From Strigamia acuminata (lineage: Eukaryota; Arthropoda; Chilopoda; Geophilomorpha; Linotaeniidae), in contig OX442318.1 in assembly GCA_949358305.1 (NCBI GenBank), positions 6,126,501 through 6,186,500 of the forward strand: DNA of 60,000 bases. The letters are read 5' to 3'. Position numbers and translations under genes: made by a program. A model generated the notes under the pieces. The model was not told the DNA's origin and made no database searches. It worked only from the letters and a program-made list of their open reading frames with translations. Each line of letters begins with the position of its first letter. Within the stretch, counting starts at the first letter, position 1. Positions 1 through 60,000 of the stretch are shown here, piece by piece.

Positions 1-145
1 AAAAAATGCGTTTAAGAGCCTAAAAAATGCATTTAAGAGCCTAAAAAATGCATTTAAGAGCCTAAAAAAATGCATTTAAGAGCCTAAAAAATGCATTTAA
101 GAGCCTAAAAAATGAATTTAAGAGCCTAAAAAATGCATTTTTTTA
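1..145. repeat. Short tandem repeat, ~21-bp unit, within WDR19 intron
   Basis: About six copies of a unit close to gcatttaagagcctaaaaaa run from the window edge. The array lies 3' of the last visible WDR19 exon, so it is intronic on the minus strand. Copies differ by one or two bases. Confidence 0.85.
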
Positions 146-175
146 AAAAAAAAAATTAAAAAAAAATTTCTTTAC

Positions 176-3100
176 GGGATTGTAAATAAATCCGTTATTT
201 TGTTCGTCAATTATCGCTAAATGAGATCCCGACAACTCCGGATACAAACATCGGATCCCCACACTGTGTCGATATTCATTCACAAACTGCCAATCTTCCA
301 AAAAAAAAAAATTAATCGTTCCCACCTGCAAAAAAATAAAAACAAACAAAAAATAACAACAACAACAACAAAAAAAAAAAAAAAAAAAAAACACAAACAT
401 CGGTTCCATAAATGAGAAAATCCGACGTCATCGCGTGACAAGTAATCCTCACGTCCGTGCTATCCTTATCCGGAAACAACCGCGACTCCCTCTCCTCAGC
501 CTCGCCGGATTCCCCTTCGATCTAAAACCAAAAACCCAAAATAAAATCAAACAAAACCCACAACAATTCGCTCTCCCACCATGCTCAATTGTATTTTCCC
601 CTCGAACAACACCGCCGAGTAGTCCCCATTCAACGACATGCTCTGAATCGTGCCCAAATACTCGCGGTCGCGCCAAACCTCGGGCCCGGTCTCGCCGAAC
701 ACGTAAAACCACGCCCGGTTGTTCATTCCGACGGCCAAATGGAACGGGCCGAGCGCGATGAAGCTCGGTTCGACTTCGACCGCGATTGTGACCGGCTTTT
801 CTTGTTCCACGTTGTTCGCGACGGTCACTTCGAGCAGGGAGGTCAAGTAAGCGATTCTGGTCGAGCACGAGTCGCCCAGGATCGGTAGTTTGCTTAAATA
901 GATGTGCACGTTGCCCGTGGTGGACGAGACGGCTAAGAGTTGTCCGTCGGGGCTCCAGTCGAGGTTGTCTAAGGCTCGTTCGTCGTCGAGGGTCAGCACG
1001 CTGTACATTTCGCGCAGGTTAGCGAGTTCGTGGACTTTGATGCTGGAGAGAATTATTAATTAGATTTAGTTTGTTGGATTTTTTGGGTTTTTAGTACCAA
1101 TTGTCGCCGCAAGATGCGGCTTTGCCGAGGGAGAATGAGACGGCGATGTGGGTTAGGATGTCGTGGTGGTTTTTGGTTTGGAATAGTTCCTAAGGAGAGA
1201 TGGATGGGGGGTTTTATTTTTGGGGTGAGGGAATGGAGGGTGGGTGGTTTGGCGACCGAGACACTGTGGTAGGTTTTTTTGGCAGTTTAAAATTGGGTTT
1301 GTTGTGTGTCGTAATGTATTTTTGTGTCTAAAGTGCAGTTTAGGTCTGGTGGGATATGTTTTTCATGAAAAACGTGCGTTTTTGCACGTTAAAATGCATT
1401 TTTTTGTCTGAAAACGTTGGTAATTTTGTAACAAAATACATTTTTGGGCTGAAAAAAAAACATTTCTGGTCTAAAAAAACTCATTTCTGATCGAAAAACT
1501 CATTTTTGGTCTAAAAATACTCATTTTTGGTCTAAAAATACTCATTTTTGGTCTAAAAATACTCATTTTTGGTCTAAAAATACTCATTTTTGGTCTAAAA
1601 ATACTCATTTTTGGTCTAAAAATACTCATTTTTGGTCTAAAAATACTCATTTTTGGTCTAAAAATACTCATTTTCGGTCTAAAATCACTCATTTTCGGTC
1701 TAAAATCACTCATTTTCGGTCTAAAATCACTCATTTTCGGTCTAAAATCACTCATTTTCGGTCTAAAATCACTCATTTTCGGTCTAAAATCACTCATTTT
1801 CGGTCTAAAATCACTCATTTTCGGTCTAAAATCACTCATTTTCGGTCTAAAAACCGATTTTTGAAGTAAATAAAAACAATTTCTGGTCTAAAAACATATT
1901 TTTGAAGTAAATAAAAACCATTTCTGGTCTAAAAACCTATTTTTGTCTAAAAAAAAACCATTTTTTGTCCACAAAATGAATTTTTGGTCTAAGAAAAGAA
2001 TTTTTGGTCTAAGAAATGAATTTTTGATCTAAGAAATGAATTTTTGGTCTAAGAAATGAATTTTTGGTCTAAGAAATGAATTTTTGGTCTAAGAAATGAA
2101 TTTTTGGTCTAAGAAATGAATTTTTGGTCTAAGAAATGAATTTTTTGTCTAAGAAATGAATTTTTGGTCTAAGAAATGAATTTTTGGTCTAAGAAATGAA
2201 TTTTTGGTCTAAGAAATGAATTTTTGGTCTAAGAAATGAATTTTTGCACAAATATGTGAAGTTTTGCATGCAATGAATTCTTTTTTCTTCTAAAAATATC
2301 TTTTTTGTTTTCCCTGATAGGAAGTTAATCTTCTACCAGTTGTCTCAGTTGCCTAAAACCCATATCCCGCCTCTACTAAAATAGCAAAACAATGTCTAAC
2401 TTGTCCGATTTCTTTCACATGAGTCGATATGGCAACAAAATAGCCATTAGAAAACCCAAGTAAAATATACCCGTCTCCAAACCTGCAATTAATAAATTCT
2501 TATACAAATTTCTCTTTCTTTTCTTCTTCTAAATATCACCATTTGTAATCGATTAAATTTCCATATCGCGGTTGAAATGCCAACTCGACCGGATTATCCG
2601 GGTCCTTCAAATTGAAAAGAAACAATGTCTTTTTTCCAAGTATCATGCTCACCTGAAATAAAATTTCGAAAATGATTTAAATGCTGGAAAACGGAGCAAC
2701 AAATCGAATAAAACGTACGGTGTTTTCTCCGACACTTCTTTGGTCTTGTTTCATCTCTGAAAATTGCATTTCGCTCGGCTCGGCTCGCAGCGCTGCCACT
2801 TGCAGATTGTCGCCCTCCACGTTGCTAATGGTCATTGTTTTGTCATCGCTGCCAAGTGCGAGGAGATTTTGTTGATTCCACACGCCGCATGTGATCCGTT
2901 TGTTGTGTTTACCGACGACAGGGATTTTTCTAAAGGAATTATTTGATTTTTATAGTAAAAATTGCATAAAATTGTAATTTTTTCATGGAAAAAATTACAC
3001 AAAAGTGGAAAAAAGTGGAAAAAATTACACAAAAGTGTGATTTTTCTAGAAAAATAGCACAAAATCGTAATTGTTTTAAAAAAAATGGCATAAAATTGTG

Positions 3101-3820
3101 ATTTTTATACGAAAAAATGGCAGAAAATTGTGTTTTTTATATGAAAAATGGGCAGAAAATTGTGATTTTATAGAAAAAATGTCATTTTTCTAGCAAATTT
3201 TGATATTCCTAGCAAATTACGTATAAATTTCTATAAAATCACAAATTATAATATATTGCCAAATTTTTTCTATTTTCTCAACTATACCTCGACGTTTGAT
3301 GATTATAAACGAGTAAATTTCCCTTAGAAGTGCCTATAGCCAACATATTAGACGATCTTGACCAGGTGAGAATAGTTGGAGAGTCCCTGAGTCCAGTATC
3401 AAGTTGAGTGACTCGTCCCGTGTTGTTATCCCACAAAAACACGAAGGGTGTTTTTTCATTTATCATCGCCAATGTGTCCCCATGTTTGTCCCAATCCAAC
3501 CCGATGCAATTTCTGCGCACGCAAAACGAAAAAGAAAAATCAATATCAATTATTTCTGTTTGTACCAACAAAATGTATGGAGTTTATACAAACCCTTGCA
3601 ACTGGAACTGTTCTTTCAGTTCCCCGTGCCTGTCGAATATGTTGACAGTGCCATTTGATCTGTAAATTAAATTAAATCACTTAATGTCAGAACTGTACGA
3701 GATTTCCAGGTTTTAGTGTTACCCAGCGGTCGCGAAGTAATTCCCGCTCGATCTTTGCCACCGAAAAATTACCGATCCGCTGCCGTGGATTCTTTCAGTA
3801 GCTGTGAAAACACGTTTCAT
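176..3820 (-). CDS. WDR19: WD repeat-containing protein 19 / IFT144, N-terminal part (runs off window)
   Basis: Core subunit of the intraflagellar transport A complex, acting in retrograde transport in cilia. Ten exons are visible: 3723-3820, 3594-3659, 3288-3512, 2719-2929, 2540-2652, 2401-2482, 1098-1189, 580-1042, 399-521 and 176-325. They join in frame to 541 residues, and the family is about 1340 long. The start [15 protein letters not shown] matches the family N-terminus. WD-propeller motifs such as MDWDKxGD-like [40 protein letters not shown] and [18 protein letters not shown] follow in the expected order, ending near [13 protein letters not shown]. Every splice phase closes. The C-terminal TPR-like half lies beyond base 1. 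Intron 6 (1190-2400) is swollen by two minisatellites. Identity rests on recalled family sequence; a different IFT-A WD protein is unlikely. Confidence 0.93.
1480..1855. repeat. 21-bp minisatellite in WDR19 intron 6
   Basis: About 17 copies of a 21-bp unit occur in two blocks, one built on tcatttttggtctaaaaata and one on tcattttcggtctaaaatca. A sharp switch near 1675 suggests two local expansions. The unit length is a multiple of three, so it gives a spurious minus-strand reading frame. Confidence 0.95.
1975..2260. repeat. 20-bp minisatellite in WDR19 intron 6
   Basis: About 13 nearly identical copies of gaatttttggtctaagaaat. It shares the ttttggtcta core with the neighbouring 21-bp array, so the two probably derive from one seed. 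Confidence 0.95.
2945..3240. repeat. Degenerate AT-rich tandem repeat in WDR19 intron 3
   Basis: Loosely repeated units of about 25-30 bases (aaattgtgatttttatagaaa-like) fill the intron between the exons at 2929 and 3288. Copies are diverged and the unit boundary is unclear. Confidence 0.7.
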
Positions 3821-4287
3821 TTTCAAATTTTTCCAAACCAACTGTTGAATCGGTTGATATTAACGTAGTTCAGTCACTTTTCTGGTTGTGCCATTTTGTA
3901 AACAAGGAATGCGCGGCACAAACATATCGGAAGTTCTAAAAAATCTCACCAGAGTATTCCGAAAAACAAAAATTTCTATTTTAATAAACATTCAGATAAT
4001 TTTCTTTATTTTAATTCCAGAAACAACAATAATCATCTCTACATTATTAACAAAAATTAAATTTTGTGAAATAATCGATAGAAATATATAAAACTTCGTC
4101 AATTCGCCACTATAGTCACCAACAGCGCACCACCAACGGCGCGCCATTTAAACCTCAACCAAAATGGCCGAAAACACCCAAAACAAAAACAAAGAAAACT
4201 CCTTCGACGACAAAAAAAATTGACTTTAATACTGAAAATCATAAAATACATTAAATAATAAAAAAAAAAAAAAAATTTTTAAAAAGT
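3821..4287. other. Gap between FMO 3' end and WDR19 start
   Basis: Both neighbours are on the minus strand, so this should hold the FMO 3' untranslated region and polyadenylation site and the WDR19 promoter and 5' leader. An A-rich tract sits at 4259-4275. No reading frame here looks real, and no clear promoter motif was recognised. Confidence 0.6.
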
Positions 4288-7200
4288 TCAACCCGTGTAT
4301 ACATAATTGTAGACGTACGCCACAGCGGCAGATGTGAGTATTATAGCCAACCAAGTCGGTAATTCCGACCGACCAAATCCATTATGCGATCTTCTACTCC
4401 CGCACATTAACCCATTATCACTCCCCGCCGGATTTCTCATCGACTGCAACCTCCTGTTGACATTCATAATGGCGCACCGCGCGCCAGCCCACGAATGGCG
4501 GCCCTGCAGTCGATACTGGTACGACACCAACGGCCCCCAATAACAGGCCTTGAACAGGCGCGGGTCGGTCATGGCTAAATACCAAAGATTCGGCTTCGAT
4601 TCGATAAAACTCGCCAGTTCGTCCATATAAGGCAGGAAATTGATTATGAGCGACTGGTAGCGCACGAAACTGCGCACGCGCGGCGCCTGGTCGTGTTGTT
4701 TTTGAATGTCGGCCAACATGGAGGCTTTGCTGGGCAGTTTGCACTCGCCGCGGAACACCCGGGCGACCCAGCGCGCCTGCATTTCGCTGACCGGAAAGGC
4801 GGCGCCGACCACGCGGAACAGACCGATGACGGCCAGGCAGGCGTGGTCGCACGCGACGGGGAAAACGTTCTTGTAGAGGCGGATCGTGAATCCGTCGATG
4901 AATTGCATGTCGCAGAGGAATGGATAGAGGGGGTCGAAGCCGGTGGCCATTATCACTATGTCCACTTCGTATTCGATGTGGGGTTCCTCGGTGAAGCGTA
5001 CGCCGTGCCGGGTGAAGTGCAGCACGGGCCCCTTGACGACCACTTCGCCGCGCTGCACGCACTCGATTATCATGTCGTTGAGGATGCCGGGTGGGTGGCA
5101 GTCGTCTTCGTATTGGGTCACGCCCAGGGAGACGTCCATTTGGTTCCGCACCTAATTACAAAATACCAGAGTCAGCTTTTGCAATAGAACTTGGATATGC
5201 AGACTTTTTTTTGTTTTATTTTTATTATTTTTTGCAAATTTTTGCTGTTTTTACTTGAAAAAGAAAGACGATAATTAGGTTTTGCAATTTTGCAGCCAAA
5301 TATGCAGTTCATTGCAATTTTGCACGCAAATATGGAGTTCTTTGCAAATTAGTACTCAAATGTTGCAATTTTGCACCAAAATATGGAGTTCTTTGCAATT
5401 TTGCACCCAAATATGGAATTCTTTGCAAATTAGTATTCAAATGTTGCTATTTTGCACCAAAATATGGAGTTCTTTGCAATTTTGCACCCAAATATGGAAT
5501 TCTTTGCAATTTTGCACACAAATATGGAATTCTTTGCAAATTAGCACTGAATGTTGCAATTTTGCATCCAAATATTGAGTTCTTTGCAAATTAGCACTGA
5601 ATGTTGCAATTTTGCATCCAAATATTGAGTTCTTTGCAAATTAGTACTCAAATGTTGCAATTTTGCACCAAAATATGGAATTCTTTGCAATTTTGCACAC
5701 AAATATGGAGTTCTTTGCAAATTAGTACTCAAATGTTGCAATTTTGCACCAAAGTATGAAGTTCTTTGCAATTTTGCACCAAAATATGGAGTTCTTTGCA
5801 AATTAGCACTCAGTGTTGCAATTTTTGCCAAAAAAATTGCACTGCAATACGCAAAATTGCAATTATTCAATTTAAACAATTCATTTTTAACATCTTTACT
5901 CTTTACGTCCTTAATCAATACTTACAGCAAAGCCTTGAAGTGTATTAAAAATATTCCTCGGCAGCATTTGGAACAACTGGTGATGCCACCGCGTATTTTT
6001 AAAATCTAGAGGAATCCCATTCTCACACAACCGTGGGTAAATTTTCGTTTTCCTTCTAACACTCACATACACCTAGAAAACACAAAGAAAAATTACTCAA
6101 AAACATTTAATAAATTAATCAATTTATTAATTCTATTACCGTATTTGAGTATTTGCTCAACTCTACCGCGATATCTGCACTGGAATTGCCCATTCCAACC
6201 ACCAAAACCTTCTTTCCTTCAAACCCTCGATGATCCTTGTAATCATGCGAGTGAAGTATCCGTCCTTCGTAGTCCGCCATTCCGGGCATCTGTGGTATGT
6301 GCGGATATGTGTAGAGTCCGGTACAAATCGACACGGCATCAAACACCTCATCCCACACGTCACCCTGAATCAATTAGAAAGCAAATTCAACTTGTTATTT
6401 CTCACAATTTCTTAGCATTTTTCGATCGTTTCGTATTCAAGGCGCGTGCACTTTATGACGCAGCGTGATGAGCCATTGTCCCGTGACCGCGTGATCTCGC
6501 GTCTTGCGAACGAGAACCACTTCGTGACTTAGATGCAGGTGAGTTTGAAGCCGATTTGATTCCGAGTACATTTCGAGGTACATGGCCAGGCATTCCCTCG
6601 GCATGAACTCCGGAAACTCGTCCGGCGGTGGATAGTCGCTGAAAGCCGTCATTTCTTTGCTCGTGTTGGCAATCGTGGAGCGCATCACTGAAGGCACGCT
6701 CCCGCATTTTGTTTCTCTACAAGTAGAATAATAGTAATAATAATACTAATAATAATAATCAACCTACAAGATAATCAGTTTTTAATAAAGTTAATTCCTT
6801 CATTTTTGTCAACCACACACTGGAAAAGAAAGGAAAGGAAACTGATGGAATAGCCGCGTAATTAAATTATCCGCTGATATTTGGCCACAAAAAAATAGGT
6901 GCATTTTTGTTTGAATGTGCATTTTTTCATCTGAAACTGCATTCTCTCACATAAAACTGCATTATTTCTGCATTTTTCCATACGAAACAGCATTTTTTCA
7001 CATGAAACTGCATTTTTTCACATGAAACTGCATTTTTTCACATGAAACTGCAGTTTTTCTGCATTTTTTTTATATAAAACTGCATTATTTCTGCATTTTT
7101 ACATGTGAAACTGCATTATTCCACCGGAAAATGCATTGTTTTGTGTAAATACGCAATTACTTCAGCTTAAAACGAATTTATTTCCCAAAGAAATCTATTT

Positions 7201-7620
7201 TTTCGCCTGCGAATATAACTTTCCCAATTTAAAAAATATATATTTTTTGATTAAAAATTTTGGTTTTGGAATAAAATTGCCTCCTGGAGCCGCAACAACT
7301 GCGACAACTGCAATAACTCATAAACCCGCTCCTGATTCACGAGCCCCTCTAGTCTATCGACGACGCTATTACGCTATTCCTTTTTAAAAGAACGAGATCT
7401 ATTTTTCTTCTTCCGAGTTTCCTTCTCTTTGCTGTTGCTCTTTGCTGTTGCTCTAAATCATGCAAACTTACTTGAATTGCCACACTCCGCCGACCAGATT
7501 AGTTTTTTCGTAGCACTCCGCCCTGAGTCCGACCTCGAGAAAGGACTTGAGAGCGACGAGACCGCTGGCCCCGGCCCCAATCACGGCTACGCGTCGGTTG
7601 ATCGGTTCGACTGGAAACAT
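4288..7620 (-). CDS. Flavin-containing monooxygenase (FMO family)
   Basis: NADPH- and FAD-dependent oxygenation of soft nucleophiles (N or S) at the ER membrane. Five coding exons: 7472-7620, 6452-6716, 6140-6364, 5926-6072 and 4288-5151. They total 1650 nt, or 549 residues, slightly over the usual ~530. The FAD-binding GAGASG lies near residue 14. The FMO-like NTSKEMTAFSDYPPP follows, then the NADP-binding GMGNSSADIAVELS and the family motif ATGFDPLYPF. The C-terminus has a hydrophobic anchor (LPTWLAIILTSAAVAYVYNY) typical of microsomal FMOs. A 5' exon at 7737-7752 (start 7752) spliced to 7658 would extend the same frame by 18 residues; the shorter start was chosen because FMO N-termini are normally very short. 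The substrate and the paralogue cannot be told from sequence alone. Confidence 0.92.
5275..5835. repeat. Compound minisatellite in FMO intron 4
   Basis: Units of about 29 bases alternate between ttgcaattttgcaccaaaat-type and ttgcaaattagtactcaaat-type, each followed by atggagttcttt. Alternation of the two kinds gives an imperfect higher-order pattern. It is purely intronic, between the exons ending at 5151 and 5926. Confidence 0.9.
6895..7140. repeat. 20-bp minisatellite in FMO intron 1
   Basis: About ten copies of a unit near ctgcattttttcacatgaaa, best conserved at 6985-7050 and degenerate at both ends. Confidence 0.88.
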
Positions 7621-7752
7621 GGATATGTTGCGGTCAGCGTCATGATGTAAACAGCCAACTAAGAAGTGGGCAAGGCTGCGATTTTAAGCCTTATTTGCGC
7701 CGATTTCTTATCGTCATTCTAAATTTATGTGCTTACCGCAATCATCCGGCAT

Positions 7753-9063
7753 TAGTCTTGAGAATGCGTCCACAAGCTGGAAAAGTTTATCTTTTACAAC
7801 TGACACGAAATTGACAAGTTACTTAGGTTGTAGAAAAATTTTTTTCAATCATCTTCTTGTGTAGTAGAACGGACGATTGAATTGAAACAATTGATTTTCT
7901 CTGTGCTATATGCGTAGTTCAAACTTGCTCTAGTCGCATGCGCTGCGCTTCTTCTGTTGCGTTGCTCACATGCAGGATTCATTGTTGGGGCAAGTGTTCA
8001 CAGATGGCTCTGCTTGCAAATGGCGGATTTTGAATGGAATGGGGGGTTTTGGGGCTGAAATTGTTGAATTAGACAATAGAAATTGTAGTTTTTGTCGAAA
8101 AAGATTAAATTTTGCAATAGAATTGTAGTTTTTGTCGAAAAAGATTAAATTTTGCAATAGAATTGTAGTTTTTGTCGAAAAAGATTAAATTTTGCAATAG
8201 AATTGTAGTTTTTGTCTAGAAATGTAAAATTTTATAATAGAAATTGTAGTTTTTGTCTATAAATGTAAAATTTTATAATAGAAATTGTAGTTTTTGTCTA
8301 GAAGTTCTAGTTTTTGTCTAGAAATTGTAGTTTTTGTCTAAAATTGTAGTTTTTGTCTAGAAATTGTAGTTTTTGTCTAGAAATTGTAGTTTTTGTCTAG
8401 AAATTGTAGTTTTTGTCTAGAAATTGTAGTTTTTGTCTAGAAATATCAAATTTTACAATAGATAATGTAGTTTTTGTCTAAAATTATCAAATTTTACAAT
8501 AAACTTTGTAGTTTTTGTCTAAAATTATCAAATTTTACAATAAACATTGTAGTTTTTGTCTAGAAATATCAAATTTTACAATAGATAATGTAGTTTTTGT
8601 CTAAAATTATCAAATTTTACAATAAACTTTGTAGTTTTTGTCTAAAATTATCAAATTTTACAATAAACTTTGTAGTTTTTGTCTAAAATTATCAAATTTT
8701 ACAATAAACATTGTAGTTTTTGTTTAAAAATATCAAAATACCTCATGGTTTTATTATGAGAGCACAAGAAACACAAAACAAATTCTTAATTCAATAATAT
8801 TTATTTAAAACAAAATAAACAAAAAATAAAAATAAAATTTCAATCTTCTTCATAATTATTTACCTAACGATCTTCCTACACCATGAAAAACCAAAAATTA
8901 AACATTTTCAAACCAACCTTAACCACTAAATTTACCAAATAACTAATCAAAACACAAAATCCTCTCAACAGCCGTCAAAATCTTCATCTCAGAGTCCCCA
9001 TCATTTTCTTAAAATTATCACCACCGCAACCTTAGATTAAACATTAAAAAAGCTGCATTGACG
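7753..9063. other. FMO upstream region and 8.06-8.75 kb minisatellite
   Basis: The first 300 bases should contain the FMO promoter. From about 8060 to 8745 there is a tandem array of a 20-35 base unit built on ttgtagtttttgtctagaaa, with longer variants that add atcaaattttacaataaac. The remainder (8750-9063) is AT-rich and includes the likely 3' untranslated region of the minus-strand gene ending at 9064. No gene was seen. Confidence 0.8.
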
Positions 9064-9767
9064 CTAAGCATAATAATTCCTAAATCTCAAATTAAATAAC
9101 CAAATTAAAATACCGAAAACATCGCAATGCGGTTTGCAAAACGTCGGTGTTTTTATAACAGTCCCGCAGCTAACACAAGCATTTCCTTTCTTCCCGAACA
9201 AAAGACATTTGTGACACGCCGCCATTCCCACGCCGTAAACACCGCAGTGGGGACACGGTACGCCTCGTTTACAGTAATTACTGCAGTAATGACACATAAC
9301 TAAACGTCTAATATTCGTTGGTTCTGCAAATACATAATAAATTCAACCAAATATTCATCACTGAGTAAAATACCAACCGCTTAAACCAAGAGACTGATGA
9401 GTTATTGATGGAGAACTTTCTCCCGCACCTCTACCTGGAAAAGTAAGCGATGAGTTATCCGTCTAATTACAATTTTAAAATCTGCATTTTATACCACGGA
9501 ATAGGAAAAAATACCAGGATAAGAAGGCAACAACGACTAAGAGGCACAGAAAAACGATTATTGCGAGAGTAATGTGCCATTTTTCACTTGTGTCGTGTGT
9601 TGTGGAACCGGTGTCGTCAACAATCAGTGGAGATGCGTCCGCAAAGGCCTAAGAGGATGAAAATAAAGTATATTTTGAATTAATTTGATTCATTATACCT
9701 TTTGATTGCTGTTTGGTTCAATTGACGACATTAAAGTATCAGTTGTAACAGATATTCTGGCTGCCAT
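9064..9767 (-). CDS. Small single-pass membrane protein with Cys-rich tail, unrecognised
   Basis: Four exons (9699-9767, 9498-9648, 9378-9434, 9064-9323) join in phase to 178 residues. The N-terminal ~45 residues are Ser/Thr-rich. A strong hydrophobic segment follows (ITLAIIVFLCLLVVVAFLSW, about residues 50-69). The C-terminal half has about 12 cysteines, many as CxxC pairs (CHYC, CPHC, CHKC, CVSC), which looks like paired zinc-binding knuckles facing the cytosol. No cleavable signal peptide is evident, so it may be a reverse-anchored type III protein. The end is uncertain: a further GT-AG intron (about 9076-9119) would replace the last residues. I do not recognise the family and give no function. 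It is divergent with the next gene, the two start codons being 201 bases apart. Confidence 0.6.
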
Positions 9768-9898
9768 TACTGTTTTGGATGTTGTTTGTTGGGTTGTGTT
9801 GGACCGACGTATTGTCGAGTCTGTGACGTTTGTCGTACGTTAGCTACAATCAATACTGTTTTAGAAACGTTGAAGCAACGTTTACACTTTCTGCGGGG

Positions 9899-9908
9899 TA
9901 TATATATC
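9899..9908 (+). promoter_or_regulatory. TATA-like element upstream of 9969 gene
   Basis: A tatatatatc tract preceded by cgggg lies about 60 bases before the chosen ATG at 9969. That spacing suits a TATA box with a short leader. It also sits inside the gap shared with the divergent gene. Confidence 0.45.
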
Positions 9909-9968
9909 ACAGGAGTGAGAGAACATTTTATTTCTGTTCGATTTCTAGTCAGCTTTGAGTCTTTGACA

Positions 9969-10325
9969 ATGAATGCCGCGATTATTGATTCCGATGCAAT
10001 GGTGACACCGAAAGTTAAACTTTACCAATCATGGCGTCGCGAAATGCTGTTGCATAACGCCAGAGTGAGGCTAGAAAAAGAAAGAGCGTCACGACGCTCT
10101 CGCAGAGAGTTTATGGGCACTAGCGAAATGTCGGATGAATTTGAAAGATTCATTGGAAGTTCTGACGACCCTATTGAGTCCGAAGATGAGGAATTCGGAG
10201 AGCTGGAGTATGAAACATATTTGTTTTATAAAAGAATCTGTAAAAAACTACCGGTATGTTTTATTATTCTGTGTTTCATTATTTATGTTTTTGTTCAGAT
10301 CTACGAAGCCAAAAATCATAATTGA
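9969..10325 (+). CDS. Small C-terminally anchored acidic/basic protein, unrecognised
   Basis: One reading frame of 118 residues from ATG 9969. An in-frame ATG at 9786 exists, but it would place the start almost on top of the divergent gene and before the TATA-like site. The protein has a basic helical stretch (NARVRLEKERASRRSRR), an acidic stretch (DPIESEDEEFGELEYE), then a hydrophobic segment (VCFIILCFIIYVFVQ) near the C-terminus. That segment coincides exactly with a perfect-looking 45-nt intron, 10254-10298 (gtatgt...ttgttcag), whose removal keeps the frame and deletes the membrane anchor. So the product could be membrane-anchored, soluble or both. The family was not recognised. Confidence 0.55.
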   Translation: MNAAIIDSDAMVTPKVKLYQSWRREMLLHNARVRLEKERASRRSRREFMGTSEMSDEFERFIGSSDDPIESEDEEFGELEYETYLFYKRICKKLPVCFIILCFIIYVFVQIYEAKNHN

Positions 10326-10505
10326 AATAAATATTTACACTTAATGTCTTAATACCTAATTTATTGTACAATAAAAATTGAATTTCTTCATTTCAGTTAC
10401 ATTTTGCATCCAAACTATTTGAAATAAATATTTACACGTAATGTCTTAAGCCCTTATTGTACAATAAAATTAAAATTTTTTTACATTTTGCATCCAAACA
10501 ATTTT
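10321..10505. repeat. Direct duplication of 3' flank (~95 bp, two copies)
   Basis: The stretch starting gaaataaatatttacac at 10324 recurs at about 10421. Both copies are followed by aatgtctta, ttgtacaataaaa and ttacattttgcatccaaac. The first copy directly follows the stop codon of the gene ending at 10325, so its polyadenylation region has been duplicated. Confidence 0.85.
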
Positions 10506-10763
10506 CTTTTCGATCTAACCTCCCGTCTTGTTCTTTTGTTGTCGACTTTCCACACCGCAGGACGCCATAGTCGCGCATTGATCCACCAGACTGGGAACTA
10601 CACAGCAATGCATCAACAAAATTAAACAAATGAATATAAAATATAAATATAAAATATGTTTACTAACAAATTGCCATACAAATTTTCATTAAAATAAAAT
10701 CTTTCGGCCGTTTTACACTTTTTTCTAACGTCGCCCATTTTCCAGTAAGAAAAGTCTTTTCTG

Positions 10764-12010
10764 TTAAGGAAACACTTTTCTAAAATAGTAGTGCTGGTGT
10801 CCTGGCTGATGATTACCGATATTGTATCCATAGCGTTGAAATCCGTTTCTGATAACACTGTTTGGCATTGGGCCATTGTTCCCATAGTATCTCATAATGG
10901 AATTTGGGTTTACGTTGGAATAACAGAACGGGGGTGGTTGCATTTGACTTTTTCTCAACTGCTGTTGTTGCTGCTGTTGTTGCTGTTGTTGCAGTTGCCT
11001 CTGGTGTATGGCTTGCTGCATTGTTTGTGCTTGGGGTGGCAGATAGCCAGTTTTCTCAGCCATAATTCTTAGGTGGTTTTTGTCGGGGAAGTCCCACCTA
11101 AACGTGCCCATGTTCAAGTCTGGCGGCAGAGAGTATCTTTCGGAGAAGAACCGGCTTTCTGAATGTGCTTCGCCTACGTGAAACATCATGTTGTTGAACT
11201 CCTCATTTCTGCAATCAAATATTTCAAACTTTAGGTTAGGGCTCTTCACAAACTGTTTCCCATTTATAAAACTTTATTCCTCATCTTTTTTAACGTAAAC
11301 AAGAAAAGCGGCAAGCATTTAGCATAGTGTTTTCGAAGTCGTTGTTTTGGGATAGTAAATCAATTCATTCAATCTTCAAAAGATGAATTGACACGTCCCT
11401 TGAAATAATTGAAAATAAGAAAATTGAAATCACTTCTTTGACTTATAGAAGTACCACGCAACGACAGATTTTGCCGGTAACTTATTGCTACCGCATGATA
11501 TAGGTAGCCATCTTTTTAGTTCGGTTGGGTTTTAGTGTGTTTGATCATGAACCAAGGATAACATGGACACTTATCCACATGTTCAGTGCGTTTTGCCACA
11601 TAATATACAGCCACATTGTATTCTAGAATGACAACAAGTAACAAACATGCTTATTTGGCAAGCAATGCGTGACACGTGATTGTCGTCATCCAATCAGCGC
11701 ACCGAACAACGAATCAATAAGAAATACCACACTAATACGTATCCATGTTATCCTTGGTTCATGTTAGGACCTTAAATGAGAATCATACATACTTATTCTT
11801 CGCTAATTTTCCGTGTTCGCCTTTCAATATGGCTGCGGAAGCATTATCGACGATCTGAACCGAGATTTCTTCAGGGTTGAAATCGTGGACATCGACGACA
11901 ATTGTAAAGATAGAATCAGTCTCTTTAATAACACCTCTTCTTTCCATTGGATTGTTTACACCGTCAGTCGCCAAATGGTGGTGGGAAAAGCCGTTAGAGG
12001 CGGACGACAT
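10764..12010 (-). CDS. Small heat-shock-like (alpha-crystallin domain) protein with polyQ tail
   Basis: Two exons, 11793-12010 and 10764-11208, give 220 residues. The domain opens with FTIVVDVHDFNPEEISVQIV, close to the HSP20 beta-strand pattern (V-D-V-x-x-F-x-P-E-E-I-x-V). It continues across the intron with GEHGKL and closes with FFSERYSLPPDLNMGTFRW and the strand NHLRIMAEK, corresponding to the usual R-x-Y-x-LP and L-x-I elements. A tail of about 90 residues follows, with a run of about 11 Gln broken by single residues and then Asn/Tyr/Pro-rich sequence. Such a long low-complexity tail is unusual for small heat-shock proteins. The expected role is a holdase-type chaperone by analogy, unproven here. 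The intron (11209-11792) holds a short inverted-repeat element. Confidence 0.72.
11546..11763. mobile_element. MITE-like element with 22-bp perfect inverted ends
   Basis: The left end starts catgaaccaaggataacatg, and the right end is its exact reverse complement over 22 bases. It is 218 bp with no coding capacity. No convincing target-site duplication was found, so the superfamily is unknown. It lies inside the intron of the small heat-shock-like gene. Confidence 0.7.
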
Positions 12011-12418
12011 CTGACTTGGCAAAGTCCTAACCGAAAGATGAAATGTTTGCAAACGTTAAAGAAAGAAATACAATACGGAATTTTCATTTTTACCACGAAG
12101 AATGAGATTGTTGTTGGAATTTAGGAAAACTCTGTTGGTTTGCTTGTAGAAAGTTTGTGTGGGGGCGGCCAGTGTGCTCCATTGCTGACATGAATACAAG
12201 TTGGGCAACTCTCAAATTTGGATTGCAGTGTGGATAAACCTAGCTATGCTCTAAAGTTGAGGTCGAATTGTTTGGGTTGAATAATTGGGGTTAGGCTGAA
12301 CAATAGAATAATGTGTTGACAATAGAAATGTTTGTTTGTGGCAATGCAGGGAAGGTTTTTGGTTTTGTGTGTTTTGTGATAAAGAAATAAGTGTTTAGGA
12401 GAGTGAAATATTTTGAGT
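12011..12418. other. Gap upstream of the small heat-shock-like gene
   Basis: Presumed promoter of the minus-strand chaperone-like gene, followed by the 3' flank of the small gene ending at 12419. The sequence is G/T-rich on the plus strand. I see no reading frame or clear element in it. Confidence 0.5.
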
Positions 12419-12989
12419 TTAATAAGATTTTCTTAGATTTGCGCTGGACTGTACATTTTTAAGTTTAGGTTGTGCCAATTCACCCATCAGTGACGGAGTG
12501 GATGAATATGATGTGTTTGATGTCGCTGTAGTAGTTTGTGCTCTTGACACAAAGAAGCTGCGTTGCGATTCCAGGAAATAAAAGAATACAAGAAACCATA
12601 GAAAGACCTGTGGGAAGACAAAGATATTTGAGTTTAGTTAATGCGGAAAGGAAAAATTTGAGGGGATTTTGAGGGAATTTTGAGGGAATTTTGAGGGAAA
12701 TTGGAGGGAAATTGGAGGAAATTTTGAGGAAATTTTGAGGAAATTTTGAGGGAAATTGGAGGGAAATTGGAGGGAATTTTGAGGAAAATTCGAGGGAATT
12801 TTGAGGAAAATTTGAGGGAATTTTGAGGGAATTTTGAGAGAATTTAGAGGAAATTTTGAGAGAATTTTGAAAAGATCTTGAAGAAACTTTGAGGGAATTT
12901 TGAGAGAATTTTGAGAAAATTTTGAGGGTTTGCGGCTTTTTCTAACTTACCAAAAACAAAACAAATGGGAAATCACCATGTGGCCACAT
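12419..12989 (-). CDS. Putative 75-residue secreted or membrane peptide
   Basis: Exon 1 (12951-12989) encodes MWPHGDFPFVLFL and ends at a consensus gtaagt donor. Exon 2 (12419-12607) starts after ttcccacag in phase and encodes VFLWFLVFFYFLE, then a Ser/Thr-rich tail ending KSY. The fused N-terminus is a long hydrophobic stretch, like a signal peptide or anchor, created only by splicing. The intron holds a GA-rich repeat. No homologue was recognised. The good splice signals and phase are the only support, so this could be chance or part of a larger gene. Confidence 0.35.
12655..12930. repeat. GA/T-rich tandem repeat
   Basis: Many copies of an 11-12 base unit, gagggaatttt or gaggaaatttt, in irregular order, inside the intron of the putative small gene. 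Confidence 0.9.
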
Positions 12990-13067
12990 AAAAACCTAAA
13001 TTTGCAGCAAAAATTAAACAAATAATTAAATAAATAAATAAATAAATAAATAACAAAATTGTTAATA

Positions 13068-13600
13068 CAGTGTACTCTGTGTGGCCCGGACATAGGACTG
13101 GTTCCAAAAACTTGTCAGGTCTAGGAAATGTTCGTAGAGTGTACGCTCTCTAGTCCTGACAAATGCCACATGTCCGGACTAGAGAGAGTTAAAAAAATCA
13201 ATTCACGACGCTAAGGGGTAGTGCAAAGTACCACTAAAACTACGTAAAGTCTACGTAAGTTACTAAGTGCACATTACATAACGTAACGATACCTTTAACG
13301 CAAATTTTGGTTTCCAACCCTTGTGAACCTGACAATAAACTAATTTTTAATTTAATTTCTAATGTTTTTAATTCTTTTTACAATTTGTTTCATTAGAAAA
13401 TCGGCATTATTGGTTTTTGTCCGGGCGAACAGCAATTTTTCCCTATATGGAACGCACTACTTTGTCCGAAGTCCGGAGGAGAGAGCTGTCTGGACTAATT
13501 TCCCATTGCTGGGTATTGTTTTAGTCCGAGTACCTGCAAAACTGTCCGAACAACACAGCTGTCCGAATAGCGCTATGTCCAGTCTACACAGAGTACACTG
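13068..13600. mobile_element. Non-autonomous pogo/mariner-like element, 533 bp
   Basis: The ends are inverted repeats beginning CAGTGTACTCTGTGT, identical for 15 bases and similar for about 14 more (GACATAG shared). Both ends are flanked by TA (13066-13067 and 13601-13602), as in the Tc1/mariner/pogo superfamily. The interior has many gtccgga/gtccgaa words and no transposase frame. Confidence 0.8.
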
Positions 13601-13790
13601 TATCTTTATATTAATTTTTACCACTTTAGCTTTCACCCCTCCAACATGTAAAAAAAGGCATATTAATAACTTAAGCGTTGATGCAATTTTAAAAGCAATT
13701 GCGTAAAGCCATATCAAAAGACAAACATCACTTCTCTACAAAAACAATAAAATTCATTGTATTAAATCAAACACAAACAACTTTAAACTG

Positions 13791-14353
13791 TTATTGATTT
13801 TTCTTCTTGACATTATGACATACCCCAAATATACCATACAAGAGAAATGGCAGGGATCCGATTCCCAAACCCCAGTAGATAGTTGTTAAATATATGTAAA
13901 GCTTCACTACTGCAATTAAACAAATTATTACAGAAAAATCTTCTTTCCAAAGTCAAACAAATTCCTACATATATACAATTTTTCTTCCGAATCTCCGTAT
14001 ATTGCAGGTGGTAATGTTGATAGAAAATAGTCAAAATTATAATCTTCCTCGTCGGTGTACGGATAACTGTAATCTGGGTCACCATCAGCAGAAAGTCTGT
14101 TTTTAAACATGAAACTTTGCTGTTGTGGTACGATCATTCCCTCATTCATCATCTCTTTAATCGAAATGTAGATGCGAAAATACTGAATTGACATAATCAA
14201 AAACCTAACACTAAAAATCTAGAAAATTAAAAAAAATTAAAACACTAAATTAAATTTTAATTTAATTTAAATCGATCGAAATATGAAACTTACGCCGATT
14301 AAAATAGCTGCCAATACAGCCCCAAATTTGAAAGGACTATAACTTTCAAGCAT
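13791..14353 (-). CDS. Two-transmembrane protein, unrecognised, 142 residues
   Basis: Three exons (14294-14353, 13969-14218, 13791-13909) join in phase with consensus splice sites. The start is MLESYSPFKFGAVLAAILIG. TM1 spans about residues 10-33 and straddles the first splice. An acidic, Tyr-rich loop follows (DGDPDYSYPYTDEEDYNFDY). TM2 is LTTIYWGLGIGSLPFLLYGI, and the basic end is VKKKNQ. Both ends therefore probably face the same side, with a ~75-residue acidic loop opposite. No family was recognised. The exon structure and clean domain layout make it likely real. Confidence 0.6.
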
Positions 14354-14880
14354 TTTAATAAAACGTTTGCCATTTGTTTAATTTGTACAATGATTGTTGT
14401 GTTGCGAGGAATTGTTAAAAACATTATTTAGATGGACCGTTGGACAAATGTAAAGATGTGTGCGCCGCCATGACATCCGTATCCCGACAACCACCGACGA
14501 AAAATGGCGAAACGAACAAATTAAATCGCGATTTAGAAAAATTTAAACGTTTAATTATATTCGGGACACAATTTTATTCCAGCTTATTTATTTATTTTAG
14601 TGTTTATTTACCGAAAATTTGAAATCAAACAATCCCGCATTTCGTTATCCCGAAAGATGGCTAGTACCTGCACGGTGCCGGCTTCCAAATCCTATTTTAC
14701 TTCGTTTCTTCGTGTATTTCTGTATTTCTCAACAAACTCAAGACTCGCACAATAACAAATTGAAGAAAATGATATTTATTTCAAAAATATCAGATACCAT
14801 TTAATGATTTTTAAAAATAAAGTGGAGCGCAATTGTGCCCCGTAAGGAACACTCATCCATCCTCGCAGAGTATAAAACAT
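14354..14880. other. Gap between small two-TM gene and SPS2 3' end
   Basis: AT-rich. It should contain the promoter of the minus-strand two-TM gene and the end of the SPS2 3' untranslated region with its polyadenylation site (an aataaa read on the minus strand near 14777 is one candidate). Short plus-strand frames here show no conserved features. Confidence 0.5.
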
Positions 14881-14932
14881 CGATCATCACAAACGGCCAT
14901 CTTTGAAAAGAGTTTGCGCCGTTCGGATTCAT
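14881..14932 (-). promoter_or_regulatory. SECIS element (selenocysteine insertion) of SPS2
   Basis: On the minus strand, 286 bases after the SPS2 stop, ATGA begins at 14932. Thirteen bases separate the quartet A from an unpaired AAAC. An 11-bp helix with one bulged T brings the quartet opposite GAT at 14883-14885, giving U.U, G.A and A.G non-canonical pairs, the SECIS core. Above the AAAC loop a 4-5 bp helix (TCTTT/AAAGA) forms an extra apical stem, as in type II SECIS. This was folded by hand. Together with the in-frame UGA, the case is strong. Confidence 0.88.
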
Positions 14933-15217
14933 AAATCGAAGCCGGATGAGTCCCAAACGCGACAAACGGCGCTTCCACACAAAAATTAGACTTTGCTGCA
15001 ACTTAAATTTCACGTCAAATTCCTTAGATGCTCAATCCTAAAGAAAGTGAGATGAAACAACGCGACATTTGCCAACAAAAATCGAACAAAAATGAAATAA
15101 TGGTCGTTACTACATATCATACAAAACAGAAAGAATGTACAAGAAATTAAAGACGATGAGACACATCTAGAATCAAGAAAACAAGCGTGAAGTAAATTTT
15201 CAAGATGTTGACGTTTG

Positions 15218-18200
15218 CTACCAAAGTTCTCCATCTTTTTCTTTCGATGGCACTTCGATAACCCGAGGTTTATCAATGATCCGGGCCGAGCGACTTCCTT
15301 TTTCCACTATACCGATAATCCAGGCTTGGTATCCTTCTTGTTTCTCTATATCTTTACAGTATGCAGCTGCCTGTTCACGCGGTAAGCATATAAGTAAACC
15401 ACCTGCAAGTTGCATCAAAATCAATCAGTGGGGATCAATCAATTTTAATAGTTGCTTAATTTTGGTCAAAATTTGCTGATTTGCCTCCAAATTTACGTCA
15501 GAATTCACGGATTTAGCTTAAAATTTGATCAAAATGAACTAATTTGACTCAAAATCTTCATAAATTTGATCAAAATGTACCAATTTGACTCAAAATCTTC
15601 ATAAATTGGATCAAAATGAACTAATTTGACTCAAAATTTGCATAAATTTGATCAAAATTTACTAATTTGACTCAAAATTTACTAATTTGACTCAAAATTT
15701 ACAAATTTGACTCAAAATTTGCATAAATTTGATCAAAATTTACAAATTTGACTCAAAATTTTCATAAATTTGATCAAAATGAACTAATTTGACTCAAAAT
15801 CTTCATAAATTTAATAAAAATTTGCATAAATTTGATCAAAATGTACTAATTTGACTCAAAATTTGCATAAATTTGATCAAAATTTACCGATTAAGCTTTA
15901 AATTTTGCAAAAATATCATCAAAAGTCCGTGATTTGACTCAAATTTCACCAAAATTTACTCATTTCGCTAAATTTCACTGATTTATCTCACAAAAACAGC
16001 TTATTCAGTGAAAAAAATCGAGCAAAATCATCTTAATATTTCACCTGATGTTTCAGGTGAATGGCCTTGCAAAAGTTGGAACATATTTCCGCACGCTTTC
16101 GCAACAGCAGCCATTTTTGCTATCACAGGCAGATTGTGAATGACAAAAGCAACTTCGTTCTTCTGATTCCTGGCCAACGTCTGAGCATGTCCTAGTAAAC
16201 CGAACCCCGTCACGTCCGTAGCACCGTGTGCATTGTATTTATGCATTAACCTTGCAGCTAATACAAACAAAACAGAATTTAAAAAAATCAATTACTCGCT
16301 ACAATTCGTCATTTACCTGTCCGATTAAGCCTCGCCATGCTGTCCATGGCTCTTTGATACGCCTTCCTAATGTCCTCCTCGGTCACTACTAATTTAACTC
16401 TGTTCCATCGTTCCGGTTGATCGAGCCATTGATACGCATTTACAGCTACTTGTGTACCAAGTGGTTTAGTTAATACTAACACATCACCAACAACAGCACA
16501 ATCTGGCCTGAATTCATGCAAAGAATTACATAAAACGCACAAATTAGAAGAAATTCAAGCACAGTTCAATAATATCAATTTGATATTGGTGAATAAACGA
16601 ATTTTATGATCAAATTGAGTCAAAATTTGATAAAAATGAGCATATGGCAACTGAATTTGACAAATTTTGACTATTTTTTGCCAAAATTTGGCAAATTTTG
16701 ACCAAAATAAATCAATTTTTAATAAAATTCGGCAAATTTCAACCAAAATAAATCAATTTTTAATAAAATTCGGCAAATTTTGACCAAAATAAATCAATTT
16801 TGACTAAAATTCGGCAAATTTTGACCAAAATAAATCAATTTTTAATAAAATTCGGCAAATTTTGACCAAAATAAATCAATTTTGACTAAAATTCGGCAAA
16901 TTTCAACCAAAATAAATCAATTTTGACTAAAATTCGGCAAAATTCTGACCAAAAACAACAAAATTTGACGTTTACCAAAATCAATTAATCATTTTATATT
17001 TTTTTCTTATTCCAACTTACACAATGAATTCATTTGGCTGACACACAGTCGTAGCTACACCTCCAATGGTCACCCATGGATTTAAAACTGTTTGACCACC
17101 AGTTACTTGTGTACCCGCTTCCTGTGCACAATCCTAAACAAAAATAAAACAAAAATAAAAATCCACACACCAAAAAAAATTAATAAAGTGAATAAATAAT
17201 CACCTTAAAACCTCGCATCATCAGTGGAATGACAGTATCCCTTTCCTTATCCGTCATTTTATTACTAACCCCCAATAACATCAACATATTATCGCACTCA
17301 GTGACCCCCATCGCAAACAAATCACTCAAAACATTCGAACACGCGATACGACCCTGAAAAAAGTAATTTAAATCAACAAAACTCGATAAAAAAATAAAAC
17401 AAACACATCATACCATAACATACGGATCATCAACTAAAGGATAAAAAAAATCTGTTGACTGAACTAATGACAATCCGCCATGACGTAACGGTATAACTGC
17501 AGCATCCATTCCAATTCCTACAAAAAATAAAAAAAATTATCAAAAAACCAAATTAAACCAAATCTACCCACAAATAAAATTAAAACAACAAGTAACTCAT
17601 CATTTTCCATCATAATTTCAACAAAATTCACAAAAATGTAATTTTTTTCGACGTTTTATTCAAATTTTTCGACATTTTTTAGAATTTTTATTTAAAAAAA
17701 CCTAAAAAACTAAAAATAAATCAAATAAAACATCAAATAAAATTAAAACAACAAATAACTCATCATTCCCCACCACAATTCCAACAAAAACCACACAATT
17801 TTTAATTTTTTTCCACATTTCTTCAACTTTAAAACAGTGACAATCCGCCATGACATAACGGTACAACATCACCACCCATTCCAATTCCTTCCAAAAAAAA
17901 ATTAAAAAATCGTCAAAAAACTCAACAAAACCAAACCAAACATCAAAATAAATTAAAACAACAAATAACTCATAATTTCCCACCAAAATTCCAACAAAAT
18001 TCACAAAATTTCAATTTTTTTTTCAACAATTTCTAAATTTTTTTCGAATTTTTCTCAATTTTGTCTTTACCAATTCTGGGCATGGCGCCCATGTGTAAAT
18101 AATGTTGTTCGTGGTCGTGCGTCGTCCCATCTTGACTAAGGCCCTCCAGGAGCTTGAGCAGGATCTCCTGAGGGACCTTACATCCTCATCCTTTCAAATC

Positions 18201-18350
18201 CGCGAACTTGGTGAGTCGGAAATTGGAATCCAACTCATGCGCCACAGGATCAAACGGACGACGAAATATTTTCACCACCGAACCGGTCGCCGGGCCCAGC
18301 TCCAACTCGGCGGCTGCCAACGCCTGCTGAGTGATCACCGACGGATCCAT
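15218..18350 (-). CDS. SEPHS2: Selenophosphate synthetase 2, selenocysteine-containing
   Basis: Makes selenophosphate from selenide and ATP, the Se donor for selenocysteine-tRNA. Seven exons: 18071-18350, 17414-17517, 17204-17353, 17021-17133, 16317-16507, 16045-16257 and 15218-15402. They total 1236 nt, or 411 residues counting one UGA. The N-terminus runs to FADLKG-UGA-GCKVPQ, and the UGA (codon 55) falls exactly where SPS2 carries catalytic Sec. Later motifs include MPRIGIGMD, LRHGG-region, [64 protein letters not shown] and [19 protein letters not shown] lies in the 3' region. It is likely autoregulated by selenium supply. It shares a ~700 bp divergent gap with ANKMY2. Arg/Cys-type SPS1 and a decayed gene are excluded by the UGA plus SECIS and the intact remainder. 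Confidence 0.96.
15490..15960. repeat. Tandem repeat in SPS2 intron 6
   Basis: Irregular alternation of two related ~18-base words, aatttgactcaaaattt and ataaatttgatcaaaat, filling most of the intron between the last two exons. Confidence 0.85.
16600..16965. repeat. ~42-bp minisatellite in SPS2 intron 4
   Basis: About eight copies built from aaaattcggcaaattttgac followed by caaaataaatcaatttt. The words resemble the intron 6 array (ttgactaaaatt / ttgactcaaaatt), which suggests the two arose from related seeds. Confidence 0.85.
17838..17897 (-). pseudogene. Decayed duplicate of SPS2 exon 2 inside intron 1
   Basis: Reading the minus strand, this stretch parallels the start of exon 2 (17461-17517): it keeps GGAATTGGAATGG, the acceptor-side context and the codons for PL-HGGLS, but with substitutions. 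Flanking intron sequence (ttaaaacaacaaataactcat) recurs at about 17580, 17740 and 17953. So the exon 2 border and neighbouring intron were tandemly duplicated and one exon copy is eroding. It lacks the rest of exon 2 and a donor. Confidence 0.7.
18186..18188 (-). other. SEPHS2: Selenocysteine codon (UGA) of SPS2
   Basis: Codon 55 reads TGA between GGA and GGA-TGT-AAG. The surrounding residues (G-U-G-C-K-V-P) match the SPS2 active-site loop. The reading frame is intact on both sides over all seven exons. Confidence 0.95.
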
Positions 18351-19064
18351 TAAAACGTTTTTCAATCAAATGCCGAGCTCGCACGTCCCGAAAATGTGAT
18401 CGGGAAATAGGGCTACTACACTCCCTTCAGCCTCTCGCACATCGAAAAATGGCGACCTCCCTTTGTCCCTTGAAATTATCAAAGTCCCGGATGAGACGCA
18501 GATTTCCATTGGCGGCAAGACCCGGATGTAGGCACTAGGGAGCAGGTAGTATTTTAACGTTCGGGGTGTCTACGGAAGCTTTGACCGGCGAATTTGGGTT
18601 TGTTTGGTGGGGGTTTTGGGGGGGATTTGAAGTTTTGCTGTTGTTGGAGTGGTGGTGTTTGAATTGGGTATTTGGGTTTGGTTGGGTGTTTTTGATTGTG
18701 GGAATTGGAATGGGAAATTTTGAAAAAGTGCGGGCGGCCACATGTTTTTAGGAAATTCTACGGAAGCTCTTGGAAATACACATTCTAAAAAAGCAGTAAA
18801 ATTAATGACAAAATAAAATAAAAATCACAAAACACTTGTTTTGAAAGCCAAAACTCATCTTTTATTTCAAATTTTCAACAAAATAAAAATTGGACACCGA
18901 AAAAATCACTGAACAAACATTTTGTTCACAAACTGCCACATTTTTTGAACTGGAAGTCGTAGAAATCCTCGAACGATGGCGCTGCTATCTTTTCCAGAAA
19001 AATCCAGGTTTTATAACTAACCCGTGTGAATGCCCGCTGCATCCACAGTAATAAAACAACATAA
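18351..19064. other. Divergent intergenic region, SPS2 / ANKMY2
   Basis: Carries the promoters of both genes, transcribed away from each other. There is a G/T-rich tract at 18590-18720 and mixed sequence otherwise. Short frames in it lack conserved residues or a good ATG. No TATA box was recognised. Confidence 0.55.
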
Positions 19065-20945
19065 ATGGCGATGGACAGCGTGGATGTTACAAAATCACTG
19101 TTTGATCACGTTCAAAAGCGAAGAATCGATGATGTTAAGATTCTCCTTCGAGAAAATGAGGTCAAGGTGAACTGTTTAGACGAACATGGCATGACACCGC
19201 TCCAGCACGCGGCTTACAAAGGTATAAAATGTCCACCTTTTAGACATATTGAGTGAGAAAAAAACCCATAAAACACTTTTTTATTCCCAGGTGATAAAGA
19301 ATTATGCGAAATTTTACTCGATCATGGTGCAGATGTCAATTCAAACCATCATGATCATGGCTACACCACATTGATGTTTGCAGCACTCTCAGGAAATGTT
19401 GCCACAACATTACTTCTTCTCCAGTCTGGGGCCTCTGTGAATGCCATCAATTCAGTCGGCAGAACTGCATCTCAGATGGCAGCATTTGTTGGTAAGAAGT
19501 TGGATGAAAACAAAACAGAAATGCATTTACAGACGCAAAAATACCAAAAGTATCGCACAAGGCATCGATAGACCTGATTTACTTACACAGGGCTGGACTG
19601 GGAACAAATTTAGTACCAGGAAATCTGGATAAATCGGGCTACGGGAACAAATTTATACCGGGAAATCTGGATAGGTCGGGCCACGGGAACAAATTTATAC
19701 CGGGAAATCTGGATAGGTCGGGCCACGGGTACAAATTTATATCGGGAAATCTGGATAGGTCGGGCCACGGGAGCAAATTTATACCGGGAAATCTGGATAG
19801 GTCGGGCCACGAGAACAAATTTATACCGGGAAATCTGGGTAGGTCAGGCCACGGGAACAAATTTATACCGGGAAATCTGGATAGGTCGGGCCACGGGAAC
19901 AAATTTATACCGGGAAATCTGGATAGGTCGGGCCACGGGAACAAATTTATACCGGGAAATCTGGATAGGTCGGGCCACGGGAACAAATTTATACCGGGAA
20001 ATCTGGATATGTCGGGCCACGGGAACAAATTTATACCGGGACATGGCCAGTCTTTTCTGATAACGCATAAAACACGCCAAGTTGTGGATGGGAAACCCGG
20101 TGAAGATTTTAGCCAATAATAGAATTGAATGTTGAATTGTGTTTCTTTCAGGTAATCACTCTTGCGTGAGTGTCATCAACACGTTTATTTCACAAGACAG
20201 CATTGATTACTACACCAAACCACAAGGCTTGGAAAAAGAGGCCAAGCTGCCGTCCCATTTGTCGGGGTTTATGCATCGTTTTGTTGTGCGAGTCAACATC
20301 CATCCGGTAGGCGTTGTTCTATTCCTCCAGCAACATCCGATTCTTTTAGAATACGGCTCACAAGTAGTGCGTGTTCTGCAAGCGATGAGCGAGAAGGAAA
20401 TGAAGAGGAAAGACACCAACGAAGTGCTGGGATTTAAACTGCATCTTTTGGCTTACATTGTGGAGTTTGCGTACAAAAAAGTGGGCAAAGAAGAAGACAG
20501 AGACAAAACATTGAACGGTGTAATCAAAGCGTGGACGAAAGGCCGGCCGGAAGATGGTTTTGCGGAAAACCTAGAACTGTTTATTCGACAAGCGATCCGC
20601 CAGTTTCCCTACTCCGACAGCGCGGTTTTGCAACAGTTGGTCCGTAGTTTGGCGCCGGTCAAAGTTGGTGACGATCCGACCGCTTTGTCGCTTGTCGGTG
20701 CCAGTATCAACGGCCAGCGGATGGCGGCGAGCGACAACTTGTGTGCAACGTGTGGGGAAACAGATTGTGGTGTAAAGAAATGCTCCTCTTGTAAAAGCGA
20801 ACAGTATTGTAGTCACAGGTGCCAGAAATTGCATTGGCCTATCCATAAACTAATGTGTCCGCTTTACACGCAGCAGAGGAAAGATGCCGAAGCCGAAATG
20901 GTGACGTCAGATGCCCAACAGAAGTCGGAATCAATGAATGAATGA
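19065..20945 (+). CDS. ANKMY2: Ankyrin repeat and MYND domain-containing protein 2
   Basis: Three exons, 19065-19221, 19291-19491 and 20152-20945, give 383 residues. Ankyrin repeats at about residues 30-110 carry the usual motifs (GMTPLQHAAYKG, CEILLDHGADVNSN, GYTTLMFAALSGN, VNSVGRTASQMAAFVG-like). A long conserved middle region includes DYYTKPQGLEKEAKLP and FPYSDSAVLQQLVRS. The C-terminal MYND zinc finger is CATC-x8-CSSC-x4-YC-SHRC-x7-H-x3-C. In vertebrates ANKMY2 is a ciliary/FKBP38-associated factor that helps adenylyl cyclases reach cilia and so tunes Hedgehog signalling; the same role here is inference. The window also has ciliary WDR19, but no operon-like link is implied. Intron 2 is inflated by a 42-bp minisatellite. 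Confidence 0.95.
19590..20045. repeat. 42-bp GC-richer minisatellite in ANKMY2 intron 2
   Basis: About ten copies of a 42-bp unit containing ggtcgggccacgggaacaaa and tttataccgggaaatctgga. Copies are very similar, so expansion or homogenisation is recent. Because 42 is a multiple of three, both minus-strand frames read through as repetitive peptides; these are not genes. Confidence 0.95.
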
Positions 20946-21077
20946 ATTATTGTCCCTCTAATAAAAGCATACGCTACAGTTTGTGCCGGGTATCACTTCA
21001 TACTTTTCAGTTCCCGTAGTCGCGTGACTTCAAATGCCAGGCGTTTATTTGAGGCAGTATTATTTGAACTTTAAATA

Positions 21078-21261
21078 CAGTCGAAACTCTTTATAACGAA
21101 TCGCAAGGGACCCAAAAAATCGATTCGTTATAACGAGAATTCGTTATATCGAAATTTTTTAACATGGTGTTCTGTGGCCAGCGAACCAAACCGGCCATTT
21201 TTAGGTATTCGTTATATCGATAATTCGTTATATCGCGATTCGTTATAAAGAGTTTCGACTG
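21078..21261. mobile_element. Pogo/mariner-like MITE, 184 bp, perfect 27-bp TIRs
   Basis: The left end begins CAGTCGAAACTCTTTATAAC, and the right end is its exact reverse complement over 27 bases. It is flanked by TA on both sides (21076-21077 and 21262-21263). The interior repeats ttcgttata words in both directions, so it can fold into a long hairpin. No coding capacity. Confidence 0.92.
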
Positions 21262-21297
21262 TAATGCATTTTGAAAGTGTATTCGTACATTTGAGCC

Positions 21298-21452
21298 TAG
21301 TTATAACGAATCGCAAGGGACAAAAGTTCGTTATATCAAATTTTCTTAACATGGTGTTCTATGAACAACCAACCAACCGAGTCATTTTTAAGTATTCGTT
21401 ATAACAAAAAATTCGTTATATCGCGGTTCGTTATTCCGAGGTTTGATTGAAT
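21298..21452. mobile_element. Degraded second copy of the same MITE family
   Basis: Aligns with the element at 21078-21261 (ttataacgaatcgcaaggga, ttaacatggtgttct, then gttcgttattccgaggtttg) but lacks clean ends and has many changes. The two copies are about 40 bases apart, so this is probably an older insertion. Confidence 0.8.
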
Positions 21453-22162
21453 TTGATAAATAATAAAATTTGGATTGCATTTCGTAATACATTTTCTAAA
21501 ATTATGATCATTCTCGCGAAACCCAATACATTTCAAAATCCATTGCAACCATGTTGGAATTTGGCATCAAGATATTGAGTGTGAACTGTAGTTTAAGCTC
21601 TGGTTGTTTCGCAGTTTGTTGTATCATTCAAATTCTAGTCTTGCAACACACTGCACACAGTCTGTCCATTAATCTTCAAAACACCTGGTGGAATATAATT
21701 AGTGAACAAATGCAAATCAATAGAGAAAATAAAAATAGAAATATTGTGTTGTAATTCAAACTGTGTAGTGTGAGAATTAAGTTCCTATGGATTTATATAT
21801 TGGTCGTTGTTTTTGTTGTTAAATAGATGGAAATATGTGTTTGTGTTGAATTTTCCCAATTTTAGAGAATTGATGGCAAAAATTGAGCTGTGAATGAATA
21901 AAATTTGATTGTATTTGCAGTTATTTATAGAAAGCTTGAATCGCCCTGAAAATATTTGGCACAAATTCAACAAATTCTAGCCTCGATGCTCATTGTTGAA
22001 ATAATTAGTTGAGGCTGATTGCATTTGTGATAAGATTTTAATTAGATAGAAAAAATAACAAGCAAAGATCATTAGTGGAAAATAAAAAATTAATGTGTTA
22101 ACATTTTTGCAATGACATAACCTGGGCTTGGTATCAGGTTTTACTGCAACCTCAGGCTAAAA
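21453..22162. other. Intergenic region before the phospho-lyase gene
   Basis: AT-rich and featureless to my eye. It should hold the promoter and 5' leader of the gene starting at 22163. No reading frame with conserved residues. Confidence 0.5.
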
Positions 22163-25359
<3,197 letters not shown>

Positions 25360-25799
25360 ACAACAATATCTAGAAGCAAGTTACAATGTAAAGAATTTTT
25401 TTTTTAAAATAATATATTTAACCTTTTACCCTTGAATTATATCTTCTATATATCTACGCCATGTTACTATATTAGTCCTATTGAGCTAAAAAGTCAAAAG
25501 AACATTTAAATTTCATATTTATTATGTAATGTTAATAAATAATAAGTTGATTTTCACATTTTGAATGATTTTCTAGATTTACCTAGCAATTTAAACGATA
25601 AATTCCATATTGCAGTGGTTATTTTAACCGACGAAATTGCGATTTAATTTCCCACCTGCAACTGGTGGCAAATAGTTAAACAAACTTTACAAAATCTGCC
25701 ACTGTGCGGCACCAGTGGTTTAAATCCAAAAATGGCCGCCTACTAACGCACGATATCGACCGTAGTTTTTATAGCAGCCACATTTCGATTGATTTGAAG
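25360..25799. other. Gap between phospho-lyase and THUMPD1
   Basis: Holds the phospho-lyase 3' flank (AT-rich; aataaataata near 25540 may be the polyadenylation region) and the THUMPD1 promoter. An in-frame upstream ATG at 25704 exists, but the residues it would add look unlike the family. Confidence 0.55.
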
Positions 25800-27176
25800 A
25801 TGAGCGACAACAGAAAAAGCGGTGCGGCGAAGCACGGGAAGAAAAGATCGAAGAATTTTTACATCCAAAGTAACAAACGGCAAAAACGCAATATTGCGTT
25901 GACGGCGGGCGTCAAAGGCTTCATCATCACGTGTAACAACAACAAGGAACGGAATTGTATCCGAGAAGCGTACGACCTGTTGAACGAATTTGCGGATATT
26001 CTCTACGGTCCGGAGTCCGCGGAGGTAAACGATCAGTTTGGTGGTTGAATTTGATACATTTTGAATGTGTTTTTCGGTATTTTAGGACGCATGCGCAGGG
26101 GAATCAGACGATTTGAGCATCGAGGAAGCGCTGAAGAAGGAAGTTGATGCGTTAAAAGACGTAAAAGAAAGGAGATTTCAAGTCGTTGAATGTGGCGTTA
26201 GGAACTGTCGTTTCATCACGACAAAGGTGTGTGCGCTGTTGGAAATGTATAATTCGTATTTTGGCTGGAATTTGGTTATAAATTCGTTTTTTGGCCGAAT
26301 TTGGCAGAAAATACAAATTTGAAATCGTATTTCAGCCGAATTTGGGCAAGAATTCTGTTATAAATTCGTTTTTCGGCCGTATTTAGGCGGGAATTCGGTT
26401 GTAAATTCGTTTTCCGGCCGATTTTTAGTAGAAAGTTTGTTGAAAATGTGTTTTTTGGCCTAATTTGGACAAGAATTCGGTTATAAATTTATTTTTCGGC
26501 CGAATTTATGCACGAAATTCAAGTTTGAATTGATTTTAAAATCGAATTTTGACAAAAACCTAAACATTTTTTCATTTTTAAATTTTTTTCATAGTTGGAG
26601 GACCCCTGTGCAGTGATGTACGCCATTCTGAACGAGATCGAAAAGACTAGAGCTCAACGAACCAAATTTTTGCTTCGAATGTTGCCCGTACAGAACACTT
26701 GCAAAGCATTCATCGAAGACATCAAGAAGAGCATGGACACGCTCGTGACGAATTTCTTCGCGACGATCAGCGAGGACAACTCAACCTTTGCTCTGACTTT
26801 TAAAATACGCAACAACCATTCGATGAAGCGGGACGACCTGTTGCCAGTGCTACTCGAGCTGATAGAGGGCAAAAACTTGGCGATCAAGGCGGATTTGAAG
26901 AATCCGGCCGTCGTCATCAACGTCGAAGTCGTTCGTACGATTTGCTGTTTGAGTATCGTCAAGAACTATTACAAGTACAGGCGGTATAATTTGATCGAGT
27001 GTGCGGCCAAGGGCGTGTTGGAGCCGGGTACGAATGAGAAAAATGAGGTTGTGGAACCGGAAGAGGAAGAAAATGAGAATGAGAATGAACTGAAGACCGA
27101 TGTAGTTGATGAAAGCGAAATCGAAAATAAGGAAGTTGATTTAAAGAATGATGCTGAGGTAAATCAAACGAATTGA
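25800..27176 (+). CDS. THUMPD1: THUMP domain-containing protein 1
   Basis: RNA-binding adaptor that partners the acetyltransferase NAT10 (yeast Tan1 with Kre33) for N4-acetylcytidine in tRNA-Ser/Leu. Three exons, 25800-26024, 26086-26226 and 26595-27176, give 315 residues. The basic N-terminus (KHGKKRSKNF) is followed by GVKGFIITCNNNKERNCIRE and AYDLLNEFADILYGPE. Next come EEALKKEVDALK and RRFQVVECG, then the THUMP domain with LLRMLPVQNTCKAFIEDIKK, KIRNNHSMKRDDLLP, and VVRTICCLSIVKNYYKYRRY. The tail is Glu/Asn-rich, as in vertebrate homologues. The start was chosen because the residues before it in frame are not conserved. Intron 2 holds a degenerate tandem repeat. Confidence 0.95.
26240..26545. 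repeat. Degenerate ~55-bp tandem repeat in THUMPD1 intron 2
   Basis: Five or six copies of a unit containing ggttataaattcgtttttcg followed by gccgaatttgggcaagaatt, with 10-20% apparent differences. Confidence 0.85.
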
Positions 27177-27775
27177 TGTTAAAGTTTGGTGTCTTTTTTT
27201 TCTGTTTCTTGTCGTGTAATTTTGTTCATGGAATAAATTGAATGTGTTTATTTCTGCTTTTTTTGTTGTTTTCTGTTTCTAGCACAGTTTTAAATCCACA
27301 ACTGAACTGGAAAAGTAGATTTTTTTTATTTTTTTTTCAGAAAATGCAGAAATTTTGGGGTTGATGTGGAATTCAACATCAAAACTTTCTTGTGTCCAAA
27401 AAGTGACATTTATTTCCGTTTATTCTTATTTTTAAAGAAAAAATTTGAGTTGAAAGGTTTCTAGTTCACTTTTGAATTCACAACTCAACTAGAAACACAC
27501 AACATTCCATAATCACGTACAAAATCCCCCTAAAACGTTCCTAAAACAACCAAATATAATTTTATTTCATTTGAAGATGAATATTTTACTATTTACTAAA
27601 TCCCTCCCCTAAAAAAATGTAATCATTTTTATTTCACTCTAAGATAACATGTCGCAGCACGCCTCCCCTCGAGAACGAACAGTATCGAGTTCCAAAACCT
27701 GCACAGCGCATGCGCAGACCAGCAGACCAGATCCAGCCGACTTTCCTCTCCCTCAGCCACCAGCCGTAATGAGCG
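27177..27775. other. Gap between THUMPD1 and JmjC gene
   Basis: 3' flank of THUMPD1 and 5' region of the next gene. A frame from ATG 27649 overlaps the start of the JmjC protein in another phase; it has no conserved features and could at most be an upstream ORF. Otherwise nothing seen. Confidence 0.5.
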
Positions 27776-30129
27776 ATGAGCAACCTGACCACCAACTGGC
27801 CTCAAGACAGGCGGAAACGAGGCCAAATCCTCACTGACATCTTCAAAAAACTCAAACAAAACGCCTCTCAACACGGAATAAGTGAAACACAATTCAAATC
27901 CCTCTGTCGCCATGCGCCGCTCGCACCATCACCGTCGCCCAAACCGCACGGCCGCACCAGACTGCTCGGGCCGAGCGCCGCGCTCCTTGCGGCCGCTATC
28001 GTCATCGGCCTCGGCTACACTTCCATCGACAAGTTGCGCGCCAGCAAATGCGCGCTGGACAACAATTTTCTTGTCATGGAAGTGACTCGACCGGTGACCA
28101 ACTGCAGTATATGCGTCGATGTCGAACAAGTGGCGATTTTGACCAATTTAAGTCGAAAATTGTTCGCGCAACACGCGTACACGAGTCGGCCGTTTCTGGT
28201 CAAGGGCGAAACCGGAAACTGGAGCGCTTTGACCACTTTCAGTTTCGAGTTTTTCAAACAATTGTATCGACGGATTCCGTCTGCTTTCGACAGCGTCGAA
28301 GAAGAGTGCCAGTTTTTCCCGTTTAAAACCGATTTCCTCAGCCTAACAGATGTTTTTCGAATGGATAAAGACAGAGCGGAACTCAAGGGTGAACCGTGGT
28401 ATGTTGGGTGGTAAGTGCGTTGAAAATTTGGAATTATTTATACGAAGGGCGAACGAGTTTCTTAATGGATCGCAGCCGGCGACCAGATGCACCGGCGGAT
28501 AGCCGCAGTACGGCTCCCCGCGCTAAATTCCAGGCGCTCTAAATGCATCAAAAATGGTTTCGCGCACTGTTTGATAACAATTTTTTAATAAATTGATTTA
28601 AATTTATTCTTTCCTTCTAATTTCCGCTTAAAATATTCGATTATCACTAAATTGTGTTTGATTTGATGAAAACGAGACCCGTAGGTCGATGCATTATGTT
28701 TTCCTGGCGCCGGAGTGGAAATTTAACATTGGGAGCTGTTCGGTGGCTAGTGGCTTCTCCAGATGGTGTTAGGTGATGCAGTTACCATAGCAACTAAGCC
28801 CCCATAGGTGTCATTTATCATGTGTGTGTCCTTGAGTGGTTTGTTGGTAGAAATGAATTCTTTTCTTCCAAAATCTTTGGATTATTCATGAGCATTGTGC
28901 CTTTATTTCCTTAATCTGCTCACTCATTTTTGCTGGCACATTTCCTCCTATTCAATGGGAGGATGCATGACCCTTTTCAGTCAGAGGAAATGCACTTTTC
29001 TGAATGTCCTGAATAAATCATGCAGAATTTTTAGGCCTAGAACAGTCTAAAATATACATAAACATTATTTTATATATTTTTTTAAACAATTTTTGACAGA
29101 TTTCGACTATTTTTACACTTTTTTGACAGTTTTTGATACTTTTTGACAGTTTTTTGACACTTTTTGACAGTTTTTTGATAATTTTTGATACTTTTTGACA
29201 GTTTTTTGACACTTTTTGACAGTTTTTGACAGTTTTTGATACTTTTTGACAGTTTTTTGATACTTTTTGACAGTTTTGGATAATTTTTGATACTTTTTTA
29301 CAATTTTTTGATACTTTTTGACAGTTTTTTGATACTTTTAGACAGTTTTTTGATACTTTTTGACAGTTTTTTGACAGTTTTTGACAGTTTTTGATAATTT
29401 TTGATACTTTTTGAGCGTTTTTTGATACTTTGTTTTACAATTTTTGACTTTTATGAAACTTTTTTACAGTTTTTTGATACTTTTTTACAATTTTTTGATA
29501 CTTTTTACAATTTATTTTTAGTCTTTCATTTTTTTTTATACTTTTTTTTAATTTTTATAATTTTTTATAATTATTTTTTAATTTTTTACATCTTTTTAAT
29601 TTTCCAGGAGCAACTGTAACCCTGAAGTTGCAGCTGTTTTGAGGCAACATTACCAAACACCTCATTTCCTGCCTGAAGATTCAGAGAGCAGCGCCATTGA
29701 CTGGATTTTCATGGGAGGAAGTGGCCAAGGTGCCAGTCTGCATGTAAGAGGGTGGAAATAGATCTGGAAATGGGCCAAAAGTGCTGTGCGTGTCTTTTGG
29801 ATGTTAATGCGCTCATTATTTTCCGCATTGTAGTTGGATTACGTTCACAGGCCTTCGTGGCAAGCGCAAATCAAAGGCAACAAAACGTGGCATCTGGTTC
29901 CGCCACCCGAATGTGAACATCTTTGTCATCAATTGAAAGTTGATGTCAATCCAGGAGATATTTGTGAGTTTTTTCAACAACTTTTTTAAATTTTTAAATT
30001 TTTTAAATTTTTTAAATTTTATTTTTTTTTTATTTTTTTTTAGTTTTTCTTGATACAAATCAATGGTATCACGATACAGTCATTCAACCTGGTGAAATAA
30101 GCATCACAATTGGATCTGAATACGATTGA
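27776..30129 (+). CDS. Membrane-anchored JmjC/cupin-like oxygenase
   Basis: Four exons, 27776-28410, 29608-29743, 29834-29963 and 30044-30129, give 328 residues. A basic N-terminal ~60 residues is followed by a hydrophobic segment (LLGPSAALLAAAIVIGLGYT), implying a type II membrane protein with the catalytic domain in the lumen. The C-terminal cupin_8/JmjC fold has WIFMGGSGQGASLHLDYVHR, carrying the Fe(II) ligands H-x-D, then PSWQAQIKGNKTWHLVPPPE. The distal His is in DTNQWYHDTVIQPG, and the end is SITIGSEYD. A 2-oxoglutarate-dependent hydroxylase activity is expected from the facial triad. The substrate is unknown, and I do not match it to a named vertebrate gene. Intron 1 is 1.2 kb and contains a T-rich repeat. 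Confidence 0.87.
29090..29530. repeat. T-rich tandem repeat in JmjC intron 1
   Basis: About 20 copies of a 20-22 base unit, gacagttttttgatactttt, with variation in T-run length, ending just before the exon 2 acceptor. Confidence 0.9.
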
Positions 30130-30789
30130 TAATTGGTGTTGAATTTCCAGTTACTTTTTCTAGTCCGAATATATAAAAAAAATTCCTAATTTTGTGTTTT
30201 TCAGTTTTGTTATTACACTTGTACCTGAAATTCCTCATGTTTTGGATTGTGCAATACCTTGAATATATTTATGATATTTCAAATAAAAATATAAAGAAAA
30301 TTTAAATTTTGCAAGTAAATTATAAGTGTGGGGTTGTACGACATTCAATCGAATCTCTGACATGGGCTTTCGAATCCCGTACCGAATCTCCGAATCCCCG
30401 ATTCCCAAATCTTTACATTTTATAAAATTTTGAAGTTTTTGTCGGTAATTGGACAAAAGTTAAAATATTTTCGACTTTTTTATTAAAATAATCGTCTAAA
30501 TCTTTCAAAATCCCATCCGAATACTATGAAGGATTCGAATCTCTGACACGAAGATTCTGATTGTCGTAACCCCTGTGATGGGCGGTATTCATTAGGGTAT
30601 TGTTTCGGTAAGTTGTCTCTAGATGGCAGCAGCGACCAGAGACAGTTTGCGGTAGGAAAACAGTGGCGCCATCTATGTATCCAAATTGCTATTAATTAAG
30701 AGTTACAATTTCTCTTTGGTGATTATGCTTTGAAAAAGACCCAAATTATCGCCCATGAAATGAATGCAATACGTTTACTCACCGTTCAG

Positions 30790-33700
30790 TTTCAACATGT
30801 TTTCCACGATGGACGATAATTTCGGATACGTCTAATGAATCTACAGTGGAATTTGAGCTAATTTTGCACGGTAAGCGATAAATTCGGATGCTTTTTTGGA
30901 TGTATTGTACGGATTGAAGCTTGTTTTGCACGGTGGATTTTTTGGTTTTGTTGTGTAGTTTCAGCAAGTTTTTCACGGTGGGCGATAAAATCGGATGGAT
31001 TTTTTGGTTTTGTTGTGCAGTTTTAGCAAGTTTTGCACGGTGGGCGATAAAATCGGATGGATTTTTTGGTTTTGTTGTGCAGTTTCAGCAAGTTTTTCAC
31101 GGTGAGCGATAAAATCGGATGGATTTTTTGGTTTTGCTGTGTAGTTTCAGCAAGTTTTTAACGGTGGGCGATAAAATCGGATGGATTTTTTGGTTTTGCT
31201 GTGTAGTTTCAGCAAGTTTTTCACGGTGAGCGATAAAATCGGATGGATTTTTTGGTTTTGTTGTGCAGTTTTAGCAAGTTTTGCACGGTGGGCGATAAAA
31301 TCGGATGGATTTTTTGGTTTTGTTGTGCAGTTTTAGCAAGTTTTTCACGGTGGGCGATAAAATCGGATAAATTTTTTGGTTTTGCTGTGTAGTTTCAGCA
31401 AGTTTTTCACGGTGGGCGATAAAATCGGATGAATTTTTTGGTTTTGTTGTGTAGTTTCAGCAAGTTTTTCACGGTGAGCGATAAAATCGGATGGATTTTT
31501 TGGTTTTGTTGTGCAGTTTCAGCAAGTTTTTCACGGTGAGCGATAAAATCGGATGGATTTTTTGGTTTTGCTGTGTAGTTTCAGCAAGTTTTTAACGGTG
31601 GGCGATAAAATCGGATGGATTTTTTGGTTTTGCTGTGTAGTTTCAGCAAGTTTTTCACGGTGAGCGATAAAATCGGATGGATTTTTTGGTTTTGTTGTGC
31701 AGTTTTAGCAAGTTTTTCACGGTGGGCGATAAAATCGGATGGATTTTTTGGTTTTGCTGTGTAGTTTCAGCAAGTTTTTCACGGTGGGCGATAAAATCGG
31801 ATGAATTTTTTGGTTTTGTTGTGTAGTTTCAGCAAGTTTTTCACGGTGAGCGATAAAATCGGATGGATTTTTTGGTTTTGTTGTGCAGTTTCAGCAAGTT
31901 TTTCACGGTGAGCGATAAAATCGGATGGATTTTTTGGTTTTGCTGTGTAGTTTCAGCAAGTTTTTAACGGTGGGCGATAAAATCGGATGGATTTTTTGGT
32001 TTTGCTGTGTAGTTTCAGCAAGTTTTTCACGGTGAGCGATAAAATCGGATGGATTTTTTGGTTTTGTTGTGCAGTTTTAGCAAGTTTTTCACGGTGGGCG
32101 ATAAAATCGGATGGATTTTTTGGTTTTGCTGTGTAGTTTCAGCAAGTTTTTCACGGTGGGCGATAAAATCGGATGAATTTTTTGGTTTTGTTGTGTAGTT
32201 TCAGCAAGTTTTTCACGGTGAGCGATAAAATCGGATGGATTTTTTGGTTTTGCTGTGTAGTTTCAGCAAGTTTTTAACGGTGGGCGATAAAATCGGATGG
32301 ATTTTTTGGTTTTGCTGTGTAGTTTCAGCAAGTTTTTCACGGTGAGCGATAAAATCGGATGGATTTTTTGGTTTTGTTGTGCAGTTTTAGCAAGTTTTTC
32401 ACGGTGGGCGATAAAATCGGATGGATTTTTTGGTTTTGCTGTGTAGTTTCAGCAAGTTTTTCACGGTGGGCGATAAAATCGGATGAATTTTTTGGTTTTG
32501 TTGTGTAGTTTCAGCAAGTTTTTCACGGTGAGCGATAAAATCGGATGGATTTTTTGGTTTTGTTGTGCAGTTTCAGCAAGTTTTTCACGGTGAGCGATAA
32601 AATCGGATGGATTTTTTGGTTTTGCTGTGTAGTTTCAGCAAGTTTTTAACGGTGGGCGATAAAATCGGATGGATTTTTTGGTTTTGCTGTGTAGTTTCAG
32701 CAAGTTTTTCACGGTGAGCGATAAAATCGGATGGATTTTTTGGTTTTGTTGTGCAGTTTTAGCAAGTTTTTCACGGTGGGCGATAAAATCGGATGGATTT
32801 TTTGGTTTTGCTGTGTAGTTTCAGCAAGTTTTTCACGGTGGGCGATAAAATCGGATGAATTTTTTGGTTTTGTTGTGTAGTTTCAGCAAGTTTTTCACGG
32901 TGAGCGATAAAATCGGATGGATTTTTTGGTTTTGTTGTGCAGTTTCAGCAAGTTTTTCACGGTGAGCGATAAAATCGGATGGATTTTTTGGTTTTGCTGT
33001 GTAGTTTCAGCAAGTTTTTAACGGTGGGCGATAAAATCGGATGGATTTTTTGGTTTTGCTGTGTAGTTTCAGCAAGTTTTTCACGGTGAGCGATAAAATC
33101 GGATGGATTTTTTGGTTTTGTTGTGCAGTTTTAGCAAGTTTTTCACGGTGGGCGATAAAATCGGATGGATTTTTTGGTTTTGCTGTGTAGTTTCAGCAAG
33201 TTTTTCACGGTGGGCGATAAAATCGGATGAATTTTTTGGTTTTGTTGTGTAGTTTCAGCAAGTTTTTCACGGTGAGCGATAAAATCGGATGGATTTTTTG
33301 GTTTTGTTGTGCAGTTTCAGCAAGTTTTTCACGGTGAGCGATAAAATCGGATGGATTTTTTGGTTTTGCTGTGTAGTTTCAGCAAGTTTTTAACGGTGGG
33401 CGATAAAATCGGATGGATTTTTTGGTTTTGCTGTGTAGTTTCAGCAAGTTTTTCACAGTGAGCGATAAAATCGGATGGATTTTTTGGTTTTGTTGTGCAG
33501 TTTCAGCAAGTTTTGCACGGTGGGCGATAAATTCGGATGCTGTTTTGGATTTATTGTAAGGTTTGAAGGTAGTTTTGATCGTGTGCGATAAATTCGGATG
33601 CGTTTATTGGTTTTGCTGTGTAGTATCAATAAATAAAATAAAATAAATAAATAATAAATATATCCGATAAATTCGGATGTGTTTTATGGATTTGCAGCGA

Positions 33701-34465
33701 AGTTTTGTATGGTAGATGATAAATTCGGATGTGTTTTGTGGATTTGCAGTGAAGTTCAAACAAGTTTAGCACGGTAGGCGATAAATTCGGATACATTTAT
33801 TGGTTTTGCTGTTCAGTTTCTACAAGTTTTGCACGGTGGGCGATAAATTCCGATGTGTTTTTTGAATTTGTAGTGAAGTTTCAAGTAGTTGTAAATTATA
33901 AGCGATAAATTCGGATTTATTTTGTGAATTTGTATAGTGAAGTTTCAACTAGTTTAGCATGATCAGCAATAAATTCGGATACATTTATTGGTTTTGCTGT
34001 TTACTTTCTGTTTTATGGATGTGCAGTGAAGTTTCAACCAGTTTTACACTGTGGGCAGATATATTCGAATGTTTTTTTTGGTTTGCAGAGGAGTTTCTAC
34101 ATTAACGGTAGGCGATAAATTCGGATGCGTTTTGTTGATTTGCAGTGAATTTCAACAAGTTTAGTACAATGGGCGATATATGTTTGGATGCATTTTTGAA
34201 CTCACGGTTTATATTCAAACAGATTTTGAATGTGGACAATAAATTCGAATACGTTTATTGAATCTACAGTGGAGTTTTTAGCTTATTTTACTCGTGTGCG
34301 ATGATTTCGGATACGTTTTGTGAATTTGCAGTTGAGTTTCAACAAGTTTGCACTGGCGCCATAAATTCGGATACGGTTTTTGGACTCACAGGTTAGATTC
34401 AAACAAATTTTGAATGGGGGCAATAAATTCGAATTCGTTTTTGGGATCTACAGTGTAGATTTCGT
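30790..34465. repeat. 62-bp satellite-like array with 6-unit higher-order repeat
   Basis: About 42 near-identical 62-bp units fill 30940-33520. Each contains gataaaatcggatggatttt and agtttcagcaagtttttcac. Diverged units (gataaattcggatgcgtttt type) extend to about 30790 on one side and 34465 on the other. Diagnostic variants recur in a fixed order: the unit with tttttaacggtggg occurs at 31161, 31595, 31967, 32277, 32649, 33021 and 33393. The spacings are 434, 372, 310, 372, 372 and 372, i.e. 7, 6, 5, 6, 6 and 6 units. So the array is a hexameric higher-order repeat of 372 bp with one gain and one loss. No gene inside. Confidence 0.96.
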
Positions 34466-35587
34466 AGATTTTGTTAGCGATACAGTGTGTACTTTTCAGA
34501 GTGCAACCGAATGCAACTGGGATACAAATTGCGGTCGTTCCCCATACCGATGTGATAATTGTTTAAAATTATAAAATAATAACTCAAATCTAATTTAAAA
34601 AATAAAAAAAAATTGTTCAAAAAATGTCATTTATGCTGGAAAAAAGTTTGAGACCATGTGCTCTAAATCATCAAAAATATAACCAATTTTTATTTCTAAT
34701 GTTTGGTATGCTTCCTATTCGTTCTAATAACTATAATGAACCTATTTGTCATTGAATTAACTAAATATTTTAGATTATTCGGTGTTGTCCTTAGCATGGG
34801 TAGGTGCATTATTTGGTGAAATTCAAACATTGGAATATTAATTTCATCTCTAAATGGAAGAAGAGTAGTATATTGCTTTAGAATGTGGTGAAACAAATGC
34901 AGAATTTGGTGTAACAACTGCAAGAATTGGCATCAAACTTTGACTTGCAACTAAAAAACCTGTATAGTGGTTTCAAACTTTTTTCCACCACTGTAATTCT
35001 AAATATCTATAAAATCTTGCAAACTGTCACGCAAATCGTAGCAAAATCAAGCAACCAGTTTAAAATCCGTAGTAGTTTCTGGATTTGCTTATTTTCTTTT
35101 CCCCGAGAAATTCTCATACGCCGTGCAAACTCACTTGTTCCAACGTTGCCTAAACTCTGGTTGTAATGCTCACACGTCGTTCAACTTTATCGGATGCGGA
35201 GAAATAAAATCACACTCGCGGTCTTCGCAACATCATCGACACTGTCGCTCTCAAATTCATTATTATTTACATTTATAAAACGTTGATAGCACATTATGTG
35301 CATGTATTGATTGTTGAAAAAATCACACTAAAAGAGTAAAGACGTGTTTTTGTCATTCCGTTCGAATTTGTGTTTCTCATCACTTCCTGCAAAGATTCGA
35401 AATCCAACAAAAACTTGGTTGTTGCTACAAGTGTACAAAACCAAGATGTTCAGTCGCTGCAAACCGATTATTTGTTTTTCACTTCACTACAACATCCGGA
35501 AATCTTGCAAGATTTAACAGGATTTCAAAATCTCTTATGCGGTTTTTGTGATTGGCTATCCCCTCGATTAAAAGTGATTGACATCAC
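34466..35587. other. Region between satellite and zinc-finger gene
   Basis: Mixed sequence, AT-rich. A small Cys-rich frame ends at 34574 (WDTNCGRSPYRCDNCLKL) after a possible acceptor at 34499, but no upstream exon could be joined. Frames at 34927-35166 and 35370-35591 have no conserved features; the latter may be 5' leader of the next gene. Confidence 0.4.
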
Positions 35588-36123
35588 ATGACCGAGAGTC
35601 AGGATGAAATGATTGGACATCTAATCAATCATTTAAAAGCATTTGATTGGTACTTTGGTCCCCTTTTTGCTTCAGCTGGCGACTATTTCAGTTTGAAAAG
35701 TCTAATAACTCGAAAAAATTGGAGCCAAAGTCTTGGAAAAATGCGAATAAACGGTAAATATTTCTTCAATTTTTCTCATTTAATGAATTTCCGCTCATGT
35801 TGGCATTTGCTAAACATGATTTACTGCGAATAATTGATATAAAATCAGTCGGAATTAATCATTTTTGTGGTGCAAATCTTTTCTTTCGATGTCTTAGAGC
35901 TCACACGTATTGATGAGTAAAGAGAAGAATGGAAATAAATCATCCAAGGCACTAATCATTGAATATTTCAATCGATATTTATTATTTTAAATTAAAAATT
36001 AACTAATCACTACATCATCTCTTCTAGTTAAAGTTAAAAATGCGGTATTTAAGTGCACAAAATGCACTCATTGGACATACCGCAAAGGGAACTTGAAACA
36101 ACATCTCAAGAAAATGCATTACC

Positions 36124-36185
<62 letters not shown>

Positions 36186-36397
36186 AACAAATTTGAAGCG
36201 AGCTTGGACAAATGTAACATGTTGTTAAACCAACTAAACGTGTCGTCAACTCCACAAAAAACAACAAAGTCGAAACAGGTTGCGAGAGAAAAGAATTATT
36301 TCAGGTATACGGTACAATAAACCAGGTAACTAACTGGGATCTTTTTCGCAGGAGATATCAACTATGCACTGGAAAAAGAAATTATTATACGAAATGA
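35588..36397 (+). CDS. Small C2H2 zinc-finger protein with polyQ tract
   Basis: Three exons, 35588-35753, 36028-36304 and 36352-36397, give 162 residues. Residues about 62-85 form one classical finger, FKCTKCTHWTYRKGNLKQHL followed by KKMH (C-x2-C-x12-H-x4-H). A run of 21 uninterrupted CAA codons follows directly, then a basic Lys/Thr-rich tail. The last intron is only 47 nt, but it has a gtatac donor, an actaac branch-like site and a tttttcgcag acceptor; if it is retained, the protein stops at 36320. Exon 1 (HLINHLKAFDWYFGPLFASA) is unrecognised, and more 5' exons may exist. The pure CAA run is probably length-polymorphic. A nucleic-acid-binding role is inferred from the finger only. Confidence 0.6.
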
Positions 36398-37121
36398 AGA
36401 AGTGTAATCTCATTTGATTAAATTCACAGTCGGTCAAGTGTTCCCGTTAGTTTTAGACCTGTATCGCTGAAGCAGTCGTAGATACGCAACTTCTGCTGCC
36501 AGATTCGAACTGTGGGGGTTATTTCGCATATTTTACATTCGTTTCCACATTATTTTTACAATTTTTTGTACGTATTTCGTAAGAAAATTCATACGTTGTA
36601 GTTTGCGCCAGACCTGCTAACTGACTTTTATCTCGGATCTGCATTTAGATTAATGTTATCTGCTTGGATTTAATGATAGTTTTAATCCCCATTATCTGGC
36701 ACTTTGTAACATTTTAAACGCTTTTCACTTTACACATAGTTATTTCGAGTTGTGTCATAAATATATTGCAAAAATAATACTTAAAACCTAATTAATTATT
36801 ATATTGTGTGGCCAAATACCTTTCGGAGATCAAACGTTGTTTTCTTCGTTCACCGACTTCACTTATATTCAATAACGACGTCATTAATTTAAATTTTACG
36901 ATCCGATTTGAATAATTTCCAGTTTTTAGTCTGTCGCCGATTTTTAAGTCAAAATTATTAAATTGGAGCTGATTTTTCGGTCACCGAATTGAGGATATAT
37001 AAACTTCTTGTTTAGCAGTAAAGCTCAGGGGTAGCTTAGTAGGAAAAAATTGAAAAAATAAAATAAACAAATAAAATTTTTATTGAAAACAATTATTTAC
37101 ACAAAACAGAATAAAATAAAA
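36398..37121. other. Convergent gap, zinc-finger gene / ATPase cluster
   Basis: 3' flanks of two genes facing each other. The last ~100 bases are A-rich and contain aataaa on the minus strand side for the ATPase transcript. I saw no gene or structured element. Confidence 0.5.
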
Positions 37122-40100
37122 TCAATAATAAGTTTCTCTGTAAAAATATCCGCCCGGGTATCTCCGAATTTGCCATTTTCGGAACTCGTCGTAGATCATA
37201 ATGATGAGAAAAAATGGCAGCGGAACGAGCCACCATTCCCACCTAAAATGAAAATGCAGCCGTTACTTTATTGTGGAATTATAAGGATTTTAAAGCATAC
37301 TTTAGAGGATAAGTTCGAAGAACAGTGTGCATTCCTGGTACGTAAGCAAGAATTATGACCACAACGGTCTCGAAAACCAAAGCGAAATTCAGGACGTGAT
37401 TCCTTAATAAAAGGGTGAGAAAAAGTGGAATTTGTCGCATCAAATAATGAGGAAAACAAACTTCATTCCATGCGTGAAAATAGAGAGTGTTCTTGTTTTT
37501 GATATGAGCAAATCGGCCCACTGCACCTCGACAATGGCGAGGAAAAAGGCCGTGTGGCAAGTGTACTCCAACGTCTTCCGTGCGGTATAAGACTTACAAA
37601 ATATAAATAAAAATATTTCGATAAATTTCAAAAATTTTCCAAATTTTTGTTAAAAAACCGTCTCAATTTTTCGACAAAAATGTCTCAATTTTTCGACAAA
37701 AATGTCTCAATTTTTCGACAAAAATGTCTCAATTTTTCGACAAAAATGTCTCAATTTTTCGACAAAAATGTCTCAATTTTTCGACAAAAATGTCTCAATT
37801 TTTCGACAAAAATGTCTCAATTTTTCGACAAAAATGTCTCAATTTTTCGACAAAAATGTCTCAATTTTTCGACAAAAATGTCTCAATTTTTCGACAAAAA
37901 TGTCTCAATTTTTCGACAAAAATGTCTCAATTTTTCGACAAAAATGTCTCAATTTTTCGACAAAAATGTCTCAATTTTTCGACAAAAATGTCTCAATTTT
38001 TCGACAAAAATGTCTCAATTTTTCGACAAAAATGTCTCAATTTTTCGACAAAAATGTCTCAATTTTTCGACAAAAATGTCTCAATTTTTCAAAAAAATGT
38101 CTCAATTTTTCAAAAAAATGTCTCAATTTTTCGACAAAAATGTCTCAATTTTTCGACAAAAATGTCTCAATTTTTCGACAAAAATGTCTCAATTTTTCGA
38201 CAAAAATGTCTCAATTTTTCGACAAAAATGTCTCAATTTTTCAAAAAAATGTCTCAATTTTTCAAAAAAATGTCTCCATTTTTCAAAAAAATGTCTCAAT
38301 TTTTCAAAAAAATGTCTCAATTTTTCAAAAAAATGTCTCAATTTTTCAAAAAAATGTCTCAATTTTTCAAAAAAATGTCTCAATTTTTCAAAAAAATGTC
38401 TCAATTTTTCAAAAAAATGTCTCAATTTTTCCAAATTATGTCAACATTTTTCCAAATTATGTCAACATTTTTCCAAATTATGTCAACATTTTTCCAAATT
38501 ATGTCAACATTTTTCCAAATTATGTCAAAATTTTTCCAAATTATGTCAACATTTTTCAAAATTATGTCAACATTTTTCAAAATTATGTCAAAATTTTTCC
38601 AAAAAAAAGTCTCAATTTTTAAAAGAAATGTCAAAATTTAAAAAAAAAGTCAAAATTTTAAAAGAAATGTCAAAATTTTAAAAGAAATGTCAAAATTTTA
38701 AAAGAAATGTCAAAATTTTAAAAGAAATGTCAAAATTTTAAAAAGTAATGTCATATTTCTTTTAAAAAAAGTCTAAATTTCCAAAAATTTCTGCAAAAAT
38801 CAGCAAATATCAACAAACACCAAAAACTAAAAAAATTAAACAAAAACTTAATCACCAAACACCACATCACTTCAAATACCCAATTCTGGCCATAAGAATC
38901 CTGTATATCATTGATTCCTCTCGAATCCCACGTTGCCCTAAGCCCAATCAAACGTAGTGGCCAGAACCCGTGTTGCGCCATAATATAAAAATAAATAAAA
39001 AACCCAGCCGCCGCTTGAATCATCCCAATTTGCAAATACGACACGTGAATAAGCCTAAAAATCAACAAAAACAAATAAAAACAAAACAAAAACCCAAATC
39101 CCTCTCCAATTCCACCTCGCATTGACCAATCTGTCGGTCCTCGGGTTTCGCGGCCTCCTGGACATCAAATCCTTCTCGCCCTTCTCGTACGCCATAGAAA
39201 TAGCCGGCACCATGTCCGTGCCGAGATCAATGCACAAAATCGTGACGGCGCCGAGTGGCAGCGGAATGCCGATGACCATGAAGAGCAGAAAAGGACTCAC
39301 TTCCGGTATTTTGCTACTCAAAGTGTACGCGATGGATTTCTTCAAGTTGTCAAAAATCAATCGTCCCTCCTCGACGCCCGTCACGATCGAGGCGAAGTTG
39401 TCGTCGAGCAGAATCATGTCGGCAGCTTGCTTGCTCACGTCGCTGCCCGAGATGCCCATCGCGATGCCGATGTCGGCTTTTTTCAGCGCGGGCGAGTCGT
39501 TCACGCCGTCGCCCGTTACGGCCACGATGGCGCCCAGGCGCTGACACGCTTCGACTATGATGAGTTTTTGTTGGGGCGAAGTTCGGGCGAAAACCATTTC
39601 TGGACATTTCATTAGGATTTCGTCCAGAACTTTCGGTTCGAGGTCTTTTAATTGCGATCCGCTCACCACCGCCACTTTGGCGAGTCTGTGAAAAGACAAA
39701 ATTGGGGATTCGTAATACGCGCGACATTCTTACGCACGACAATGGATGTTTTTGGTCAAAAATTGGATTTTTTGGTCAAAAATTGGATTTTTTGGTCAAA
39801 AATTGGATTTTTTGGTCAAAAATTGGATTTTTTGGTCAAAAATTGGATTTTTTGGTCAAAAATTGGATTTTTTGGTCAAAAATTGGATTTTTTGGTCAAA
39901 AATTGGATTTTTTGGTCAAAAATTGGATTTTTTGGTCAAAAATTGGATTTTTTGGTCAAAAATTGGATTTTTTGGTCAAAAATTGGATTTTTTGGTCAAA
40001 AATTGGATTTTTTGGTCAAAAATTGGATTTTTTGGTCAAAAATTGGATTTTTTGGTCAAAAATTGGATTTTTTGGTCAAAAATTGGATTTTTTGGTCAAA

Positions 40101-43100
40101 AATTGGATTTTTTGGTCAAAAATTGAACGTTAGTAGTTGAAAAAATGAATTTTGGGTTGAAAAAATGAATCTGGTGGAAAAAAATGAATTTCTGGTCGCA
40201 AATAAAATTCTGGTCCAAAAATAAAATGAAAAGTGCCCAAGATGGGTGAGTGGTGACCATAAAGATTTGTTTTTACGATTTGTCGACGGTGGTAAAAGTT
40301 TTGTTCGTCCGTTCGGCAATTTCGTCCAACGTCTCGCCGGGTAAGGAAATGATCCCGACTTTCCGCGCGATGGCCTTGGCCGTGATCGGATGGTCGCCCG
40401 TCACCATGATCACTCTGATTCCCGCGCTCTTGCACAAGGCCACTGCATTTGGAACTTCCGGTCTTGCAGGATCGATGAGCGACAAACATCCGGCAAAACA
40501 CAATTTATCCAAAGGGAAATTCACATTCTCACTGTCGAATGGAAACCCTTTAAGATATTTGTTTTTCGGCAAATTCAGAAAAGCAAAACCTTCAAAAATT
40601 AATAAAAATTAATCAAATTCAACAAGAAAAATCTTTTTCAATTTTCAACACGATCGGATTAAGGTTTCTGAGGGCCCCCTCGAACCAGAAATGATATCTT
40701 CAAGCAGAAAAATGCATTTTTATGAGAAATAAATTCATGTTAAGCTGAAAAAATTGCATTTCCACAAAAAAATGCATTTATAGACAAAAAAAACAAGCAT
40801 TTTTATCTGTACAGTACAACCTTGATTAACGAAACACCGGTTATCCGAACTTTCGGTTGTCCGAACAGCAGTAATGCGTTTTTATCAATTTTTTACCGGT
40901 TTTCATTGGTTTTTAAATCAATTTTCAACGTTTTTGACAGTTTGTATCCACTTTTGGTCGGTTATAATGCTTTCTAACTACATTTTAATGACTTTTTATT
41001 TCCACATGCCGTACAGCAGGGGTTCTCAAACTTTTTAGCATCGCAACCCATTTTTAAGCGAGGCGATCTTCCGCGCCCCACTTCATCTACCGGTGCATTA
41101 AATTTTTCAAAAATAAACTACTAATAAGAAAGAAAAAAAAGAAATTTTGCATAAAATCAACTCGCGCCTCAAAGTTTGGGAAACGCTGCCGTACAGTATA
41201 TGTATAATCGAGGATCTACTATACCAGGGGGCCCTTTAGAATTGGAGGCCCCTTAATCCAACCTTCTATTTTTACCAAGCACTCGTTCACCCATTCCACC
41301 CAAAGCGAGGCATGCAGCTTCAAATTTCTTTGTATACACTGGAGTCATAGGCACTTCCTTCCCGTTCAAGTAAATCGAAGAGCAGCGATCAAAAATCCTT
41401 TCTGGAGCGCCTTTCATCATAATTATGTAAAATGTTTCGCTTCCAGGCGGAGTTTCGTGAACCGAAACCTGCGAACAAAGGAATCCTTCATTCAGCGCGG
41501 CCATTTTGAATCGCTTAACAGTTAACTCCCTCTCGTGTCAAAATATATTAAAATATAAAATTTTTTTTACTTGATATTTATTATTAGAATTGAATGGAAT
41601 TTCAGCCACTTTTTGGTATTTCTTCCTCATGTTTTCGACCTCTTTAAAAGTGACTGTCAATGCAGCGAACTTGAGCAATCCCGCCTCTGAAGCGTCGCTG
41701 GTCGCTTCTCGTTTTAATATCGGTATGTCGTCCTGGTCCGGTTTAAAGATGGCCCGGTTGCACAGGATGGCCACCTGTGTGATCATCGTAAATCCTACTT
41801 TGTCTTTATAGCTCTTGGAATCTAAAAAAAACGATTAGACAATTTGCCCGCAGATGGCAGCACCGTAGGTTCGTTTTAGCAACGGAAGCAACTTTAAACT
41901 GACCTAACCTGACCTTGTGACCAACTGGCCGCCGCCAGTCAGCACTGGCAACATCAATAAGAGAATCCTCAGCAGCTCCTACGACGTATCGTCGGAGCTG
42001 CGTCCTGATTGCAGCCAATCAGGACAGAGGATTACACAAGGTCTCCTCGTGACTTGACCGCTATCTTGGAGACAGTTCGATCTCCAGTCCCGTGCTGACT
42101 GGTTGTGACATCTCTAACGAGAAGGAGATGACGGCGACGTGGGTCGCAACAAGAGGCCTGATCGCTCTCAAGTCCGACATGACTTGAGGTGACTCGTTGA
42201 CCGTGCTGCAAGGCACGGCAAGGCAAACGCAATCCGACCACGCTGCCCATGTGGTCCTCAACCATGTGGTCAGCCGTTGGACTGGGCTGGGTTGCTGCAA
42301 GGCAACCCAGCAACCTAGGCGATAACACGGTGAACGCACAACCCCTAGACAACCACAATAAAGATATTCAATCCAAACTGTGTTCTCTGTGTTGTACTTA
42401 ATCGTGAATGGTGTCCAAACGCCCCATGGCCCCATGGCCCCATGGTCCCCCCCAAGAGGCGACCGACCGTCACTCACAACCCAACCACCAGTCTGCTTGC
42501 ATCGCTAAAACGACCCGCTGCTATAATGATTGACGTCCGGCACCAAGTTGTGCGTCGGTGATGTCTATTTCTACTATTCCATCGTCCACCCAAGCGTGCA
42601 GCACCGTCATTCTATTTTGAGTCAATGTTCCGGTCTTGTCCGAGCAGATTGTACTCGTGGAACCGAGTGTTTCCACTCCTTCGAGGTTCTTCACCAAACA
42701 ATTCTTCTTCGCCATCTTTTTCGCCGTTAACGTGAGGCAGACCTAGTTTAAAATACATTTCAATATTCGCCACCCGATGGCGCACTGCAGCCGCCATTTT
42801 ACCGTCACGGTGGCCAATAAACCTTCGGGAACTTTTCCCACGATAATTCCGATTGTGATGACGATTCCTTCGATCCACTCGTATCCCAAGATCATGGAAA
42901 CGGCGAAGCAAATGGCGCCGAGAATAAAAGCGGCAACCGTGATGATTTTAATAAAATGTTGAATTTCTCTGGCGATCGGAGTTTCCCCGCTCTCGATCCC
43001 GGAAGCCAATGATGCGATTCGGCCCATTATCGTGTTGTCGCCGATCAACACCACTATACCGCGCGCTTCACCTAGCGTCAATAAAACCAACTAATAAACC

Positions 43101-44271
43101 ACTTAAAAAATCGAAACTAAAATTACCTTCGACACAATTTGTTGAGAAAAATGCGAGGTTTTTCGTCTCTAATGGGTTTTCACTCGTCATTTCGACGGCC
43201 CGAGATTGGGGCTCAGATTCACCGGTCAACGACGAGTTGTCCACTTTGAGTGACCGCACTTGGATTATCCGAATGTCGGCCGGACAACGATCCCCCATAG
43301 ACACGTCGATGATGTCGCCCACAGTCACCTCTCGTGACGGAATTAGATACTTTTGTCCGTTTCGGAGCACGTGGGCTTTCTGCAAATAAATGAAATAAAT
43401 AAATAAAATAAATAAACATTCGTTTTTTAGATTCTATTTCGTCCAACTCACGGGCGGCGCTAAATTTTTGAACGATTTCATAATTTGTCCGCTTTTGTGT
43501 TCCTGGTAGAACGAAAAGATGCCGGTGATGAGGACCACACCGGCGAGCACGGCGCCTAAATACAGCTGTAATTAACCCAATAAATATTAAAATACGTTTT
43601 GTTTGCACTTAATTTATTCATTTCACGCCTACGTTGTCTTTGTACGCTTGCGAGTCGCGTGAAACTTGTATTCCGTACGCTATGAAGCAAAGAATCGATC
43701 CAACCCAAAGCAAGAGTTGGAAACCGCCGAATAAATTGCGGCAGAAAACGACCCAAGCCGGTGTCCCGCCGGTCGCTGTTAACTCGTTAAAACCGTATTT
43801 TTTAAGTCTTTCTTGAACTTGTAAATCACTTAAACCCTACAATAATCATTAAAATACATTAAAATCATTATTTTTACTGTAATTTGCTCATTTTGGGACG
43901 CAATTAGCCAATTTTTATCAATTTTTATCTGTGGAGCCCCACAGTTAGAGTACCGTGCACGCACTAGTGCTTCGTTTACAGTACACTCCATTTAATTCGA
44001 GGTTTAATTCGTGTTTACCTTGGTCGGATCGACTTCCAAACGTTTGTACAATTGGTTGAGCGGAATTTTATGCTCGTCCTAAAAATAATAAATAATCACA
44101 TCTTTTATTTTATTATTTAAATATTTGACATTAAATATATTTACCATGTCCACCTCCTTCTTCAAGTCCGACATCTTCTCCGCTTTCTTCTTCCCCACCT
44201 GTGAAAAACCAAATTTTTAATTTAAAATTAATTTAATATAACCCCCAACTCATTTTACGTCATTTTACCAT
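37122..44271 (-). CDS. Na+/K+-ATPase alpha subunit, 'KK' type (Lys in TM4 and TM5)
   Basis: P2C-type pump alpha chain, 1003 residues in 16 coding exons: 44269-44271 (ATG only), 44145-44198, 44019-44078, 43633-43836, 43452-43565, 43127-43379, 42803-43071, 42544-42742, 41571-41821, 41276-41468, 40277-40589, 39116-39685, 38880-39054, 37462-37592, 37301-37402 and 37122-37242. Phases close throughout. [10 protein letters not shown], the phosphorylated Asp354 in [39 protein letters not shown] and the C-terminal ETYY are present. TM4 reads [11 protein letters not shown] (Lys309) where pumps normally have VANVPEG. TM5 reads [11 protein letters not shown] (Lys763) where they have SNIPE. TM6 Asp residues ([10 protein letters not shown]) are kept. 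The C-terminus [14 protein letters not shown] is also unusual. The two Lys match the brine shrimp alpha2-KK pattern. Altered ion stoichiometry is inference. Confidence 0.95.
37660..38760. repeat. 22-bp minisatellite in KK-ATPase intron
   Basis: About 26 virtually identical copies of tctcaatttttcgacaaaaatg are followed by blocks of 21-22 bp variants (tctcaatttttcaaaaaaat, gtcaacatttttccaaattat, gtcaaaattttaaaagaaat). Each block is internally homogeneous, so the array grew in successive waves. All three plus-strand frames are open across it; they are not genes. Confidence 0.97.
39750..40130. repeat. Perfect 20-bp minisatellite in KK-ATPase intron
   Basis: About 18 copies of ttttttggtcaaaaattgga with essentially no differences, between the exons starting at 39685 and ending at 40277. 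The identity points to very recent expansion or to assembly collapse. Confidence 0.97.
40812..41221. mobile_element. Pogo/mariner-like element, interrupted by a hAT element
   Basis: The left end, CAGTACAACCTTGATTAACG, pairs imperfectly with the right end (reverse complement TAGTAGATCCTCGATTATAC), and both are flanked by TA. The interior has the ggttatccgaac/ggttgtccgaac words typical of pogo/Tigger-type elements. It lies in the intron between the exons starting at 40589 and ending at 41276. Confidence 0.72.
41017..41188. mobile_element. hAT-like MITE, 172 bp, with 8-bp target duplication
   Basis: The left end, CAGGGGTTCTCAAACTTT, and the right end (reverse complement CAGCGTTTCCCAAACTTT) form 18-bp imperfect inverted repeats. 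The 8 bases ccgtacag directly flank both sides (41009-41016 and 41189-41196), the hallmark of hAT transposition. It is inserted within the pogo-like element, so it is younger. Confidence 0.9.
41850..42500. mobile_element. GC-rich insertion, possible LTR fragment
   Basis: The intron between the exons starting at 41821 and ending at 42544 is about 720 nt and much richer in GC than its surroundings. It contains two strong short hairpins (cagctcctacgacg/tatcgtcggagctg and cctgattgcagccaatcagg) and aataaag at 42357 followed by a G/T-rich stretch. Near 42408 is atggtgtccaaacg, which could be a primer-binding site. That resembles an LTR with R/U5 and the start of the internal region. No matched ends or target duplication were found. 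Confidence 0.4.
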
Positions 44272-44898
44272 TTTTAATTTGCGTGTTCTTTCCGAAATAC
44301 GTGGTTTTGATTCAAACGATCAACTCTCCGCTCTGTCGTAATGTATTAGTGCAATAGAACACAGTCACGCGACAATGAAACGAGACGACATCTTTGTTAT
44401 GTAGCAGTAATTTTTATTATTTCCATTTCAATTCTTCACTGCACAATCATTTATTTATTTTTTAATTAATAATACTGTATAGTGACAGTTTAAAAGCGAT
44501 TGTTTCTATAGTAAACCCTTACAATTGCTAAGTAAAGCCATTTATAATCTATATATACAGAAATAGAATTTTTCATTTCTAGATTTCTTTATATCACATT
44601 ATGTAAATGATTTTTTTTTTCTCTTTTCTTTTTATTATCATTTTTTCCTCCATCTTTTTACATAATAAAATGCACGACACTAGAAGTAGATTTCTACAAA
44701 AGGCGAGAATGATTATTAAGCGAGCAATATAATTTGATTTGTCCACAAAGTAAAAACCTTTCAACCAGGATTGATCATTTTCTAAGTTTTTGTTTTAAAT
44801 GCAAATGTGTGAAAATATAATATATATATTTATAGAATTTTTGTTATTATTATTACTATTTTTTTTCTTCTTTTTTCTTTATTGGAAATCACATTTTG
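44272..44898. other. Spacer between ATPase copies 1 and 2
   Basis: Only ~630 bases separate the stop of the upstream copy from the start codon of the KK copy, both on the minus strand. It should contain the 3' end of one and the promoter of the other. Very AT-rich; an aataaa on the minus strand lies within 25 bases of the upstream stop. Confidence 0.6.
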
Positions 44899-54457
<9,559 letters not shown>

Positions 54458-57400
54458 CGTGCCCGATGCAATTAATGATTATGTAAATATGTGGATGAAG
54501 CTTTAACCGAGGGGCTCCGACTCGGGCCCCGTTCAGGAAAAGTTGGGTGGAAGTAAGATTAGGCTGGTCGTTCGCTACTCGAATGTACACGTACGCCCTG
54601 TGGTCGAGGGTCGGGCGAATAGACGAGACCTGCGTGTGAGAGTATTGTATTATATCATGCTAAGACAGGAGAGCCGGGCGAGCGGCGTCATCCGTACCTG
54701 AGTTGAGCCATTTGCGAGCATTTGCCACTATGGTGTCAAGTGATTGGTGCGTGCGCGTGGTTACACATTAAACTTTTTAATTTTTTTGTTTGGTGAAATG
54801 TTGAAATCGAGGTCACGTGAGGGAGACCGAGTGTTCGATTTATCTTATCTTGCGAAGAAAGCAGTAATCTATTCTAAGAATAAACAGTGCCAAAGGCAGT
54901 TTTACTGACCCATCAAAGTGTAAATTGTAAACTTTGTGAGTGGGGAATGGAGATTTGATAAATAAAGTTGGGATTCGCTAATGGCGGATTTGTTTTTTTT
55001 TTCTGGGGCGGAAGTGGGTTTTAATGGCGGTAAAATGGTTTGTAAATACGAATGAAATGGTGGACTAGATTTGGAAAAATGTAGAAGGGATTTTACGATT
55101 TTAACCCGATTTTGGACATTTTAAAAGGTATTTTAAGGTTTTTAACTCGATTTTTGACATTTTAAAGTGATTTGGATCGATTTTATCAGATTTTAGATGG
55201 TTTGTGTCGATTTTTTACATTTTGGGACTGATTTGTGTGGATTTTTAATTTTTATTACATTTTAAAGGATTTGAGAAGAGTTTAACTCGATTTTTCATAT
55301 TTTAAACTGATTTGTATCGATTTGTATCGAATTTTAATGGATTTATATCGATTTTATCACATTTTACAGGATATTTTTTTTATTATCGATTTTATCAATA
55401 TTTTATAGGTTTCGTAAGATATTTATACACTTTATGTCGATTTACTCACATTTTAAAAGATTAAAATTACTTGCAACCAAATTGGTCAATTTAAACAAGC
55501 GTAATCGATTTTTGTTCGATTTTTAACAAAATCGACACCGCCAACACCGAACAAAATAATTAAAATTATGAAAATGTACTTTCGTGATATAATATAAATC
55601 GACTCCACAAAATCACTTTTGTTTATTTTTATTTGAAATAATTTAAAAAGCATGCAATAAATGAAACACCAGCATATAAACAAAAATTTAAATGTAAAAT
55701 ACAGTAACTACACTCCCTAGCGACAGTTTCTGTCATTTCTGCAATTTTGGTTTCGGGTTTGACGTCACTTCCGGAAAACTGCACAAACAACAACTTTGCT
55801 TTGAAATGTAGCTAGTTTTTACCTAATCAGATTCAGATAAATCCAGTTTCACAAAGATATGCATCAAAAATATAGTAGCATCCTGGAAAACAAAAATAAT
55901 TATATAAATAAACATTTTGCTTTAACTTATCAACATTAAACAAACCTTTGTATCCATTTCCTGTTCCAATCTGAAAGAAAGTTTAAAAGAAAATTACTTG
56001 AAAATATACAAAATTCTATATATTTATCATTTACCTTCAATGCCGACCGAAATGCCATCCAACCATCGCTAAAATCTCAAAAAACAAGAGGAAGAATTCC
56101 GCCATATTGACAAAATCCAGTACAGTTGTGAAAGAGAACGAAGTGTACAGAATCCACAAGTGTGCTGGGATTAATAAAACATGGACTGTGTTTTACCAAT
56201 TCCAACACACTTGTTAATACACAACAACATAAAAATCGCAACTATACTGGAAATTAAAAAAAAACATGGAGTATTAAAATAAACCTAAAAATCGTGTCTA
56301 AAAGAATTTTTATTCGAACCAAAATGGAAATATACAGACATTTGCACATATTTTTCGAACTGCGTTTAAACGCACTAAGTCCAGGCAGTTGACCGGAACA
56401 ATGAACACGTCAAACTCGGCGCCAGTTCACATATATATATATTTATATATATGTATATATATATTTATATATATAATAACTACAATATTTTATTTATTTA
56501 AATTCCCCATTAAAGATTTAAAAACTGGCAACAGAAAAAATAAAATAAAAACTACAATAAAACTTTTATTTATGTTTTCTTTACACCTTAGAAACGTTCC
56601 GTGTATAGGAGTCAATGATTAAATGAGATAAAATCCCAATTTCCAACTCCATTAAATATAGAAAATTAAGGAAATTGCAAAGGCCTGATTGATTTTTTTT
56701 ATTTTTCATTTTAAATGAAATGCTAAATTCCGTTGTACATATAATTATTTAATTAGTGTGGGATGATTAAATACATCAACTACAACAAAACTACTTTTTA
56801 GTGCAGCATTTACAGCATTTATTAGTATAAGAGTTGTATTTTTTTCTCTCTTATTATTATTTATTTAATTAATTATTAATTATTAAATATTATCTAGAAT
56901 TTCTCTGAATGATAAAAGCTCCATTAGAATTTTATACATACTTATTATAATTATTCTCCAACACATCTCCTAGAATAGTTACAAGTTAAATCACTGTATA
57001 CCAAAAGAAAAAAAATCTATCCGTTAATTTTTTTTTTAATTTTTTAAATAATTTTTATAATTTTTTTTTTATAGTTTTTTTTTTATTATTTTTTCTTTGA
57101 ACCTACAATTAATTAATTAATTTAGTAATTAATTAATAACAAATCTTCATGACAAAACCATCCAATTATTAATTATTAATTTTTTTGTTAAAAACATTGT
57201 GGTGGGTTGAAAATTACTGATCTGATTTTTACCAACTCAAAACACTAAATAAGATGAGATTTAAAGTGATTATTTTTCTGGTAGAGTGAAAATGAGGTTT
57301 TTATACAATCCCAACAGAAATTGGAATGTAAATTAATTAATTAATTAATTCATCAATACAAACACACAAAAAAAATTAACCAAAAATCAACTAATTGCAT

Positions 57401-57762
57401 GAATGAACACAGTGTCCACCATTTCTCAATCTAAATTTACCAATTTAATCATTTTATTTTGAAAATACCAGCACAGCATTAACACTACATTAATTTCCAA
57501 CCAAATAAACCTCGTATTGCTATAGATATCCCTGGCTATTACCATAAAATCATTCATATTTACTGATTTATTTCAATTTTACTCAATCTTTATTATGCCT
57601 AGAATGGTAGTGGTTACTGTGGTGCACTAAGGGGACAGAGAAGTTGCTTCAAACTGTTGATTAACACAAATAGGTTGGCTTGATTACGTGTTGAGCAGAC
57701 GTATAGAATCACTTGAAACACTTCACATATTCACAACCTTTAATATATCTATATCTCCTTTT

Positions 57763-57798
<36 letters not shown>

Positions 57799-58291
57799 TA
57801 ATAATTATAATTATTATTTTTATTTTTTCTAAATTTCTCCGTCAATATACACCGGGCTCAACTGGACATGGCCATTTTTTAAATTTCAAATGTGAGAGTG
57901 GACAAGGAGACAATAAGAGAGAATAGAGTGAGAGACAGTAGAGAAAGAGGGATCAAAGAGCCCCACACACCACTATTATGAGAAACAAAACACACACAAG
58001 AGAAAAAGGGACAAAATGATGATTTCTTTTCAACCCAAATAAATAAATGCCTTCAGTGTTTAGTTAGAGTTGTCCGCAATGCTTTTTTTTTTTTTTTTAT
58101 CTTTCTTTCATTTCTTTTCTTTCTTATTATTATTATTATTATTTTTTTGTTTTATGTGATTTTTGTTTTTCTTTTGAAATTACTACAGGCAGTTCTGTGC
58201 ACTAGACCTAAGGAAGCAAAGACCACCTGTGGAGGAAGTCGACTTCCACCACCCCATCTTGTGGCCAACACTTGTATTTTTTTTCACTCTC
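54458..58291. other. Spacer between ATPase copies 2 and 3
   Basis: The first ~350 bases should hold the promoter and leader of copy 2 and are less AT-rich than the rest. Diverged gattttaacccgatttt-like repeats occupy about 55070-55480. A ta-microsatellite is at 56430-56485 and a taa-microsatellite at 57766-57800. The last part (57850-58291) is probably the 3' untranslated region of copy 3 and contains a GA-rich stretch at 57900-58010. No convincing reading frame was seen. Confidence 0.6.
56428..56487. repeat. TA-rich microsatellite
   Basis: Alternating (ta)n with ttta interruptions over about 60 bases. Confidence 0.9.
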
Positions 58292-58412
58292 TCAATAATA
58301 TGTCTCTTCTTCGACCCAACCACCGGGATTCCGGCGTAAAATGAATCGACGGGCTTCGTCGTAAACCCAGATCAATAAACTGAATGGAAGTGCTGGTAAC
58401 CACCAATAGAAT
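58292..58412 (-). CDS. Na+/K+-ATPase alpha subunit, third copy, last exon only
   Basis: A 121-nt terminal exon encodes [20 protein letters not shown] then [19 protein letters not shown] and stop, the TM10 and C-terminal tail of an alpha subunit. Exon length and entry phase equal those of the last exons of copies 1 and 2. The preceding exon is not within the remaining 1.6 kb, so the gene body lies beyond base 60000. It is clearly closer to copy 2 than to the KK copy. Confidence 0.9.
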
Positions 58413-58563
58413 CTAGAAAGAAATAAATGAGTTGGTGAGTAAATGCTTTCCGCTCCTTTTCCCTTCCAACAACTCAAAAAACGAAGAAAAACGTCGCAGT
58501 ATTACACAGGGTGTCTCACGAAACATGACATTTACAAATTAAGAAACTTATGTGGTGTATTTG

Positions 58564-59442
58564 CCAGGCCAGACTTACGTATAAGCAAAATAAGCAGTTG
58601 CTTAGAGGCCCCCATCCACCGGGTGCCCCTTGACGCATATATATTTATATTTATTATATATCAGTGTTGCATCGAACGCGAACTAAGTTTATTCGTTCAC
58701 AAACGACGTTCAATTTTTAAAAAAAAAATTGAAAAGTGAACGTGAACTATTGGTTTAAGTTCGTGAACGTGAACTATTGGTTTAAGTTCGTGAACGTGAA
58801 CTATTGGTTTAAGTTCGTGAACGTGAACTATTGGTTTAAGTTCGTGAACGTGAACTATTGGTTTAAGTTCGTGAACGTGAACTATTGGTTTAAGTTCGTG
58901 AACGTGAACTATTGGTTTAAGTTCGTGAACGTGAACTATTGGTTTAAGTTCGTGAACGTGAACTATTGGTTTAAGTTCGTGAACGTGAACTATTGGTTTA
59001 AGTTCGTGAACGTGAACTATTGGTTTAAGTTCGTGAACGTGAACTATTGGTTTAAGTTCGTGAACGTGAACTATTGGTTTAAGTTCGTGAACGTGAACTA
59101 TTGGTTTAAGTTCGTGAACGTGAACTATTGGTTTAAGTTCGTGAACGTGAACTATTGGTTTAAGTTCGTGAACGTGAACTATTGGTTTAAGTTCGTGAAC
59201 GTGAACTATTGGTTTAAGTTCGTGAACGTGAACTATTGGTTTAAGTTCGTGAACGTGAACTATTGGTTTATGTTCGTGAATGTGAACTTGAACGCGTTCA
59301 TATTTAAGTGAACGAGATACAACAGAACAACAATAATAGATCTATTTCTTAGATTTTTTGAGATTAAACTTTTCTTGTTAGATGGTGGGGCCCCAAAAAA
59401 ATTTTGTGCTTAGGGGCCCCGCAATACCTAAATCTGGGCCTG
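58564..59442. mobile_element. hAT-like non-autonomous element, 879 bp, with 8-bp target duplication
   Basis: The left end, CAGGCCAGACTTACG, is mirrored by the right end (reverse complement CAGGCCCAGATTTAGG). Both continue into gaggcccc/ggggcccc motifs around a gcttag word. The 8 bases tgtatttg flank each side exactly (58556-58563 and 59443-59450). The interior contains a 27-bp minisatellite and no transposase. Confidence 0.9.
58738..59290. repeat. 27-bp minisatellite inside hAT element
   Basis: About 20 perfect copies of a 27-bp unit containing gtgaacgtgaactattggtt. The length is a multiple of three, so it reads as a nonapeptide repeat; it is not a gene. Flanking sequence on both sides carries gaacg/cgttc words from which the unit probably arose. 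Confidence 0.97.
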
Positions 59443-60000
59443 TGTATTTGTAGCAAATGAAGCGCCAAATCTTGGCTAGATTATTGGCCCAATGTCGGAC
59501 CTCTATATCAAATTTAAATTGAGATTCAGTGATGTCAGTGGACAGATTAATGGCCAATGTTTCTTTATGAATGATTGTTGCTCACAAATGAGTAAAATGT
59601 GAGTAATTTAAGATATTAGCTCAACGCTTGATGTATAGTCTATTGTAAGCTGCCAACCAGACATATGTAATGTAATGCAGTGGCATTGAAAACCATGAAT
59701 GAATTGGAACCTGAACCTTTTGAACTTGGATCTTCTTTCCACAATAACATCAAAACCTTGGACCAGTGACTGGTGTAATGTGTGTTAGTTGAAAATAGAC
59801 TCAAATTTCAAAGCTTAAATTCCCTCAAGTGAAGGACAATTTAGCCAAAAGCCATATCAAAATGAATGACAAAGCAGTTTTCTTTCATCATTTTACCAAC
59901 AAATAGTTCAAGGAATTTGAGTTTCATGCTTCACAGATCACTAAATCAACTGAAACCAATTACCTAACAGGTAGATATGTAAATTGTTGGAGTTCACAAC
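59443..60000. other. Presumed intron of third ATPase copy
   Basis: No exon of the alpha subunit is recognisable on the minus strand here, and no other frame looks real. Ordinary AT-rich sequence. Confidence 0.5.

What the first reader, a model, noticed from the sequence alone, without database searches (positions are those of the whole stretch)
37122..44271. Na+/K+-ATPase alpha with two Asn-to-Lys changes in the ion-binding helices (alpha-KK type)
The sequence shows TM4 as [11 protein letters not shown] and TM5 as [11 protein letters not shown]. Nearly all animal Na+/K+ pumps have VANVPEG and SNIPE. As I recall, exactly these two Asn-to-Lys changes define the brine shrimp Artemia alpha2-KK pump, reported to move fewer ions per ATP and to be induced at high salinity. 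Finding the pair in an otherwise intact gene next to a conventional copy suggests a specialised pump for steep ion gradients in this animal. It could be shared ancestry with the Artemia gene or convergence.
Basis: partly seen in the sequence, partly recalled or inferred. Interest (0 to 1): 0.95.

Follow-up and report, generated by a model that had tools for sequence, protein, structure and literature searches.

The report
Centipede sodium pump with two lysines
A woodland centipede carries an intact sodium-potassium pump gene with the same two lysine changes that let brine shrimp run a 2-sodium:1-potassium pump, which suggests that this rare pump design also exists in a land animal.

Summary
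Minus strand 44271-37122 is an intact Na+/K+-ATPase alpha gene (16 coding exons, all introns GT-AG, 1003 aa) with Lys309 in TM4 and Lys763 in TM5, the equivalents of pig Asn324 and Asn776. PDB 8k1l, Artemia alpha2KK, has lysine at the same two positions. The genome is Strigamia acuminata, usually an inland woodland centipede. KK is one of three tandem alpha genes; of six family members found in the genome only KK has the pair. Among 357 database proteins fetched, one unnamed protein, P0255, also has both lysines; 33 have the TM5 lysine. Most likely KK is a working pump of the KK type, by analogy moving 2 Na+ per 1 K+; expression and stoichiometry are inferred. Shared descent with Artemia or convergence is unresolved: KK is a long branch, the AU tests run reject nothing, only 109 Artemia residues could be read, and the weak indications point both ways. 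An intron that B and C lack suggests that KK split off before B and C parted. Use in an absorbing epithelium such as the coxal organs is speculation.

The parts
37122..44271 (-). KK gene, coding span: Na+/K+-ATPase alpha with Lys309 and Lys763, 16 coding exons, 1003 aa
   Evidence: exon model with GT-AG introns; independent spliced alignment of exons 2-16; TIGR01106 1583 bits, cut-off 946
42833..42835 (-). codon AAA, Lys309 in TM4 (pig Asn324)
   Evidence: pig numbering from the 3wgu row
39310..39312 (-). codon AAA, Lys763 in TM5 (pig Asn776)
   Evidence: pig numbering from the 3wgu row
42803..43071 (-). KK coding exon 7, carries TM3-TM4
39116..39685 (-). KK coding exon 12, carries TM5-TM6
44269..44271 (-). 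KK coding exon 1 in the model, a lone ATG; uncertain
   Evidence: not recovered by the spliced alignment
37079..37084 (-). AATAAA just past the KK stop codon
   Evidence: offset 38
44899..54457 (-). gene B, conventional alpha ([14 protein letters not shown]), 17 coding exons, 1018 aa; part of the tandem array
58292..58412 (-). last coding exon of gene C, the third tandem alpha (conventional), which runs past the window end to at least about 79.4 kb in window coordinates
   Evidence: last exon; rest of the gene, L021 and L022

Best explanation
KK is a functional Na+/K+-ATPase alpha paralogue of the centipede Strigamia acuminata that carries the full two-lysine change of the Artemia alpha2KK pump. 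By analogy Lys763 in TM5 sits in the ion cavity as a tethered positive charge in place of a transported ion, and Lys309 in TM4 compensates for lost K+ affinity, so that the pump moves 2 Na+ out and 1 K+ in per ATP instead of 3 and 2 and can hold a steeper Na+ gradient. Shown: the gene, its intactness, the two lysines, retention of the other ligands and motifs listed, the tandem array, and the same two lysines in PDB 8k1l. Inferred: expression, 2:1 stoichiometry, and the place of use.
For: Intact 16-exon gene. Same two positions as Artemia: 8k1l reads IIVAKVPEGLL from 304 and [21 protein letters not shown] from 744. Of the 19 other positions checked (ion ligands, P326 and the final YY), 17 are conventional; A323 is G and T774 is S. 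Phosphorylation, TGES, KGAPE, TGDGVND and hinge motifs intact. Fourfold sites agree with gene B at 96 of 259 (37%; 27% expected by chance), near saturation, with an open frame: long purifying selection. TM5-TM6 is the best kept part against B (56 of 70). A citing paper states that the M4 and M5 lysines of the brine shrimp pump allow cycling at 2 Na+ per 1 K+ (PMC10812997). Limiting Na+ ratio about 133 for 3:2 and about 6800 for 2:1 at 57 kJ/mol, -60 mV, Ki/Ko 20. Two beta-subunit loci exist in the genome.
Against: No RNA or protein evidence was available. KK is only 64% identical to B, so other changes, among them A323G and T774S, could alter the effect of the lysines. The animal does not live in brine, so the known reason for such a pump is missing. 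The first coding exon is uncertain.
Confidence: 0.72

Rival explanations
1. Origin by shared ancestry: KK and Artemia alpha2KK, and perhaps the divergent springtail alpha P0124 (Allacma fusca), descend from one ancient arthropod paralogue that gained the lysines once and was lost or reverted elsewhere. This concerns origin and is compatible with the best explanation.
For: KK joins P0124 (SH-aLRT 98) and, with P0129, (95); holding KK and P0124 together gave a better likelihood (p-AU 0.75). An intron at alignment column 556 is in KK, D, E and F but not in B and C, so KK looks older than the B/C split. Bit scores: KK-8k1l plus B-pig (1359.2 + 1722.1) exceed KK-pig plus B-8k1l (1404.5 + 1609.7) by 67 bits, which pairs KK with Artemia. 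Artemia and KK share six residues that under 30% of the conventional rows have, one of them in none.
Against: Those joins are flagged as long branches meeting. The bit-score sum is open to saturation because KK is divergent. P0124 has Asn in TM5, and its gene model lacks TM4. Over 107 readable columns without the lysines Artemia is 70% like KK but 76-80% like many conventional pumps.
Confidence: 0.42
2. Origin by convergence: the lysine pair arose separately in the centipede line and in Artemia, and perhaps again in the animal that gave P0255. This too is compatible with the best explanation.
For: TM5 lysine recurs: fewest changes 8 on a 124-row tree. TM4 lysine was seen only together with TM5 lysine (2 of 2 rows, plus Artemia), which fits a repeatable two-step path. 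Artemia is no closer to KK than to conventional pumps in the readable part.
Against: Trees do not resolve it: P0255 joins lophotrochozoan rows, Allacma, lophotrochozoans weakly (83/30) or the base, and KK with P0255 is not rejected (p-AU 0.365). The bit-score sum points the other way.
Confidence: 0.55
3. KK is expressed, but its pump is not a 2:1 pump: the lysines act differently in this background, for example as a slow or leaky 3:2 pump or a regulatory alpha.
For: 36% of residues differ from gene B; A323 is G and T774 is S.
Against: Nearly all ligands and the catalytic motifs are kept. From recall, putting the two lysines into Xenopus alpha1 was reported to give Artemia-like behaviour.
Confidence: 0.2
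4. KK is a pseudogene, an unexpressed copy or an assembly error.
For: No expression data; several introns are minisatellite-rich; the first coding exon is only an ATG in the model.
Against: 1003 open codons, canonical splice sites, kept motifs, near-saturated silent sites; QV 59.6 assembly.
Confidence: 0.05

Closest known systems
Artemia alpha2KK Na+/K+-ATPase (PDB 8k1l; Artigas et al. 2023 PNAS, not held; seen in reference lists and one citing passage)
   Same: Lysine at the same two positions (K308 and K758 there, K309 and K763 here), and otherwise an ordinary alpha.
   Different: Different animal and habitat; 70% identical over 107 readable columns; A323 is G here and A in Artemia; stoichiometry and salt induction are not tested here; orthology unresolved.
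Conventional arthropod Na+/K+-ATPase alpha, such as genes B and C of the same genome
   Same: Same family, domains, catalytic motifs and most introns (12 of 15 KK introns shared with B, 12 with C).
   Different: Asn at both sites; 64% (B) and 63% (C) identical to KK.
Alphas with the TM5 lysine only: teleosts such as zebrafish atp1a1a.3 and atp1a1a.5, fungus gnats, a caddisfly, a nematode (names)
   Same: Lysine at the pig Asn776 position.
   Different: Asn at the TM4 site in the 30 proteins readable at both sites.
P0255, unnamed protein of an 8798-base ENA contig
   Same: Lysine at both sites (VIVAKVPEGL, TLTSKIPEI).
   Different: 61% identical to KK over 848 residues; organism unknown; relation unresolved.
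H+/K+-ATPases
   Same: Carry a lysine in TM5 close to the ion sites (lysine at the Ser777 position of rat alpha1, PMC10812997).
   Different: Their lysine is one residue earlier; KK keeps Ser there.

Membership tests
Na+/K+-ATPase alpha (P-type IIC) | match to the family model above its cut-off | tested here: met
   TIGR01106 (Na,H/K type alpha) 1583.2 bits, cut-off 946.1, residues 5-1003; Pfam domains. This model does not part Na,K from H,K pumps.
Na+/K+-ATPase alpha (P-type IIC) | catalytic motifs and Na+ site III residues (Q923, D926, E954, final YY) | tested here: met
Na+/K+-ATPase alpha (P-type IIC) | Asn at pig positions 324 and 776 | tested here: not met
   Lys at both, as in Artemia alpha2KK, which is nevertheless filed as a Na+/K+-ATPase
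KK-type pump (Artemia alpha2KK kind) | Lys at both positions with other ligands kept | tested here: met
KK-type pump (Artemia alpha2KK kind) | 2 Na+ : 1 K+ per ATP | not testable with these tools
   needs electrophysiology
KK-type pump (Artemia alpha2KK kind) | induction by salinity | not testable with these tools
   no expression data
Orthologue of Artemia alpha2KK | groups with it in a tree | tested here: inconclusive
   only 109 Artemia residues; that fragment fell among teleost TM5-lysine rows, an implausible place; bit-score sum favours kinship but is open to saturation
H+/K+-ATPase | Lys at the pig Ser775 position | tested here: not met
   Ser762 in KK
Pseudogene | broken frame, splice sites or motifs | tested here: not met

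The most novel reading that the evidence does not exclude
Two-lysine, 2 Na+ : 1 K+ sodium pumps evolved more than once along a repeatable path (TM5 lysine first, TM4 lysine as compensation), and in centipedes the pump powers an absorbing epithelium on land, such as the coxal organs. Reduced stoichiometry would then be a general answer to steep ion or water gradients and not a brine-shrimp speciality.
Probability: 0.22. Interest if true: 0.85.

Novelty: new member of a known kind. Interest (0 to 1): 0.68.

Why it matters
As far as I recall, the two-lysine pump is described only from Artemia, where it is tied to life in brine. An intact gene of this kind in a named land arthropod with a reference genome gives a second protein for testing whether the two lysines alone set the stoichiometry, and a natural test of what such a pump is for outside brine. 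P0255 hints that the design is more widespread. It also makes the order of the two changes testable, since TM5 lysine recurs alone while TM4 lysine was seen here only with it.

Tried and rejected
Getting the whole Artemia sequence: queries with full KK, gene B, P0255 and P0124 put 8k1l at ranks 19, 18, 18 and 18, too low for its alignment to be printed; a 248-residue piece and a 50-residue piece gave ranks 19 and 18, and a masked query rank 18. Only three short pieces of KK brought it into the printed rows, giving 109 residues.

Placing KK: quick LG trees and a mixture-model tree whose bootstrap had not settled disagree about KK, P0255 and Allacma. My notebook entry 5 calls P0255 an independent KK; the later runs show that this was too strong, and I withdraw it. 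Rows dropped: E, F and proteins of 850 residues or less (then thinned to 124 rows); 30 chosen rows; 59 and 60 chosen rows. One search ended with an error after it printed its count of changes; one search repeated the tree.

Rejected: pseudogene or assembly error; H+/K+-ATPase; a recent tandem copy of B or C (about 64% identical to both, and an intron that both lack). An origin of KK together with B, C and P0105 is nevertheless not rejected by the AU test (p 0.335).

Not done: structure prediction, because the spliced protein is not among the sequences which that tool says it accepts; the 18S search (one search did not complete). No other centipede genome was searched, so conservation of KK in Chilopoda is untested.

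Literature: searches found no papers; one search found 8, among them papers that cite the Artemia work. These searches cover an open-access library only and do not show that nothing is in print.
Full report
WHAT IS THERE. The minus strand from 44271 to 37122 gives a complete Na+/K+-ATPase alpha gene: 16 coding exons, 15 GT-AG introns, 3012 coding bases with the stop, 1003 aa, ending RETYY. An AATAAA begins 38 bases past the stop. A spliced alignment with the neighbour's protein gave the same exons from exon 2 on. The first coding exon, a lone ATG, is the weak point; 627 bases separate it from the stop codon of gene B upstream. The protein scores 1583 bits against TIGR01106 (cut-off 946) and has the expected Pfam domains.

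THE TWO LYSINES. Lys309 (codon AAA, 42835-42833) and Lys763 (AAA, 39312-39310) align with pig alpha-1 Asn324 and Asn776 (3wgu row). The PDB chain 8k1l_A, named Na+,K+-ATPase alpha2KK, reads IIVAKVPEGLL from residue 304 and [21 protein letters not shown] from residue 744, so its lysines are residues 308 and 758, the same two positions. A review lists 8K1L as Artemia salina (PMC11172918, passages). At the 19 other positions checked, KK is conventional at 17; A323 is G and T774 is S. The motifs [36 protein letters not shown] and [17 protein letters not shown] are intact.

HOW UNUSUAL. Three protein searches matched 7989, 3511 and 3907 proteins, of which the best 120 each were listed; with three repeats that makes 357 proteins. 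None of the 120 of the full-length search has either lysine (120 VAN; 119 LTSN, 1 unread). Over all 357 the TM4 column reads N 296, K 1, gap 60 and the TM5 column N 312, K 33, gap 12; searches used K-bearing stretches as queries, so the sample leans towards K, and more KK proteins may be hidden below the lists. The one TM4-K protein, P0255, also has TM5-K; it comes from an unnamed ENA contig and is 61% identical to KK over 848 residues. TM5 lysine recurs: fewest changes 8 on a tree of 124 rows, in fungus gnats, a caddisfly, a nematode, fishes and unnamed rows (names). A fish paper discusses this asparagine and its replacement among isoforms (PMC3857534, passages). The rare part is the TM4 lysine and the pair.

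THE ANIMAL. The genome that holds the window has 237,517,015 bases in 157 contigs. Contig C1 is 66,985,994 bases, exactly the longest scaffold of the Strigamia acuminata assembly, whose span is 237.5 Mb with a 15.07 kb mitochondrion (PMC10556566, first of three parts of the text read; C157 is 15,068 bases). The paper calls it usually an inland species, most common in deciduous woodland, though some coastal records exist. The paper counts 158 scaffolds and 237,534,282 bp, so about 17 kb is absent here.

ITS FAMILY. Six Na+/K+-ATPase-like alphas were found (such searches give lower bounds). KK, B (44899-54457) and C (58292 to at least about 79.4 kb in window coordinates) stand head to tail on one strand. 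D lies on the same contig at 10.87 Mb, E on C1, F on C8. B and C are conventional, D has VANVPEG and LTANLPE, E and F deviate at the sites. Only KK has the pair. Identities: KK-B 64%, KK-C 63%, B-C 81%. At 259 shared fourfold sites KK and B agree at 96 (37%; 27% by chance), so silent sites are near saturation while the frame stayed open, which speaks for long purifying selection. Two beta-subunit loci lie side by side on C10.

ORIGIN. Of 15 KK introns 12 are shared with B and 12 with C. An intron at alignment column 556 is in KK, D, E and F but not in B or C; one at 403 is in KK and C only. The simplest reading is that KK split off before B and C parted. Trees made without the two lysine columns settle no more. 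KK joins the springtail protein P0124 (SH-aLRT 98, flagged as long branches meeting), falls near the root, sits with two copepod-side rows and Allacma in the mixture-model tree (85/30), and joins P0124 and P0129, which looks to me like a non-animal row. P0255 moves as well. AU tests reject none of the three groupings tried: KK with P0255 p 0.365; KK with B, C and P0105 p 0.335; KK with P0124 p 0.75. Over 107 Artemia columns without the lysines, Artemia is 70% like KK and 76-80% like many conventional pumps; the fragment itself fell among teleost TM5-lysine rows, which shows that it cannot be placed. Against convergence: six residues shared by Artemia and KK are uncommon in conventional rows, and the bit-score sum pairs KK with Artemia by 67 bits, though saturation can cause that. 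I lean slightly to convergence, about 55%.

HOW IT PROBABLY WORKS. A citing paper states that the M4 and M5 lysines of a brine shrimp pump allow cycling with 2 Na+ per 1 K+, likening this to a tethered cation (PMC10812997, passages and first part of the Discussion). From recall of the Artigas et al. 2023 abstract (paper not held), the TM5 lysine lies in the ion cavity and the TM4 lysine helps to keep K+ affinity high. If KK works alike, its limiting Na+ ratio rises from about 133 to about 6800 at 57 kJ/mol, -60 mV and Ki/Ko 20. Where a centipede needs such a gradient is open. [quoted passage not shown] Placing KK there is speculation; Malpighian tubules, hindgut, or Na+ uptake from dilute soil water are as open.

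VERDICT. The gene is a new member of a known kind in an unexpected animal. Function and ancestry are open and testable.

Noticed in passing
window 50743-50856 and 50444-50557 (-): Gene B has two neighbouring 114-base exons for TM2, both with AG/GT borders and in frame, which look like mutually exclusive alternatives.
   Followed up: partly
L024 (G000:C1:53168501-53178000): Gene E keeps an open frame over 16 predicted exons but has DRTGIL for DKTGTL, TGIGVLDVPA for [10 protein letters not shown] and no LTGESEPQ: it looks like a catalytically dead alpha-like protein.
   Followed up: no
L025-L026 (G000:C8:12630001-12643000): Gene F is a divergent alpha with VGSVPDG in TM4 and without the usual IPE in TM5, while DKTGTLTQ is kept.
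   Followed up: no
window 44272-44898: Only 627 bases lie between the stop of gene B and the modelled KK start. B exon 1 ends in phase 0 and KK exon 2 starts in phase 0, so a shared leader exon is conceivable.
   Followed up: no
window 37652-38787, 39743-40125, 47646-48280, 30934-33628, 58736-59288: Long minisatellites with units of 20 to 62 bases, several inside introns of KK and B.
   Followed up: no
L030-L031 (G000:C157): The mitochondrial contig has a rearranged gene order and an apparently duplicated stretch: the same 70-residue open frame at 8513-8304 and 11495-11286, and a Tyr tRNA called beside each.
   Followed up: no
P0255: An unnamed 859-residue alpha from an 8798-base ENA contig with lysine at both sites, a further KK pump of an unknown organism.
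   Followed up: partly
P0122, P0123, P0171, P0172: TM5 lysine without TM4 lysine in two fungus gnats, a nematode and a caddisfly, next to the known fish cases.
   Followed up: partly
P0124: A divergent Allacma fusca alpha whose gene model lacks TM4; its true TM4 residue would help to judge the origin of KK.
   Followed up: no
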